The notes beneath the pieces were generated by a model. The model saw nothing but the letters and a program-made list of their open reading frames with translations. It searched no databases and was not told the origin of the DNA. Made by a program: the position numbers and the translations under genes. A stretch of 64,000 nucleotides of DNA from Armatimonadota bacterium (GTDB lineage: Bacteria; Armatimonadota; HRBIN16), in NCBI GenBank assembly GCA_026003175.1, contig BPGT01000002.1:620001-684000 (forward strand), given 5' to 3'. Below, in pieces: positions 1 to 64,000 of the stretch (positions are counted from its first letter, which is position 1; every line of letters starts with the position of its first letter).

Positions 1-2
1 CC

Positions 3-200
3 AAGCTGTTCGGCGCGGTGACTGCCCAGCATATTGCAGATGCCATCGCGCAACAGTACCATGTGAAGGTGGATAAACGCAAAATCGGTCTACTGGAGCC
101 GATTAAATCGCTGGGCGAGTACGAGGTCCCCCTGCATCTCCACCATGATGTCAACCTGACCTTGAAGGTGGAGGTAGTATCTCAGGAGGCTTCAGCATGA
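3..200 (+). CDS. rplI: 50S ribosomal protein L9, C-terminal part
   Basis: The frame is open from the first bases of the window and ends at TGA 198-200, so only about 65 C-terminal residues are present. They match the C-terminal domain of bL9: the 'FGAVTAQHIADAI' helix, then 'KVDKRKIGLLEPIKSLGEYEVPL' split here as a helix followed by the beta strands ending 'VNLTLKVEVV'. L9 binds 23S rRNA in the large subunit. It lies directly upstream of dnaB, an order common in bacteria. No frameshift is visible in this part, unlike the two genes that follow. Confidence is high for identity; the true start is outside the window. Confidence 0.9.
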   Translation, partial: KLFGAVTAQHIADAIAQQYHVKVDKRKIGLLEPIKSLGEYEVPLHLHHDVNLTLKVEVVSQEASA

Positions 201-258
201 AGCGTGGCGTGGCGCGATGAGAAGGAATGCCAATCGGCAGGGTGGGCAAGAGGTGCGC

Positions 259-2978
<2,720 letters not shown>

Positions 2979-3009
2979 GGCGATATTGACCGGAAAGGAG
3001 GGGGTTTTC

Positions 3010-4113
3010 ATGGTTACCCTGCGCTATGCGGTTTCAGCAGGATTGTTGCTACTGTTGTCTCTAGCGTGTCTGCAGGCGCGCTCGCAGCCGCCGACAGTGT
3101 TTCGCACGCGGGTCATCCACCGCCACACAAACTCGGTGCAATCGGTGCACATCAATAACAACGGCTGGATTGTGTGGTCGGAGGGGGATTTCACCCGCAG
3201 CGATGTGTGGCTGTACGACGGCTCGCAGGTGCGTCGGCTGAGTGCGGGAGAGCAATGGCATCTAAACACCTTCCCGCGCCTGAACAACCTGAACCAGATT
3301 GTCTGGCGATACGACGACGGCTCGGTGTCTGACGTAGTGCTGTGGGATAGTGGGGTGATAACGAACATCACCCGTAGCGACGGCTCGGTGGGCTTCGGCG
3401 CGCCGGACATTAACGACTCCGGCTGGGTAGTCACCACAGGAACGAACGCCACAACGGGCTATCAGGATGTCTATCTGTGGAAGCCCGGTTATCCTGAACC
3501 CCAGAATCTGACCTCTTGGGCGGACTTTGACAGCCAGAACCCGCGCATTAACAATCTGGGAGATGTGGTATGGAACGCGGTAGATGCCGATGCCAATCCA
3601 CAGATTTACCTGGCGCACGCTGACGACATGATGAACTATCGCAACCTCACGGGCAACACCGTCGGCGATGACTACTCTTCGCCCGACCTCAACGACAACG
3701 GACAGGCGGTGTGGATGCACCACAACGGCAGCAACTGGAACATCGAGCGGTGGTCGGAGGCAACGGGCGTTGTTGCGCTGACGAATAACACCGGCAACGC
3801 CGCCAGCATATTTCCTGCCATCAACAACCTGGGCTGGGTCGCGTACGAGCAATCTATCCTGTTTCAGAAATATGATGTGCACCTGTTCGCGAACGGGCAG
3901 GTGATACCGCTTACCGACAACACCGACCCCACGCGCAGTTTTCGCATCGCGCTGAACGACCGAGGAGAGCTGGTATGGGTAACCCGCGAGGACATCGGCG
4001 GCGTGCGATACTGGAGTGTGATTCTGGCTCAGCCGGTGCCGGAACCTGCAACAGGTGCGGTACTTGTAAGCGGTTTGGGATTGCTGGCGTTGCGGAAGCG
4101 CAGGCGCAGCTGA
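3010..4113 (+). CDS. PEP-CTERM-sorted, beta-propeller-like secreted protein
   Basis: The start at ATG 3010 is chosen because a strong AAAGGAGG site lies just upstream and a signal peptide follows (basic residue, hydrophobic stretch at residues 8-21, small residues before QPP). The 367-residue protein is built of repeats of about 45-50 residues with the consensus 'xINNxGxVVWxxxD...LWD', typical of propeller-like folds. The C-terminus is 'VPEPATGAVL', a hydrophobic segment and the basic end 'RKRRRS', which is the PEP-CTERM sorting signal recognised by exosortase/archaeosortase systems. No exosortase is in the window. The function is unknown; export and cleavage at the C-terminal tag, probably linked to exopolysaccharide or envelope, is inferred from the tag. 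It stands alone behind purD. Confidence 0.8.
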   Translation: MVTLRYAVSAGLLLLLSLACLQARSQPPTVFRTRVIHRHTNSVQSVHINNNGWIVWSEGDFTRSDVWLYDGSQVRRLSAGEQWHLNTFPRLNNLNQIVWRYDDGSVSDVVLWDSGVITNITRSDGSVGFGAPDINDSGWVVTTGTNATTGYQDVYLWKPGYPEPQNLTSWADFDSQNPRINNLGDVVWNAVDADANPQIYLAHADDMMNYRNLTGNTVGDDYSSPDLNDNGQAVWMHHNGSNWNIERWSEATGVVALTNNTGNAASIFPAINNLGWVAYEQSILFQKYDVHLFANGQVIPLTDNTDPTRSFRIALNDRGELVWVTREDIGGVRYWSVILAQPVPEPATGAVLVSGLGLLALRKRRRS

Positions 4114-4114
4114 G

Positions 4115-4234
4115 ATGGGGGAAGCAACCCATATTGTGACCGGAGACCGTAAACATCTGCTTCCTATTCGTGCCTTTCGTGGGATACAGGTTGTGTCGCC
4201 GACGCAGTTGCTGGAGCAAGTGACATCATCCTAA
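4115..4234 (+). pseudogene. C-terminal remnant of a PIN-domain toxin
   Basis: A 39-codon frame (ATG 4115, TAA 4232-4234) reads 'THIVTGDRKHLLPIRAFRGI' and then 'QVVSPTQLLEQV'. This matches the last conserved block of PIN-family toxin nucleases, where the 'VTGDRxHLL' strand-loop carries an acidic metal ligand and 'GIxVVSPxxLL' ends the domain. The N-terminal two thirds and any antitoxin gene are missing. It starts just after the stop of the preceding gene and covers the ribosome-binding site of the next, so it looks like a deletion scar. Confidence 0.6.
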
Positions 4235-4249
4235 TGGAGGGCCGGCGCA

Positions 4250-5512
4250 GTGTCTGAGCAGATTGCAGTTCGACCGAGGTATTCCATCAGCCGGCGTGAC
4301 CGCTTCGTGCTGCGCGAACTGGCGAAGCGGGTGGCAGATCTCGCCGCGCGCTCCGTGGAAGCGGAGAAACGCGAACTCTGGTACCGCCACAACGCGCTGG
4401 AGCCGACACGCCCCCTCGTCTTCTGCGACCCCGAAAACGGCTGGAACGAAATCCTCACCCCTGACCAGCTACAGTGCGAAGGGGGATTAGCACGTGGATG
4501 GGAGTGGCATCTGCGTCGAGAGATATTCTGGGGCGAACAGATGCGCGACGACAAGGTCATCGAGCCTTATTTCAACGTAGGGCATGTGTATACCGAAACC
4601 GACTGGGGGCTTCGCGAAACCCGTATCGGTGGCGCAGGCGGAGGCGCGTGGCGGTGGGAGGCTCCACTCCAAAGCTACGAGGACATGGATAAACTGCGCT
4701 TCCCGCAAATTACGGTGGACTACGAGGCGACCGAAGAGGTGTTGCGGCTGGCACAGGAGACGCTTGGGGACATCCTGCAGGTGCGATTGAAAACCAGCTG
4801 GTGGTGGTCGTTCGGCATGACGCAGACACTGGTGTACCTGCGCGGGCTGGAGCAAGTGATGTATGACATGGTAGACCGCCCTGACGACTTGCATCGGCTG
4901 ATGGCGTTTCTGCGGGATGGACATGCGGCCAGGATTGATTTTCTGGAGAAGAACGGTCTCCTTTATCTCAATAATGATGGCTCTTATGTGGGCTCAGGTG
5001 GTTTCGGCTGGACGTACGAGTTGCCTCAGCCTGATTTCAACGGGCACGTGCGCACCATCGATATGTGGGGCTTTGCGGAAAGCCAGGAGACGGTAGGCAT
5101 CTCTCCGGAGATGTTCGAGGAGTTCATTTTTCCCTATCAGCTATCGTTGCTGGAGCGGTTTGGGCTGAACTGCTATGGCTGTTGCGAGCCGCTGGACTCG
5201 CGCTGGCATGTGGTGGCAAAGTTCCCTCGCTTGCGTCGAGTGTCTATGTCGCCGTGGGCGAACGTGGAGGTGATGGCGGAGCGACTGGGCAACCGCTATA
5301 TCTTTTCCTGGAAGCCTCATCCGGGTGTGCTTGCCACCGATACTTTCGACGAAGACTTTGTGCGGCAAACACTGCGACGGGGATTGCGCGCGCTCCGCAA
5401 GAACGACTGCCGGGTGGAAATGATTATGAAGGATTGCCATACCATCCGCCATGACCCTCAGCGGGTCATTCGGTGGGTACAGATAGCCAAAGAGGAGGTG
5501 GAGGCATGGTAG
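4250..5512 (+). CDS. URO-D/MtaA-like (uroporphyrinogen decarboxylase superfamily) protein
   Basis: This 420-residue protein starts at GTG 4250 behind GGAGG at 4236-4240. Its pattern resembles the uroporphyrinogen decarboxylase / corrinoid methyltransferase superfamily: a central 'TSWWWSFGMTQTLVYLRGLEQ', 'EMFEEFIFPYQLSLLERFGL', the Cys pair 'GCCEPLD', 'VSMSPWANVEVMAERLGNRY' and a late 'MKDCHTIRHDP'. Members outside haem synthesis move methyl groups between corrinoid proteins and thiols or sugars. No corrinoid protein is encoded next to it, so the substrate cannot be named. It is 13 bases upstream of a secreted glycosidase-like gene on the same strand and is probably co-transcribed with it. The superfamily call is fairly safe; the reaction is not known. 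Confidence 0.65.
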   Translation: MSEQIAVRPRYSISRRDRFVLRELAKRVADLAARSVEAEKRELWYRHNALEPTRPLVFCDPENGWNEILTPDQLQCEGGLARGWEWHLRREIFWGEQMRDDKVIEPYFNVGHVYTETDWGLRETRIGGAGGGAWRWEAPLQSYEDMDKLRFPQITVDYEATEEVLRLAQETLGDILQVRLKTSWWWSFGMTQTLVYLRGLEQVMYDMVDRPDDLHRLMAFLRDGHAARIDFLEKNGLLYLNNDGSYVGSGGFGWTYELPQPDFNGHVRTIDMWGFAESQETVGISPEMFEEFIFPYQLSLLERFGLNCYGCCEPLDSRWHVVAKFPRLRRVSMSPWANVEVMAERLGNRYIFSWKPHPGVLATDTFDEDFVRQTLRRGLRALRKNDCRVEMIMKDCHTIRHDPQRVIRWVQIAKEEVEAW

Positions 5513-5525
5513 AGGAGGAAAGAGG

Positions 5526-7235
5526 ATGGTGCGTGTGGTGATGATTCTATTCTTGTGTCTTCTTCCCGCCTTTGCGACGCCGAGCGGGGAGCCTCAACTG
5601 CGCGCCATCTGGGTGGACGGTTTCAATGAGGGCATCAAGACGCCGGAGCAGGTGGATACCCTGCTGGCTCGGGTGCGTCAGGCAGGACTGAACGCGGTGG
5701 TCGTGCAGGTGCGCAAGAGCGCGGACGCTTACTACAACTCGCACTACGAGCCGCGCGCCTCCGATATTGCAGAGGGATTTGACCCGCTGGCGTACCTGAT
5801 TCAAAAGGCGCATGGGGAGAAGCCCTATATCCAGGTGCACACCTGGTTGAACACCTGTGCAGTAGGCAGGAACCGACACCCGCGTTCCCTGCAGAGCCGT
5901 TTCCCTGAGTATCTCACGCTCAGCGACATGGGCGAGGACTACGACGGCGAAGCCACCAAGATAGACCCCGGTCACCCCGGTGCGGCAGACTGGACGTTCC
6001 GAACCTATCTGGACGTGATCCGACATTATGACGTGGACGGCATCCACTTCGACTTCGTGCGTTATGGCGGGGAAAGGTGGGGGTATAACCCGGTCAGTGT
6101 GCAACGCTACAACGAGCGGCGCAACAGACCCGATGGCTTCCCTTTCTTTAAGAGCGAACGGTTCAAGCAATGGCGGCGCGACCAGGTGACCGCGCTGGTG
6201 CGAAAGACCTATCTGTATGCGATGACTGTCCATCCCAAAGTGCTGGTGTCCGCTGCGACCATCACCTGGGGCAACGGTCCCGAGCAAGATGAAGCATGGA
6301 CGCGCTCTGCTGCTTATTCGCGCGTGTATCAGGACTGGCGTGGCTGGATGGAAGAGGGGATACTGGACTGGAATATCCCCATGTGCTACTACAATGAGCA
6401 GAAATACGCCCGCTGGCTGGACAACTGGATGCGCTTTGTGAAAGACCATCAGTACCGGCACTTCGCTGCCATTGGGCTGGGAAACTATCTGAACCCCATT
6501 GAGGATACGCTCCGGCAGATAGAGCGTGTCTGGCAACCAACCGCACGGGGCAATGTGCCTCGTGGCATCTGCTTCTATTCCTACGCTACCACCAACACCG
6601 ATGCGCAGGGCAAAGAGCAAAAGCATAACCCGGCTTTCTACGAGACGCTGGGCAAGGTGTTTGGCTCGTGGGTTCCTGTGCCGCCCGCGCCGTGGAAGGA
6701 GAAGCCCATCCATGGGCATCTCAAAGGTACCATCCTCTATGCGGATACCCTGGCTCCCGCCGACCATACGCTGGTGACCCTGAAGGGAGCGGGACAGGAG
6801 CGGGAGCAATATGTAGACGGCACGGGCTTTTTCGGCTTCGCGCACCTGCCCCCGGGGGAATACACGCTGACGGTCACACCTCGCAACGGCTCCCCGTTGA
6901 AGGCGAAAGTGCGGATACAGGCGGGCAAGGTGACCACACGCAACCTGTTGCTGGGTCGTACGGACGCCAAACGGGTGAAGAATCGCTCCGAACTCTCTCG
7001 CCTGCCAGATGGCACGATGGTGTTGCTGACCGAACAGGCGGTGACGGTGGGCATGTCAGGCACCACTGGCGATTTCCAGATGGGCGAGATCACTGTGCGC
7101 TTACCCGGCGAACTGCCTTTGCCCTTCCTGGCTGGCGACGTGGTGACCGTAGAGGGAACGCTACGCCGAGATGGCGGGCGCATCGTGCTGGACGGGGCGA
7201 AGGCAGTGCTGGTGGATATGCTGCCAAAGAGGTAA
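5526..7235 (+). CDS. Secreted glycoside hydrolase-like protein (GHL10/DUF187 type)
   Basis: This 569-residue protein has a Sec signal peptide (hydrophobic residues 4-16, cleavage near 'FATPSG'). Residues about 22-350 carry the TIM-barrel features of the GHL10 family (PF02638): 'LRAIWVDGFNEGIKTPEQVD', 'AVVVQVRKSADAYYNSHYEP', 'VDGIHFDFVRYGG' and 'ILDWNIPMCYYN'. The family is predicted to act on surface or wall polysaccharide; the D-F-V-R-Y region holds likely catalytic acids. A carboxypeptidase-regulatory-like beta domain lies around residues 405-475 and a small beta domain at about 485-565. It sits 13 bases after the URO-D-like gene, with a purine-rich Shine-Dalgarno directly before ATG 5526. 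Confidence 0.75.
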   Translation: MVRVVMILFLCLLPAFATPSGEPQLRAIWVDGFNEGIKTPEQVDTLLARVRQAGLNAVVVQVRKSADAYYNSHYEPRASDIAEGFDPLAYLIQKAHGEKPYIQVHTWLNTCAVGRNRHPRSLQSRFPEYLTLSDMGEDYDGEATKIDPGHPGAADWTFRTYLDVIRHYDVDGIHFDFVRYGGERWGYNPVSVQRYNERRNRPDGFPFFKSERFKQWRRDQVTALVRKTYLYAMTVHPKVLVSAATITWGNGPEQDEAWTRSAAYSRVYQDWRGWMEEGILDWNIPMCYYNEQKYARWLDNWMRFVKDHQYRHFAAIGLGNYLNPIEDTLRQIERVWQPTARGNVPRGICFYSYATTNTDAQGKEQKHNPAFYETLGKVFGSWVPVPPAPWKEKPIHGHLKGTILYADTLAPADHTLVTLKGAGQEREQYVDGTGFFGFAHLPPGEYTLTVTPRNGSPLKAKVRIQAGKVTTRNLLLGRTDAKRVKNRSELSRLPDGTMVLLTEQAVTVGMSGTTGDFQMGEITVRLPGELPLPFLAGDVVTVEGTLRRDGGRIVLDGAKAVLVDMLPKR

Positions 7236-7378
7236 GCTATGTTGGACTGGCACGTTGCAAGGATACATCCTGAAAGGCGCACCGCGTTGGGGGTGGTGCT
7301 ACGATGCCTATCCCGAGCTGAAGCCGTTGAACGCGGGCGCCATCATTCCCGTGGCGGAGGCAGAGGGCAGTGGTGTCA

Positions 7379-7834
7379 TCACCTGCATCCATAGCACCCA
7401 GCATCTGGTGATGCCCACACCGCAGACACATCCCCTATTTCACCCAACGCCTCACACGCCGCTGCACGCACACGCCACTCGCTATCCCGCAGTGCTTGGC
7501 TGAGTGCGTGCGTTGCGGACGGGTCGCCGACTGTGCCTAACGCCCGACACGCCGCTGCACGCACACGCCTATCGCTATTCCCCGGCACTTGGATGAGGGC
7601 GGGGATCGCAGGGACACCGATCTGCGCTAACGCCTCCACCACCGTGCGCCGCAATTCATCCTCACGCTCAAACACAGAGCTGCTGCAACGCGCCATCAAA
7701 CCCAGCCCACGCCCCAACAAATCAAAGCACGGGCTCCACACGACCTCCTGGTGCTCCCAACTATGAACGCGCACACGCACCAGATGTTCCCCTTTAGAAC
7801 ACGGCACGCGTACTTCCACTTCGGGTACCTGCAT
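7379..7834 (-). CDS. HEAT-repeat protein, probably truncated
   Basis: The 151-residue frame contains HEAT repeats: 'RTVVEALAQIGVPAIPALIQV', 'DRRVRAAACRALGTVGDPSA' and 'EWRVRAAACEALGEIGDVSA'. After 'GDVSAV' the repeat pattern stops and the last 14 residues are unrelated, so the C-terminal end is likely lost or frameshifted. HEAT solenoids bind proteins; nothing here shows the partner. Upstream on the minus strand is an AT-rich stretch but no clear Shine-Dalgarno. Similar HEAT repeats occur in the immunity-like gene at 24184-24993. Confidence 0.5.
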   Translation of the reverse strand: MQVPEVEVRVPCSKGEHLVRVRVHSWEHQEVVWSPCFDLLGRGLGLMARCSSSVFEREDELRRTVVEALAQIGVPAIPALIQVPGNSDRRVRAAACRALGTVGDPSATHALSQALRDSEWRVRAAACEALGEIGDVSAVWASPDAGCYGCR

Positions 7835-8084
7835 AGTTAATAGTTATAAGAATACCTCAGATAAATCCTATTTCCTGCGAAGATGCGAGCGGGGGACTGG
7901 GTGCGCTACTGTCCGCGTTATGTCTGTTGGGGGTATTGTTTTTTGTTCCACCGCCTCACGCGGGTTTGGTTGTTAGCGTGTGCCTCGTGGATGCTTGGGG
8001 CAGAGATGCGTCGTCAAGAACACCCCCCTGAACAGAGAAGGTGGGGTTATGCGTTCCGAATTTTGGGGATCCTTGTTTCCCCCC
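7835..8084. other. Gene-poor stretch with a possible membrane-protein remnant
   Basis: No intact gene is seen. On the plus strand, about 7887-8031 reads 'GALLSALCLLGVLFFVPPP' followed by 'GLVVSVCLVDAWGRDASS' and a stop. This looks like the hydrophobic end of a membrane protein, but no start or family can be given. Short poly-C and poly-T runs are present. Confidence 0.3.
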
Positions 8085-8114
8085 TTGAAAATCCGTTCAC
8101 GGTTTTGGTACACT
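8085..8114 (+). promoter_or_regulatory. Promoter of the czc efflux operon
   Basis: TTGAAA (8085-8090), an 18-base spacer and TACACT (8109-8114), with TGG directly before the -10 giving an extended -10 form. Transcription would begin near 8121, so the first reading frame at 8124 would be almost leaderless. Confidence 0.6.
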
Positions 8115-8123
8115 ATGGTCGCT

Positions 8124-8534
8124 ATGCGAGCGCGTGTACAACTATGGCTCCTGATGCTTGTCGCCCTGCTGAACAGTGGGGGGGCAGGGTATTGGGTGTG
8201 CCACGGCCAGGTACGCAGCGGTAGTTTCTGGCTCAAGGTGTGCAGCGAGGATGTGAGCGCGCCGTGGAGTGCGCAGCCGCCTGCTCCCCAAAACCGTGGC
8301 GATCAACTCGATACACGCTCTTGCGACTGTCATTTTGCTGCGGTCGATGCGCTTACCTCGCGTACGCCTTCCTCGATCGCTACGGTGGCATGGGACGACG
8401 CGCCGCTGTTGTTGACCAGGTTGCCGTGCGCTTGGGAGTTTGTTGACCCCATCTACTTCTCCGGCGCATTCGCACCGCCGCCCCAAAATCCTCACACTCG
8501 AACCCCCTCTTTCCGCGCCCCACCTGCTGGATAA
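8124..8534 (+). CDS. Small cysteine-containing exported protein heading the efflux operon
   Basis: The frame is also open upstream, but ATG 8124 is chosen because the promoter's expected start point lies near 8121 and a signal sequence begins here ('LWLLMLVALLNSGGAG'). The 136-residue protein has several cysteines, including the cluster 'SCDCHF' near residue 68 and single Cys near 26, 40 and 100, then a proline-rich tail. I do not recognise a family. Small periplasmic Cys/His proteins are often found at the head of heavy-metal RND operons, and a metal-binding role would fit, but this is inference from position and composition. czcC starts about 100 bases downstream. Confidence 0.5.
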   Translation: MRARVQLWLLMLVALLNSGGAGYWVCHGQVRSGSFWLKVCSEDVSAPWSAQPPAPQNRGDQLDTRSCDCHFAAVDALTSRTPSSIATVAWDDAPLLLTRLPCAWEFVDPIYFSGAFAPPPQNPHTRTPSFRAPPAG

Positions 8535-8633
8535 CCCCATTTTGGCACGGACCAATCGGTTCGTGCTCCCAATCCACTCAAAACGCGCGGACGAGCCTGT
8601 CCGTGAGACGAAGACTATCCAGCAGGAGGTACT

Positions 8634-9833
8634 ATGCGGAGCATATATTCGTTAGTTTTAGGAATCGGGATGGCATGCATTGCGTGGGCGCAACCTGCCG
8701 ATGTGGAGAGCGCGCTTGCTTTGGCGTTGTGCTACAATCCGCGCGTTCAGGCGTTGCGCCAAGAGATGGAGAGCGCGGCGCGATTACAACGGAGCGCATC
8801 GGTGCTTACGGCGCCTCATGCGTTCCTTGCGCCTGCGCTGACCACAGGCGGCGCGGGCGAGGAACTGTTGCTGAATCAGCCGCTCGAGTTGAACGGAATA
8901 CGGCGAGCGCGTTCCCGTGTTGCCCAAGCGGAATACGAGGTGACCCTCGCGCAGTCGCTCATGGAGTTGAACAATCTGCTGGCGGAGGTCGCCGCGGCGT
9001 ATTATGAGTACACTTATCGCCAGCGTATCGCCCAAGCGGCGGAGGAGGCGCTGCGATTGGCGGAGCGCACGCGCGACGCCATCCAACAGCAGACAAGCGC
9101 AGGCGTGCGGGCAGGAATCGACCTGACCCAAGCCGAGATTGAATTAGAGCGCGTGCGTCAGCATGCGCTTTTGCGTGAAACCGAAGCGCGTGCCGCGTTG
9201 GAGCGACTGAAAGCTCTGCTGGGCAATCCGCCTGAAGACGCCTCGCCGCGCACTCTGCCCCCGCTCGAGTGGGCGACCCGCGTTCCGAGCGTCGATGCGC
9301 TCTGGCTGCGCCCCGCCGTCGCCCAGCTCCGACTGGCGCAAGCCCTTGCCCAACAAATCCGTATCGAGGCGCTGCCCGACCTCGGCGTGCAGGTGCGTAT
9401 CGAGCGTTTTCACGGCGAGCGGACACGCCCCGCCTACGGGCTGACCATTAGTCTCCCCTTGCTCGACTATGGAGCGCGTCAGAATCGCCTGCGCGCCCAA
9501 AACGCGCTCGTGCAGGCACAACAACTGCGCGTACAACATGCCCGTGAACTCTATGACACCGAACTGCGCGTCGCAGAACAAGCCTATCAAAACGCGCATA
9601 ACCGCATGGAAGCCTATCGTACCACGCTCCTGCCGCGTGCGCAACAACTCGCCCAAGCCGCTCAAGTGGGGTTGGAAACGGGGGGACTGAACCTTTTGCA
9701 ACTGCTGGAAGCGCAACGCGCTACACGAATGGTTCAAGAGGAAGCGTTGCAGGCAGAACTGGAACTAAAACTCAGTGAAGTGCGACTCAAGCAACTCCGA
9801 GGGGAGTTCCTACGCATGGAGGTGAACCGATGA
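8634..9833 (+). CDS. czcC: Outer-membrane efflux factor, CzcC/TolC family
   Basis: This 399-residue protein has a signal peptide (residues 1-19, 'GMACIAWAQ'). The two repeated helical halves of the OEP family are seen as 'ALALALCYNPRVQALRQEME', 'EYEVTLAQSLMELNNLLAEV', 'RAGIDLTQAEIELERVRQ', 'PALG-like LTISLPLLDYG' and 'GGLNLLQLLEAQRATRM'. TolC-like factors form the trimeric channel across the outer membrane for RND pumps. AGGAGG precedes the start by five bases. The stop overlaps the start of the next gene as ATGA, so it is translationally coupled to czcB. Confidence 0.85.
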   Translation: MRSIYSLVLGIGMACIAWAQPADVESALALALCYNPRVQALRQEMESAARLQRSASVLTAPHAFLAPALTTGGAGEELLLNQPLELNGIRRARSRVAQAEYEVTLAQSLMELNNLLAEVAAAYYEYTYRQRIAQAAEEALRLAERTRDAIQQQTSAGVRAGIDLTQAEIELERVRQHALLRETEARAALERLKALLGNPPEDASPRTLPPLEWATRVPSVDALWLRPAVAQLRLAQALAQQIRIEALPDLGVQVRIERFHGERTRPAYGLTISLPLLDYGARQNRLRAQNALVQAQQLRVQHARELYDTELRVAEQAYQNAHNRMEAYRTTLLPRAQQLAQAAQVGLETGGLNLLQLLEAQRATRMVQEEALQAELELKLSEVRLKQLRGEFLRMEVNR

Positions 9834-11407
9834 ACACGGAACCGATGGTACGAACCGTCGCGCCCCGACGTTGGGGGCAAATTGTCGGTATTATGATCGT
9901 CGTTGCGGTCGGGGTGGGATTGCTGTGGTGGTTGAATCGCCCCTTTCCTGCAGAGACGCTTGCCAACGAGACCACTGCGGCCACCCTGCCTGAAACCATC
10001 ACCCTGGCGCCAGAAAGTTTGGACCTGGCACGCTTAGAGGTTCGTACACTCCAGTACGAGCCGCTCACGCGCACATTAACCCTGTTTGGGCAGATCGAGC
10101 CGCTGCCGGAGAACTTAGTGAATTTGAACGCGCGCGTCACGGGGCGCGTGCTGGAGATACGAGCGCATGTGGGTGACGCCGTCAAGCGCGGGCAAGTGTT
10201 GGCGGTGCTGGACAGCGAGGAGATTCATCGGGCGGAGGTCGCCTACACGCAAGCCAAGCGGCAGTTGGAGTTCGCCCGCGCCGAATTGGAGCGACGCAAA
10301 CGACTGGCGCAACTGGGCGCGTATAGCAACCCTGCGCTGGAAGACGCTCGTACGAAACTCGCACAAGCCCGCGCGGAACTGCAAGCCGCCGAAGCCGACG
10401 CGCGCGCCGCCCAAAACGCGGTGCAAAACGCCCAATCGGCTCTGAACAAGACGCAAGCCCAGCTCCAGCAAATACACGCCCAACTCACCCGCGCCGAACG
10501 ACTCCTGCAAGCCCAACTCATTGCGCAGCAAGAGTACGAGTCGATCCGTGCCCAGCACGAGATTGCACAAGCGGAGGTGCAGTCGGCGCAAGCGCAACTC
10601 GATTCCGCCCGCGCGGCGCAACACGCGGCGGCAACGCGCCTGCAAACCGCGCGCGAAACCTTCCGAATCGCACAGCAACAAGCCGAACGCGCAGAACAGG
10701 TGTTCAAAGGTCAGTACCTCAGTGCGAGAGAGGTCGCCGATGCCGAAGCGAACTATCGTCAGGCGCAACTCGCCCTCGAAGCCGCGCTGGACGAACTGCG
10801 CCTACTCGGCGGCAGACCCGAGGGCGGACACCAACTCGTGCTAACCGCGCCTTTCGACGGGCGAATCGCGACGCTGGAGGTGACCGTCGGCGAAACCGTC
10901 ACGCCCGATAAACCTATCTTCCGTATCCTGAACACGAACGCCGTCTGGGCAAGCTTCGACCTCTATACCGACGACCTCTCCTCGATACAGGTCGGGCAAA
11001 CGCTTCAGTTTACTGCCGACTCGTTGCCCGGCGTCGTGTTTCAAACGCGTATCCAAAAGATTATGCCCGAAGCCGACCCGAACAAGCGCGTCGTGAAAGC
11101 GCGTTGCGTCGTCTCCAACCCCGATTCACGCCTCAAGCCCGGACTGTTTGTGCGTGCGGAGCTGCCCATCGTCATTGAACGGAGCGCCCTCATTGTGCCT
11201 GCAGAAGCCGTGCAGCGTATCGAGGGCAAACCGTACCTGTTTGTGGCGACAGGGCGCGCGGGTGAATTTGCACTGCGCCCAGTGCAACTGGGACAAACCG
11301 TCAATAACCAAGTTGTGATACGGGACGGTGTAAAAGCCGGTGAGCGCGTTGTCGTGCGCAACGCCTCGCTGATTACCGGGATGCTCTTTGGAGGTGGCGA
11401 GGAATGA
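9830..11407 (+). CDS. czcB: RND efflux membrane-fusion protein, CzcB type
   Basis: This 525-residue protein has an N-terminal membrane anchor (residues 16-31) and a first lipoyl/barrel-sandwich half ('LNARVTGRVLEIRAHVGDAV'). A very long alpha-helical hairpin of about 190 residues, rich in Ala, Gln and Glu, runs from roughly residue 130 to 325. The second lipoyl half is 'LTAPFDGRIATLEVTVGETV', followed by beta-barrel and membrane-proximal domains. It links the inner-membrane pump to the CzcC channel. It overlaps czcC by four bases, and its stop overlaps the antitoxin-like remnant at 11404. Gln is written CAA much more often here than in the dcw genes, hinting at transfer. Confidence 0.85.
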   Translation: MNTEPMVRTVAPRRWGQIVGIMIVVAVGVGLLWWLNRPFPAETLANETTAATLPETITLAPESLDLARLEVRTLQYEPLTRTLTLFGQIEPLPENLVNLNARVTGRVLEIRAHVGDAVKRGQVLAVLDSEEIHRAEVAYTQAKRQLEFARAELERRKRLAQLGAYSNPALEDARTKLAQARAELQAAEADARAAQNAVQNAQSALNKTQAQLQQIHAQLTRAERLLQAQLIAQQEYESIRAQHEIAQAEVQSAQAQLDSARAAQHAAATRLQTARETFRIAQQQAERAEQVFKGQYLSAREVADAEANYRQAQLALEAALDELRLLGGRPEGGHQLVLTAPFDGRIATLEVTVGETVTPDKPIFRILNTNAVWASFDLYTDDLSSIQVGQTLQFTADSLPGVVFQTRIQKIMPEADPNKRVVKARCVVSNPDSRLKPGLFVRAELPIVIERSALIVPAEAVQRIEGKPYLFVATGRAGEFALRPVQLGQTVNNQVVIRDGVKAGERVVVRNASLITGMLFGGGEE

Positions 11408-11761
11408 GCATGCCTATTGGAGCCTTATCACTTCGAGGAGCGCGGTATAATCGCGCCTCGCTGATGCTGGAAGGAACCTGGGAAGAGATTGCCTCCCGCG
11501 CAAGCGAGTTTCTGGGAAAGCGCGTGTGTCTGACGGTGCTGGATGACGCCGAGACCCCAACGCCGCGTTTGCCTGCTGGCATCCCTGCGTCGCATGGGAT
11601 GCGATGGCAGGACAGCTCTCCGAAGAGGAAGTGGAAGCCCTTTGGCAGGCGATGTCTGGATTGCCGCTTTTGCTCGAGCATATTGTATACCACTGTTGAC
11701 AACCGACCGCCACTTCGAGGCGGTTAAGTCTATAGGGGATATAGAGATTGTGTTCGTGTAA
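11404..11761 (+). pseudogene. Decayed vapBC-type toxin-antitoxin remnant
   Basis: The first frame (ATG 11404, coupled to the czcB stop) reads 'LEGTWEEIASRASEFLGKRV' and 'LTVLDDAETP', resembling a short antitoxin. It then runs into unrelated sequence. From about 11654 a second frame reads 'DVWIAAFARAYCIPLLTTDR' followed by 'HFEAVKSIGDIEIVFV' and TAA 11759-11761. That is the C-terminal block of a VapC PIN nuclease with its 'TTDRHF' acidic residue. Most of the toxin is missing, so it is a deletion derivative lying between two pump genes. Confidence 0.65.
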
Positions 11762-11782
11762 ACCAAATTCAAGGAGCCGACC

Positions 11783-14700
11783 ATGTTAGAATCGTTGATT
11801 CGTTTCTCGGTGCGCAATCGCGCGGTCGTGTTGGTGCTGACGCTCTTTTTGGTGGGCGTAGCCATCTATCAGGCGTTGCAACTGCCGATCGACGCCGTGC
11901 CCGACATCACCAACAAGCAGGTGGTCATCAACGCGCTCGCGCCCGGCTTGGGCGCACAAGAGGTCGAACGGCAAATCACCTTCCCCATCGAGCTGGGACT
12001 GGCAGGGCTGCCGTATCTGAAAGAGACGCGCTCCACCTCGATGTTCGGGCTATCACAGGTGACCGTGGTGTTCGAAGACTCGGTGAACCTCTATTTCGCT
12101 CGGCAGTTAGTCAGCGAGCGTCTCCAAGCGATCCAAACAGAACTCCCGCCTGGTGTCCGCGCCGAGATGGGACCCGTCAGCACGGGGCTGGGCGAACTGG
12201 CGCACATCGAGGTACGCAACCCGAACCTGAGCCTGATGGAGCGCGCTGCCTTGGCGGACTGGGTCATCCGACCGCAACTGCTCACCGTGCCCGGCTTAGC
12301 GGAGGTGACGCGCTGGGGCGGTGAAACGCGCCAGTATCTCGTGGAGGTGGACCCGAAACGCCTCGAATCCTACGGTTTGAGCCTGCGCGATGTGATGGAA
12401 GCGCTGGAGACCAACAACCAGAACGCCGGCGGAGCGTACATTGTGCGCGGCGCACAGCAGGCGATGGTACGCGGCGTCGGACAAATCACCTCGCTGGACG
12501 ATATCCGCAAGATTGTGATTACAGCTCAAGACGGCGTGCCCGTGATGCTGGAACAGGTCGCCCAAGTCAAAGAAGCGCCCGCCGTGCGCTACGGCGCAGT
12601 GACCCAAAACAGCGTGGGCGAGCAGGTCTATGTGCTGAGTTTGCTGCTCATCGGCGAGAACGGGCGCGTCGTGGTACAGCGCGTGAAAGACAAACTGCTC
12701 GCCATCGAAAAATCGCTGCCCGCAGGCACCAAGCTCGTCCCCCACTTAGACCGCTCGAAACTGGTGAACGGCACACTCCGTACCGTCCTGCGCAACCTGA
12801 CGGAGGGCGGGCTGCTGGTCATCGTGATGCTGTTTCTGTTCCTGTTGCAACTGCGTGCGGGGCTCATCGTGAGCAGCGTGATCCCGCTCTCGATGCTGTT
12901 CGCAGTGTTGGGAATGCGCCTGTTCGATGTGTCGGCGAACCTGATGAGTTTGGGCGCAATCGACTTCGGCTTGATTGTGGACGGCGCGGTGATTATTGTG
13001 GAGAACACGGTGCGACGCCTCTCGGAGGCGGTCCGCGCTGCCTCCACACCGCTGACCCGCGACGAGTTAGAGCGGTTAGTGCATGACAGCACGGTGGAGG
13101 TGATTCGCCCCGCCCTGTTCGGCGTGTTTATTATCATCGGCGCGTATGTGCCCATCCTGACGCTGGCAGGGGTGGAGGGCAAGATGTTCCGCCCGATGGG
13201 GCTGACCGTGATTTTTGCGTTGCTGGGCGCGATGCTCCTCTCGCTGACGGTCGTGCCCGCGCTCTGCGCCCAGTTCCTCAAACCGCAGGTGGAACGCGAG
13301 AACCGCCTGCTGGAACGATTGGCGCATCTCTATGAACGCGCCCTGCGCTGGCATTTAGACCGCCGCGCCTTCACTCTGAGCCTTGCGCTGGTGTTCGTGG
13401 CGGTCTGCTTCAGCCTATTCGCGCGACTGGGAAGCGTGTTCGTACCCGAACTGAATGAGGGTAATATCGCCATCTCCGGGTTCTACCCCCCAGACACCTC
13501 GCTGGAGGAAGTGGTGCAACTCTCAGGTCGGCTGGAACAACGGCTCCGAAAGGAGTTTCCCCACGAAATCGCGCATATCTTCACGCGCATCGGTCGCCCC
13601 GAAGCCGCCACCGACCCGATGCTGAACAACCAGGTGGATATTATGATCGAACTCCACCCGCCCGAACGTTGGAAACGCGCGCGCACCAAAGAGCAACTGG
13701 TGGAGCAACTCTCGGAAATCATCGCCCAAATGCCCGGACTGTCGGTCGGGTTCACCCAACCGATTAAGATGCGCATGGACGAGATGATCGAGGGGCTGGG
13801 CGTACGCGCCGACTTGGCGGTGAAGATTTTCGGACCCGACTTGGACGAGCTGAACCGTATCGGGCGACAGGTAGAGGCGATTCTGCGCCAGATTCCGGGC
13901 GCGGTCGATGTATCGATGGAGACGATGGAGGGCTTGCCCCAGCTACAAATCGTGTTAGACCGCGAGCGGATTGCACGCTACGGCGTCCATGCGCAAGATG
14001 TGATGAACGCGCTGGAGGCGGCGCTGGCTGGCAAAGTGGCGACCAGCGTGGTGCAGGGCAACCAGAAGATCGAGGTCGCGCTTCGCCTGCGCAAAGAGTA
14101 TCGCGCTACCCCCGACGCGATTGGCAGGCTCCTGATCCCCACGCCCAGCGGCGTGCGCGTACCGCTGCGCTTGTTGGCGCAAATTCAGGTAGTGGAAGGA
14201 CCGGTGCGCATCAACCGTGAGAACGGTCAGCGGCGTGTACTGGTGCTGGCGAATGCACGCGGGCGCGACTTAGGCTCGGTGGCGGAAGACGCGCATAAGC
14301 GATTACAGAAACTGCAACTGCCTGTCGGTTACTGGATTGAGTACGGCGGCGCGTATGAGCATCTGGTATCGGGACGCGCGCGGCTGGGGATTGTCGTGCC
14401 TGCCACTTTCGGCGCCATCTTGCTCTTGCTCGTTCTCGCGCTGGGCAATCTCCGCTATGCGCTGATGGTCTTCACGGCTATTCCCTTCGCGCTGACGGGG
14501 GGTATCCTCGCGCTGCTGGTGCGCCATATGCCCTTCTCGATGTCGGCAGGCGTCGGTTTCATCGCGCTGGGCGGGATCGCCGTGCTGAATGGACTGGTGA
14601 TGATAAGCGCCATTAACCAGCTGCGCCAGCGTGGGGTGACCTGTCGTGAGGCGGTGCTGGAAGGCGCACGGCAACGCATGCGCCCCGTGTTGATGACCGC

Positions 14701-14911
14701 CGCCGTCGCCAGCTTCGGGTTCCTGCCGATGGCGACCTCCCACGGGATGGGCGCCGAGGTGCAACGCCCCCTTGCCACTGTCGTCATCGGCGGACTCATC
14801 ACCAGCACCCTGCTTACGCTCATCGTCCTGCCCACCCTCTACGCCTGGATTGAAGGCTACCTAGAAGCGCGCACCCAGCGGCGACTCCAAACAGTAATGG
14901 GCGAGGGCTAA
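11783..14911 (+). CDS. czcA: Heavy-metal efflux RND pump, CzcA family
   Basis: This 1042-residue inner-membrane proton/metal antiporter has twelve expected transmembrane segments with two large periplasmic loops. The N-terminus '[20 protein letters not shown]' and '[19 protein letters not shown]' are typical of CzcA/CusA (HME-RND). TM4 reads '[15 protein letters not shown]', giving D394, D400 and E407, with the same spacing as the D402/D408/E415 triad of CzcA. This favours Zn2+/Co2+/Cd2+ over Cu+/Ag+ pumps. GGAG precedes ATG 11783. It completes the tripartite pump with czcC and czcB, and no regulator gene is adjacent. The stop codon lies in the loop of a hairpin (14898-14920). Confidence 0.88.
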
Positions 14912-14920
14912 CCTCGCCCA
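14898..14920 (+). terminator. Hairpin at the end of the czc operon
   Basis: Nine-base perfect stem (TGGGCGAGG / CCTCGCCCA) with loop GCTAA, which contains the czcA stop codon. There is no T run, so termination strength is uncertain. The same GGGCGAGG/CCTCGCCC stem recurs at 49302-49324. Confidence 0.45.
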
Positions 14921-14997
14921 TGCCCTTGAGATGCCTGCCGCGGCGCTCATGCCTAAGAACGCCGATCTCGACAACCCGCTTCTGGTATACTACGCTT

Positions 14998-15075
14998 ATG
15001 CAACTGTGGGGTAATACAATCCTATACGGCGATAACATGTATCTGGAGTTTCTGCGCCCCCGCTTAGTGGTTTTC
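14998..15075 (+). pseudogene. N-terminal stub of a DNA methyltransferase
   Basis: ATG 14998 begins '[20 protein letters not shown]'. The 'WGN..LYGDN...LR' start is typical of site-specific adenine DNA methyltransferases (the GDN precedes the SAM-binding region). After about 20 codons the sequence departs from the family and runs into the IS-like segment. A TATACT box lies at 14985-14990. It is probably the 5' end of a gene cut by insertion or deletion. Confidence 0.4.
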
Positions 15076-15096
15076 TCGTTAAGAAGCTGGTATAAT
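15068..15096 (+). promoter_or_regulatory. Extended -10 promoter of the transposase remnant
   Basis: TGG-TATAAT (15088-15096) is a strong extended -10. The -35 region (around TGGTTT) is weak. Transcription would start near 15103, inside the following hairpin. Confidence 0.5.
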
Positions 15097-15114
15097 CTCC
15101 TCATACTTGAGGAG
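15097..15114 (+). promoter_or_regulatory. Hairpin covering the transposase Shine-Dalgarno
   Basis: A perfect seven-base inverted repeat, CTCCTCA / TGAGGAG, with loop TACT. The right arm holds the GAGGAG ribosome-binding site for ATG 15124. Pairing would hide it. Only transcripts starting upstream, for example from the methyltransferase stub, would carry both arms. Confidence 0.45.
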
Positions 15115-15123
15115 GAGAAAGAG

Positions 15124-15541
15124 ATGCGAAAACCAGTCAAACTACGCCCATTGACCACCGAAGAGAGAGCCCAAATCCGACGATTGGCAGCTTCGCGCAT
15201 TCAACCGTTCCGCCTGGTGCAGCGCGCCCGCCTCATCGCCTTGATGATGGATCATCCGGAACTGTATGCTTGCGAAGCGGCAAAGCGGGTCGGCTTTCGC
15301 AGCCCGACCACGGGTGTTTTTGGGGTGCGACGCTTCAACGAGGAGGGGGTTGGCAGGTCTGCAAGACAAGAAGCGCAGTGGTCGCAGACCGGTGCACAGC
15401 CAAGCAGTGCGCAGTGCTTTGATAAGTCTGGCGCTACAAAAGCCCGACACGTTGGGATATCCGTTCAAGTTGTGGACACAGGTTGTCGTCCCGATTGACC
15501 AGAGCGATCCACGCTACTGTGTCTACAAACACCTTCACTGA
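15124..15541 (+). pseudogene. IS630-like transposase, N-terminal remnant with frameshift
   Basis: ATG 15124 starts '[20 protein letters not shown]', then '[20 protein letters not shown]' and '[10 protein letters not shown]', a helix-turn-helix of the IS630/homeodomain-like type. A one-base shift near 15330-15350 moves the match to the next frame ('[20 protein letters not shown]' is spread across the two frames, then '[17 protein letters not shown]'). After 'FKLWT' the similarity ends. The catalytic DDE domain is absent. Together with the methyltransferase stub it marks an insertion/deletion hot spot between the metal operon and the toxin array. Confidence 0.6.
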
Positions 15542-15792
15542 GGCGCCTCGTCACGTAGGGTTCCGTACAGATAGTAGTCATGGTGCTGGGCTAAATCTGA
15601 TATCCCTGTCTGTAGCCCATACCGCTCCACCAGCGACAACAGCTCTTGCCAAGCCTGTTCGGTGGCGTCATCTACCTTCTCCTCTGTGGGCGTTTCTACC
15701 ATGACCACTCCTGCCTGTCCCTCAGGCACGTCAACAGGCTCTTCGGGAATGAACACTCCCTTGTGAAAGCGCACGCGGATGGTCACCATCAT
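15535..15792 (-). CDS. DUF104-like antitoxin
   Basis: The start is set at ATG 15792 (or the next ATG, 15789) because GGGAGGTG lies just upstream; the longer frame has no such support. The 85-residue protein begins '[20 protein letters not shown]' and '[13 protein letters not shown]', the beta-hairpin fold of DUF104/AF2212-like antitoxins. An acidic helical tail follows with '[20 protein letters not shown]'. Such antitoxins normally pair with a PIN toxin. No toxin gene is next to it, so it is an orphan. It sits at the downstream end of the RHS tail array on the same strand. Confidence 0.55.
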
Positions 15793-15841
15793 CACCTCCC
15801 CTGTCTCTATCATACCGTATGGGCATCTCTGCTGGCAACCA

Positions 15842-16288
15842 TCACGGCAAGTTCGGTTGTGCCAGCAGGTACTGCAGCGCCTCGCGGAAGGAGGTGAACT
15901 CTTCAGTAGGCACTCCATCCTCGTGGTGGATGTAGTAGACGCGGGGCTGCATATCTCCCTCTTTGGCAACAATAAACGCGCCACCACGCTCGGCAAGTAG
16001 CCAGTATACCTCCTCCTCGATACTTACCTCATACATGGAGGCGACGCCAAGCACGGCGTGCTCATGGCTGGAGAAGCCATCGCATTGCTCCAGCAGTTCC
16101 AGATAGTCAGCGGGTAAGCGCAGTCGGCGCTGACGCAGCAGAGCCTCACGCTCTTTGGGGTTCAGAGGAGAGACTATCTCCATGACGCCGTGCTCAGCCA
16201 CCCAATCCGCGAGCCACCCTTTGAGTGGAGCCAAAGAGTTCAAGTCAGTGACCACCTGCAGTTCGGGAGGCGGGGTTGCAGGCTGCAT
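15842..16288 (-). CDS. SUKH (SMI1/KNR4) family immunity protein
   Basis: This 148-residue protein has the SUKH pattern: 'RLRLPADYLELLEQCDGFSS', a central 'SIEEEVYWLLAERGGAFIVA' and 'VYYIHHEDGVPTEEFTSFRE' with a final helix 'ALQYLLAQ'. SUKH proteins neutralise nuclease and other toxins of RHS/CDI-type systems by direct binding. Its start lies inside the RHS remnant at 16240-16428, so the toxin domain that should lie between them has been deleted. It is the most downstream immunity gene of the array. Confidence 0.75.
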   Translation of the reverse strand: MQPATPPPELQVVTDLNSLAPLKGWLADWVAEHGVMEIVSPLNPKEREALLRQRRLRLPADYLELLEQCDGFSSHEHAVLGVASMYEVSIEEEVYWLLAERGGAFIVAKEGDMQPRVYYIHHEDGVPTEEFTSFREALQYLLAQPNLP

Positions 16289-16428
16289 CGGTCTACCACA
16301 TCATCTACGCCCAGCCACTGGCGGATAGTGCCCGTCAAGCCAAAGGTGAGAGTATCGCCCCAGCCTGCAAAGAAGTTCGCGGCGTCATCCAGCCAATCCG
16401 GTCCCGACGGGTCTACTGTGTTAATAGG
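16240..16428 (-). pseudogene. RHS tail remnant, toxin domain deleted (module 7)
   Basis: The frame reads 'PINTVDPSGPDWLDDAANFF' and 'AGWGDTLTFGLTGTIRQWLG', the end of an RHS core ('DPSG') and a pre-toxin linker of a type common in RHS proteins. It ends at TGA 16240-16242, overlapping the start of the SUKH gene in another frame. No toxin domain follows. Confidence 0.6.
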
Positions 16429-16473
16429 ATAAACCTTGCAGAACTTTGCAGCACGGGCAAGCTCAGGAAAAGG

Positions 16474-16842
16474 CTAAAACCGCTTTAAACACAGCAAAAA
16501 ACGCTTCCAAAAACCGGATAGACCCTGTGCCTCTGCAGCCTCTCGCCTCTTCCTTTCCCATTCCTGTCTGTTCAAAGCCGCTTTTTCCACTAGAGATAAA
16601 ATCTCGTGATACTGCTGTTCTGAAGGATTATACAATCGGCAGCGTAAGACCTCCATTTGGCGCACTAGTAGGGAGACCGGACGCCCATATTTATCCAATA
16701 CCACCATCTCCTCCCTGTCACTCGGATCATCACTGTCGTACCACTCGACATAGCTACCCAAACTGTCGAAACCGTGTTCTATAAAATATCCATCATGAAT
16801 GTCGATAAGTCGTACTGGAAAAGCAACCTCATGTACTGGCAT
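16474..16842 (-). CDS. Putative immunity protein of RHS module 6
   Basis: This 122-residue soluble protein starts three bases after the stop of the module 6 toxin, the spacing expected for a toxin-immunity pair. It contains 'HDGYFIEHGFDSLGSYVEWY' and acidic 'DSDDPSDREE', followed by a basic helical end. I do not recognise a family. Its role is inferred only from position. The acidic patch would suit binding of a nuclease. Confidence 0.45.
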   Translation of the reverse strand: MPVHEVAFPVRLIDIHDGYFIEHGFDSLGSYVEWYDSDDPSDREEMVVLDKYGRPVSLLVRQMEVLRCRLYNPSEQQYHEILSLVEKAALNRQEWERKRREAAEAQGLSGFWKRFLLCLKRF

Positions 16843-16845
16843 CGC

Positions 16846-17606
16846 CTACCATCCCTGCCATGGTCTGTGTCTGCCTATGCCCGGTCGTCTATGGCAATGT
16901 AGCCATTTCCAGAAAGGCGCATACCTAGGTGGCGTGTCTTGCCACTTGTGCCAATCTAAGGCGAATATTCGCTTTCCGTCTCGGTAGACATTCATTCCTA
17001 CGCCACCAGTATGTTGGTAATCTATCCACTGGAAATTATATCGTCCTATTCTAACACCGTTGGAGGTCGCTACTCCACCTAAGACTCCGCCCATCCCCCC
17101 AATCAACGCAGCCCCTATCGTCTCGCACGGGCGGTAACAACTTTGCCAGCCAAACGCCAGTGACACCCCTTGCACCGCAAGGTCGCTGCCCGCCCCAGCT
17201 AACGCACCACCAAGCACCCACCAGCTGTGCCCCCAACGCCCAGAGTGCCTGCCAAACTGGCGCCTGCCACCCCGCCCAGCACGCCTGCCGCGCCAATCAC
17301 TGCCCCACGCAACGCACCATGCCAGATGTTCTCACCAGACACCCAGGCGGTCACCCCGCCTATAATGCCTCCAAACACCGCGCCCGCGCTCACCCCTGCC
17401 AGCACAGGCACGAACATTCCATCAGGGTCGGCGATGTGGACGGGGTTATTCAGGCAATAAAGGTAGAGGTCGGGATGTCCCCCTGCAACATCTATCGGGT
17501 CTCTTTGCAGCCACCTACCTGTGCGCGGGTCGTACTCGTGTGCGCCGATATGGTACAAGCCGGTCGCGGGGATGTATTCGTACCCATACACCCCGTTCCA
17601 AGTGAA
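16846..17606 (-). pseudogene. RHS C-terminal toxin tail, frameshifted (module 6)
   Basis: The segment opens with the RHS core end 'FTWNGVYGYEYIPATGLYHI' and 'RTGRWLQRDPIDVAGGHPDL'. A glycine/alanine-rich hydrophobic pre-toxin region follows ('LAGVSAGAVFGGIIGGVTAW'). A one-base shift near 17215-17225 moves the reading to 'LGGALAGAGSDLAVQGVSLA' and the C-terminal domain 'FQWIDYQHTGGVGMNVYRDG', ending 'GIGRHRPWQGW'. The end is rich in Trp, His and Arg and recalls RHS tails ending in GIGxHRPW, but the activity is not known. The N-terminal RHS repeats are absent. Confidence 0.6.
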
Positions 17607-17645
17607 GGATTGCGGGGTGGAGAGGAAAGGATTGTTAGCTTCCCG

Positions 17646-18050
17646 CTACTCGCGGAAATACAATATGCCTGTGATCGCGTCCAGCTGTTTGCCGTAGTTA
17701 TTGGGTTTGCTATCTTCACCCAGCCCCTTGGCATCAAACTCTTCTATCGAGAATATTGGCAAGCTCATGCGCCTCTTCATCCGACAAAGCGATGGAAGGT
17801 AAAGGATAGGAGAGAAGCCGATCCACCAAGTACGATAAATCGGGCACCCTTCGAGCAACCAACTCCTGAAATAAGTCCTCAGTCGGAGGGTGAGAGCTTT
17901 AGGTGTTGCATGAGACTCTCCTGTGGGCGAATTCGGTGTGCTTGGCTACTCTTAGACCACACCGAAACAACCTCAACACGCAAGTTTGTCACAACCACCG
18001 CATCGCCACCCTTCTTATCGCAACTCGCGAACGCTGAAAAACAACCTCTC
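17646..18050 (-). pseudogene. Possible frameshifted immunity-gene remnant
   Basis: No intact gene lies in this 400-base gap. The minus strand shows coding-like pieces in different frames. One is 'VVVTNLRVEVVSVWSKSSQA'. Another is 'EDLFQELVARRVPDLSYLVD' with 'LSDEEAHELANILDRRV', typical of small helical immunity proteins. The last is 'NNYGKQLDAITGILYFRE', which resembles RHS core. A shift near 17885 separates the first two. It may be a decayed immunity gene from a lost module. Confidence 0.35.
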
Positions 18051-18440
18051 CTATTTGTCAACGGAATAGAACCGTAGTTCCTCCTCTAACACTATTGGTT
18101 CAAGCTGCTTAATAGCGTCTTCTACCATTTCGCAAAGAGCTTGAACAGCGTTCTGAACAGCTTCACGACTTTCCTGTGTCCACTGTGAAGAGTTACATAC
18201 TACCATCCAAGAATACACGTCTTCAAGAACCGCCCACTCCCTATGAAATCTTTGTAGCCAATCATGTGGCATCTGTTGTAGATTGTTTTTTAAAAACGTC
18301 AATCCATCTATCATTTCCCTCAATTCTTTAGTGGAAACGAGTGATCCTCGCTCAGTAAGATGTGACCGCAGGAGATTTTGCATTCGCCGTAGCTGGCGTA
18401 GATCATAAGCTCGCGGACTATCAAACTCCTCGTAAAGCAT
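18051..18440 (-). CDS. Putative immunity protein of RHS module 5
   Basis: This 129-residue, mostly helical and acidic protein ('DLRQLRRMQNLLRSHLTERG', 'EMVEDAIKQLEPIVLEEELR') has GGGAGG upstream of its ATG. It begins 15 bases after the stop of the module 5 toxin. No family is recognised. The function is inferred from its place after a DUF4258-like tail. Confidence 0.45.
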   Translation of the reverse strand: MLYEEFDSPRAYDLRQLRRMQNLLRSHLTERGSLVSTKELREMIDGLTFLKNNLQQMPHDWLQRFHREWAVLEDVYSWMVVCNSSQWTQESREAVQNAVQALCEMVEDAIKQLEPIVLEEELRFYSVDK

Positions 18441-18455
18441 GCTGTATCGACCTCC

Positions 18456-19455
18456 CTATGGCTCACCATAGTGTACAGTTACCACACCGCCTCTACGGTT
18501 CAATACAACCGTAATATCGTTTACGGGGTCATAATAGGCAGCGGTACCTGGGTATTTGCCAGGCATTTTTTGCCCGTGCCGAACGGTATTGTCCACCACC
18601 GATGGCATTATACCTCGTTGTTGCATGCGGTCAAATGCATGGCCTGAATACCATCTTCCACAAACCCGACCTGGTGGATTAGTACCCTCAGGCACAGGCC
18701 ACTCGAAGCCGCGATGTCCTATGGGGGCACGTGCCGAAACCGCGGTGCTCCGGGAAGCCGCTGCCCCCGCACGCCATTTAGCGGAAGGCAGCTTTACCCA
18801 CTACGGGCGCCGTTGCCAATAACAAACCACAGAAGGAGTTCCCAAACGCCCGCGGATCGGTACCTGTCAAGCCCTCCCACCACGAGCGAAAACCTCTCTT
18901 AAGAAGGTTCCAAGCGCTTCCCCAAGAGAGTCCGTTTTGACGAAAATAGTCATAGATGGTCACTGGTGAAGTGAAGATGCTCCACAGGCAGTCGCCATAG
19001 CCCGCGAAGACTTGACCCACGTCACCTAAATAGGAGCCAGTTGCCCAAAGCCCGCTGGGGTCTACTTGGTTGATGGGGTCATTCCCTGCAATACCGATAC
19101 AGGTTCGGGTCGCCTGAAGCAGCGTCTATCGGGTCGCGTTGCAGCCACCTTGCCGTGCGCGGGTCGTACTCGCGGGCGCCGACATGGTACAAACCGTGGC
19201 AGGTGTCCACTCATAACCCGCTGCCCCGTTCCAGCGGAAGGGGTTGAAGGCGGTGCCAGCCTGCTCTATCGGGTTGCCCCAGGCGTCGTAACTGTAGCGG
19301 TCGGTGATGTTGCCTGAACTGTCAAGGAGCAAACGGGTGTGACCCAGACCATCCATCACATAATACCGCGTTGCGGCTGGGGAGTGCAAATGGCGCAGGA
19401 GTTGACAGCGGGACATAGGTGGCGGGCAGGTAGCAGTGCGCACTGTGTTTTGCAC
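18456..19455 (-). pseudogene. RHS C-terminal toxin tail with three frameshifts (module 5)
   Basis: The 5' part is RHS core: 'YYVMDGLGHTRLLLDSSGNI', 'YDAWGNPIEQAGTAFNPFRW'. Reading frames change at about 19190 (a base missing before 'LYHVGAREYD'), at about 19090 (an extra base before 'GNDPINQVDPSGLW') and at about 18785. The pre-toxin part is 'DYFRQNGLSWGSAWNLLKRG'. The C-terminal domain reads 'GHRGFEWPVPEGTNPPGRVC', then 'SGHAFDRMQQRGIMPSVVDN' and 'ITVVLNRRGGVVTVHYG'. That end resembles the DUF4258 predicted RNase fold with its H...R..RG helix. The number of shifts suggests the copy is no longer expressed as one protein. Confidence 0.6.
19206..19372 (-). repeat. RHS core direct repeat, copy in module 5
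   Basis: This 167-base stretch matches 26154-26320 with two mismatches and no gap by eye. It encodes the RHS core segment around 'DGLGHTRLLLDSSGNITDRY'. Such near-identity 7 kb apart, next to unrelated toxin ends, fits recombination through the core. Confidence 0.85.
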
Positions 19456-19461
19456 GGACGG

Positions 19462-20256
19462 TTATTCCGCTCTCAGCATAGCGCGTCTCCTCACTACAAT
19501 ATCGTCATTCGTATACAGCTGTCCATCCTCGCCCGCACTACGGAGTGAAAAGTAACCGTGTTTCAAGGATACAGCTATCGGGCGACCCCATCCATCGCTT
19601 AAAGGACCGCCCACCACCTTGTGGGACAGCCACTGAACATACTCGCGAAGCTCACTTTCGTTCGTTGGCAGATCGTCTTTGAGACGCGGGGCAATAAGAA
19701 GCGGTCTATCTTGCCATTGTAGTGCGCAGGTTCCTTTACTTATCTTAACCGCTTCCCGGTGCCGCTCCAGGAAGTGCTGCCTGATATTGTTGACAACATT
19801 CAAGATGCCCCGCACGCCAGATAGGTAAAAGTTCAAAAGACGCTGTGTCCGCTTCTCTGTCGCCTCTGTCGGTACGTTTCTTCGACACACAACGCGTGTG
19901 TGTTCGTTATCCCATATGAGGACAACCCAGAAAGACCTTTCTCCTTCCACGTATGCTATGTCCAAGTAACCACCTGCGCAACCTCGTTCGTAGGGATCTA
20001 GGAATGGATAGAAAGCGGATCGCTCCAAGGCAGGACGGTTGGTGAAAAGCAATCCCGTCCGTTCGTAGACTTGTTCGGCAGCTGTGCACAAAGCCACTGC
20101 TCTGAGAACATCAGGGTAGACTTTTGCAGCACGAACATGTCGCTGTTGAACAGAACGGTATTGGTCCCACAGTAGCAGCAAAATGCTAAAACCCATGATA
20201 GCAACTACCAATATAAAGCCAACAAGATTGTACGTTTTGAGCACTGTAAGCCTCAT
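19462..20256 (-). CDS. Membrane-anchored protein with pseudopilin-like C-terminus, partner of module 4
   Basis: This 264-residue protein has one N-terminal transmembrane helix (about residues 11-31, 'VGFILVVAIMGFSILLLLWD') and an outside domain. The C-terminus, 'LSDGWGRPIAVSLKHGYFSL' followed by 'SAGEDGQLYTNDDIVV', carries the 'DGWGRP...SAGEDG...TNDDI' pattern of type II secretion GspG-like major pseudopilins. The prepilin peptidase motif (Gly-Phe-Thr-Leu-Ile-Glu) is absent. It starts 23 bases after the caspase-like tail, where other modules carry the immunity gene. It could be a membrane-bound immunity protein or a delivery-related protein. The function is not established. Confidence 0.5.
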   Translation of the reverse strand: MRLTVLKTYNLVGFILVVAIMGFSILLLLWDQYRSVQQRHVRAAKVYPDVLRAVALCTAAEQVYERTGLLFTNRPALERSAFYPFLDPYERGCAGGYLDIAYVEGERSFWVVLIWDNEHTRVVCRRNVPTEATEKRTQRLLNFYLSGVRGILNVVNNIRQHFLERHREAVKISKGTCALQWQDRPLLIAPRLKDDLPTNESELREYVQWLSHKVVGGPLSDGWGRPIAVSLKHGYFSLRSAGEDGQLYTNDDIVVRRRAMLRAE

Positions 20257-20279
20257 CCTTTACACTTCCTCGCTGAACA

Positions 20280-21020
20280 TCACCTGCTCTGTTGCTTGCG
20301 CTGCCACTTGCCTTTCCACCACCCAAAGTCTCCCAAATCTACCCCGATGACGGGGTTCCATAGTCCTTTCGCCGCTTCCCAGTGCCCTCCATCACCAACC
20401 AGTGCCCGACGCAACTCGGATGTGTCGGTGTAACAGGCATGGATGATTGCCCAATCTAATCGGCGATTGCCGAGCGCTTGGGATATATCGGATGCGTCGA
20501 CAAAGCTACTTTCTTCACCTTCCTTTCCACCGTAAGGGGCAAGAGCACCTTCAAAAGCATTATGCCCAACAAAGGCGAACGCATGGACTTCTCGGCTACG
20601 TAGGGCAGAAAGCATCTCCTGCTTATTACATCGCCAATCCACTCTGACCTCATAACCTGCAGCGGAGAATTTACGCCTGAGAAGAGCAACGTCGCGACGT
20701 ACTCCCCAGTTCACAGCCCACTGGCTCCACCATTTATCTTTGATATCACCAACTGCAATAAAAGCGATTTTACGATGAGCGATAAAGGATGATTTTCTGC
20801 CGCTGTTGACCTGCCGCTTCGTGTCTCCACGCATTCCGTCGTCGAACGCGTTAATCGGGTCATTGCCTGCATACCGATACAGGTTCGGGTCGCCGGAGGC
20901 GGCGTCTATCGGGTCTCTCTGCAACCACCTTGCCGTGCGGGGGTCATACTCCCGGGCGCCGACATGGTACAAGCCGGTCGCTGAGATGTATTCGTACCCG
21001 TATGCCCCGTTCCAAGTGAA
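20280..21020 (-). CDS. RHS C-terminal tail with predicted caspase-like peptidase domain (module 4)
   Basis: The frame opens with RHS core ('FTWNGAYGYEYISATGLYHV', 'RTARWLQRDPIDAASGDPNL'); the normal 'DPSG' ending is replaced by 'AFDDGMRGD'. The unique domain follows: 'KIAFIAVGDIKD', 'DVALLRRKFSAAGYEVRVDW', 'MLSALRSREVHAFAFVGHNA' and 'RLDWAIIHACYTDTSELRRA'. The strand-GHN and strand-HACYTD pair matches the His and Cys dyad of clan CD (caspase/CHAT/C14) peptidases. Counted from the codon at 20972 these are His137 (20562-20564) and Cys180 (20433-20435). The assignment rests on motif and order of predicted strands. No start codon or promoter of its own is evident, so expression probably needs fusion to an rhs gene. 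Confidence 0.6.
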   Translation of the reverse strand, partial: FTWNGAYGYEYISATGLYHVGAREYDPRTARWLQRDPIDAASGDPNLYRYAGNDPINAFDDGMRGDTKRQVNSGRKSSFIAHRKIAFIAVGDIKDKWWSQWAVNWGVRRDVALLRRKFSAAGYEVRVDWRCNKQEMLSALRSREVHAFAFVGHNAFEGALAPYGGKEGEESSFVDASDISQALGNRRLDWAIIHACYTDTSELRRALVGDGGHWEAAKGLWNPVIGVDLGDFGWWKGKWQRKQQSR

Positions 21021-21117
21021 CCTTATCCGTTGCTTTCATCGTTCTCCGCGGAAACTTCTTCCGATTCGTCAGGTGAAAGAAGAGAGCAACTGGTACGCAC
21101 AGATCTGTATCAAATAG

Positions 21118-21732
21118 TCATTCTCTTGAAAAGATTGTTCCTTCGCGATGTGCCCATGCGACAGGGGGAGGCAATGACTGAATGTTGGCGACAACTCTTT
21201 CTCCCACAGCCAGCAAAGTGTAAGTTGTGAGTATACCTTTGCCCTCCCAGTAGGAGCGGCTCTCGTCAATCCCTATGAAGTCGTCAGCATCTTCGTCCAA
21301 AACCACAACAAAGCCATCGACCAGTTGCAGTAACTGCATTGCCTTTTCCAACAAGTCGGTTATATCCTTTACCGCAATAGGTGGGACGGGACAGGATTGC
21401 CAGCCTTTGTATGGAGTGAAAGCAGAATAACGCGGCAGATACAACCATCCTCGCCTGTGCCCTATCTGCCCGCCCACGGCTTTGATAAACTGAGTAAACT
21501 CCTGTTGTTGAGATTGTTCCCACTCGTAGCGCAACCATGCTCGCTTGCCTTGTTCAACCTCCGCCTGACGCTTTCGGAGAGCCTCCACCAGCGACTCATG
21601 GCTCTCCCAGTTAGAAAACGCGATATCATCATGGGAGACCCGTAGTGCATCCGCTATCTGATGGCGGATGTCCATTTCCTGTCTTTTGAACGTAGCCCGC
21701 TCGACCAATCGTTGCAATCTTTCAGATCGCAT
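21118..21732 (-). CDS. Putative immunity protein of RHS module 3
   Basis: This 204-residue protein has GGTAGGG upstream and starts five bases after the stop of the module 3 toxin. The N-terminal half is a charged helical region ('EALRKRQAEVEQGKRAWLRY'). The second half is mixed and acidic ('GFVVVLDEDADDFIGIDESR'). I do not recognise the family. The position strongly suggests the cognate immunity gene. Confidence 0.5.
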   Translation of the reverse strand: MRSERLQRLVERATFKRQEMDIRHQIADALRVSHDDIAFSNWESHESLVEALRKRQAEVEQGKRAWLRYEWEQSQQQEFTQFIKAVGGQIGHRRGWLYLPRYSAFTPYKGWQSCPVPPIAVKDITDLLEKAMQLLQLVDGFVVVLDEDADDFIGIDESRSYWEGKGILTTYTLLAVGERVVANIQSLPPPVAWAHREGTIFSRE

Positions 21733-21737
21733 CGTCC

Positions 21738-22506
21738 CTACCTCTTATATGGTACCTTTATTTTGTGGCGACCACCTCCGTATTTCGGAGAGCGCACACC
21801 ATAAGGATTTACCGTCTGACCCTCCTTGATTACTCCCACCTCCCAGTGAGGCAGAGGATGCAAAGCATCGGCTGGATGGTGCTGAACAACGACGGGAGAG
21901 CTACCCGGCTTTTCATACACATACCACCTATATTCGCCATGCGTTTTGCTCTGGAATGCAGGCTGCTGACACGTGGGTATCCCTGCCTGTCTCATCGCCT
22001 CACGACGCGCAGCGCGGGATGTCTCACAAATCGCCTCTTCGGAAGGACGTAATGCCCTGAGTGCTTTGCTGCCTGTGCGCTCATATAATACCACATGAGA
22101 GATATCCCGGGCGCGCTTGACCCACCGACCGGCTTTGGCAATATCGCCCAATATCGGAATAACGCCTACACCAGAGATGGCGGCGTTCGTCCAGTCACCT
22201 TCCAGCGCATACAGCCCAGCGTTGAGGAGGTCTGCCAGTTCGCCGATGCCCGGATACAACCCGATCAGGTCTAACCCGCCGTGTATCCACTGTGGTGCAT
22301 AGCCCGATGGGTCTACTTGGTTGACGGGGTCATTCCCACAATACCGATACAGGTTCGGGTCGCCACTGGCGACGTCTATCGGGTCTCTTTGCAGCCACCT
22401 TGCCGTGCGGGGGGCGTACTCCCGTGCGCCGATATGGTATAAGCCTATCGCCGCGTTCCAGAGCGAGGAGACGAAGCTACTGCCAGCCTGCTCTCCACTG
22501 CTACTG
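21738..22506 (-). CDS. RHS C-terminal toxin tail (module 3), putative nuclease
   Basis: The frame is open from about 22506. It reads a degenerate core ('LWNAAIGLYHIGAREYAPRT'), then 'DPNLYRYCGNDPVNQVDPSG' and a pre-toxin region 'YPGIGELADLLNAGLYALEG' with 'AAISGVGVIPILGDIAKAGR', a linker common in polymorphic toxins. The C-terminal 100 residues contain 'RREAMRQAGIPTCQQPAFQS', 'VVVQHHPADALHPLPHWEVG' and 'GVRSPKYGGGRHKI'. The His-rich core recalls the HNH/endonuclease VII (SHH-like) toxin fold, but this is a weak call. There is no own start codon with a ribosome-binding site. Confidence 0.55.
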
Positions 22507-22530
22507 CATCACTACACCGCAACCCACCCC

Positions 22531-23394
22531 CTACTCAAACCGAACAGGCAACGGCGATCCGCTAAATGCGTCCACCTTCGCCTCCTTCAGGGCACGGTAT
22601 ATCTCCTGAGAGACCACCACCAACTTGTGCGCACCGTGACCCCAACCAAACCACTCCCGCGTATACGCCAAACCAGAAACCGGCTTCTCTACCAATACAG
22701 GCAGTTTATACCGAATGAAACGCTCCTCCCGCTCGGGACGTAGCATAAACTTCAACCGACCGCACTCCCAGCACTGCCTGCCATACAACCCCGTCGTGTC
22801 CAAGCCCACCTCCTCCTCTATCACCACCTGAACCACACTCTGCAACTCCTGACCACGACGGTTCAACACGGGCAAACAGCGAAAACCGCGAGGTGCAAAC
22901 ACCGCCTCCCACACGCGAGGACGCACAAACACCGGGTCGTGTTCCCACAGCACGGTGAAAATCTCGGCACGACATCTGGGTTCGCCAGCCAGACGGAACG
23001 GCGCTTTCTGCTTCCTGCCGATACCACACTCCTCGCAGTAGTTGCTCAGGTCGTAGGTGATCTTCATGTATGCGAAGTCGTCCTCGGGCTGGGGGTATCC
23101 GTGCTCTATCATGTTCAGCTTCAGATACTGGGCACTGTCCAACTCTTCTGGGTCGAATTCTGGGTAGGCACGACCGGATGCCAAATCGCCCCACTGTAGC
23201 AGTTTCTCTATCAACTGCTCAAACTGCGGGTGGTCATCTGCAATGTCCACGAAGCAATCTACACCTCCGAATTCTCCTTCTCCGTAGTCGGTACAATGCC
23301 ATCGCAGTTTTTTGCCCCGCTTGGGCAGCGATTGCAGGAACTGCTTCTGCTCTTCAGTTGGGTTCTGGATGTGAACACTTTGCCACATGCGCAT
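22531..23394 (-). CDS. Double-CXXCG motif immunity protein (SitI6-type)
   Basis: The start is set at ATG 23394, which overlaps the stop of the module 2 toxin as TGATG; the longer frame has no support. The 287-residue protein has two CXXCG motifs, 'YCEECGIGRKQKAPFRLAGE' and 'RQCWECGRLKFM', spaced over 110 residues. Between them are 'VLWEHDPVFVRPRVWEAVF' and 'VVQVVIEEEVGLDTTG'. This is the pattern of the double-CXXCG family known from Myxococcus SitI6-type immunity proteins. The coupling to an HNH-like toxin tail gives direct genetic support for an immunity role. Confidence 0.75.
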   Translation of the reverse strand: MRMWQSVHIQNPTEEQKQFLQSLPKRGKKLRWHCTDYGEGEFGGVDCFVDIADDHPQFEQLIEKLLQWGDLASGRAYPEFDPEELDSAQYLKLNMIEHGYPQPEDDFAYMKITYDLSNYCEECGIGRKQKAPFRLAGEPRCRAEIFTVLWEHDPVFVRPRVWEAVFAPRGFRCLPVLNRRGQELQSVVQVVIEEEVGLDTTGLYGRQCWECGRLKFMLRPEREERFIRYKLPVLVEKPVSGLAYTREWFGWGHGAHKLVVVSQEIYRALKEAKVDAFSGSPLPVRFE

Positions 23395-24140
23395 CAGCGT
23401 AACTTCCCCCTCTCTCGTAAGAACTTTTCTATCTGTTCCACCCATTCGGGATGGTCTGCGTAGATTTTACGTGCCCAATCCAGTATCTTCTCTGCCGTAA
23501 CGCCATAGGGGCCTTGGTCACCTTTCTTCCGGTAGGGTTGTTGCTCGCGCCACCGATTGGTAATTTTCCGATGTTCACTGCATTCCAGAGGCACCGAGGG
23601 GATCTCGTTTTGATCCAGCTCCAGCTCTCTAGCGAACCGCTTCTCTATCAGGTGGTGAATTTCATACGCGCCTCTGTTGCTGATTTTCTTCATCTCTTTC
23701 ACCCATTCCTTGTAGGGCAGGATTCTCCTGAGGTCTACCGCTACACCGCCGCGGGCAACCAGTTTGGCTGCTCTGGCGATGATGCGTCCGCCTTTCGCCG
23801 TATCGCCAACGCCAGGGATGACTGATGCAGCGGAGATACCTGCATTAAGCGGATCGCCTTCGGTCAGATACAGCACCGCATTGGTAAGGTCTGCCAGTTC
23901 TCCAATAGCAGGCACACACCCCGCAATGTCCAGTACCCCATGAAGCCATTCGGGGGCAGTGCCGGTGGGGTCGGCGATGTGGACGGGGTTGTTCAGGCAA
24001 TAAAGGTAGAGGTTGGGATGTCCACCCGCCACATCAATCGGGTCTCTTTGCAGCCACCGTGCGGTGCGTGGGTCGTACTCGCGTGCGCCGACGTGGTATA
24101 AGCCTGTGGCTGGGTTGTATGCGTACCCGTACGTGCTGTT
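23394..24140 (-). CDS. RHS C-terminal toxin tail with HNH-like nuclease domain (module 2)
   Basis: Just upstream, the core Trp codon in the conserved 'FTWN' is TAG (24141-24143). The frame is open after it: 'YHVGAREYDPRTARWLQRDP', 'YLYCLNNPVHIADPTG'. The pre-toxin region is 'AIGELADLTNAVLYLTEGDP' and 'AASVIPGVGDTAKGGRI'. The C-terminal domain has 'RGAYEIHHLIEKRFARELEL' and 'IPSVPLECSEHRKITNRWRE', matching HNH/HHH-type nuclease toxins with paired histidines followed by a late His. The stop overlaps the double-CXXCG immunity start. As the nonsense codon and missing RHS body show, this is an orphan tail. Confidence 0.65.
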   Translation of the reverse strand, partial: NSTYGYAYNPATGLYHVGAREYDPRTARWLQRDPIDVAGGHPNLYLYCLNNPVHIADPTGTAPEWLHGVLDIAGCVPAIGELADLTNAVLYLTEGDPLNAGISAASVIPGVGDTAKGGRIIARAAKLVARGGVAVDLRRILPYKEWVKEMKKISNRGAYEIHHLIEKRFARELELDQNEIPSVPLECSEHRKITNRWREQQPYRKKGDQGPYGVTAEKILDWARKIYADHPEWVEQIEKFLRERGKLR

Positions 24141-24183
24141 CTAAGTGAAATGATTGGGGGTTGGTCTCCGCGTGAGCGTTGAG

Positions 24184-24993
24184 CTATCGCTCCAAACGCG
24201 CCACCACCTTCTCCACCATCTTGCGAAACTCGCCTTGACCCCGCTTCGCCATCCGCTCCGCAAAACGCGCCAATATCGCCTCCCGCGCCTCGCGCACCTT
24301 CAAACGCGCCAACCCACGCGCCGCCTCTAACGCCAACCCATCGTCAAAATCCTGCAACAACTCCAGCAACAACGCGCGCAGCCCTTCAGGACGAAAGCGA
24401 ACCACAGCAGGTAAAACGATATAACGAGCCGAGCCGTAGCGTGGGTCGCTCACAATCTCCAACAGGTGGGGCAGGTCTTCCCGCTACGCCAGATACCCAA
24501 TCGCGTTCCCAAAAGCGTAGAGCAAACTCTCCCACGGAGCCAGCGTGCGAAGGCGACGCTGCATCTCCACGGGCAGTTCGTCAAAATCGCCCAGATAAGC
24601 GTGAGTCTCTGAAAGGCGTTGGTACTCCCGCGCCAGTTCTGCGTTCCACGGCACTTGCTTGAGCTGTTCTATCAACACCGAGTTGGCAATCCCCTGTGCC
24701 TCCTTCACGGTTAGGGCTCTTGTCAGCATCTCTTTCACCCGAGGATGCTTGACCTGAGGGAGGAGCGCAACAAGGGTGGGAATGACCTCAGGGTACGAAA
24801 GCCGCGTATTGACAAGTGCGTCTAGCGGCAAGAGTGGTTCCGTTTGCCAGGGAGCGCGTGCCTCTGTTTCATACTGGATAATCTCTTGCACTCTGGGAAA
24901 CTGCTCCAGCACACGGTCGACCTTTTCGTACTCGCTTTGGCGCAGTTGTTCATTAAGTGCTAGCTCCAGCATCGGTTCATCAATCGGTTCCAT
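24184..24993 (-). pseudogene. HEAT-like putative immunity protein with in-frame amber codon
   Basis: The start is ATG 24993, with GAGGTG five bases upstream (a GTG at 24999 is also in frame). The frame runs 'EPIDEPMLELALNEQLRQSE', 'TRLSYPEVIPTLVALLPQVK' and 'PWESLLYAFGNAIGYLA', then TAG at 24484-24486. It continues in the same frame: 'REDLPHLLEIVSDPRYGSAR', 'LLLELLQDFDDGLALEAARG' and 'LARLKVREAREAILARFAER' to TAG/TGA at 24184. Both halves are helical repeats of HEAT type and belong together. It follows a toxin-tail remnant (25003-25137) by nine bases, the usual place of an immunity gene. A single nonsense mutation or base error is likely. Confidence 0.6.
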
Positions 24994-25002
24994 CGTCACA
25001 CC

Positions 25003-25137
25003 TCATAGTATGGGCTTGTGGATGATTCTACCCTGTCGGATGAGGTCTTGCAGTCGTTTATCCAACACCGTGTTGCGCCGAGTGATGAGTATACATGATT
25101 GCCACCACTCACTGCAGTAGGATTCAAACGGGGAAAT
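25003..25137 (-). pseudogene. C-terminal scrap of a lost RHS toxin
   Basis: A frame ending at TGA 25003-25005 reads 'PFESYCSEWWQSCILITRRN' and 'TVLDKRLQDLIRQGRIIHKP', plausible coding sequence of about 43 codons without a start. It lies directly before the HEAT-type gene. The rest of the toxin is missing. No domain can be named. Confidence 0.35.
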
Positions 25138-25440
25138 CTAAACGTGTTCGCTATCTGCCGATTCGATTCTCGTGATAGCCGCCAGAATTAGTTGACGAAG
25201 ATCCTCTTCGCCGAAAAACGAGGGACTTTCTCTACGCCACTCTTCGTGGGGTTCATAGTAATCAAGGTCGACTGCAAGTTCGTCAAGAATATCCCAGATC
25301 CGTCGCTCGCTTGGTGCTATCTCGTGCTCACTGGTCTCCCACACGAACTGCTGAAACCTTTTTATCCTTTCGGTGCGTTTGTTGGGATCCTCGATCGCTT
25401 GCCTAAGCAACTCTATTAGCATTTCCAACTTTGGACTCAT
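25138..25440 (-). CDS. Putative immunity protein of RHS module 1
   Basis: This 100-residue acidic protein starts 33 bases after the module 1 toxin stop. It is helical, with 'LLRQAIEDPNKRTERIKRFQ', 'RRIWDILDELAVDLDYYEPH' and 'FFGEEDLRQLILAAITRIES'. The 'ILDELAxDLDYYEP' block is familiar from small immunity-like proteins in toxin loci, but I cannot name the family. The role comes from position after a DUF4258-like RNase tail. Confidence 0.5.
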   Translation of the reverse strand: MSPKLEMLIELLRQAIEDPNKRTERIKRFQQFVWETSEHEIAPSERRIWDILDELAVDLDYYEPHEEWRRESPSFFGEEDLRQLILAAITRIESADSEHV

Positions 25441-25473
25441 CGCAGTCCCCCCCGTAGGATTTTACCTATCAGG

Positions 25474-26337
25474 CTATCGGCACTGTGTGGACTGATAGCG
25501 CTTCGTCAGCCTACGTGTGACAAAAGCGGTACTGACTTCACCAGTGACAGGATTACGCCCCACCACGAGATGTTTTCCGCTAGCCATTCCATGTTCGAGA
25601 ACATGGTTGATTGTCTTCGTTTTGGGATCCCAGAACTGCTTACCCCGTTCTATAGCTTTTCGCACCATCGCTGGAGTAATCCCGCGTTCAGATAGACGCT
25701 CCAGCGCATGTTTAGAGAAAACAAGACGCGGCGACAAAGTGGTAGATGCGCGCACTCCTTGAGAGGCAACCACCTCATCCCCTGGAACCACAGCGGAAAA
25801 CCCTGCCAGCAGTAAGGCGCCGCCCCACAAAGTGGCATCCCCAGCCAACTGCCATCCCGACGCCTGACCGCAGTCATAAAGCCCCGCTGTCGTACCGAAC
25901 CGCTCCGTCAAACCGAACATCAAGTTCTGATCCACCCACTGGCTCAGCCCGCCCATTCCGCTCATGTACCACTGTTTGAGGTCTTGCCAGAGGTCTAAGC
26001 CAGAGGGGTCTGCCAGATTAACGGGGTCGTTGAGACAGTAGCGATACAGGTTCGGGTCGCCTGAAGCCGCGTCTATCGGGTCTCTTTGCAGCCACCTTGC
26101 CGTGCGCGGGTCGTACTCCCGTGCGCCCACATGGTATAAGCCTGTCGCAGGCGTCCACTCATAACCCGCTGCCCCGTTCCAGCGGAAGGGGTTGAAGGCG
26201 GTGCCAGCCTGCTCTATCGGGTTGCCCCAGGCGTCGTAACCGTAGCGGTCGGTGATGTTGCCTGAACTGTCAAGGAGCAAACGGGTGTGACCCAGACCAT
26301 CCATCACATCATACCGCGTTCCTGCCGGGGAGCGCAA
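25474..26337 (-). CDS. RHS C-terminal toxin tail with DUF4258-like domain (module 1)
   Basis: This is the longest core remnant: 'YDVMDGLGHTRLLLDSSGNI', 'AWGNPIEQAGTAFNPFRWNG', 'GAREYDPRTARWLQRDPIDA', 'RYCLNDPVNLADPSGLD'. A linker region follows, then the C-terminal domain 'SPRLVFSKHALERLSERGIT', 'PAMVRKAIERGKQFWDPKTK' and 'LVVGRNPVTGEVSTAFVTRR'. The 'HALERLSERGI' helix and following strands fit DUF4258, a predicted RNase (BECR-like) fold. An in-frame TGA lies five codons upstream of the first TTG, and gyrB ends only 30 bases further on. So the RHS body is absent, and translation from its own start is doubtful. Confidence 0.65.
   Translation of the reverse strand: MRSPAGTRYDVMDGLGHTRLLLDSSGNITDRYGYDAWGNPIEQAGTAFNPFRWNGAAGYEWTPATGLYHVGAREYDPRTARWLQRDPIDAASGDPNLYRYCLNDPVNLADPSGLDLWQDLKQWYMSGMGGLSQWVDQNLMFGLTERFGTTAGLYDCGQASGWQLAGDATLWGGALLLAGFSAVVPGDEVVASQGVRASTTLSPRLVFSKHALERLSERGITPAMVRKAIERGKQFWDPKTKTINHVLEHGMASGKHLVVGRNPVTGEVSTAFVTRRLTKRYQSTQCR
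26154..26320 (-). repeat. RHS core direct repeat, copy in module 1
   Basis: Partner of 19206-19372; 165 of 167 positions agree by eye, with no gaps. The shorter core part around 'RTARWLQRDPID' recurs in modules 1 to 6. Confidence 0.85.
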
Positions 26338-26366
26338 GTCGATGCGGGTTCAAGGGCACTGGGCTG

Positions 26367-28487
<2,121 letters not shown>

Positions 28488-28673
28488 ATACTGGGGAGAT
28501 GCCACGTGTGTTGTACGAGATCGCTTCGGTACTTTGTGCCTCGCAATGACACGGTGTGCCTGTGAGAATGAGCGAAGTACCTCTCGGTTTTTCGCCTTCA
28601 GCCAGCAGGAGCGGTATAGCGCAACTGCGAATCAGGGGAGTGCAAGTAGGATAGTTAGAGGCGGCGGGAAACG

Positions 28674-29882
28674 GTGAGAACAGCGTTTTACATGCTCGGC
28701 TGGTTGCTTCTGGCAATACAAGTTTCGGCACAACCCGTACCAGAGGAGTGGTTTCAGTATCCGCCCCAGCCGGTGCAAGCAGGAGTGCAACTGCTTAGCA
28801 CGACAGAGCAGAATACCCATCTGCTCGTCAGGTTCCCTAGCCTGATCCAGAGCACCGATTATCCACAAAACGGCACGGTGTACGCAGAGGTGTTTATCCC
28901 ACATGGAAACCAGAAGATGCCTGCGGTGATTATCCTGCATTCGTGGGGTGTGCAGAAGCCGGATATCGAACTCTCACTGGCGAGGACGCTGGCAAGACGC
29001 GGTTTTGTTACTGCGGTAATGACCTTGCCCTATCACATCCAGCGTACACCCAGCGGCTACTTGAGCGGAGAACTGATGATTGTGCCCGACGCCCGGCAAA
29101 TGCGCGACACCATGCGCCAGGCGGCTCTGGATACCATGCGCTTGATAGACTGGCTGCAATCCCAGCCACAAGTAGCCCCGGACAAGGTGGGCATTGTGGG
29201 CATCAGCCTGGGAGCGATTGTGAGCGCGCTGGTGTTGGGGGTGGAAAAGCGGGTGCAGGCAGGCGTACTGATACTGGGAGGGGCAAACCTGGCGCACATC
29301 TTGTGGCGAAGTCCGCTCACTATGAATGTGCGTAGTGAATTGCGCAGCAAAGGCTTTACCTACGAGAGCCTTCGCGAAGAGATGACTTCTGTAGAGCCGC
29401 TGACTTTTCTACATGCACAGTATGGCAACCGCGTGCTGATGGTGAACGGAAGATTTGACCTGGTGATACCCCGTGAAGACGCTCTTGCCCTGCGCCACGC
29501 TTTGGGTGACGGTCCCATCTTGTGGCTAAACACAGGGCATTACGGTCCCGCGCTGGTACGAGGCGCGCTGTTTAGAGTGGTCGAGCGGTTTCTGGTCTCG
29601 CAGCTGCAAGGTGGCGCAGAAACGTTTATCCTGCCTGAAACCCTCCATGAACCTACCCTCCGTATTGGCTTGCTTTACAGCGGAGCGTGGGGAGCACGAG
29701 TTAGCGCAGCGGTAGATGTGTGGCGCTGGGAGCGCGAGGGCAAAGCAGGGGTAGCTTTACAGGCTTCTCCGCGCAACGTCTCGGTGCTGGTGGGTTTCCG
29801 TCCCCTTTCGCCGCTACATGTGGGCATCGAGTTCTCTTCGCGAACCCCCTCAGGTTATATTTTGTTCCACTTCGTATTGTAG
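28674..29882 (+). CDS. Exported alpha/beta hydrolase (dienelactone hydrolase-like)
   Basis: This 402-residue protein starts at GTG 28674 with a signal peptide ('FYMLGWLLLAIQVSAQ'). The alpha/beta hydrolase core shows 'MPAVIILHSWG', the lid-side 'TLARRGFVTAVMTLPYHIQR', the nucleophile elbow 'VGIVGISLGAIVSAL' (Ser near residue 179), the acid in 'VNGRFDLVIPRED' and the base in 'LNTGHYGPAL'. It would hydrolyse esters in the periplasm; the substrate is unknown. A C-terminal part of about 90 residues has beta character. It stands alone between gyrB (divergent) and the dcw cluster. Confidence 0.7.
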   Translation: MRTAFYMLGWLLLAIQVSAQPVPEEWFQYPPQPVQAGVQLLSTTEQNTHLLVRFPSLIQSTDYPQNGTVYAEVFIPHGNQKMPAVIILHSWGVQKPDIELSLARTLARRGFVTAVMTLPYHIQRTPSGYLSGELMIVPDARQMRDTMRQAALDTMRLIDWLQSQPQVAPDKVGIVGISLGAIVSALVLGVEKRVQAGVLILGGANLAHILWRSPLTMNVRSELRSKGFTYESLREEMTSVEPLTFLHAQYGNRVLMVNGRFDLVIPREDALALRHALGDGPILWLNTGHYGPALVRGALFRVVERFLVSQLQGGAETFILPETLHEPTLRIGLLYSGAWGARVSAAVDVWRWEREGKAGVALQASPRNVSVLVGFRPLSPLHVGIEFSSRTPSGYILFHFVL

Positions 29883-29972
29883 ACCCGCCGTTGTAACGAC
29901 TCGGCAGAAGCCTCCTCTCTAAGCAGTAATACTCCACGCATAAATGTCTACATATAGTGGTCTCCCAAAAAT

Positions 29973-29994
29973 TTTTCTCAAAATATTGAGAAAA
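29973..29994. repeat. AT-rich inverted repeat upstream of the dcw promoter
   Basis: TTTTCTCAA, loop AATA, TTGAGAAAA: a perfect nine-base stem ending 14 bases before the -35 of the dcw promoter. It could be a protein-binding site or the terminator of the hydrolase gene (about 90 bases past its stop, no GC stem). Confidence 0.45.
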
Positions 29995-30008
29995 TGCCTC
30001 GAAAACCG

Positions 30009-30038
30009 TTGACAAGCCTGCCCCTTATTTTTTACAAT
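30009..30038 (+). promoter_or_regulatory. Promoter of the division and cell-wall (dcw) cluster
   Basis: TTGACA (30009-30014), 18-base spacer, TACAAT (30033-30038). Transcription should begin near 30045, directly before the GTGGA repeats. Confidence 0.75.
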
Positions 30039-30050
30039 ATGAGCAACCGG

Positions 30051-30088
30051 GTGGATGTTGGGTGGATAGTAGGTGGAAGGATAGTGGA
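30051..30088 (+). promoter_or_regulatory. Candidate MraZ operator: four GTGGA repeats at 11-bp spacing
   Basis: GTGGA occurs at 30051, 30062, 30073 and 30084, an exact 11-base period, just after the predicted transcription start. MraZ in other bacteria binds short G-rich direct repeats (TGGGN type, about one helical turn apart) in front of its own gene. Autoregulation of the cluster is inferred. Confidence 0.65.
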
Positions 30089-30134
30089 GGAACAGGCTCC
30101 AGACAAGCAGTTTCAGCAGCAGCTGGTGGAGGCA

Positions 30135-30626
30135 ATGGGCAGTGTTTCCGAAGCCTCGCCGCTGGCTCTGCTGCAGGGCTACTCGGAGCACTCGGTAGAT
30201 GACAAGGGGCGCATCATCATGCCGCAGCGCTTCCGGGAGCTGTTCGGTCGCGCCTGCGTGATTACGCAAGGTTGGGATCGGAGCTTGTTCGTCTTTCATC
30301 CTGACACCTGGCAACAGATACGGGCGCACCTGGCACGCTATCCGTTTATCAACGAAAATGCCGTGCGACTGCAACGGTTTTTTATCTCCCCAGCAGATAA
30401 TGTAGATATCGATTCGCAAGGGCGTCTGGCGATTCCTGCGCATTTGCGCGAGTACGCCAGTATCAGTCTACCTACTTCTGAATCGCCCAGCACGGTGGTG
30501 ATTGTGGGAGCGCCCTACCGTCTGGAAATCTGGAGCAAGCAGCGCTGGAAACAAGTGAACGAGCAGGTTGAGGATAGCACCATCTTCCAGGCAGCAGCCA
30601 TACTTGGTGTGACACTGGAGCTATAA
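30135..30626 (+). CDS. mraZ: Transcriptional regulator MraZ
   Basis: The frame is open from 29994, but the promoter and operator lie inside it, so the start must be further down. ATG 30135 (163 residues) is chosen, though GTG 30084 is possible; the GGAGG before 30135 is unusually close. The two AbrB-like half domains are 'YSEHSVDDKGRIIMPQRFRE' and 'VDIDSQGRLAIPAHLREYAS', with the conserved 'DxKGRxxxPxxxR' in each. MraZ forms ring oligomers, binds DNA repeats and represses the dcw genes. It is two bases upstream of rsmH. The C-terminus is slightly longer than usual. Confidence 0.85.
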   Translation: MGSVSEASPLALLQGYSEHSVDDKGRIIMPQRFRELFGRACVITQGWDRSLFVFHPDTWQQIRAHLARYPFINENAVRLQRFFISPADNVDIDSQGRLAIPAHLREYASISLPTSESPSTVVIVGAPYRLEIWSKQRWKQVNEQVEDSTIFQAAAILGVTLEL

Positions 30627-30628
30627 CC

Positions 30629-31570
30629 ATGATGACCATGAACAGCCATACGCCTGTAATGGTACGCGAGGTGTTGCAATTACTGCGCCCACAGCCGGGG
30701 GAGGTATTTGTAGATGCTACGGTGGGGCTGGGAGGGCATTCAGTGGAGATTGCTCCTCGCCTGATACCCGGAGGTTGGCTCATTGGTATTGACCGTGACC
30801 CAAGCGCGCTGGAGGTAGCGGCACGACGGCTGGAGCAGTTCAGTGGAGCCATACGTGTCACGCTGGTACATGCGGATTTTCGCAAGTTGCCGCAGGTGCT
30901 GAGCGCGCGCGGGTTAGAGGGAGTAGACGGAGTCCTGTACGACCTCGGCGTCAGCTCAATGCAACTGGATAGCGCGGAGCGCGGGTTCAGCTTCCGGTTC
31001 GATGCACCGCTGGATATGCGCATGGACACCACTGAGGGTGGTATTACCGCAGCAGATATTGTCAACCGCTGGAGCGAGGTGGATTTACGCCAACTGATCC
31101 AGGAGTATGGAGAAGAACCCGCTGCGGCGCGCATTGCCCGAGCCATTGTGCAGAACCGTCCGATACTCAGTACCCAGCAGCTCGCTGTGCTGGTAGCGAA
31201 GACAGTAGGGCGCCGGGGAGGGCATATTCATCCGGCAACGCGCACTTTTCAGGCGTTACGCATTGCGGTCAACCGAGAGCTGGATGGTTTGCAGGAGGCT
31301 ATAGAGCAGGCGATCCATTGTTTGTTGCCGGGGGGGCGCATTGTAGTGCTGACCTATCATTCGTTGGAGGCGCGTGCGGTCAAGCGAGCTTTGCAGCGAC
31401 TCAGCGGTAAGTGCGTTTGCCCACCTTATGTGCCTGAGTGCCAGTGTGGGGCGAAGCGACTAATACGGGTTCTCACTCCTCACGCGCTTAAGCCAGATGC
31501 AGAAGAGGTCGCTCGCAATCCGCGCTCTCGAAGCGCGCAGTGTCGCGCTGCCGAGAGGCTTGAAGTGTAA
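30629..31570 (+). CDS. rsmH: 16S rRNA (cytosine(1402)-N4)-methyltransferase RsmH (MraW)
   Basis: This 313-residue SAM-dependent enzyme has 'HTPVMVREVLQLL' at the start, 'FVDATVGLGGHSVEIAPRL' as motif I, 'VDGVLYDLGVSSMQLDSAER' and 'PLDMRMDT'. The end is 'VVLTYHSLEARAVKRALQRL'. It methylates N4 of C1402 in 16S rRNA at the P site. ATG 30629 is two bases after the mraZ stop; nearby ATGs at 30632 and 30638 are alternatives. A Cys cluster ('GKCVCPPYVPECQCG') near the C-terminus, usual in this family, is present. Confidence 0.92.
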   Translation: MMTMNSHTPVMVREVLQLLRPQPGEVFVDATVGLGGHSVEIAPRLIPGGWLIGIDRDPSALEVAARRLEQFSGAIRVTLVHADFRKLPQVLSARGLEGVDGVLYDLGVSSMQLDSAERGFSFRFDAPLDMRMDTTEGGITAADIVNRWSEVDLRQLIQEYGEEPAAARIARAIVQNRPILSTQQLAVLVAKTVGRRGGHIHPATRTFQALRIAVNRELDGLQEAIEQAIHCLLPGGRIVVLTYHSLEARAVKRALQRLSGKCVCPPYVPECQCGAKRLIRVLTPHALKPDAEEVARNPRSRSAQCRAAERLEV

Positions 31571-31592
31571 TACGTACAACAAGGAGGGCGCA

Positions 31593-31940
31593 ATGGTCTT
31601 TCAACATGTCGTTCGGACGGGGGTGCGAGTACGTTCTAAAGCCGTCGCCGGATCCCGTGTTCTTTACGGGGCGCGTCTGTGGTGTACCCTCGTTGTGGCC
31701 GTTGGTGCGGTTGCGTATATTACAGCGTGCGGCTACGTGTACAACCTTTCGCGTGAGCGACACCGATTGATGGTGCAGCGGAACGAGCTGAAGCGGGAAT
31801 ACCTGCTTCTGCGTAGTCAGTGCGAAGCGTTGCGCAACCCGCTGCGTATCCAAAAGCAGGCAAAATCTTACGGTATGGTGCTATTGACCGAACCGCAGGC
31901 AGTGGCTGCCGCACCGGTTGTTCTGGCTCAGCGAAACTGA
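31593..31940 (+). CDS. ftsL: Cell division protein FtsL-like
   Basis: ATG 31593 is chosen because AAGGAGGG lies five bases upstream. The 115-residue protein has a basic N-terminus, one transmembrane helix (about 30-51, 'LVVAVGAVAYITACGYVYNL') and a short coiled coil ('RHRLMVQRNELKREYLLLRS'). The block 'NPLRIQKQAKSYGM' follows, the typical FtsL/DivIC end where the helix breaks. It would sit in the inner membrane and bridge FtsQ, FtsB and the FtsWI synthase. Position between rsmH and ftsI supports the call despite low sequence conservation. Confidence 0.8.
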   Translation: MVFQHVVRTGVRVRSKAVAGSRVLYGARLWCTLVVAVGAVAYITACGYVYNLSRERHRLMVQRNELKREYLLLRSQCEALRNPLRIQKQAKSYGMVLLTEPQAVAAAPVVLAQRN

Positions 31941-31959
31941 GCACAGGGGGTACCCGCTA

Positions 31960-33846
31960 ATGGCTGTGCGTCGACAAGGGCGTCGGTTTTCTCTTGAGGA
32001 CGCTCAGTGGAGATTGTTGCTGACCGGGTGGATAGTTACTCTACTTTTCTTCGGGGCGTGGGCGCGCTTGCTGTATCTGCAGACAGCCAAAGCAGATGCT
32101 TTGCGCACACAGGCACAGAGGTACGGAGGGCTGCGTAAGCGCGCATGGACGGTCTACGGGATGCGAGGAGCCATCAAGGACCGTCTGGGCAATGTGCTGG
32201 CAATGGACGTGATGTCCCTTTCTATCTACATCCGTCCTAAAGCGATCTCTGACGTGGAGCAGACATCCCGGCAGTTGGGCGCAGTGCTGGGCACGCCCGC
32301 TTCGGATATCGAGAGGCAGATTCTCCGGTGGAAAAGGCTTGTCGAGACGGCAGAGCAGAAAGATTCTTCAACACGACGTGATGAGACACGAAAGAGTGTC
32401 CCTCGCTCGTTCTCCCTGCAGAGGCAGCTGGTGGGCGAGAAAGCAAGGCGGTTGAAGGAAGCGATTGCTCGAGAGAGACAGCGCCTCAGTGAAGAGAACG
32501 AACAGCTTGCAAGTTCGCACGCAGGCGCAGATGTTCGGCTCACATCATGGCTGGATGGAGTGGATGTGGTGGAAGAACCGTGTCGTCGGTATCCATATGG
32601 AGCGATTGCTTCTGCTCTCATCGGTTTCACCAGCTTAGACGAGAAGGGCTTAGCAGGTATCGAGCATCTTTTTGAAGGAACGCTTGGCGCCAGGCACGGT
32701 CGGGTAGAGGGGGTGCTAGGGGCGAGAGGGCAGATAGTTGCCGGCACGCGGACAGTGCGGGTTCCAGCAAGAAACGGCAACGACGTGCAGCTGACCATCG
32801 ATGCGAATATCCAGAACATCGCCGAAGAGTGCTTGCAAGAAGTGATGCAAAAGCACCAGCCAGCTGGTGCGTGCGCTGTGGTGATGGACGTGCGCACCGG
32901 AGATCTACTTGCAGTAGCCAGTATGCCACGTATTGACCTGAATAACTGGCGACAGGAGTTGAAGCGATACGGATTGGGTGTGATGCGCAACATGGCAACC
33001 ACGTTTCTGTTTGAACCCGGATCCACGTTCAAGCCTATCACCATCGCGGCGGCAATGCAGGTTGGGTTAGTGGGAGATAACAGCCGTTTTTATTGTAAGG
33101 GTTCGTTGAAAATCGGTAGGCATACCATCCATTGTGCCCGACACGGTGGTTCGCGGGCGCACGGGCAGCAGAGCCTGAAAGAGGTGGTTGCCCACTCTTG
33201 CAACATCGCAACTGCCCAGGTTGGCATGAAGCTGGGGGCGCATGCTCTGTATGAAGCGGTGCAACGGTTCGGGTTGTTGGAGAAACCGGTAGCGGGCAGC
33301 TTGAGAGGCAGACTGGAAAAACCGGGCGATTGGGCGAAGATACGGCTGGCAAACGTCGCCTTTGGGCAGGGAGTTCAGGTAACGCCACTGGGGCTAGCAG
33401 CTGCCTACGCGGCGATAGCTAACGACGGCGTGTACGTGAAGCCCCGACTTCTGCTGAACGAGCCAACGGAAACGCGCGTCGTGCTGTCGCCGGAGGTTGC
33501 GCGTCACATGCGCGAGTACCTGAAGGCGGTCGTAGATGAGGGCACGGGTAAGCTTGCAGATGTGAGGGGATACGCGGTGGCAGGTAAAACGGGCACCGCC
33601 CAGAAAGTGGACCCGGGCAGGCGAGGGTACGCATCTGGTAAATACGTGGCGTCCTTCGTGGGCTTTGCGCCCGCCGATGCACCGCGTATCGTAGTGCTGG
33701 TAGCAGTGGACGAGCCACGTAACGGTTACTTTGGAGGCGCCGTAGCTGCACCCGCCTTTGCCAGAATCACCGAGCGAGTACTGGCGTACCTGGGCGTCCC
33801 TGCTATGCCCGATAAGCAAAAGCACGTATCGCTTTCCAGTCGCTAA
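31960..33846 (+). CDS. ftsI: Septal peptidoglycan transpeptidase (class B PBP, FtsI/SpoVD)
   Basis: This 628-residue protein starts at ATG 31960 behind AGGGGG. One transmembrane helix spans residues 24-43. The pedestal domain carries 'GMRGAIKDRLGNVLAMD', and a charged helical insert lies at about residues 125-185. Transpeptidase motifs are 'EPGSTFKPITI' (active Ser), 'VAHSCNIATAQ' and 'GKTGTAQKV'. It cross-links septal wall with FtsW. No PASTA domain is seen at the C-terminus, so it is closer to FtsI than to SpoVD/Pbp2x. Confidence 0.9.
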   Translation: MAVRRQGRRFSLEDAQWRLLLTGWIVTLLFFGAWARLLYLQTAKADALRTQAQRYGGLRKRAWTVYGMRGAIKDRLGNVLAMDVMSLSIYIRPKAISDVEQTSRQLGAVLGTPASDIERQILRWKRLVETAEQKDSSTRRDETRKSVPRSFSLQRQLVGEKARRLKEAIARERQRLSEENEQLASSHAGADVRLTSWLDGVDVVEEPCRRYPYGAIASALIGFTSLDEKGLAGIEHLFEGTLGARHGRVEGVLGARGQIVAGTRTVRVPARNGNDVQLTIDANIQNIAEECLQEVMQKHQPAGACAVVMDVRTGDLLAVASMPRIDLNNWRQELKRYGLGVMRNMATTFLFEPGSTFKPITIAAAMQVGLVGDNSRFYCKGSLKIGRHTIHCARHGGSRAHGQQSLKEVVAHSCNIATAQVGMKLGAHALYEAVQRFGLLEKPVAGSLRGRLEKPGDWAKIRLANVAFGQGVQVTPLGLAAAYAAIANDGVYVKPRLLLNEPTETRVVLSPEVARHMREYLKAVVDEGTGKLADVRGYAVAGKTGTAQKVDPGRRGYASGKYVASFVGFAPADAPRIVVLVAVDEPRNGYFGGAVAAPAFARITERVLAYLGVPAMPDKQKHVSLSSR

Positions 33847-33855
33847 GGCGTGCTG

Positions 33856-33861
33856 TATAAT
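33856..33861 (+). promoter_or_regulatory. Possible internal promoter before murE
   Basis: A consensus TATAAT lies in the 44-base gap between ftsI and murE, one of the larger gaps in the cluster. The -35 region (TTTCCA, 17 bases upstream) is weak. Confidence 0.35.
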
Positions 33862-33890
33862 ACGTAGGGTATCGCTCTGAGGTGAATAAA

Positions 33891-35369
33891 ATGCCGCGGG
33901 TTCTGCTATCCAAGTTAATAGAGTCGCTTCCCGAAGCCCATCTGATAGGTGCACCTGACGTTCGTGTGTGGGTAACGGACGTGGCTTACGACTCGCGTCA
34001 GGTGAAGCCAGGGGCACTTTTTGTAGCGATACCCGGACAGCGGTATGATGGGCACGACTTTGTGCAGGACGCACTGTCGCATGGTGCGGTAGCGGTGGTG
34101 GTAGAACGCCCTGTGGAGGTTGCTTCGGTGCCCGTGCTGCAGGTACCTTGTGCTCGAGAAGCACTCGCCCTGCTCGCCAACCGATTTTACGGTTCGCCGT
34201 CGCGTTCTCTGTTGCTGGTTGGGGTGACCGGAACCAACGGCAAGACCACGACCACACACCTTATCGCCCATCTGTTGCGGGCGAACGGTTTTCGTACGGG
34301 TACTATCGGCACGCTGGGGGCAGTACTGGACGCAGTAGGCGAAGTGCCTATATCACATACGACACCAGAATCGCCCGATATCCAGCGTGTGCTTTATACA
34401 GCTGTACAGCATAGGGTGCAAGCAGTGGTGATGGAGGTTTCCTCCCATGCGCTGCACCAGCATCGCACGCTGGGACTGGAGTTTGACGTCGCGGTATTTA
34501 CCAATCTGACCCAGGACCATCTGGACTATCATCAGACGATGGAAGAGTATGCACGAAGCAAACAACGGCTTTTCGTAGAGTATCCGCAGCGCAGCAGGAA
34601 GCGATTTCAGGCGGTGTTTAACCTTGACGATGCAACAGGCAGAAGGTGGTACGAGGAAACTATTTATACTCGATGGGGGTATGGGGTATCCAGCATAGAC
34701 GCTTCTGTGAGAGCTCTGGGGGTACGCTTGTTCCCCGATGCTGTGCAGATGCGCCTGGCAACCCCGGTGGGGGAGCGCGAGGTGCGCGTTCCGTTGGGCG
34801 GAGCGTTTCAGGTATACAACATCCTGGCGGCGATCACCGCCTCCTTCGCCTTGTCGCTTTCCCCCGAGGTGATTTTTGAGGCGCTGGGTGAGACGCCGCA
34901 GGTGCCTGGGCGATTTGAGATTATCCCCAATCGGCGCGGGATAACGGTTGTCGTGGACTACGCACACACTCCGGATGGGCTGGAAAACCTGTTGCGCTCG
35001 GCAAGGGCATTACAGCCCCGACGTCTAATTACTGTATTCGGTTGTGGCGGTAACCGCGACCGCTCCAAACGCCCCAGGATGGGGGCTATTGCCTCCGAAC
35101 TGGCAGACCTGTGTGTGGTCACATCGGACAACCCGCGTCACGAACCACCTGAAGCGATTATCGAGGAGATTTTGCAGGGCATCCCCCGGCGGGAAACGGT
35201 TCTGGTAGAGCAGGATCGGCGCAAAGCGATTGCTCTGGCTATCCAGCACGCGCAGCCGGGAGACATGGTGGTGATTGCGGGCAAGGGACATGAAACCGTA
35301 CAAATCGTCGGAGAGGAGCGGATCCCCTTTGACGACAGACAGGTTGCACGTGAGATTCTGGAAGGCTGA
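33891..35369 (+). CDS. murE: UDP-MurNAc-L-Ala-D-Glu:meso-DAP ligase MurE
   Basis: ATG 33891 is preferred over GTG 33882, since that GTG lies inside the GAGGTG ribosome-binding site. The 492-residue ligase has the ATP loop 'GVTGTNGKTTTTHL' near residue 113, 'EVSSHALHQHR', 'VVDYAHTPDGLENLL' and 'FGCGGNRDRSKRPRMG'. The motif 'DNPRHEPPEAI' is the DNPR signature of meso-diaminopimelate-adding enzymes, so the wall is predicted to be DAP-type. It acts in the cytoplasm, third step of stem peptide assembly, and is followed five bases later by murF. Confidence 0.92.
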   Translation: MPRVLLSKLIESLPEAHLIGAPDVRVWVTDVAYDSRQVKPGALFVAIPGQRYDGHDFVQDALSHGAVAVVVERPVEVASVPVLQVPCAREALALLANRFYGSPSRSLLLVGVTGTNGKTTTTHLIAHLLRANGFRTGTIGTLGAVLDAVGEVPISHTTPESPDIQRVLYTAVQHRVQAVVMEVSSHALHQHRTLGLEFDVAVFTNLTQDHLDYHQTMEEYARSKQRLFVEYPQRSRKRFQAVFNLDDATGRRWYEETIYTRWGYGVSSIDASVRALGVRLFPDAVQMRLATPVGEREVRVPLGGAFQVYNILAAITASFALSLSPEVIFEALGETPQVPGRFEIIPNRRGITVVVDYAHTPDGLENLLRSARALQPRRLITVFGCGGNRDRSKRPRMGAIASELADLCVVTSDNPRHEPPEAIIEEILQGIPRRETVLVEQDRRKAIALAIQHAQPGDMVVIAGKGHETVQIVGEERIPFDDRQVAREILEG

Positions 35370-35374
35370 ATACT

Positions 35375-36751
35375 ATGGAGATTATTACTCTGGATGATAT
35401 CGCAAAGGCTATTGGGGGCGTGCTCTCTGGGGAGCGAAAGCGTCCGGTAAGGGGCATCAGCATCGACAGCAGAACTGTTGAGCCAGACTACCTCTTCTTT
35501 GCGCTGCCAGGCGAGCATACAGATGGACACCGGTATGTACGCATGAGCGCGGAGCGAGGCGCAGCCGGGGCGGTGGTTTCGCAGCCGGTGGATGCCCCGA
35601 AAGGGTTCCCGCTTATCTATGTGGCAGATACCACGTGGGCGCTGGGCTGTTTCGCACGCTGGTATCGGGGTTTGTTCCGTATCCCCGTGGTGGGAATCAC
35701 AGGAAGCGCAGGCAAAACGACGACGAAAGAGATGACCGCCGCCGCCCTTAGCGCACGCCATAACGTGCTTAAATCGCCCCAGAACCTGAACACCGAAATC
35801 GGTTTGCCGCTGGCGATTGCCCAGCTGCAGAAGCACCACACGGTAGCTGTGCTGGAGATGGCGATGCGCGGTAGAGGACAAATCGACTGGCTGGCAACCA
35901 TCGCTCGCCCCACTATCGGTGTGATTACCAACATCGGTTGGGCACATCTGGGGCTACTTGGCTCACGGGATAACATCGCTCTGGCAAAGTCCGAGCTGCT
36001 GCACCGCCTGCCCGAGGACGGGGTGGCTGTGTTGAACGCAGATGACGATTATTTTGAGTTCTGTCGTCGGCAGGCACCTTGCCCGGTTATCTCCTTTGGG
36101 CGGCAACGCGCGGCAACGGTGCGTGCGGTGAAGGTGCGGTTGGAGCAAGACGGCAGGGTACGATGTATGGTGCGCCACAAGCGGGAGGTCGTTCCTCTGC
36201 GGGTTCCTGTGCCCGGCTTACATCATCTCAGCAACGCGCTGGCGGCTCTGGCGGTGGCGGTCGCACTGGAGGTTCCGCTTGCAGAAGCTACGGAAGGTCT
36301 ACAGCAGATGCAGGCAGCGGATAAGCGTATGCAGATTCATCATACCCCGAAGCAAATCACTGTGCTGGACGACACCTACAATGCTAACCCTGCTTCGGTG
36401 AGCGCGGCGTTGCATACGCTGGAGCACATGGCAAACGGCTGCAGGCGCGTGGTGGTGCTGGGAGATATGCTTGAGCTGGGCGATGAGTCGCCTCGGCTGC
36501 ATCGTGAGGTCGGGCGAGAGGCGGCGCGAATCGGCGCGGATATACTGGTTGCAGTCGGTGAAATGGCGGAAGAGGTGGTGCAGGGCGCGAAGAGCACAGG
36601 TCACGCTCCAGTATGCCTGACCTTTGTGGATAGTCGCACTGCAGCAGAGAACGTTCCTCGCTACCTGCAACCCGGCGACGTGGTGCTGGTCAAGGGGTCG
36701 CGTGCATTGCAGATGGAAATGGTTGTCAAAGCTATTTCCGAGGACTGTTGA
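35375..36751 (+). CDS. murF: UDP-MurNAc-tripeptide:D-Ala-D-Ala ligase MurF
   Basis: This 458-residue ligase has the N-terminal 'VRGISIDSRTVEPDYLFFAL', the ATP loop 'GITGSAGKTTTKEMTAAAL' (about residues 106-124), 'GVITNIGWAHLGLLGS' and 'VLDDTYNANPASVSAAL'. The end is 'LVKGSRALQMEMVVKA'. It adds the D-Ala-D-Ala dipeptide made by Ddl, whose gene lies further down the same cluster. ATG 35375 is five bases after murE. Confidence 0.92.
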   Translation: MEIITLDDIAKAIGGVLSGERKRPVRGISIDSRTVEPDYLFFALPGEHTDGHRYVRMSAERGAAGAVVSQPVDAPKGFPLIYVADTTWALGCFARWYRGLFRIPVVGITGSAGKTTTKEMTAAALSARHNVLKSPQNLNTEIGLPLAIAQLQKHHTVAVLEMAMRGRGQIDWLATIARPTIGVITNIGWAHLGLLGSRDNIALAKSELLHRLPEDGVAVLNADDDYFEFCRRQAPCPVISFGRQRAATVRAVKVRLEQDGRVRCMVRHKREVVPLRVPVPGLHHLSNALAALAVAVALEVPLAEATEGLQQMQAADKRMQIHHTPKQITVLDDTYNANPASVSAALHTLEHMANGCRRVVVLGDMLELGDESPRLHREVGREAARIGADILVAVGEMAEEVVQGAKSTGHAPVCLTFVDSRTAAENVPRYLQPGDVVLVKGSRALQMEMVVKAISEDC

Positions 36752-36752
36752 C

Positions 36753-37748
36753 ATGCTCTGGTTCTGGGTGGCGTTTGTGATAGCGCTGATTGTGGTGCTA
36801 GCAATGGGGGAGCCCACCCTGCGCGCGCTTGTTGCCATCAGGGCTGGGCAGGCTATTCGGGAAGATGCCCCAGAGCGCCACCGCACCAAAGCGGGCACGC
36901 CCACAATGGGAGGAATATTGATAGTAACGGGATTGGTGGCGGGCGTGCTGCTTTCGCTGGGAGCGCAGTCAGCTTTGTCTCAGCAAACGCTCACCAAAGC
37001 GTGGGACCCAGCGGTTTTTTGCACCACCGTGCTGGCGTTCGCGGGCATCGGTTTGCTGGACGACTATCTGATTATCCGGCGCGGTAAGAATCTGGGCTTG
37101 AAGGCACGCCAGAAGCTGCTTATGCAGTGCGCGGTTGCTGCGGCATTTGTGGCGTACCTCGCTCTGAACGCGGAGCCGGGTATTACCACCGCCTTGCAGG
37201 TAGGCGAGTGGCGTCTGGATGCGGGCGCGTGGTACTACCCGTTGGCGGTGCTTTTTATCGTTGCGTTGTCTAACGCGGTGAACCTCGCCGACGGACTGGA
37301 TGGGCTGGCAGCGGGGTTGTCGCTTATAGCGGCGTCCGCCCTGGGCAGCATCAGCGGCTTGCGAGAGAGTTCCTGGGTGCTGCAGGGCGCAGGTGCGTTG
37401 GGTGGAGCTTGCGCCGGTTTCTTGAACTTTAACCGCTACCCGGCGCGGGTGTTCATGGGAGATACTGGCTCGCTGGCGCTGGGGGCAGCTCTTGCGTTGG
37501 TCGCTCTGTTTGCCAAAGTGGAATTGGTTGCGCTGGTGGTTCTACTGGTCTTCTGGATAGAGATGCTATCGGTGATACTACAGGTGATTTCTTTCCAGGC
37601 GACGGGGAAACGGATATTCCGTATGTCGCCGCTGCACCATCACTTCGAGTTGCTGGGGATGCACGAAACGCGCGTAGTAATGGTGTTTTGGATAGCAGGT
37701 ATTATCAGCGCGGTAGCAGGTTACCTTATCGCGTGGATGAACGCATGA
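36753..37748 (+). CDS. mraY: Phospho-MurNAc-pentapeptide transferase MraY
   Basis: ATG 36753 is chosen one base after the murF stop, since the longer upstream frame lies inside murF. This 331-residue, ten-helix membrane enzyme moves phospho-MurNAc-pentapeptide to undecaprenyl phosphate, making lipid I. Signatures are 'ERHRTKAGTPTMGG', 'GIGLLDDYLIIRRGKNLGL', 'SNAVNLADGLDGLAAG', 'GDTGSLALGAAL' and the His-rich 'MSPLHHHFELLG'. The Asp residues in LLDD and NLADGLDG bind Mg2+. Confidence 0.93.
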   Translation: MLWFWVAFVIALIVVLAMGEPTLRALVAIRAGQAIREDAPERHRTKAGTPTMGGILIVTGLVAGVLLSLGAQSALSQQTLTKAWDPAVFCTTVLAFAGIGLLDDYLIIRRGKNLGLKARQKLLMQCAVAAAFVAYLALNAEPGITTALQVGEWRLDAGAWYYPLAVLFIVALSNAVNLADGLDGLAAGLSLIAASALGSISGLRESSWVLQGAGALGGACAGFLNFNRYPARVFMGDTGSLALGAALALVALFAKVELVALVVLLVFWIEMLSVILQVISFQATGKRIFRMSPLHHHFELLGMHETRVVMVFWIAGIISAVAGYLIAWMNA

Positions 37749-39133
37749 ACAAAGAGCACTGGCAGAACAAATACATACTGGTAGTGGGTATTGGGCGAAG
37801 CGGTTACGATGCAGCACGGGCGCTTCACGCTCTCGGCGCGCAAGTTACTGCCTGCGACGCCGGTCTGCCGCCTATGGCGGAGGATCTGGCGGAACTGGGA
37901 GTAAGCGTATTGACCCGCTGGCAGGCAGGATTGCCTGAACAACATTATGACCTTGTGGTAACTAGCCCCGGGGTCCCTGTGGACAACCCTGTTTTGCAGG
38001 AGGCAGTTCAGAGGGGTATTCCCGTCTGGTCAGAGGTAGAGCTGGCATACCATCTCAGCAAGGCTCCCATTATCGGCGTCACCGGCACCAACGGCAAGAG
38101 TACCACCGCTGCCCTAATTGCGCATATTCTGAACACGGCGGGCTATCGTGCAGTGCTGTGCGGTAACATCGCAGCAGAAGGCATGGAGCGCACCCTAACT
38201 GATGCAGCATTTCTGTCGCAGCCCGAAGAGATTCTGGTAGCTGAAGTAAGCAGTTTCCAGCTGGAGTGGGTACACGAGTTCCGACCGCACGTAGGAGTAT
38301 GGACAACACTTTCACCAGACCACCTGAATCGTCACACCTCCTTCGAGGAGTACGGGAGGATCAAAGCCAGGCTTTTCCGTCGCCAAACGGAGATAGATTT
38401 CGCCGTTGTGCCCGGTGACAACACGTTGATTCGGGGTCTGATAAAGACGCAGGCAAAATATATCTATTTTTCACATCAGAACATCAACATAAATGCAGAT
38501 CGTATGGTCTGGTGTGACGCAACCGGGGTATACTTAAAAAACGGAGAGGGGGATCGCCGTCTGTGCTCCATAGAACATTACCATCTGCGTGGCGAACACA
38601 ATCGGCGTAACCTGGCAGCTGCGGTTGCCGCCTGCCTCCCATGGAACATTGCTAACAACTATCTGGAAGAGGCTGTAAGCACTTTTCGACCACTGCCCCA
38701 TCGCATGGAATGGGTGGCGGAAATCGCCGGGGTGCAATATATCAACAACTCCATGTGCACCAACCTGGAGGCAGTGGAGGAAAGCCTGAAAGCAGTGCCT
38801 GCGCCGGTGGTGCTGATTATGGGCGGTGTAGATAAAAGTTACAGTGCTTTCGAAAAACTGGTGCCCCTTTTGCAACAAAAAGCGCGTGCTGTGGTGCTTA
38901 TCGGCGCAGATGCCATGCGCATAGAGAACCGGTTGCGTGTTGCGGGGTGGGAGCATAACGTCCGGTGTGATAGTCTGGAGGAGGCGGTGCTGTGCGCCCG
39001 CGACCTTGCGCATCCGGGGGATTGGGTGATGTTGTCGCCTGGGTGCGCTAGTTTCGATATGTTCACCGGTTTTCAGGAACGCGGGGATACATTTCGCCGC
39101 ATCGTGCACCAGCTGGAGGGGCGCAATGGGTAA
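37745..39133 (+). CDS. murD: UDP-MurNAc-L-alanine:D-glutamate ligase MurD
   Basis: ATG 37745 overlaps the mraY stop as ATGA. The 462-residue protein has the N-terminal Rossmann-like part 'YILVVGIGRSGYDAARAL', the ATP loop 'GVTGTNGKSTTAALIAHIL', 'EVSSFQLEW', 'SPDHLNRHTSFEEYGRIK' and a third domain with 'VVLIMGGVDKSY' and 'VMLSPGCASFDMFTGFQERG'. It adds D-glutamate as the second residue of the stem peptide. It overlaps ftsW by eight bases. Confidence 0.92.
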   Translation: MNKEHWQNKYILVVGIGRSGYDAARALHALGAQVTACDAGLPPMAEDLAELGVSVLTRWQAGLPEQHYDLVVTSPGVPVDNPVLQEAVQRGIPVWSEVELAYHLSKAPIIGVTGTNGKSTTAALIAHILNTAGYRAVLCGNIAAEGMERTLTDAAFLSQPEEILVAEVSSFQLEWVHEFRPHVGVWTTLSPDHLNRHTSFEEYGRIKARLFRRQTEIDFAVVPGDNTLIRGLIKTQAKYIYFSHQNININADRMVWCDATGVYLKNGEGDRRLCSIEHYHLRGEHNRRNLAAAVAACLPWNIANNYLEEAVSTFRPLPHRMEWVAEIAGVQYINNSMCTNLEAVEESLKAVPAPVVLIMGGVDKSYSAFEKLVPLLQQKARAVVLIGADAMRIENRLRVAGWEHNVRCDSLEEAVLCARDLAHPGDWVMLSPGCASFDMFTGFQERGDTFRRIVHQLEGRNG

Positions 39134-40337
39134 CACACAACGGGCTAAGGATGATAGACTGCTTGCATGGACGGTGCTCGTGCTGGTCACTGTCGGATTG
39201 ATTGTAGTATATGACGCCAGTTTCCCTGTATCAGGCTTCTGGCAGATTATCAAGCAGTCTGGATGGGCAGTGGTTGGCTTGCTGGCTTATATGGTGGGTA
39301 GGCGTCTTTCTCTAATCGCGCTGTATCGGGGGATACCCTGGATAGCTCTTCTCACGCTGTTGCTTATGCTGGCGACGAGGTATTCACCTTGGGGAGTGCA
39401 GAGAAACGGGGCATTCCGCTGGCTCAAGATAGCACAAATAGGACCTGTAGAAATCACCTTGCAGCCTGCAGAGTTCGGCAAGATTGTGCTGGTTGTACTG
39501 CTGGCGCGGTTGCTGTGCCACAAGAACCTGGTGTCCGCTTGCAAGCCCTTTAAAGAATACCGCCTGCCCTGGGTGCTGGCTTTTTTAAGCATCCTCGCGG
39601 CGGCTGGGGTGGTAGTCGGTGTGCAAAGGGATCTGGGTACTGCGCTCGTGTTTGTCGGCATTGGGGTTGCGATGCTGTTCACTGCTGGCTTGCCGTTTCG
39701 CTCAGTGATGATGCTGACGGCAATGCTGGCGATAGCTGGCGTTGCGCTAATCTTTCACGAGCCGTATCGGTGGCAGCGCGTGGTTGCTTTCACCCAGCCG
39801 TTCGCGTATATGAATACCTCTGGCTATCAGCTTGCCCACTCGCTTATGGGTATTGGTAGCGGAGGTATCTGGGGAACAGGATTTGGACTGGGACGTGCGA
39901 AGGAGTTCCTGCCGGCGGCGGAAACCGATTTTGTATTCACCACAATAGCGGAAGAGACCGGTGTGTTAGGGAGCACCGCCGTCATCGTGCTACTGGCGCT
40001 GGTACTGTGGCGGATATTGCTGATTGCCTACAGGACAGAGGCAATGTTTCCTTTGTTGTTGGTAGGCGGTATCGGCACAATGATTGCGTTGCAAAGCCTG
40101 TTGAACCTTTACGTAGTAACCGGCTCAGTGCCAACAACAGGCGTGCCATTGCCTTTCATCAGCTACGGTGGGTCGTCGCTGGTCAGCCTACTATTCAGTA
40201 TAGGTTTAGTGCAAAAAGTTTCTTGTAATCCGATGATGGAGCGCGTCAAAGAGGCATCTTATGCGCGTGTTGCTGGTAGGCGGGGGGACAGGGGGGCATC
40301 TGTTTCCCGCCGTGAGTATCGCCGAGGCGTTGCGTGA
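39126..40337 (+). CDS. ftsW: Septal peptidoglycan polymerase FtsW (SEDS family)
   Basis: This 403-residue protein has about ten transmembrane helices and the SEDS blocks 'PAEFGKIVLVVLLARLL', 'VGVQRDLGTALVFVGIG', 'RWQRVVAFTQPF', 'GYQLAHSLMGIGSGGIWGTG', 'PAAETDFVFTTIAEETG' and 'PLPFISYGGSSLVSLLFS'. It polymerises glycan strands from lipid II, with the partner PBP at the septum. The C-terminal tail is basic and runs 77 bases into murG in another frame, an unusually long overlap. Confidence 0.92.
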   Translation: MGNTQRAKDDRLLAWTVLVLVTVGLIVVYDASFPVSGFWQIIKQSGWAVVGLLAYMVGRRLSLIALYRGIPWIALLTLLLMLATRYSPWGVQRNGAFRWLKIAQIGPVEITLQPAEFGKIVLVVLLARLLCHKNLVSACKPFKEYRLPWVLAFLSILAAAGVVVGVQRDLGTALVFVGIGVAMLFTAGLPFRSVMMLTAMLAIAGVALIFHEPYRWQRVVAFTQPFAYMNTSGYQLAHSLMGIGSGGIWGTGFGLGRAKEFLPAAETDFVFTTIAEETGVLGSTAVIVLLALVLWRILLIAYRTEAMFPLLLVGGIGTMIALQSLLNLYVVTGSVPTTGVPLPFISYGGSSLVSLLFSIGLVQKVSCNPMMERVKEASYARVAGRRGDRGASVSRREYRRGVA

Positions 40338-41346
40338 ATCTGGTGTCAACGACATTGCCTTTGCGGGACGCGAGGATGGTATAGAGGGGCGCGTTGTCCC
40401 TGCGCTGGGGTGGCGTTTCTACGCCATCCAGGCGTTGCCGCTGCGGCGTTCACTGGCTCCCGCGGCGATAGGTGCGTTATTGCGTACGGTGCACACTGCC
40501 CACCACATTTTGCGTGGGTTCGCCCCGGACGTGGTAGTAGCAACAGGCGGATACGTGGCAGCGGGGATAGTGCTGGCGCAGGTTCTGCGTCGCGGGAAAA
40601 TTGTGCTGCATGAACAGAACGCCATTCCAGGACGTGCTAATCGCTGGTTGGCACGATGGGCACGGCGGGTATGTATCACTTTCGAGAGCACCGCGCGCTA
40701 CTTCGGAAGAAGCCCATGCGTGCACACCGGCTTGCCAGTTCGAAAGGAGCTGCTGAGGGCGCGCGTGGAGCGTCGTCTTGCCTGTGAATCTCTGGGGCTG
40801 GATCCCGCCGGACGAACACTTTTCATTATCGGAGGCAGTCAGGGAGCGCGCACGCTAAACGGATGGGCTCTGGAGATATTACCAAGCCTGCAGCAGGCAG
40901 GTGTGCGGGTGATACATCAGGTAGGCGAGCGCAACGTGATGGAGTTCGAACAGTACTCACAAAGTGCGAGCTACCGATGGTTCGGTTTCATGGACGCTCA
41001 GACATTGGGATACGCGCTGTCGGCGGCAGACCTGATGCTGTCGCGAGCGGGAGCATCCACGCTGAACGAAATCGCGGTGTTCGGTAAGCCGGCGGTGTTT
41101 GTGCCTTATCCATACGCGTACGCCGACCACCAGTGGCACAATGCGCAGGAGCTGGCAAGACGCGGCGGGGCAGTAGTGTTTCGTGAAAGCGAACTGGATG
41201 TCCCAAATCTGCTGGCAATCTTGCTGGAGTTGCTGAGCGATGAGCGCAGATTGCAACAGATGGGCGAAGTCAACCGCCGGTGGAGCAGGGAAGATGCTGC
41301 TGAACGAGTAGTTCAGCAGGTGATGGAGGTCGCAGCGCAACCATGA
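40261..41346 (+). CDS. murG: UDP-GlcNAc:lipid I N-acetylglucosaminyltransferase MurG
   Basis: This 361-residue GT-B enzyme makes lipid II on the inner face of the membrane. The N-terminus 'MRVLLVGGGTGGHLFPAVSI' holds the canonical glycine loop, so the start at 40261 is secure despite lying inside ftsW. Other marks are 'DVVVATGGYVAAGIVL', 'LHEQNAIPGRANRWLA', 'TLFIIGGSQGARTLN' and 'LMLSRAGASTLNEIAVFGKP' for UDP-GlcNAc binding. It overlaps murC as ATGA. Confidence 0.93.
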   Translation: MRVLLVGGGTGGHLFPAVSIAEALRESGVNDIAFAGREDGIEGRVVPALGWRFYAIQALPLRRSLAPAAIGALLRTVHTAHHILRGFAPDVVVATGGYVAAGIVLAQVLRRGKIVLHEQNAIPGRANRWLARWARRVCITFESTARYFGRSPCVHTGLPVRKELLRARVERRLACESLGLDPAGRTLFIIGGSQGARTLNGWALEILPSLQQAGVRVIHQVGERNVMEFEQYSQSASYRWFGFMDAQTLGYALSAADLMLSRAGASTLNEIAVFGKPAVFVPYPYAYADHQWHNAQELARRGGAVVFRESELDVPNLLAILLELLSDERRLQQMGEVNRRWSREDAAERVVQQVMEVAAQP

Positions 41347-42716
41347 GTGTACAGCGTGCACACTTTGCAGGTATCGGAGGCATCGGCATGAGCGCAATCG
41401 CGCAGGTGCTGCATCGACGCGGATGGCAGGTTAGCGGCTGTGACCTCAAGCCAAGCTCCATCACACAAAAGCTACAGGAAAACGGCATCCCCGTGTGGAT
41501 TGGGCACGACCCTGCGCACGTGCAACAGTGCGATGTGTTTGTGTACACAACAGCAGTGCATGAAGACAACCCGGAGCTTATCGCCGCGCAGCAGACTGGC
41601 GTTCGGGTGTTGCGCCGGTCGCAGGCGCTCGGCATGTTGCTGGAAGGGCACAAGGGTATCGCGATAACCGGCACACACGGCAAAACAACCACGACAGCAA
41701 TGGTCGCCTCGGTGCTAGAGGCGGCTGGTGCGGACCCGCAGGTGCTCATCGGTGGCGAGGTACGCCGATACGGAGGCAACGTGAGGCTCGGACAGGGAGA
41801 ATATGTAGTGGTAGAGGCGTGTGAGGCTTACGATTCGTTCCTGGATATTCACCCGTACGCGGCGGTGATTACCAATGTGGAAGCAGAGCATCTCGATTAC
41901 TACCGCACCGAGGACCGGATGCTGGAGAGTTATCGCCGGTTTGTTGCACAGGTGCATCCACAGGGAGTTGTGGTCACGTGGGCGGATGATAAACGCACTC
42001 TGGAGATATGCCAGCGTGCAAGCGCGAAAGTGGTCACGTTCGGGAGAAGCAGCGAAGCTGACTACCGTGCAGTATCCGGCGACCGTGAAGGAGAGTTCAC
42101 TCTGCAGGCGCGTGGTGCGATACTGGGAGCAATCCGCCTCCAGGTACCCGGGACGCATAATGTATTGAACGCCGCTGCCGCTGCAGCAATCGGTCTGGAA
42201 CTGGGCTTCTTGTACGACGCGGTACGCAGGGGATTGGAGGATTTTGAAGGTGTTCAGCGTCGCTTAGAGTTTATCGGGCGGGCGAGGGATGTGGAGATAT
42301 ACGATGACTACGGTCATCACCCCACAGAGATAAAGGTGACGCTACACACCATACGCCCTCGCGTCAAGAAGAGGCTGGTGGTGGCGTTTCAGCCACACCT
42401 GTATAGCCGCACGCGCGATTTCTGGCACCAGTTCGCACAGGTGCTGGCGGAAGGTTGTGATGCGCTGGTGCTGGTAGCTATTTACCCGGCACGAGAAGAA
42501 CCCATACCGGGTATTAGTTCTGAGCGTCTTGCAGAAGAGATACGCTTACGTCGCCCGACTCTGCCAGTTGCCTCAGCCGATACTCCAGAACGAGCTGCGG
42601 AGGTGCTTCTGCAAATGGTACGGGAGGGAGATACCGTGTTGACGTTAGGAGCAGGCGAGCTGGATCGTACCGCCCGCTTGCTGCTGCAGATGCTGGAGGG
42701 TGCAAACAGTGCCTGA
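41343..42716 (+). CDS. murC: UDP-MurNAc:L-alanine ligase MurC
   Basis: This 457-residue ligase has 'HFAGIGGIGMSAIAQVL' (Rossmann), the ATP loop 'IAITGTHGKTTTTAMVASVL', 'EACEAYDSFLDIHPYAAVIT', 'IYDDYGHHPTEIKVTL', 'VAFQPHLYSRTRDFW' and a C-terminal 'DTVLTLGAGELDRTARLL'. It attaches the first L-alanine. Start ATG overlaps the murG stop. In many bacteria murB follows here; in this cluster ddl follows directly. Confidence 0.93.
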   Translation: MSVQRAHFAGIGGIGMSAIAQVLHRRGWQVSGCDLKPSSITQKLQENGIPVWIGHDPAHVQQCDVFVYTTAVHEDNPELIAAQQTGVRVLRRSQALGMLLEGHKGIAITGTHGKTTTTAMVASVLEAAGADPQVLIGGEVRRYGGNVRLGQGEYVVVEACEAYDSFLDIHPYAAVITNVEAEHLDYYRTEDRMLESYRRFVAQVHPQGVVVTWADDKRTLEICQRASAKVVTFGRSSEADYRAVSGDREGEFTLQARGAILGAIRLQVPGTHNVLNAAAAAAIGLELGFLYDAVRRGLEDFEGVQRRLEFIGRARDVEIYDDYGHHPTEIKVTLHTIRPRVKKRLVVAFQPHLYSRTRDFWHQFAQVLAEGCDALVLVAIYPAREEPIPGISSERLAEEIRLRRPTLPVASADTPERAAEVLLQMVREGDTVLTLGAGELDRTARLLLQMLEGANSA

Positions 42717-43704
42717 GAAAGTGATGGTGCTGATGGGCGGAGATTCCACCGAGCGGGAGGTGTCGCTCTCCTCAGGGAGGCGTGTGACAGAGGGGTTACG
42801 TGGCGCAGGTTACCGCGTTATCGAGATGGATGTGGTATTTGACCCTTCGCTGGCGAAGCAGCGCGGTCTGGAGGCGACGCCGTCTCGCGCGGTAGGGCTT
42901 GTCGATTTGGTGCAGCGTTTGCAGGAGCATCAGCCGGACGTGGTATTTATCATATTGCATGGTGCACCGGGCGAAGATGGGCGGGTGCAGGCGGTATTGG
43001 ATTTGCTGCATATACCCTATACCGGTTCCGGTGTACTGGCAAGTGCGCTTGCGCTGGACAAGGTGATGACCAAACGGGTGTTGGAAGCGTCTGGGGTTCC
43101 GGTCGCTCCCGATGTGGTGTTGCACCGTTGCGAACACAGGGAGACTGGTATGCAAAAGGTGGGCGATGTGCTGGGCTATCCGGTTATCGTCAAGCCGAAT
43201 ACACAGGGTTCCACAATAGGCGTGCATCGGGTATATCAGCAAAGCGACCTGGCAACCGCGCTGGAGGACGCTTTCCGCTATGACGAATGCGTGTTGATCG
43301 AGCCACTGCTCCCCGGAGTGGAGTTAACGGTGCCTGTAGTAGGCAACCGACGAGCGCTGGCGTTACCGATGATTGAGATTGTGCCGGCGGGTGGGTTTTA
43401 CGATTACGAGGCGAAATACACTCCGGGTGCCACTGAAGAGATTATTCCGGCCCGGGTGCCGGAGGAGATACATCAACTGTGTGCACACTACGCTCTGCAG
43501 GCGCACTATGCGCTGGGCTGTCGCGGGATGTCACGCACCGATTTTATCTGGGATCGCCATCGTGTTGTCGCGCTGGAGGTTAACACCATCCCGGGCATGA
43601 CCCCGACCAGCTTGTTGCCACGCTCTGCGCAGGCGTACGGCTGGAGCTTTGAGCAACTGGTGGATAGCATTGTGCGCCTCGCAAAGGGAGAGGAGGTTGT
43701 ATGA
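42709..43704 (+). CDS. ddl: D-alanine:D-alanine ligase
   Basis: GTG 42709 is preferred over GTG 42700 because GGAGGG (42695-42700) gives eight bases of spacing to it. The 331-residue ATP-grasp enzyme has 'VLMGGDSTEREVSLSSGRRV', 'VFIILHGAPGEDGRVQAVLD', 'YTGSGVLASALALDKVMTKR', 'GYPVIVKPNTQGSTIGVHRV' and 'VVALEVNTIPGMTPTSLLPR'. It makes the dipeptide used by MurF. It overlaps both neighbours slightly; alr, which supplies D-alanine, is in the window at 51986. Confidence 0.9.
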   Translation: MPEKVMVLMGGDSTEREVSLSSGRRVTEGLRGAGYRVIEMDVVFDPSLAKQRGLEATPSRAVGLVDLVQRLQEHQPDVVFIILHGAPGEDGRVQAVLDLLHIPYTGSGVLASALALDKVMTKRVLEASGVPVAPDVVLHRCEHRETGMQKVGDVLGYPVIVKPNTQGSTIGVHRVYQQSDLATALEDAFRYDECVLIEPLLPGVELTVPVVGNRRALALPMIEIVPAGGFYDYEAKYTPGATEEIIPARVPEEIHQLCAHYALQAHYALGCRGMSRTDFIWDRHRVVALEVNTIPGMTPTSLLPRSAQAYGWSFEQLVDSIVRLAKGEEVV

Positions 43705-44477
43705 GCGCGCGCGGTGCGGTGAGAAAGCGTCAAGCAGAGCAACGGGCAGAGCGCAGGGTGTGGCGCACCATGAGAGTAATCTTGTTGCTGGTTCTGCTGG
43801 GAGAGATTGGCGCAGCGATGTGGCGCAGTCCCGCCTTGAGCGTGAGGCAGGTGATTGTGGAAGGCATTGCTTTAACGCGCCCGGAACAGGTCGTTCGCGA
43901 AATACGCATAGGCAATGGAGATAGCTGGGTGTTTCTGCCGACGTCTCGCATCGCCCACAGGTTGCAACGTCTGCCGACCGTCGCCGAAGCGGTGGTTTCA
44001 CGAGGGATGCCGGGGAAAGTATATGTGCGAGTGTTCGAGCGCCAGCCAGTGGCTCTATTACTAAACGGGAATGGTGGCTACTGGTTGGACGAGCGCGGTG
44101 TGCCTTTCTGGAAGACAACGCAGGCAAAAGGCTTGCCCGCCATCCGCAGTGATACCCCGTTGCCGATTGTGCTGGGGCATGCCATACAGCACAAGCCTGT
44201 ACAAACTGCACTGGAAATTTTGTGCCGATATGTTCCAGAATATCAATTACCTGTGGTTCAAATAGTGGTTGACCGCGAGGGCAATCTGTGTTTAAATATG
44301 AAAGAAGGGTTGCCGCCAGTGAAGATAGGAGATAGCACGGAGTTGCCACGCAAGATGATGCGAACCGCCGAGCTATGGACTCAGCTTCAGATTATACGGC
44401 AGGCTGAGTACCTGGACGTTAGCTGTGTGGACAAGCCGGTCTGGAAGCCGCGGGAGAACAGGAAGGGGGCGTTGTGA
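43701..44477 (+). CDS. ftsQ: Cell division protein FtsQ/DivIB
   Basis: This 258-residue bitopic protein has a basic cytoplasmic N-terminus, a transmembrane helix (about 26-43, 'VILLLVLLGEIGAAMW'), then a POTRA-type domain starting 'LSVRQVIVEGIALTRPEQVV', with 'AEAVVSRGMPGKVYVRVFER' and 'LLLNGNGGYWLDERGVPF'. FtsQ recruits FtsL/FtsB to the septum. The C-terminal region is poorly conserved. Start ATG overlaps ddl as ATGA, and the next gene starts immediately after its stop. Confidence 0.85.
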   Translation: MSARGAVRKRQAEQRAERRVWRTMRVILLLVLLGEIGAAMWRSPALSVRQVIVEGIALTRPEQVVREIRIGNGDSWVFLPTSRIAHRLQRLPTVAEAVVSRGMPGKVYVRVFERQPVALLLNGNGGYWLDERGVPFWKTTQAKGLPAIRSDTPLPIVLGHAIQHKPVQTALEILCRYVPEYQLPVVQIVVDREGNLCLNMKEGLPPVKIGDSTELPRKMMRTAELWTQLQIIRQAEYLDVSCVDKPVWKPRENRKGAL

Positions 44478-45278
44478 ATGAATCTGAACGTGTTTCTCTC
44501 CAGCATTCGGAATAACCCCTGGTTAACGCCGGTGACGGTGATGGCGCTTGTACTGGGGGCGTTGCTTGCGGTTTCGCTCAAGACGCAGCAGACCCTCCGC
44601 TCCGCCTCGCTACCGTCCAATCGCTTCTCCGGGCTGGCAGCGGCATACCGTGACCAGCAAGAGCAGCTCAAGATGGCGAACGAGGAGATAAGCAAGCTGC
44701 GCGAGCGCACCACCCAGTACGAGAACGAAATGGCGAGTGCTTCGGAGAAAGCGAAGCTGTTGAACGAATCCCTGCAGGAGGCAAAGTTCCTGGCTGGGCT
44801 GACGCCGGTGGAAGGACCGGGTATCGAGGTGATTTTGCAGGACAGCAAGAAACGCCCCCCTGCAAACTCACCGATAGATATTGAGAACTACATCATCCAT
44901 GATTCGGACCTGCAGAGGGTGGTGAACGAGCTGCACGCCGCGGGGGCTGAGGCAGTAGCTATCAATGGACAGCGCATCATCGCCAATACGGCTATTCGCT
45001 GCGTGGGACCGACGGTGCAGGTGAACAGCATTGCGCTGTCCTCGCCGTACGTGATTCAAGCCATCGGCGATCCGGAGACGCTTGCCAGTGCGTTGAACTT
45101 GCCCCAGGGCGTGCTGACGGATATACAGGCATTAGACCCCAATATGGTCAAAATAGTCAAAAAGAGTAAGATCCAGATACCGGCTTATACCGGCAGTCTG
45201 GTCTTTCGTTACGCGAAGCCGGTCGTTGCGACGCCCGGCAACTCGGCACAGGAGGGAGAGGGGAGCAGCTCTCGATGA
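44478..45278 (+). CDS. DUF881 family membrane protein
   Basis: This 266-residue protein has a transmembrane helix (about 17-34), a coiled coil (about 55-100, 'YRDQQEQLKMANEEISKLRE') and the DUF881 domain ('GLTPVEGPGIEVILQDSKKR', 'YIIHDSDLQRVVNELHAAGA', 'EAVAINGQRIIANTAIRCVG', 'PYVIQAIGDPETLASAL'). DUF881 genes sit beside sbp and ftsQ in Firmicutes, Actinobacteria and related phyla. Their exact role in division is not known. It is directly adjacent to ftsQ and overlaps sbp as ATGA. Confidence 0.85.
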   Translation: MNLNVFLSSIRNNPWLTPVTVMALVLGALLAVSLKTQQTLRSASLPSNRFSGLAAAYRDQQEQLKMANEEISKLRERTTQYENEMASASEKAKLLNESLQEAKFLAGLTPVEGPGIEVILQDSKKRPPANSPIDIENYIIHDSDLQRVVNELHAAGAEAVAINGQRIIANTAIRCVGPTVQVNSIALSSPYVIQAIGDPETLASALNLPQGVLTDIQALDPNMVKIVKKSKIQIPAYTGSLVFRYAKPVVATPGNSAQEGEGSSSR

Positions 45279-45643
45279 ACTGGTTACCTGTTATTGGGCT
45301 GTTGATAGGCTTTTTCATCTTTTACTTCGTGCCACTGGAGTTGCCGAGTGATTATGCACCCTACCTGAGTCTAGCTGCTTTATCGGGGCTGGATTCGATT
45401 CTGGGTGGGATTCGTGCAGGGATTGAGGGCAAGTTTCACGTAGATGTATTCGTATCGGGTTTCATTTTCAACACACTGCTGGCGGCGTTGCTAGCGTATC
45501 TGGGCGACCAGATTGGGGTAGACCTGTTTCTCGCAGCGGTTGTCACGCTGGGCGGACGGATGTTTCTGAACCTGTCTCTCATCCGCCGATACTACCTAAC
45601 CCAGTGGAATATCTCTCGACAACGGGATACGGAAAGAACATGA
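45275..45643 (+). CDS. sbp: Small basic protein Sbp (DUF1290)
   Basis: This 122-residue integral membrane protein has about four helices ('VIGLLIGFFIFYFVPLELPS', 'FIFNTLLAALLAYLGDQIGV', 'LFLAAVVTLGGRMFLNLSLI') and the family block 'YLSLAALSGLDSILGGIRAG'. Sbp is conserved with DUF881 upstream of ftsA/ftsZ in monoderm and deep-branching phyla. Its function is unresolved. Its start overlaps the DUF881 stop. Confidence 0.85.
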   Translation: MNWLPVIGLLIGFFIFYFVPLELPSDYAPYLSLAALSGLDSILGGIRAGIEGKFHVDVFVSGFIFNTLLAALLAYLGDQIGVDLFLAAVVTLGGRMFLNLSLIRRYYLTQWNISRQRDTERT

Positions 45644-45659
45644 GACGGGAGTTCATCAC

Positions 45660-46877
45660 ATGATTGCCGGACTGGACATCGGCACAACAAAAATCGCGGC
45701 ATTGATTGCGGACGTTACCGACAACATGCGCCTGGACATCATTGGGGTTGGGGTTGCGCCTTCCAAAGGGCTGCGCAAGGGAACGGTGGTGGATATCGAG
45801 CAGGCGACCGAATCTATCGCGCATGCGGTAGAGCAGGCGGAGCACATGGCGGGACGGCGCATCGAGTCGGTCTTCGTTGGAGTAACAGGCGAGCACATTC
45901 GCTCCATGAACTCGAAAGGGATGATCGCCGTCACTTCCCCCACACGCGAAATCTCGCGGGAGGATGTAGAGCGGGTGATGGAAAGCTCGCGCACGGTGGT
46001 GCTAACACCTGACCGTGAGATTATCCACGCCATTCCAAGAGGTTATGTAGTAGATGGGCAGAACGGTATCCGACACCCCGAGGGAATGAGCGGTTCGCGT
46101 CTGGAGGTGGAAACGCACATTATCCATGGAAGCAGCACCTTCTTGCAAAACGTTACCAAGTGTGTGTTGAGGGCACAGCTGCAGATTAACGCTCTGGTGG
46201 TGGAACCGATTGCCACCGCGGAGGCGGTGCTCACCGAAGCCGAGCGTAACCTGGGAGTAGCGCTGGCAGACATCGGCGGTGGTACTACCGATGTGGCGGT
46301 ATTCACCGACGGTGAGATATACTATACAGGTGTCATTCCTGTGGGGGGCAACCACGTTACCAACGATATTTCGATGGGGTTGCGCACGCCACCGGAAGAG
46401 AGCGAGCGCATCAAACTGCAATATGCCTGCGCGCTCCGCGAGATGGTAGGAGACAACGAGGTAGTACCTCACCGTCCAATGGGCAGTAACGAGGAACGAA
46501 AGGTCCCTGCGCGCGTGCTGGCGGAGATTGTGGAGCCCCGAATGCGCGAGCTGTTCGAACTCATCTACGAGGAAATCAGAAAGTCGGGTACAGCAGGTAT
46601 GTTGCCCGGTGGGCTGGTGCTGAGCGGGGGTGGTAGCCTGATGCGCGGCGTGGCAGAGCTGGCGCGAGAGGTTACCGATATGCCGGTTCGAGTAGGTAAA
46701 CCGATGAACGTTGGCGGACTGGCAGATAAAGTGGATAGCCCGGTGTTTGCAACTGGGGTGGGGTTGCTGCTGTACGGATTGAAACATTCAGACATCTCTA
46801 GTGATAGCCGTCACCATTCTGTCTGGCGCAGGGTGATGGCATGGATGCGTCGCTGGGCATCACGATTTGCACAATAA
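45660..46877 (+). CDS. ftsA: Cell division protein FtsA
   Basis: This 405-residue actin-like ATPase tethers FtsZ to the membrane. The phosphate loops are '[20 protein letters not shown]' and '[20 protein letters not shown]'; the adenosine motif is '[20 protein letters not shown]'. The FtsA-specific 1C domain is '[20 protein letters not shown]'. The C-terminus '[15 protein letters not shown]' is an amphipathic helix, the membrane-targeting sequence. It follows sbp by 16 bases. Confidence 0.93.
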
Positions 46878-46906
46878 TCCAAACTTATCATAGGGGGCAA
46901 ACACCA

Positions 46907-48061
46907 ATGGCTGGCGGACGTCAGTATGCTCAGATTAAGGTCATCGGCATCGGTGGTGGAGGCACAAACGCCGTCAACCGCATGATTGAAGCGGGACTGG
47001 TTGGGGTGGATTTCTGTGCCATGAACACCGACGTACAGGTGCTGGAGATTTCAGCAGCGGAGAAGAAGGTTCAGCTCGGTGAGAACCTGACCCGGGGACT
47101 GGGGGCAGGTGGTAACCCGCAGATTGGTCGCAGTGCAGCGGAGGAGAGCAAGAACGAAATCATGAAGGCGCTGGAAGGTGCAGATATGGTGTTCATCACC
47201 GCAGGCATGGGGGGTGGCACGGGCACGGGTGCAGCGCCTGTGGTCGCGCAGCTGGCGAAGGAGATGGGTGCGCTAACGGTGGCGGTGGTCACGAAACCCT
47301 TTAATTTTGAAGGACCGCGCCGAATGCAAATCGCCGAAGAGGGTGTTGCCAACCTGCGCGAGCACGTGGACACACTGATCGTTATTCCCAACGAGCGTTT
47401 ATTAAACGTGGTAGAAAAACGCACTACTTTAGTGGAAGCCTTCCGCGCCGCCGACGATATTTTGCGGCAGGGCGTGCAGGGCATTTCCGACATTATTACC
47501 ATTCCGGGTTTAATCAATGTGGACTTCGCGGACGTGAAGACTATCATGTCTAACGCAGGTCCCGCGCTCATGGGCATCGGGCATGGTAGTGGCGAACACC
47601 GTGCACGCGAGGCAGCAGAAGGTGCGACGAACAGCCCGTTGCTGGAGACCTCCATCGATGGAGCGCAGCGTGTGCTAATTAACGTCACCAGTGGTCCCGA
47701 CATGACCTTGCAGGAGCTGAGCGAGGCAGCGGCGGTCATCCAGAGCCTGTGTGACTTGGAGACGGCTCATATTATTTACGGGCATGTCGTAGATCCGAAG
47801 ATGGAGGGCGAAGTGAAGATTACGGTGCTGGCAGCGGGCTTGCCCGCCTCTTCGCAGGGACCCCTGACGGAGCGTCCGGCACAGCGACCGGAGCCTTTGC
47901 GGCGCCCCGAACCCATCGCGGAACGCATGGGGGGCACACCAACTCGCCCCACTGAGCGTACCCCGGCGGCGCCATCGGGTGCACCGGAACGCCAGCCCCA
48001 GCAAGCACCGGTCAACGAAACCGATTACGACATCCCGACTTTCCTGCGCAGGCGTAGCTAG
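46907..48061 (+). CDS. ftsZ: Cell division protein FtsZ
   Basis: The frame is open upstream, but ATG 46907 (384 residues) is chosen because AGGGGG lies 11 bases before it and the conserved start '[20 protein letters not shown]' follows. The tubulin signature '[11 protein letters not shown]' is near residue 103, and the T7 loop is '[20 protein letters not shown]'. A Pro/Arg/Glu-rich linker (about 315-368) ends in the conserved C-terminal peptide '[12 protein letters not shown]', which binds FtsA. It is the last gene of the cluster, followed by hairpins at 48067 and 48196. Confidence 0.95.
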
Positions 48062-48066
48062 AGTCA

Positions 48067-48084
48067 CCGTGCATACGTGCACGG
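48067..48084 (+). terminator. Hairpin directly after ftsZ
   Basis: CCGTGCA, loop TACG, TGCACGG, starting five bases past the ftsZ stop. Stem of seven, no T run. Confidence 0.4.
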
Positions 48085-48195
48085 CTGGCATCTGGCAGCG
48101 ATTGTGTGAGGTGCAAGTTGGTTGGATGGTCATGCTGTCGGTACCGTTCCACTTGCACACAGGTGCCACCGGGCACTGGTTCTAAGGACGAACGA

Positions 48196-48229
48196 ACTCC
48201 CGCAGGGCAAACGAAATCCCTGCGGGAGT
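48196..48229 (+). terminator. Strong hairpin downstream of ftsZ
   Basis: A perfect twelve-base stem (ACTCCCGCAGGG / CCCTGCGGGAGT) with loop CAAACGAAAT. No T run follows, so it may be a transcript-stabilising or factor-dependent end rather than an intrinsic terminator. Confidence 0.5.
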
Positions 48230-48511
48230 GTCGGGGTAAGGTCTTTCTCATGGAAACCAGCAAGATGTGCCGCATTGGACTGCGCCCATCGCGGATGGAA
48301 AGGCTCCATCACCATTGACGAAATCCGTTAGCATGTCTGGTAGCGCAACTGCGCAAACAACAAACCGGGGCAGCCAGGCTGGATGCGGCAATCTGGGTGA
48401 AGATCTGAAGGATCTGGGGCATGACCGCTGATGGCACCTTGTTAAGCGAATCCTGCTTGCGTTTAATAACGATGCGTGTTATTTAACGTTCGTTGAATTA
48501 GGAGACCATCC
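48230..48511. other. Intergenic stretch without a recognisable gene
   Basis: About 280 bases between the dcw end hairpin and the Fic remnant. Short frames on both strands lack family features. The last 60 bases are AT-rich and probably held the promoter of the Fic gene. Confidence 0.4.
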
Positions 48512-49248
48512 GTGAAGCGTGGTCCCACAGGAGAATACCGTGTGGCTGTAATCGGAGGCGAGGAGATCCATGCCTTTGTTCCTCATCCCTTGCCGCCAAA
48601 ACCGCCCTTGGACCTGTCGGACGCTTGAATCCGGCTTTTGGAACAGGCAACGCTGGCTCTCGGACGGCTCGACAGTATCACACTCCTTTTGCCCAATCCG
48701 GACGTTTTCCTTTATGCCTATGTGCGCAGAGAGGCGGTTTTTTTCCTCCCAGGTCGAAGGCACCCAATCCTCACTTTCCGACCTCTTGCTGTTTGAACTG
48801 GATGAGGCTCCGGGGGGTACCCTTCGAAGATGTGGTGGAGGTTTCCAACTACGTGGCGGCGATGGATCACGGGCTCAGTCGCTTGCAAGAAGGCTTCCCT
48901 CTTTCCAATCGGCTCATCCGCGAAATGCACCGCGTCCTGCTCTCGATGGGACGAGGCAGCGAAAAATCGCCGGGTGAGTTTCGCCGTTCGCAGAACTGGA
49001 TCGGTGGCACCAGGCCAGGCAACGACGCCTTTGTCCCGCCGCCTCCTGATGCTGTGGAAGACTGCATGGCTGCGCTGGAGCGTTTTCTCCGCGACGAGAC
49101 CTCTGCTTATCCAGCACTGGTGAAGGCGGCGCTTGCCCATGTCCAGTTTGAAACGATCCATCCCTTCCTGGACGGCAACGGACGCATCGGGCGTCTGCTC
49201 ATCGCCTTCATTCTGCACCATGAAGGCATCCTGTCGGAAAGGTTGTGA
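48512..49248 (+). pseudogene. Fic/DOC family protein, decayed
   Basis: GTG 48512 starts with a GGAG site upstream. It reads 'VKRGPTGEYRVAVIGGEEIH' and 'AFVPHPLPPKPPLDLSDA', a typical Fic N-terminus, then a stop. The match then moves between frames: 'LLEQATLALGRLDSITLLLP', 'EGTQSSLSDLLLFELDEAPG' (the inhibitory-helix type motif) and 'EVSNYVAAMDHGLSRLQEGF'. The Fic core is 'VQFETIHPFLDGNGRIGRLL', with the catalytic His and the HPFxxGNGR motif intact. It ends at 49248 soon after the motif, so the C-terminal winged-helix part is lost. Fic enzymes transfer AMP to proteins. The nonsense codon, shifts and truncation mark it as inactive. Confidence 0.75.
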
Positions 49249-49301
49249 GTATCCATCCCGACGCAGCAACCGCCAAAGGGGACCAGGTGCGTTGCCCAGT
49301 G

Positions 49302-49324
49302 AGGGGCGAGGGCACCTCGCCCCT
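49302..49324. terminator. Hairpin between the Fic remnant and the sugar epimerase gene
   Basis: A ten-base stem (AGGGGCGAGG / CCTCGCCCCT) with loop GCA between convergent genes, so it could serve both strands. It shares GGGCGAGG with the czcA-end hairpin. Confidence 0.5.
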
Positions 49325-49330
49325 GTGCGG

Positions 49331-50116
49331 TTATACACTGGCGATGATGCGGTCGATGCGTTGCGCTACGTCGCGCAGATAACCTGCATCGCCACCGCCC
49401 AACTCGGCGGTCATAAAGCCCCTGTACCCTACTTCATCTAACGCCTTGCGCACCTCGCGCCAGTTGACATCGCCCTCCAGAAGGTTCACGAACTGGCGTG
49501 TGGAGCGCTTGAAGTCCTTCAGATGGATGCGCTGGATGCGTTTGCCCAGCGTGCGTATCCAGTCCTCTGACCACCCGAACGCCAGCACGTTGCCCACATC
49601 GAAGTACGCTTTCACGAAAGGACTGTGGAACTCGTCCACATACCGCGCAAACTCCAGCGGGCTGAGCAGAAAGTTATTCCACACGTTTTCTATGGCGATA
49701 ACCACTTTTAGCTTCTCCGCGAGCGGGATAATCTTGCGGATGTTTTGCTGGGAACGGGTATAGGCGTCCACATAGCGCGTGCTTTCGTTGACGATAGCGG
49801 GGACGAGCAATACTGTATCCGCGCCAAGCTCCTTCGCGCATTGCAGTGCAGACTGCACGTCGGCAATGCCTCGTTCGATGACGCGCGGGTCCGCGCTGGA
49901 CAGCGGCGCGTGCCAGCCCCCATAGATGATGGAATGAACGGGTATCCCGCTGGCCTCTGAAGCCGCTCGTATCTTCCTTATCTCCTCCGGGTCGTTGACC
50001 GGCGGAGCCTCGATACCGTCGAAACCTACCTCTTTTGCCAGTCGGAATCGTTCAACGTAGCTGAGATTGCCAGGCAACATGGAAAGCACTAACGCTTTCT
50101 TCAGACCGTTCTGCAT
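49331..50116 (-). CDS. Sugar phosphate isomerase/epimerase (xylose isomerase-like TIM barrel)
   Basis: This 261-residue protein has AGGAGG seven bases before ATG 50116. It is of the AP-endonuclease-2/xylose isomerase-like fold: 'AKEVGFDGIEAPPVNDPEEI', 'VHSIIYGGWHAPLSSADP' and 'ELGADTVLLVPAIVNEST'. The metal ligands are a Glu in 'KLKVVIAIENVWNN', Asp in 'AYFDVGNVLAFG', His in 'RIQRIHLKDFKR' and a late Glu in 'GFMTAELGGGDAG'. It would interconvert a ketose or inositol derivative in the cytoplasm; the substrate is unknown. It is divergent from the sugar kinase gene 91 bases away. Confidence 0.75.
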   Translation of the reverse strand: MQNGLKKALVLSMLPGNLSYVERFRLAKEVGFDGIEAPPVNDPEEIRKIRAASEASGIPVHSIIYGGWHAPLSSADPRVIERGIADVQSALQCAKELGADTVLLVPAIVNESTRYVDAYTRSQQNIRKIIPLAEKLKVVIAIENVWNNFLLSPLEFARYVDEFHSPFVKAYFDVGNVLAFGWSEDWIRTLGKRIQRIHLKDFKRSTRQFVNLLEGDVNWREVRKALDEVGYRGFMTAELGGGDAGYLRDVAQRIDRIIASV

Positions 50117-50207
50117 AGATGTCCTCCTGTGCCATTACTGCGCAAGTCCTATCGGTAGAAGGATACTGGGGACCAACGGGGAATCCTGCTTGTAGAGGTG
50201 ACGAGCA

Positions 50208-51146
50208 ATGCCCCATGTTCTCTCTTTAGGGGAGCTGCTGGTGGAGGTGATGCGCCCCGCTGTAGACCAGCCGCTAGATGAGCCGGGACAGTTTGTGGGA
50301 CCGTTTCCCAGTGGCGCGCCAGCCATTTTTATCGATGCAGTGGCACGGTTGGGTGTATCATGCGGCTTCATCGGTGTGGTGGGCGATGACCCGTTCGGCA
50401 AGTGCGTGCTGCGCAGGCTGAAGGGGGATGGCGTGGACACGCGGCACATACGAGTGGTATCGCACCGCACAACCGGCATCGCTTTTGTGAGCTATCGTTC
50501 GGACGGTTCGAGGCAATTCCTGTTCCATTTGCCACAGTCTGCAGCGGCGCTGCTGAGTCCGGAGGACGTACGCGAGGATTATCTGCATGACGTACGAGCA
50601 TTACACATCACCGGTTCGGCATTGAGTATCAGCGAAAGCGCGCGCGAGGCTTGTTATCGGGCAATCAGGTTGTGCAAGCAACGGGGAGCACTGGTGAGCT
50701 TCGACCCGAATATCCGTCCAGAACTGCTTGGCTTAGAAGTCGTTCGGATGTTGTGCGAGCCTGTTCTGCAATCTTGCGATGTCCTGTTGCCCAGTGGGGC
50801 GGAAGCGACTATGCTCACGGGCGATGCCGATGAGGAGACCGCGTGCCGTAATCTGGTAGCAAGAGGCGTTCCCATCGTGGTGCTGAAACGCGGAGCAAAG
50901 GGATGCGTTGTCTTCACTGACCAGCACAGGGTGGAGATACCCGCCTACCCGGTGACGGAGGTAGACCCCACAGGAGCAGGTGATGCCTTTGCCGGCGGTT
51001 TCGTGGTGGCGATGCTGCGCGGGATGTCGGTCACGGAGGCGGCTCGGTTCGCCAGCGCCATCGGAGCCCTGGCGGTTACCCAGCAGGGACCGATGGAGGG
51101 TTTGCCCACGCTTGAGCAGATGGAGTCGTTCTTGTCGTCCATGTAG
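50208..51146 (+). CDS. PfkB family carbohydrate kinase
   Basis: This 312-residue kinase starts at ATG 50208 with GAGGTG upstream. It has the ribokinase-fold marks 'GPFPSGAPAIFIDAVARLGV', 'CGFIGVVGDDPFGKCVLRRL', 'VSFDPNIRPEL', 'VVLKRGAKGCVVF' and the C-terminal signature 'VDPTGAGDAFAGGFVVAML', with the catalytic Asp in GAGDAF. It resembles fructokinase or 2-keto-3-deoxygluconate kinases. The class II aldolase gene 15 bases downstream suggests they act in one sugar breakdown route: phosphorylation, then cleavage. Confidence 0.8.
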   Translation: MPHVLSLGELLVEVMRPAVDQPLDEPGQFVGPFPSGAPAIFIDAVARLGVSCGFIGVVGDDPFGKCVLRRLKGDGVDTRHIRVVSHRTTGIAFVSYRSDGSRQFLFHLPQSAAALLSPEDVREDYLHDVRALHITGSALSISESAREACYRAIRLCKQRGALVSFDPNIRPELLGLEVVRMLCEPVLQSCDVLLPSGAEATMLTGDADEETACRNLVARGVPIVVLKRGAKGCVVFTDQHRVEIPAYPVTEVDPTGAGDAFAGGFVVAMLRGMSVTEAARFASAIGALAVTQQGPMEGLPTLEQMESFLSSM

Positions 51147-51161
51147 GAGGAACGGAAAGAG

Positions 51162-51989
51162 GTGCACCTGAAAGAATCTCTGCAATTGCACCGACATCGT
51201 GGAGAGGCTATTCTCGCGACCAACTTTTATAACGCCGAGACGCTGCTGGCGGTGTTGCGCGCTGCCCGCGAGACCGGCTCTGTGTTGATGCTGCAGACAT
51301 CACCTGCTACCCTGAGTTACCTGGGACTGGAAACGGCTGTGGCGATGGCTCGCGCCGCCAGCCGCGAGATGGACGTGACGGCATGGCTACACCTGGACCA
51401 CGCGCGCGATATGGACCTGGTGCGCCGATGTATAGAGACGGGCTACGACTCGGTGATGATAGACGCCAGCGAGCAGGATTTCGATACCAATGTGCGTCTT
51501 ACCCGCGAGGTGGTTGCGCTGGCACATCCGCGAGGCGTTCTGGTAGAAGCGGAGCTGGGGTATGTGCCGAAGCTGGGTGAGCGCGAGGCGCAGGAGTGGG
51601 AGATGACTTCGCCCGAACAGGCGGAGCGCTTTGTGCGGGAGACAGGTGTGGATTTGCTGGCAGTGGCCATCGGCAATGCGCACGGATTTTACAAGTATCA
51701 ACCTTGTCTGGATATCGAGCGATTAAAGGCTATCCGCGAGCGCGTGGATGCGCTTCTGGTGTTGCACGGCGCATCGGGTATACCGGACGACCAGTGGCGT
51801 GAGGCAGTGCGAAGCGGCATCGTGAAGGTGAACTTTGCTACCGAAATCAAAGATGCTTTTATGGCTCACCTGCGCGAGGCTATCACCAGCTCCGACAGCA
51901 TCGATATCCGGCAGGTTTTCCCGCCAGCTATGCAGGCGGTGACAAATCTGGTGAAGAGCAAGATACTTTTATGCACGGGACAGACATGA
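51162..51989 (+). CDS. Class II (GatY/KbaY/Fba-type) aldolase
   Basis: This 275-residue protein starts at GTG 51162 after GGAGGAACGG. Zinc-dependent aldolase features are 'HRGEAILATNFYNAETLLAV', 'VTAWLHLDHARDMDLVRRCI' (Asp and His), 'SVMIDASEQDFDTNVRLTRE', 'GVLVEAELGYVPKLG', 'LLAVAIGNAHGFYKYQPCLD' (His) and 'LLVLHGASGIPDDQWREAVR' (His). It would cleave a ketose bisphosphate or tagatose-type substrate to DHAP. The substrate cannot be settled by eye. It is coupled to alr by ATGA. Confidence 0.8.
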   Translation: MHLKESLQLHRHRGEAILATNFYNAETLLAVLRAARETGSVLMLQTSPATLSYLGLETAVAMARAASREMDVTAWLHLDHARDMDLVRRCIETGYDSVMIDASEQDFDTNVRLTREVVALAHPRGVLVEAELGYVPKLGEREAQEWEMTSPEQAERFVRETGVDLLAVAIGNAHGFYKYQPCLDIERLKAIRERVDALLVLHGASGIPDDQWREAVRSGIVKVNFATEIKDAFMAHLREAITSSDSIDIRQVFPPAMQAVTNLVKSKILLCTGQT

Positions 51990-53116
51990 GAACAGAGCAG
52001 TTACCGCTTTCCTCTCGAACTACCGTTGTCATTCGTCGTTCCGCACTTGTGCATAACGTGCAGTGGCTTCGTGAGCGTCTTCCCGCGGGTACTCAAATCA
52101 TGGCGGTAGTCAAAGCCAACGCCTATGGGCACGGCGCCCCGCTCATCGCTCCGGTATTGCAAGAAATTGGGATAGACGCCTTTGGTGTGGCAACAACGGC
52201 AGAGGCGAAGGAACTGCGCAGCATGGGCATCACCGCACCGATTTATCTGCTCAGCCCGGTACTGCCCGACGAGGCGGAGGCGATTCTAGCAACGCAGGTT
52301 ATCTGCCTGGTACAGGATGTCGACTTCGTACGCTGCCTCTCACAGGAGGCGGAGAAGCGCATGCAAAGCATAGAGGTGCATTTGAAGGTGGATACCGGCA
52401 TGAGCCGATTCGGGGTTTCGCCCGACCATGCGCTGGAAGTTGCGCAGGCTATGGAAGATATCCCCGGCGTGCGGCTAACAGGCGTTGCTACTCACTTCCC
52501 TTGTGCCGACTCCGACACTGAACTAACACGTTCCCAGTGGAGCCTGTTCGCACGGATTGCCGACAGGATAGTACATCGTCTGCGAAGACCTTTCGTGCGC
52601 CACGCGGCTGCCAGCGCGGGGTTATTGGCGGTACCGGAAGCCGCCGCGGAGATGGTGCGATGTGGGTTGCTAGTATATGGCATCGCCCCTTCGGGGCAGT
52701 ACTCGGCAACACTGGGATTGCAGCCTGCTCTCTCGCTGCATACCAGAGTAACCGCTCTGCGTCGCGTCCCTGCAGGTACAGCGGTAGGCTACGGAGGAAC
52801 GTTTGTGACAGGGCGAGAGACTCTTATCGCTACCGTGCCTGTCGGTTACGGCGATGGCTATCTCCGCGTGCTGGGCAACCGAGCGCAGGTGCTGTTGAGA
52901 GGCAGGCGCGTGCCAGTTATCGGGCGTGTGTGCATGGACCAGATGATGATCGACGCCACCGATACCGGCGCGGAAATCGGCGACGTAGTAACCCTCATCG
53001 GTAGACAGGAAGAGGAAGAGATTACTGCCAACGAAATCGCTCGCTGGCTGGACACCACTCCGCATGAGGTAACCACCTTACTTTCCGCAAGGGTACAGAG
53101 GGTGATGGTGGACTAA
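51986..53116 (+). CDS. alr: Alanine racemase
   Basis: ATG 51986 overlaps the aldolase stop as ATGA and is preferred over ATG 51971. The 376-residue PLP enzyme has the cofactor Lys in '[12 protein letters not shown]' (K43), '[13 protein letters not shown]', 'AVGYGGTF', '[20 protein letters not shown]' and '[13 protein letters not shown]' near the second active-site region. It makes D-alanine for Ddl and MurF in the dcw cluster of this window. Its TAA shares bases with the stop of the convergent ispG gene (CTAA). Confidence 0.9.
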
Positions 53117-54291
53117 GGTTCCACCCACTTCCCATCCTGCTTGAGCAGGTTAATCAGCTCCTCCACTCCACGCTCTTGCGGGATGTTATCCTTCACCAGC
53201 TGACGCCCGCGATACAGCGCGATTTTGCCTGCCGCTCTGCCCACGTAGCCATAGTCCGCGTCTGCCATTTCGCCAGGCCCGTTGACGATACACCCCATGA
53301 CGGCAATGTCCAGTCCTTTCAGATGCTTTGTGGCATTCCTCACCTCGTTCAAGACAGTAGGCAGGTCAAACTTCGTTCTGCCACAGGAGGGGCAAGCGAT
53401 GTACTCCACCTGCGTCTTGCGCAAACCCAGCGCCTGCAAGATGTCGTAGCACACGGGGATTTCGTTCACCGGGTCCTCAGCCAGTGAAACGCGAATGGTG
53501 TCGCCAATACCTTCCGCTAGCAGAGTGGCAATACCAGCGGTGCTTTTGATACGCGCATAAGTGCCGTCGCCCGCTTCGGTGACTCCCAGGTGAATGGGGT
53601 AATCGCGCCCGGTTTCGTCCAGCCGTTTCGCCAGCAGTCGGTTCGCCGCTAGCATGATGGGCACGCGGCTGGCTTTCATCGATATCACGATATCGCGGAA
53701 ATCGTACTTCTCGCATATCTCGATGTACTCCAGTGCCGACTGCACCATGCCCTCCGGCGTGTCTCCATAGGTAACCAGCATCCGCTCTGCCAGGCTGCCG
53801 TGATTAACGCCGATACGCAGGGCGATGCCGTACTTCTTGCATGCCTCGATGACGGGTACCAGCGCCTCTTCGATTGCCTGCCGTTCCTGTTCGTGCTCTT
53901 CGGGCGTATAGTCATCAGCACGACCGCGCGGTTTGCGGTAGACAAACAGTCCCGGGTTGATGCGCACCTTGTCCACGTACTGTGCCACTTCTACCGCGAT
54001 GTCGGTACCCTGATGGTGTACGTCCGCTACTAACGGCACGCGGTAGCCTTTTTTGAGCAGGATGTTGCGGATTTCACCGATGCATTGGGCTTCCCGCATA
54101 TTCGGGGCGGTGATGCGGACAATCTCCGCGCCTGCGTCCCACAGCTGCATCACCTGTTCGGCGGCACGCTGCACATCCCATGTCTCGGCGGTGATCATCG
54201 ATTGCACGACGATGGGATGTCCGCCGCCAATCGTTATCGCGCCCACCCGCACCGGGCGTGTTTTGCGTCGGGGATACTCACTTTGCCACAT
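53113..54291 (-). CDS. ispG: 4-hydroxy-3-methylbut-2-enyl diphosphate synthase (flavodoxin) IspG
   Basis: ATG 54291 (392 residues) is chosen because GGACAGG lies before it and the family start '[20 protein letters not shown]' follows; ATG 54312 is an alternative. This [4Fe-4S] enzyme performs the sixth reaction of the MEP isoprenoid pathway. Marks are '[20 protein letters not shown]', '[12 protein letters not shown]', '[20 protein letters not shown]', 'KVRINPGLF', '[13 protein letters not shown]' and the cluster cysteines in '[14 protein letters not shown]' and '[13 protein letters not shown]'. It is convergent with alr. Confidence 0.92.
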
Positions 54292-54407
54292 GGTTGCCTG
54301 TCCAGCGAGCATGACGGTTGGTATCTGATCACGTTAGCCTGCGTAACGCAACCTGAAGGTTGCGGCTACAAATCTCGCCCATCAGTATTGTAGCATCCGG
54401 TGAGCGC

Positions 54408-54439
54408 AAAAAACAACGGCGGGAGCGCGCTCCCGCCGT
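54408..54439 (-). terminator. Intrinsic terminator of the outer-membrane protein gene
   Basis: A 24-base perfect palindrome (54416-54439, arms ACGGCGGGAGCG / CGCTCCCGCCGT). On the minus strand it is followed by TTGTTTTTT. This is the clearest Rho-independent terminator in the window. Confidence 0.85.
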
Positions 54440-54459
54440 CGCGCGACACAAACCGGCTT

Positions 54460-54993
54460 CTAGAACCTCGCACCAAGGTAAACCGCGAAGCCATTATGCT
54501 CGTTGTCGGTGCCAGTCAATCCATTGTAGCGCAGGTCGACGAAAAGCTGCGTTCCCCCTTCCTGACCGAGGGTGAAGTCGTAGCCGACACCAATAGTGTA
54601 GGCAAAGCCCGTTTTGGTGTCGCCGCTCACCGGTCGCTTCGAGAAGCCAACGCCAACGCCAGCGGTGTAGCTCAGACCGCCGCCCAGCTTGCCCCAATAG
54701 TTGAGCAGTACCGGCACGTTGTACACGTCACCGGAGCCGTAGTAGTCGACGCTCACGCCCAGATCTGCAGCGTAGCCCTCGCTAACGACCACTTCGCGCT
54801 TCAGCACGTAATCTACGCCGGCTCCGAACCAGGTGTTGGCTTCATCGCGGGAGATGGACTTGCTGGGGAAGAACGCGCCGATGCGCACACGGAGGTTGTT
54901 GCCCATCGTTTCCTCTCCGTACTGTGCGAAAGCCGGCACTGTCCACGCCGCCAGCACCACTGCCGCTGCGAACGCGAACCACAGTCGTTTCAT
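54460..54993 (-). CDS. Small outer-membrane beta-barrel protein
   Basis: This 177-residue protein has a signal peptide ('LWFAFAAAVVLAAWTVPAFA') and alternating beta strands: 'NNLRVRIGAFFPSKSISRDE', 'TWFGAGVDYVLKREVVV', 'YAADLGVSVDYYGSGDVYNV', 'GGGLSYTAGVGVGFSKRP' and 'FAYTIGVGYDFTLG'. It ends 'GFAVYLGARF', with a terminal Phe typical of BAM substrates. It is the size of an eight-stranded OmpX/OmpW-like barrel. It has its own strong promoter (55032-55060), GAGGAGG site and terminator, so it is a monocistronic, probably abundant protein. Function is unknown. Confidence 0.75.
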   Translation of the reverse strand: MKRLWFAFAAAVVLAAWTVPAFAQYGEETMGNNLRVRIGAFFPSKSISRDEANTWFGAGVDYVLKREVVVSEGYAADLGVSVDYYGSGDVYNVPVLLNYWGKLGGGLSYTAGVGVGFSKRPVSGDTKTGFAYTIGVGYDFTLGQEGGTQLFVDLRYNGLTGTDNEHNGFAVYLGARF

Positions 54994-55031
54994 ACCAGGA
55001 CACCTCCTCGTAAAGTGAACAGGTTGTTTGT

Positions 55032-55060
55032 ATTATAGCCTTTTCGCGCTGGGAATGCAA
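55032..55060 (-). promoter_or_regulatory. Promoter of the outer-membrane protein gene
   Basis: On the minus strand TTGCAT (55055-55060), 17 bases, consensus TATAAT (55032-55037). Confidence 0.75.
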
Positions 55061-55090
55061 TATTCCTGCACTTTGGCTAACTATAGGACT

Positions 55091-56221
55091 TTATAAATGC
55101 CTCAGCAGTTTCGCTGTTTTCTCCTCTATCAAGACGCTTGCTGTGCGCATTGCTTCCTCACGGGTGATGTTTGGCGAAACCAGCGTCTGACACGCTATCA
55201 CACCGTAAGGCTTCAGCATCGCGAGGCCGCCGCGTACATCCCCGCAGATAACCGCAACCGGTACCCTCTGCTTTCTCGCTGCCTGTAGCACCCGCATCAG
55301 CAGTTTGCCGTGCAGAGTGGTGGCATCCACCTGTCCCTCGCCGGTCAACACCAGATTGGCGTCATGCAGGGCGTCGGCGAAACCCACAGCCTGCATCACG
55401 AACTCCGCGCCTGAGACAAGGTGCGCCTGCGGGAAATGCGCTAGCAACCCAAACGCCAGCCCTCCTGCCGCGCCTGTGCCCGGCACGCGCGAAATCTTTC
55501 TGCCAATCGCTCTGTGTACTTCTATCGCCCAGCGGCGCATGGCGCGTTCCAGTTCGGGTAGCATCTCTGCCGTCGCTCCCTTCTGCGGTGCGAAGACGGC
55601 GGTCGCCCCATGCTTGCCCAGCAGCGGGTTGCGCACGTCCGCCGCCAGAACGACCTCCACCTGCTCATCGGGCGGAGAGGGAGGTACCACACGACGCAGA
55701 CAAAGCATCCCCGCGTTGCCGAGAGGTATCGGCTCCCCTCGTTCGTCCAGAAGTTGCCAGCCCAGCGCCATTAGTGCACCAGAACCCCCATCGTTGGTTG
55801 CGCTGCCGCCCAGACCGATGACCAGCTTTTCAACCCCTTGCGTCAGCAGGTGGACGATCATCTCGCCAACGCCCAGCGTGGTGGTGCGACGCGGGTCACG
55901 CTCTTCGGGACGCAGCTGAGCCAGACCGCAAATTTGCGCCATCTCGATAAAGCCGGTAAGCCCATCTGTGCTCAGCCCGTAAAGAGACTGTTGCGGTCGC
56001 GCGAACGCATCGGAAACGGTGTGTTGATGCATCGTACACACCCCGGCGTATGCCAAACACTGTAACATGCCGTCACCACCGTCCGCCAGTGGCAGTGCTA
56101 CCACCTCCGCCTCGGGCAGAACGCGACCTACACCGCGCTCCATCGCCTGGGCGGCTTCTACTGGTGTCAGGCTACCCTTGAAAGCGGTTGGCGCGACCAC
56201 TACTTTGCGGATGGCTCGCAT
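55091..56221 (-). CDS. Glycerate kinase (GlxK/GckA type)
   Basis: ATG 56221 (376 residues) starts 'MRAIRKVVVAPTAFKGSLTP', the family start; ATG 56236 is possible. Further marks are 'VVALPLADGGDGMLQCLAY', 'GFIEMAQICGLAQL', 'TTTLGVGEMIVHLLTQG', 'KLVIGLGGSATNDGGSGALM' and 'NLVLTGEGQVDATTLHGKL'. It phosphorylates glycerate with ATP, feeding it to glycolysis. The start overlaps the end of the upstream glycosyltransferase gene by about 20 bases. Confidence 0.88.
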   Translation of the reverse strand: MRAIRKVVVAPTAFKGSLTPVEAAQAMERGVGRVLPEAEVVALPLADGGDGMLQCLAYAGVCTMHQHTVSDAFARPQQSLYGLSTDGLTGFIEMAQICGLAQLRPEERDPRRTTTLGVGEMIVHLLTQGVEKLVIGLGGSATNDGGSGALMALGWQLLDERGEPIPLGNAGMLCLRRVVPPSPPDEQVEVVLAADVRNPLLGKHGATAVFAPQKGATAEMLPELERAMRRWAIEVHRAIGRKISRVPGTGAAGGLAFGLLAHFPQAHLVSGAEFVMQAVGFADALHDANLVLTGEGQVDATTLHGKLLMRVLQAARKQRVPVAVICGDVRGGLAMLKPYGVIACQTLVSPNITREEAMRTASVLIEEKTAKLLRHL

Positions 56222-57885
56222 CGGTACAGCACCCATCGCCCCTCTTCACGCTCGCGTACAGGGCGGCATGGCAGGTCGGGTGGAAGTGCGTTGCGCTTCT
56301 CTGTCAGGATGTAGCACTCGTCCGATATACTGTACAATGCGCGTTTCAGCTCCTCTGGGGTGCCTGGTTCAGATATCTGCGCAGGATGCCCCATGATGAA
56401 GCGCAGGCTGGGACGGCTCGGTTCAAAGGCGTAGATGACCACCGATTTGCCCTGCTCCAGAGCGGGAACGAGTGAGCGTCCGAGCCGATGCAGGGGTTCG
56501 ATGTCGTATGCGCTCCAGCGAGACAATCCGTCGTGTCCCACCAGGAAGACGAACAACAGCCCAAAGAGTATCGCCGTGCCTGTGACGCGTGGGGTGGAAG
56601 ACCATCGGGCGAAGAGAACGAACACGCTCAACAGGAACAGCACTGCCAGCATCAGCGCGAACGGCGACATGTGTGCTACTGCCTGAGCCACATCGGTCGG
56701 TACGCTTTTGCCTATCAGCTCCGCGCTATGCTGACCTCTCCATTGCCAGCCCAGTAAGCCTACCAGTGCAAACAGCGCGCTTAAAACCAGCCCGGTGAAC
56801 CCCATCAGAGCCGCTTCGCCCGCGCGCAAACCGTTGGGCACCTTCCAGAGTGAGTGCAAGCGCAAGGCGGTAAGCAATGTGAGAGCAGGCACTGCAGGCA
56901 AGACATATCCGGGCAGCTTGGATTTACTTAACGAGAAGAAAAGCACCACTACCACCGCCCAGAAAGCCCACATCGCCCACGCGCAGCATAACTTGTCCCT
57001 TTCACATCTCCATCCGCTCATCGCCTGCCAGCCGATGACGGGAGCGAACGCGCTCCAGGGGTACATGCCCACCAGCAGGATTGGGATGTAGAACCAGAAG
57101 GGTGCGACGTGTCCGAAATCTTTGCCGAGAAACCGCTGGATATGGTGATGGATGATGTATTCACGTACAAACAGGTCCCCTGCAACATGCCATACCGCCA
57201 GGTGCCAGGGTAGAACAATCAACAGGTACAAACCCAGCGCTGGTATCCAAGGTATGCGTCCCAGTTCCGCCCAATCGCGCCGGAGCAGAATCCAGAGCAC
57301 CAGTGCGGCGCCTGGCAACAGCATACCGATCAAGCCTTTGGTCATGGTTGCCAGCCCTGCGCCCGCTGCCGTCAGCAGGTACCCCCGGCGGTCGCCCGTG
57401 TAGCCTTCAATCCAGCCGACCACCGCCAGCGTGAACCACAGGGTCAGCAGGCTGTCCATAATCGCCTGACGTGCTAAACCCATGGTAAGCGGGCAAAGGG
57501 GGTAGATAATCAGGGCGAGCCAGCCAACGCGCTCCAGATCGCGTCGTTTTGCCCACTGCCATATCAGCCACGCGGTGAGCAGGGCTGCTACTGCCGATGG
57601 TAACCGCGCCGCCAGCGGGGTGAACCCGAAGACCTTCATACACAGAGCTTGCAGCCAGTAGGTGAGGGGAGGCTTATCGAAGAAGACGCCTGTGCCCACA
57701 CGAGGCACCAGCCAGTCGCCCGACTCCACCATCTGACGTGCGGCAGTGGCGTACAGTCCTTCGTCGAGGTCGAACAGCCCCGCTGCGCTTAATCCAAAGA
57801 AGCAGCCCATCCCCAGCGCGATAACCGGCAGGGCAACGGGTAAAATCGTTATCAGAGGGGATGTTCGCGAACCTGCGCCCTTCAT
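56200..57885 (-). CDS. GT39/ArnT-like membrane glycosyltransferase
   Basis: ATG 57885 (561 residues) is used; a TTG at 57930 extends the frame. This is a multi-span membrane protein (about 11-12 helices) with the GT-C motif 'GLFDLDEGLYATAARQMVES' (Asp-Glu pair on the first outside loop), 'FFDKPPLTYWLQALCMKVFG', 'GLARQAIMDSLLTLWF' and 'PWHLAVWHVAGDLFVREYII'. Such enzymes move sugars from polyprenyl phosphate carriers to lipid A, lipids or proteins outside the membrane. The target is unknown. It overlaps the glycerate kinase start. Confidence 0.8.
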   Translation of the reverse strand: MKGAGSRTSPLITILPVALPVIALGMGCFFGLSAAGLFDLDEGLYATAARQMVESGDWLVPRVGTGVFFDKPPLTYWLQALCMKVFGFTPLAARLPSAVAALLTAWLIWQWAKRRDLERVGWLALIIYPLCPLTMGLARQAIMDSLLTLWFTLAVVGWIEGYTGDRRGYLLTAAGAGLATMTKGLIGMLLPGAALVLWILLRRDWAELGRIPWIPALGLYLLIVLPWHLAVWHVAGDLFVREYIIHHHIQRFLGKDFGHVAPFWFYIPILLVGMYPWSAFAPVIGWQAMSGWRCERDKLCCAWAMWAFWAVVVVLFFSLSKSKLPGYVLPAVPALTLLTALRLHSLWKVPNGLRAGEAALMGFTGLVLSALFALVGLLGWQWRGQHSAELIGKSVPTDVAQAVAHMSPFALMLAVLFLLSVFVLFARWSSTPRVTGTAILFGLLFVFLVGHDGLSRWSAYDIEPLHRLGRSLVPALEQGKSVVIYAFEPSRPSLRFIMGHPAQISEPGTPEELKRALYSISDECYILTEKRNALPPDLPCRPVREREEGRWVLYRCEPSAK

Positions 57886-58010
57886 GTCACTGGAAGGGTT
57901 CGTGGCAAAGGTGGTGGATTCCTGTTCCAACCCGACACAGAAGCACCATGGGTATCTCGCTGGTTCGTCGAAACAGTGAATGGCATCATTTTTGACCCGT
58001 TGGGCAGGAG

Positions 58011-58306
58011 GAACCTAACCCCCAACCCCCTTCCCTACAAGGGAAGGGGGTGTCCGATACGCGGCTCTCTCTCCTCGCAGGAGATGGGTCAAGGGAGAGG
58101 TCAAAACAGAACCTAACCCCCCAACTCCCTTCCCTACAAAGGAAGGGGGCGTCCGATACGCGGCTCTCTCTCCTCGCAGGAGATGGGTCAAGGGAGAGGT
58201 CAAAACAGAACCTAACCCCCCAACTCCCTTCCCTACAAAGGAAGGGGGCGTCCGATACGCGGCTCTCTCTCCTCGCAGGAGAGGGGTTGGGGGAGAGGTT
58301 GACCAA
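58011..58306. repeat. Tandem repeat, three copies of about 99 bp
   Basis: Units start at 58011, 58109 and 58208 with GAACCTAACCCCC. Units 2 and 3 are nearly identical; unit 1 has a few changes and unit 3 ends differently (GAGAGGGGTTGGGGG). Each unit contains the inverted repeat CCCTTCC...GGAAGGG and a second one around CTCCTCGCAGGAG. It lies between two genes read on the minus strand. Frames through it on both strands are artefacts of the repeat. Confidence 0.85.
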
Positions 58307-58343
58307 CCAGGCGCGCGGGGGAGAGTATCCGGGCGCCCGCTTA

Positions 58344-58862
58344 CTACAGCAAACTCTTCACCGCCTGTAGCGCGGCGTCGTAGTTGGGATGGCTGGCGAT
58401 TTCGGGCACGTACTCCACGTAGCGAATAACACCATCCCGGTCTATCACGAAAATCGCGCGGGACTCCAGCCGCAGTTCTTTCACCAGCGTACCGTACGCC
58501 TGCGCGAAGGAGGCGTCTCGGTGGTCGGAAAGCACCTTCACGCGGTCGATGTTCTCCGCGCCGCAAAAGCGAGCCTGCGCAAAGGGCAGGTCCATGCTCA
58601 CGGTGAGGATAGCCACGTCCTCTGGCAGTTTCGCCGCCTCTTCGTTAAACCGCTTCGTTTGCGCAGAGCAGATGCTGGTGTCCAGAGAGGGCACTACGCT
58701 GAGCAGAATCACTTTGCCTTTGTAGTCCTTCAGCGACACAGGTTGTAGCGACTGGTCTATAATGGTAAAATCTGGCGCTTTGTCTCCGGGTTTCAGCTCG
58801 GGTCCGACAAGCGTCAACGGTTGTCCTTTAAACGTGACCGCACCATGGCGTTCCACTGACAT
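58344..58862 (-). CDS. tpx: Thiol peroxidase Tpx
   Basis: ATG 58862 has AAAGGAG upstream; the longer frame has no support. The 172-residue atypical 2-Cys peroxiredoxin has 'GAVTFKGQPLTLVGPELKPG', the active site 'VVPSLDTSICSAQTKRFNEE' (peroxidatic Cys65, Thr62) and 'DLPFAQARFCGAENIDRV' (resolving Cys100). It reduces hydroperoxides using thioredoxin. It is transcribed alone between the tandem repeat and the tricorn-like gene. Confidence 0.92.
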   Translation of the reverse strand: MSVERHGAVTFKGQPLTLVGPELKPGDKAPDFTIIDQSLQPVSLKDYKGKVILLSVVPSLDTSICSAQTKRFNEEAAKLPEDVAILTVSMDLPFAQARFCGAENIDRVKVLSDHRDASFAQAYGTLVKELRLESRAIFVIDRDGVIRYVEYVPEIASHPNYDAALQAVKSLL

Positions 58863-59035
58863 CTCGTTTGCTCCTTTCCGGGTTTGTGGGTTTATGGCTC
58901 TTTCAGTATAGCAGATGGGAGAATGTTTTATCAAGATAAGGAAAGCATGCTACCGCAGGGAGCGAGGGGATGCAGAGTAATACTGGAAACCCTCTCTGCG
59001 CCCTCTGCGTTCTCAGCGGTGTTTCCAATCGTTGT

Positions 59036-62000
59036 CTACCGTGTCCGTTGCGGGAACTCCGGTGGTGCCTGCCGCACGAGGTTCATCAGCACCTCCACCG
59101 CCTTCTGCAGCTGGCGGTCGCGTCCCGCGGCGAGGTCGTCGGGCATGTCCTCCACCACGTAGTCGGGCACGGCGCCGTTGTGCTCCATGTTCACGCCTTT
59201 ATCTATAGTGAACCACCCACGCCCCGGAGTGGCAACGGAGCTGCCGTCGATGAGCGTGCGCCTGCCTGTGCTGATGACCCCACCAGCGGTAGGCATGCCA
59301 ATCACGGGACCGCGCTTGAGCGTCTTGATAGCGTGCGTAAAGATTTCGGCGTTGCTGAAACTGCGTTCGTTGCACAGCACCGCGATAGGCTTCGTCCAGA
59401 CGTACAAAGGCAGGCGGTCCTGCGGATAACCCGGCTCGCCTCCGCGCGAAAGGGTGTAGGCGTGGCGCTTCGCCATCAGAATCGCCAGCAGGTAGTCGGT
59501 CGTCCAGCCGCCGCCGTTGAAGCGTACGTCTATCAGCAACCCCTTCTTGCCGTAAGCCACCGCGTGCAGCTGGCGGATGAACTCGTACACGTTCAGTTCG
59601 CCCATGCCCTGAATGTGCACATAGCCCAGCTCGCCACCCGATTGCTCCTCTACCCATTGGCGATTGCGCTTCACCCAGTGTTCGTAGCGGGCACGGTGCA
59701 AATCCGACGGGGAAATCGGGCGCAGAGTCACCGTGCGCTCCTTGCCGTCCGCCGAACGCACCAGCAACTCTGTCTTTTCACCGACGGTGCCGTTCAGCAG
59801 CTGCCAGACGTTGACCGTAGAAGTGATACGTTTGCCGTTAATGCCTATCACGCGCTCGCCAGGCTTCAGGTCGACATCTGTACGCGCGGCAGGCGTGTTC
59901 GGGATGACCGCCTCGATCAGTAACCCTTCCCCGTCGCGCGTGTTTGCCCACGCCACGCCCAGCATTCCCGTCTCCGTCGACTCGGGGTTGATAGACTGTC
60001 GTGGCGTGAAGCCCACATGCGACGAGTTCAGCTCGCCCAGCAGCATGTAGATAACTGCTGTGAAATCGCGATTCTCAGTGACATGCGGCAGATAGGTGCG
60101 GTACTTGTCTCGCATCGTCGCCCAGTCAGTGCCATGGAAGCGTTCGTCGTAGAATACCTGGTTCAGGGTGCGCCAGACCGCATCGTAGATGTACTCGCGC
60201 TCGGCAGCGAGGTCTACCCGCATCTGCGCGTTGAAGTCGGTCGTTTGGACATTGCCCCCTGCGGCAGGCAGTCGTGAGATGCGCCCACGGCTCAGGAAGA
60301 TAATCTGGTTGCCATCGCTGCTCCAGCGGATATCGCTCGGTGATGTCCCGCCTGTAGTCAGGCGTCGCTCGTTGCCTCCGTCCCAGTCTATCACGTACAG
60401 GTCGCTCTGTCCCTGGTAGCTGCTGCGGAATGCTATCTTTTTACCGTCGGGCGAGAGGGCAACCTCTTGCACACCGCCCACGTAGCGCGTCACCTGGCGC
60501 ACGCGGTCGTGGATTTCTTCAAAGTCTATCTGCACGGGTTCCTTCTCTTTCGAATCTTTAGGCTTCTCGTCGGGCTTCTTCGGGGCGTCGTACTTCGCGT
60601 CCTCCTCGTCCTGCCAGTCCGCCTTGCTCTTCTCGTCGTCTGCCTTACGCAGGAACACGTAGCAGATGTTGAAGTTGCGCCCATCACGCTGGGACAGAAA
60701 CGCCAGCGCACGCCCATCCGCCGACCACGAGGGGTTGATGTCGTTGTTGGGGTGGCGGCTGACATTGACGCTTTTGCCGTCCTCAACGGAGAGGATGTAG
60801 ATGTCGCTGTTGTACTCGTTGTCCTCCATCTCGTATGCTATCCATCGGCTGTCAGGCGACCACACGAACCGTCCCAGATTCCAGTGGCGCAAGAGGGCGC
60901 GTTCCTGCTTTGTTTCCATATCCAGCAGCATCAGGTCGCCGTTACCGCGGCGGAAGGCGATCTTTTTGCCATCTGGTGAAAAGGCGGGCGCACTGTCGGG
61001 CAGGGGGGAGCTGGTCAGGCGCTCGGTCCTCAGCTTCGTTGTGCGGCGCAGGCGAGGTTCCTCGGGGTCGTCGGAGGTCACCCGATACAGGCTGGTACTG
61101 CCGCCGCGCTCGGAGGCGAAGACCAGCGACTTGCTATCTGGTGACCAGGCAAGGTCGTACTCGGGCTCCACTGTTTCCGTCAGACGGCGTGCCGTGCCGC
61201 CGTCGGGATAGCGCGTGACGAATACTTCCCCTCTCACCACGAAAGCTACTTCTTTGCCGTTGGGGGCAATGGCGAACTCGGACACGTCACCGCTACGCAC
61301 CTGCTGCCAGAACCCCTCCGGTTTGCGCGAGTCGACGGCGGGGGCGATGATATTCAGGATGTGTATCTCACCCGTAGCAAGGTTAAGGGTGCACAGGTCC
61401 ATGCCCTGCTCGTAGGCAATCAGGCTAGCTTTGCGGGCTATCTGCGGAAAGCGCACGCCATCGCCCTTGTAACGTGTCAACTGCTTGACCGCTTTACTGG
61501 CTACATCCATCGCCCACAGGTTATACGTGCCGTCGCGCTCGGAGAGGAAATAGAGCGTTTTGCCGTCTGGCGACCACAGCGGGAAGGTGTCGGGGGTGTC
61601 CGTCTGCGTGAGTCGGACGAACTTATCTGCCTTCAGGTCGTGTAGCCAGATGTCTCCTGTCGCACTGCCCTTATAGCCCTTGCGCCACCAGCTGGAGTCG
61701 CGCCGAACGAAAGCGAGTTTCTCCCCATCGGGCGAAAGGGCGGCAGGCGTGCCGGTGGCGTTATGCAGGCGGTAGGGAGTGCCGCCGCCCAGGGGCGCGA
61801 CATACACACAGGGCTCCGCGCCGTAGGGTTCCCAGTCGCGTGTGGAATCGAAGAGCACCGCTTTGCCGTCGGATGTCCAGCCGAGCGCACGGTCGCGTCC
61901 CGACCAGCAGGTCAGTCGTTGTATCGTGCCGTCGCGCAGGTTCAGCACGAACACGTCGTCGTTGCCGAAGCGGTCGGAGGTGAAGGCAATCTTCGTGCCA

Positions 62001-62233
62001 TCGGGCGACCAGATTGGGGCGAAGTCGTAGCCTTCATGAACGGTCAACCGTTTCGCTTCCCCGCCTGCACTACTCACCAGCCACAGGTCGCCCTGCCACG
62101 AGAACGCAATCTGTTTGCCATCGGGCGAGGGGGCAGGGTAGCGTGCGAAGCGGACAACGGTTTGGGCGGTGCAGTGAGTTGCCAGAAAGAGAACTATCCA
62201 GGTCAGAACGGCACAGCGTGTAGACAGATTCAT
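59036..62233 (-). CDS. Exported tricorn-like protease (S41 family)
   Basis: ATG 62233 gives 1065 residues; TTG 62248 is an alternative close to GGAGG. A signal peptide is present ('CAVLTWIVLFLATHCTAQ'). The N-terminal two thirds hold WD40/PD40-type propeller repeats ('PAPSPDGKQIAFSW', 'PIWSPDGTKIAFTSDRFG', 'AFSPDGKKIAFRRGNGDLML'). A Lys/Glu/Asp-rich insert of about 35 residues follows. Then come the tricorn core, a PDZ-like part ('AARTDVDLKPGERVIGINGK') and the S41 domain with 'GLLIDVRFNGGGWTTDYLLA' and the nucleophile Ser in 'VLCNERSFSNAEIFTHAIKT'. It would degrade peptides in the periplasm. Length is normal for tricorn homologues. Confidence 0.88.
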   Translation of the reverse strand: MNLSTRCAVLTWIVLFLATHCTAQTVVRFARYPAPSPDGKQIAFSWQGDLWLVSSAGGEAKRLTVHEGYDFAPIWSPDGTKIAFTSDRFGNDDVFVLNLRDGTIQRLTCWSGRDRALGWTSDGKAVLFDSTRDWEPYGAEPCVYVAPLGGGTPYRLHNATGTPAALSPDGEKLAFVRRDSSWWRKGYKGSATGDIWLHDLKADKFVRLTQTDTPDTFPLWSPDGKTLYFLSERDGTYNLWAMDVASKAVKQLTRYKGDGVRFPQIARKASLIAYEQGMDLCTLNLATGEIHILNIIAPAVDSRKPEGFWQQVRSGDVSEFAIAPNGKEVAFVVRGEVFVTRYPDGGTARRLTETVEPEYDLAWSPDSKSLVFASERGGSTSLYRVTSDDPEEPRLRRTTKLRTERLTSSPLPDSAPAFSPDGKKIAFRRGNGDLMLLDMETKQERALLRHWNLGRFVWSPDSRWIAYEMEDNEYNSDIYILSVEDGKSVNVSRHPNNDINPSWSADGRALAFLSQRDGRNFNICYVFLRKADDEKSKADWQDEEDAKYDAPKKPDEKPKDSKEKEPVQIDFEEIHDRVRQVTRYVGGVQEVALSPDGKKIAFRSSYQGQSDLYVIDWDGGNERRLTTGGTSPSDIRWSSDGNQIIFLSRGRISRLPAAGGNVQTTDFNAQMRVDLAAEREYIYDAVWRTLNQVFYDERFHGTDWATMRDKYRTYLPHVTENRDFTAVIYMLLGELNSSHVGFTPRQSINPESTETGMLGVAWANTRDGEGLLIEAVIPNTPAARTDVDLKPGERVIGINGKRITSTVNVWQLLNGTVGEKTELLVRSADGKERTVTLRPISPSDLHRARYEHWVKRNRQWVEEQSGGELGYVHIQGMGELNVYEFIRQLHAVAYGKKGLLIDVRFNGGGWTTDYLLAILMAKRHAYTLSRGGEPGYPQDRLPLYVWTKPIAVLCNERSFSNAEIFTHAIKTLKRGPVIGMPTAGGVISTGRRTLIDGSSVATPGRGWFTIDKGVNMEHNGAVPDYVVEDMPDDLAAGRDRQLQKAVEVLMNLVRQAPPEFPQRTR

Positions 62234-62326
62234 CCCGCGTTTCCACAACCTCCGTCACCAGTCTAAGTATCACCCTATTCGCCTTGCGCTCTCCTGATGC
62301 CTGCAAAACAGGTATGCTTCACAGCC

Positions 62327-62356
62327 TTGACGAAACTGACCAAACTCCTGTATAAC
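62327..62356 (+). promoter_or_regulatory. Promoter of the GH2 gene
   Basis: TTGACG (62327-62332), 18 bases, TATAAC (62351-62356), 28 bases before the start codon. Confidence 0.6.
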
Positions 62357-62383
62357 TATGCGGTAGGCAAGGAGGTATAGAGG

Positions 62384-64000
62384 ATGCAGTTATCTCTCAA
62401 CGGTGTCTGGAATCTTTTCTACTTTGAGCCCGGGCAGGGTATGCAGCAAGGGGCGCATCGCGAAGACTTCAATGAGCGTGATGCCATTTCGGTGGACGTG
62501 CCTGGGGATGTTCATACTGCACTAGTTCGCGCGGGTATCTTGCCCGACCCCTATTACGATGAGAACCCCGAAGCCTGCGGCTGGGTGGAGGACTACGAGT
62601 GGTGGTATCGAACCCGCTTCACCGTGCCTGCCGATATGCAGGGCGAGCGGTTTGACCTCGTTTTTGAGGGACTGGACACCCTCGCCGATGTCTATCTGAA
62701 CGGCGAGAAAGTAGGCTCCGCGCAAAACATGTTTACGCCTTATCGCTTCGATGTCACCGAACACCTGCGTCGCGGTGAGGAGAATACGCTGGCAATATGC
62801 TTCCACTCGGTGGTGCTGGAGGCGGAGAAGAAGGATGTCTCGCGCTACTGGGCGGCGTTTTACAAGCCGCGCGTGTGGGTGCGCAAAGCGCAGATGAACT
62901 GGGGCTGGGATTGGGGACCCCGCTTCGTCACCGTCGGCGTGTGGCGACCGGTTCGGCTGGAGGCGCACTCGGTAGCGCGAATCGCCCATCTCTTCGCGTA
63001 CACCATTCGTCTTAGCGAAAACGGCGCGGAGGTGCGTCTGAGCGCAGAGATAGAACGCATCGGTGAAGATGGTCGTCCGCTGGTGGTCAACTTTTTCGTG
63101 CGCGACCATGGGCAGGATTGGCGCGTGAGCGCGCCGGTGAACGACGGCAAGGCGGAAACCACGTTGTGGATGGAATCGCCCCAGCTGTGGTGGACACACG
63201 ATTTGGGCGCACCACATCTTTACACCGTAGAAGCAGAGCTGTTGGACGGTTCGAAGATGGTGCACTCCAGCTCTGTACGCTTTGGCGTGTGCACGATTGA
63301 GGTAGACCAGTCGCCCGGGATAGAACCAGACACCACAAACTTCACCTTCGTGCTGAACGGTGTGAAGCTCTTTGCGAAGGGGGCGGACTGGATACCCGCC
63401 GACAACCTGATAGGCGCCATCCCCGCCGAACGCTACCGCAAGCTGGTGCAGATGGCGCGCGACGCCAACATGAACATGTTGCGTGTGTGGGGAGGGGGCA
63501 TCTACGAGTCGCCGGAGTTCTACGGCGCCTGTGACGAAATGGGCGTTCTGGTGTGGCAGGACTTCATGTTCAGCTGCGCCGCCTATCCCGATGACGATGA
63601 GGAGTTCGTCAACGAAGTGCGACGCGAGGCGGAAATTGTTGTTAAGCAGCTGCGCAACCATCCCTGCATCGCCCTGTGGTGCGGCAACAATGAGAACCAG
63701 TGGATTGACAGCATGATTCACTGGAACGAGCCCGATTTTCCCTTCTTCGGCAGGCGTATCTATGACGAGGTGCTTCCACAGGTGTGTGCTCAGCACGACC
63801 CTTCGCGCCTGTACTGGCAGGGTAGCCCCTGGGGCGGCGACGATGCTAACAGCGACAAGGCGGGCGATAAGCATAACTGGCAGGTGTGGGCAGGTATGAT
63901 TTACCCGCGAACCAGTCGCGAGGAACCTCGTTCGAACCCCACGCCGGAGGGCGTTTCCTACCGCCATTACGCGCACGACAGGGGGCGGTTTATCAGCGAG
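62384..64000 (+). CDS. Glycoside hydrolase family 2, beta-mannosidase type (partial)
   Basis: ATG 62384 has GGAGG eight bases upstream. The frame is open to the window end (539 residues seen). The GH2 order is visible. The sugar-binding domain has 'SVDVPGDVHTALVRAGILPD', 'WVEDYEWWYRTRF' and 'VFEGLDTLADVYLNGEKVG'; the middle beta domain has 'AQMNWGWDWGPRFVTVGVWR'. The barrel start is 'FVLNGVKLFAKGADWIPADN', with 'NMLRVWGGGIYESPEFYGAC' and 'CIALWCGNNENQWID', where E437 is the expected acid/base. 'WGGGIYE' and 'GADWIPAD' favour beta-mannosidase over beta-galactosidase. The nucleophile lies beyond the window. No signal peptide is seen, so the enzyme is probably cytoplasmic. Confidence 0.88.
   Translation, partial: MQLSLNGVWNLFYFEPGQGMQQGAHREDFNERDAISVDVPGDVHTALVRAGILPDPYYDENPEACGWVEDYEWWYRTRFTVPADMQGERFDLVFEGLDTLADVYLNGEKVGSAQNMFTPYRFDVTEHLRRGEENTLAICFHSVVLEAEKKDVSRYWAAFYKPRVWVRKAQMNWGWDWGPRFVTVGVWRPVRLEAHSVARIAHLFAYTIRLSENGAEVRLSAEIERIGEDGRPLVVNFFVRDHGQDWRVSAPVNDGKAETTLWMESPQLWWTHDLGAPHLYTVEAELLDGSKMVHSSSVRFGVCTIEVDQSPGIEPDTTNFTFVLNGVKLFAKGADWIPADNLIGAIPAERYRKLVQMARDANMNMLRVWGGGIYESPEFYGACDEMGVLVWQDFMFSCAAYPDDDEEFVNEVRREAEIVVKQLRNHPCIALWCGNNENQWIDSMIHWNEPDFPFFGRRIYDEVLPQVCAQHDPSRLYWQGSPWGGDDANSDKAGDKHNWQVWAGMIYPRTSREEPRSNPTPEGVSYRHYAHDRGRFISE

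Follow-up and report, generated by a model that had tools for sequence, protein, structure and literature searches.

A four-box GTGGA array with an 11-bp period as a probable MraZ operator of the dcw cluster in an Armatimonadota bacterium

Four exact copies of GTGGA, one every 11 bp, lie between a predicted promoter and mraZ, the first gene of the dcw cluster in the 64-kb window, the whole stretch of Armatimonadota DNA that was analyzed. The array very probably constitutes an autoregulatory MraZ operator of this cluster, a variant with 11-bp spacing, whose binding by MraZ and repressive action we infer from sequence comparison. An earlier note on this DNA had put the array forward as a candidate MraZ operator, and its conservation in relatives and its place before mraZ support that candidacy.

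The array and its promoter

Direct reading of the plus strand places GTGGA at 30051, 30062, 30073 and 30084; all four copies are exact and the period is exactly 11 bp, as the earlier note had stated. The array proper spans 30051–30088, and the longer span given in that note begins at 30009, the first base of the −35 element of the promoter. Counted with the six bases that follow each core, the boxes are box 1 (GTGGA TGTTGG, 30051–30061), box 2 (GTGGA TAGTAG, 30062–30072), box 3 (GTGGA AGGATA, 30073–30083) and box 4 (GTGGA GGAACA, 30084–30094), so that the spacers within the array are, in order, TGTTGG, TAGTAG and AGGATA.

No other 5-mer occurs four times at any fixed period of 8–14 bp in the window. 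When up to three mismatches are allowed, the four-unit pattern has a single match in the window and none in 100 dinucleotide shuffles. Throughout the bacterium's own 4.1-Mb genome, three exact units are found only at this array. Four GTGGW units with up to two mismatches are found at the array (no mismatches) and at one other place (two mismatches), and the reversed control of this search returned four matches.

The promoter is predicted by a consensus scan. It is a strong promoter of the sigma-70 type, lies on the plus strand at 30009–30038 and consists of TTGACA (30009–30014), an 18-bp spacer and TACAAT (30033–30038), with 11 of 12 consensus matches; the scan found no second promoter in 29880–30200. 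The first box begins 12 bp past the −10 element. A short way upstream of the −35 element, positions 29973–29994 hold a perfect inverted repeat, TTTTCTCAA-AATA-TTGAGAAAA, which recurs in the genus members and is slightly altered in L033 and L037. This repeat is a possible site for a second regulator.

Conservation within the genus

The genus is represented by 10 genomes, nine of which have an mraZ match; the tenth, which is 77% complete, has none. The earlier note had proposed looking for the same array upstream of mraZ in relatives and would have taken its absence as evidence against an operator. The array is present in all nine genomes with mraZ, and its distance to the MraZ domain is constant among them; arrays with other spacings occur upstream of mraZ across the phylum, in Bacillota and in E. 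coli. Eight of the nine genus members carry four GTGGW boxes. In box 1, GTGGATGTT is unchanged in 9/9; the GTGG of boxes 2 and 3 is likewise kept in 9/9; and box 4 is GTGGA in 8/9 and GCGGA in locus L039. The promoter with its 18-bp spacer is retained in 9/9. Away from mraZ, the genus genomes contain no run of three GTGGW units at 11 bp.

Conservation is concentrated in the boxes, with a mean pairwise identity in the genus of 0.986 for the GTGG cores and 0.686 for the spacers. Cores that are kept while spacers diverge are what selection on a protein-binding element with several sites would leave, and not what a fresh tandem duplication would show. The same divergence of the spacers around constant cores is the ground for rejecting a slippage microsatellite.

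True 11-bp microsatellites do exist elsewhere, away from mraZ, for example on G260:C51. The locus there (L278, G260:C51:11722–11792, not near mraZ) is a tandem of about seven copies of GTGGAGACCCA, detected as five overlapping three-unit matches; it looks like a microsatellite, though its unit is identical to an MraZ box unit of family f17.

The MraZ protein and the dcw genes

The product of mraZ is matched by PF02381 over both halves, in two stretches (E 2.9e-30 for the frame starting at 30084). The DXXXR motifs of the two halves, D12–R16 and D83–R87, which have a role in DNA binding, are invariant in nine aligned sequences. An AlphaFold model of the product (pLDDT 90.7) aligns with the MraZ structures of M. 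pneumoniae and M. genitalium at Z scores of 19.6–21.7, the highest being 21.7 for 1n0e. The structure matches include 9sz7 and 9r4j, entries whose titles describe MraZ in complex with a four-box promoter and with its promoter, respectively. With two half-domains and a modeled MraZ fold, the product is assigned to the PF02381 MraZ proteins. Its C-terminal half carries an insertion of about five residues around SLPTS (approximately 30460–30505), which is absent from eight other aligned phylum sequences.

The array and mraZ are followed on the plus strand by rsmH (mraW; 30629–31570; PF01795, E 3.8e-101), a division/cell-wall penicillin-binding protein that is of the FtsI type by its place (31918–33846; PF00905 and PF03717) and two Mur ligases (33882–36751; PF08245, PF02875 and PF01225 in both), read as murE and murF from their order. 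This gene order is that of a dcw cluster. Several genomes of the phylum have two mraZ genes (L009/L106, L012/L112, L064/L077 and others, with families f24 and f32–f35 among those represented), and each copy might have an operator of its own.

The start of mraZ

The earlier note had held that the longest mraZ frame is mis-started, and the genus comparison supports this. The start in question, ATG 29994, precedes the −35 element and is present in only 2/9 genus genomes, and L037 has an in-frame TGA immediately before box 1. The conserved in-frame candidates are GTG 30051 (9/9), GTG 30084 (8/9) and GTG 30126 (9/9). In L039, where the GTG of box 4 is lost, an in-frame ATG lies one codon upstream, which favors a start at box 4. 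From 30084 to the domain the frame has no stop in 9/9 genus members, whereas stops interrupt one or both of the remaining frames in 6/9. Variation by codon position in the N-terminal extension (−96 to −54) is 0.349, 0.204 and 0.363, compared with 0.099, 0.091 and 0.341 in the clearly coding part; this signal is weak, so that GTG 30084 is favored rather than established. By these comparisons mraZ most likely starts at the GTG of box 4 and occupies 30084–30626 on the plus strand, with GTG 30126 and ATG 30135 as alternatives. AGGTGG at 30071–30076, in box 3, may do double duty as a ribosome-binding site.

A rival reading takes the array for nothing more than a chance repetition within a ribosome-binding or N-terminal coding sequence. 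The likely translation start falls within boxes 3 and 4, the frame of the window is open through the array, and GTGGA-rich DNA near starts may arise as ribosome-binding sequence, a point that counts against an operator. Against a purely coding or ribosome-binding origin stand the L037 stop codon, the even variation of the three codon positions across the array (0.23, 0.255 and 0.21) and the boxes of other lineages, whose first unit lies some 28 to 130 bp, or farther, ahead of the MraZ domain. Chance repetition of such sequence is a very unlikely source of the array. In two loci of family f6 (L028 and L075) the box array reaches or crosses the mraZ start, and in L028 the codons of the first residues, which are of the MFRG type, contain one GTGG.

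Box spacing across the phylum, Bacillota and E. coli

The 11-bp period was set in context with 183 anchored mraZ loci from 172 genomes, 121 genera and 35 families of the phylum. They derive from 197 records (196 loci and the window), from which eight without an MraZ anchor (seven mraZ loci and one 100-base piece) and six duplicates were left out; L281, a further f17 locus with an array, stands outside this count. An MraZ match is present in 258 of 291 phylum genomes, and mraZ regions were surveyed from part of these.

On the coding strand, GTGG pairs occur 106 times at 11 bp and 43 times at 10 bp, with about 1.3 expected for each from shuffles. Further peaks lie at 21–22 and 31–33 bp, where shuffles give about 1–2 per distance, and the opposite strand of the same loci shows no comparable excess. 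A pair 10 or 11 bp apart is found upstream of mraZ in 70 of the 183 loci and is lacking in the other 113, which implies that the box has diverged, lies elsewhere or is absent in many relatives. At least three contiguous units are present in 42 loci, with steps that are all 11 bp in 26, mixed in 11 and all 10 bp in five. Arrays with only 11-bp steps are found in 9/9 loci of the window's own family, f1, and in 12/14 loci of f17. When each of the 121 genera is represented by one locus, the pairs number 40 at 11 bp and 37 at 10 bp, so that the excess in the full set comes in part from deep sampling of f1 and f17. A promoter scoring at least 9 is present in 38 of the 42 loci, 35 of which have their first GTGG 7–18 bp past the −10 element.

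Bacillota also have AGTGG-core arrays upstream of mraZ, and differ in their spacing. Among 80 loci, arrays of at least three units have only 10-bp steps in 62, mixed steps in seven and only 11-bp steps in none, and 11 loci have fewer than three units. The survey of the phylum, Bacillota and E. coli thus indicates that the uniform 11-bp period is a lineage-specific trait of the known MraZ box. The earlier claim of an 11-bp rather than a 10-bp period is borne out, as a property of particular lineages.

Spacing is associated with the base that follows the core. GTGGA units account for 80 pairs, of which 72 are at 11 bp, and units with other fifth bases give 34 pairs at 11 bp and 35 at 10 bp. Fisher's test gives p values of 5e-8 for all loci and 0.0015 without f1 and f17, both overstated since the pairs are related, and mixed 10/11 arrays break the rule. 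Mapped on a tree of MraZ, which has many long branches, the 11-bp label requires seven changes, at least three of them forced by starred branches.

The pair counts also bear on the proposal that the G-rich stretch forms a two-tetrad G-quadruplex, as claimed for the mraZ promoter of S. aureus. The accessible text of PMC11796246 reports the G-rich region of S. aureus PmraZ as G-quadruplex-forming, which serves as a precedent, and the array has many GG pairs. Fewer than four GGG tracts, however, are present in 30040–30095, and the T of GTGG is invariant, with neither GAGG nor GCGG as a substitute. Pairs of the same word at 10 and 11 bp number 43 and 106 for GTGG, 0 and 3 for GAGG, and 6 and 2 for GCGG; the 23 and 20 of GGGG are inflated by G runs. 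A quadruplex, moreover, has no need for the spacing lock at 10–11, 20–22 and 31–33 bp. It is highly improbable that quadruplex formation accounts for the array.

Unit sequence bears on another alternative, in which the four repeats are clustered DnaA boxes that tie expression of the dcw operon to the initiation of replication. GTGGA occurs within the DnaA box consensus TGTGGATAA, and 11-bp-spaced arrays of TGTGGATAA occur in other families of the phylum, beside dnaA or recF by frame calls made by eye. The units in the window nevertheless depart from this consensus at two to four of nine positions. Only GTGGW is kept, and the rest of the unit varies, as does the base after GTGG; mraZ units elsewhere read, for example, GTGGAGACTCA in other families and AGTGGTGNAAA in Bacillota. 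The sequence of the units disfavors DnaA boxes to the point that this explanation is scarcely credible.

Two loci of the phylum, L279 and L280 (G173:C5 and G008:C1), contain TGTGGATAACYT arrays with an 11-bp period that are probably DnaA boxes at a replication origin. In L280 the array adjoins the end of a DnaA-like frame, and in L279 it adjoins a RecF-like frame; both frames were named by eye.

Comparison with known MraZ operators

The sequence features expected of an MraZ operator are found here with one exception. The array lies upstream of mraZ at the head of the dcw cluster; where three or more direct repeats of a GTG(G) core, spaced by roughly a helical turn, are expected, it has four, all exact; and, by the predicted promoter, it sits just past the −10 element, near the predicted transcription start. 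The exception is the period, which is 11 bp throughout instead of exactly 10 bp, and the 10-bp spacing of published MraZ sites is a point against an operator. The array is classed as a variant rather than a plain member because of this period, given that spacing varies by lineage, that mixed arrays exist and that MraZ tolerates 11 bp in vitro according to the accessible text of PMC5282649.

The mraZ gene of E. coli K-12, whose sequence was checked, likewise has same-strand direct repeats with a GTGG core after the −10 element and ahead of mraZ. It differs in having three GTGGG at 10 bp that start 7 bp past the −10, compared with four GTGGA at 11 bp that start 12 bp past it. Eraso 2014 is said to describe the E. 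coli boxes as TGGGN direct repeats with a 10-bp period.

Repression by MraZ of its own operon is reported for E. coli and M. genitalium (accessible text of PMC8475190). In B. cenocepacia, MraZ binds a four-repeat fragment downstream of the −10 element; that PmraZ, whose repeats overlap the transcription start, resembles the present array in having four repeats past the −10 element, and differs in its 7-nt repeats and 3-nt spacers, which make a 10-bp period (PMC7761207, from the portion available). The mycoplasma site is given as (AAAGTGKN3)3, with a 10-bp period (PMC5282649, in part). Both this Mollicute system, represented also by 9sz7 with four boxes according to its title, and, probably, the array involve a multi-box operator, with an octamer-forming MraZ in the Mollicutes; the Mollicute site has a 10-bp period and an A-rich lead-in, whereas the array has 11 bp and no AAA before the core. 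The same partial source reports that M. gallisepticum MraZ also binds the HsdC site, (GTGTTAN5)2, which has an 11-bp period, as a single octamer and with comparable strength. This puts an 11-bp operator within the reach of MraZ. A literature search that covered few subscription papers returned no description of an 11-bp MraZ box or of MraZ in this group.

These comparisons suggest how the operator would work. MraZ, the product of the first dcw gene, would repress its own operon through the GTGGW boxes, the four of which would form one composite operator. Neighboring subunits of the MraZ ring would each read one GTGG through the major groove, every box lying roughly a turn of the helix beyond the one before. 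Counted from the predicted transcription start, the boxes begin near +6 and reach the likely start codon, and a ring bound over this interval would block promoter clearance. It would also cover the translation start region.

Outlying GTGG sites and helical phase

Two further GTGG sites flank the array on the plus strand. GTGGA at 30126–30130, which the earlier note had missed, begins 42 bp (4.0 turns of 10.5 bp) past box 4 and is GTGGAG in 9/9 genus members; it may be an additional half-site or else another GTG at which mraZ could start. GTGGT at 29957–29961, 94 bp (8.95 turns) before box 1 and with GTGG in 6/9 genus members, is a weak candidate half-site. In f17, 11 of the 12 loci with arrays of at least three units have a GTGG 52–53 bp ahead of box 1, a little beyond the −35 element. 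The 42-, 94- and 52–53-bp offsets are all near whole turns of 10.5 bp. Across genera, 21 of 36 outlying GTGG lie within 0.15 turn of an integer, with 10.8 expected; when offsets below 30 bp are excluded, a cut set by hand from the same list, 14 of 28 are in phase (p 0.02). This modest signal is no more than suggestive of helical phasing.

Implications for MraZ and its lineages

MraZ is among the most widespread bacterial division regulators, and its solved promoter complexes come from mycoplasma, for which a 10-bp box period is published. A phylum with all-11, all-10 and mixed arrays offers a natural experiment on the way the ring recognizes multi-box DNA and on whether changes in the protein or the twist of the DNA set the spacing. 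The analysis also corrects the start of mraZ and indicates that the probable operator extends into the translation start.

A more speculative and rather unlikely idea is that box spacing is a tuned trait. The 11-bp operator would be held under-wound, or wrapped by the MraZ ring with a writhe opposite to that of operators with 10-bp spacing in E. coli, Bacillota and mycoplasmas, and mixed arrays would be flat. If true, the outlying GTGG sites in helical phase (at 42 bp on the downstream side and 94 bp on the upstream side in this genus, 52–53 bp upstream in f17) would let one ring wrap the whole promoter, and supercoiling of the DNA would be coupled to repression of division in opposite senses in lineages with 10-bp and with 11-bp spacing.
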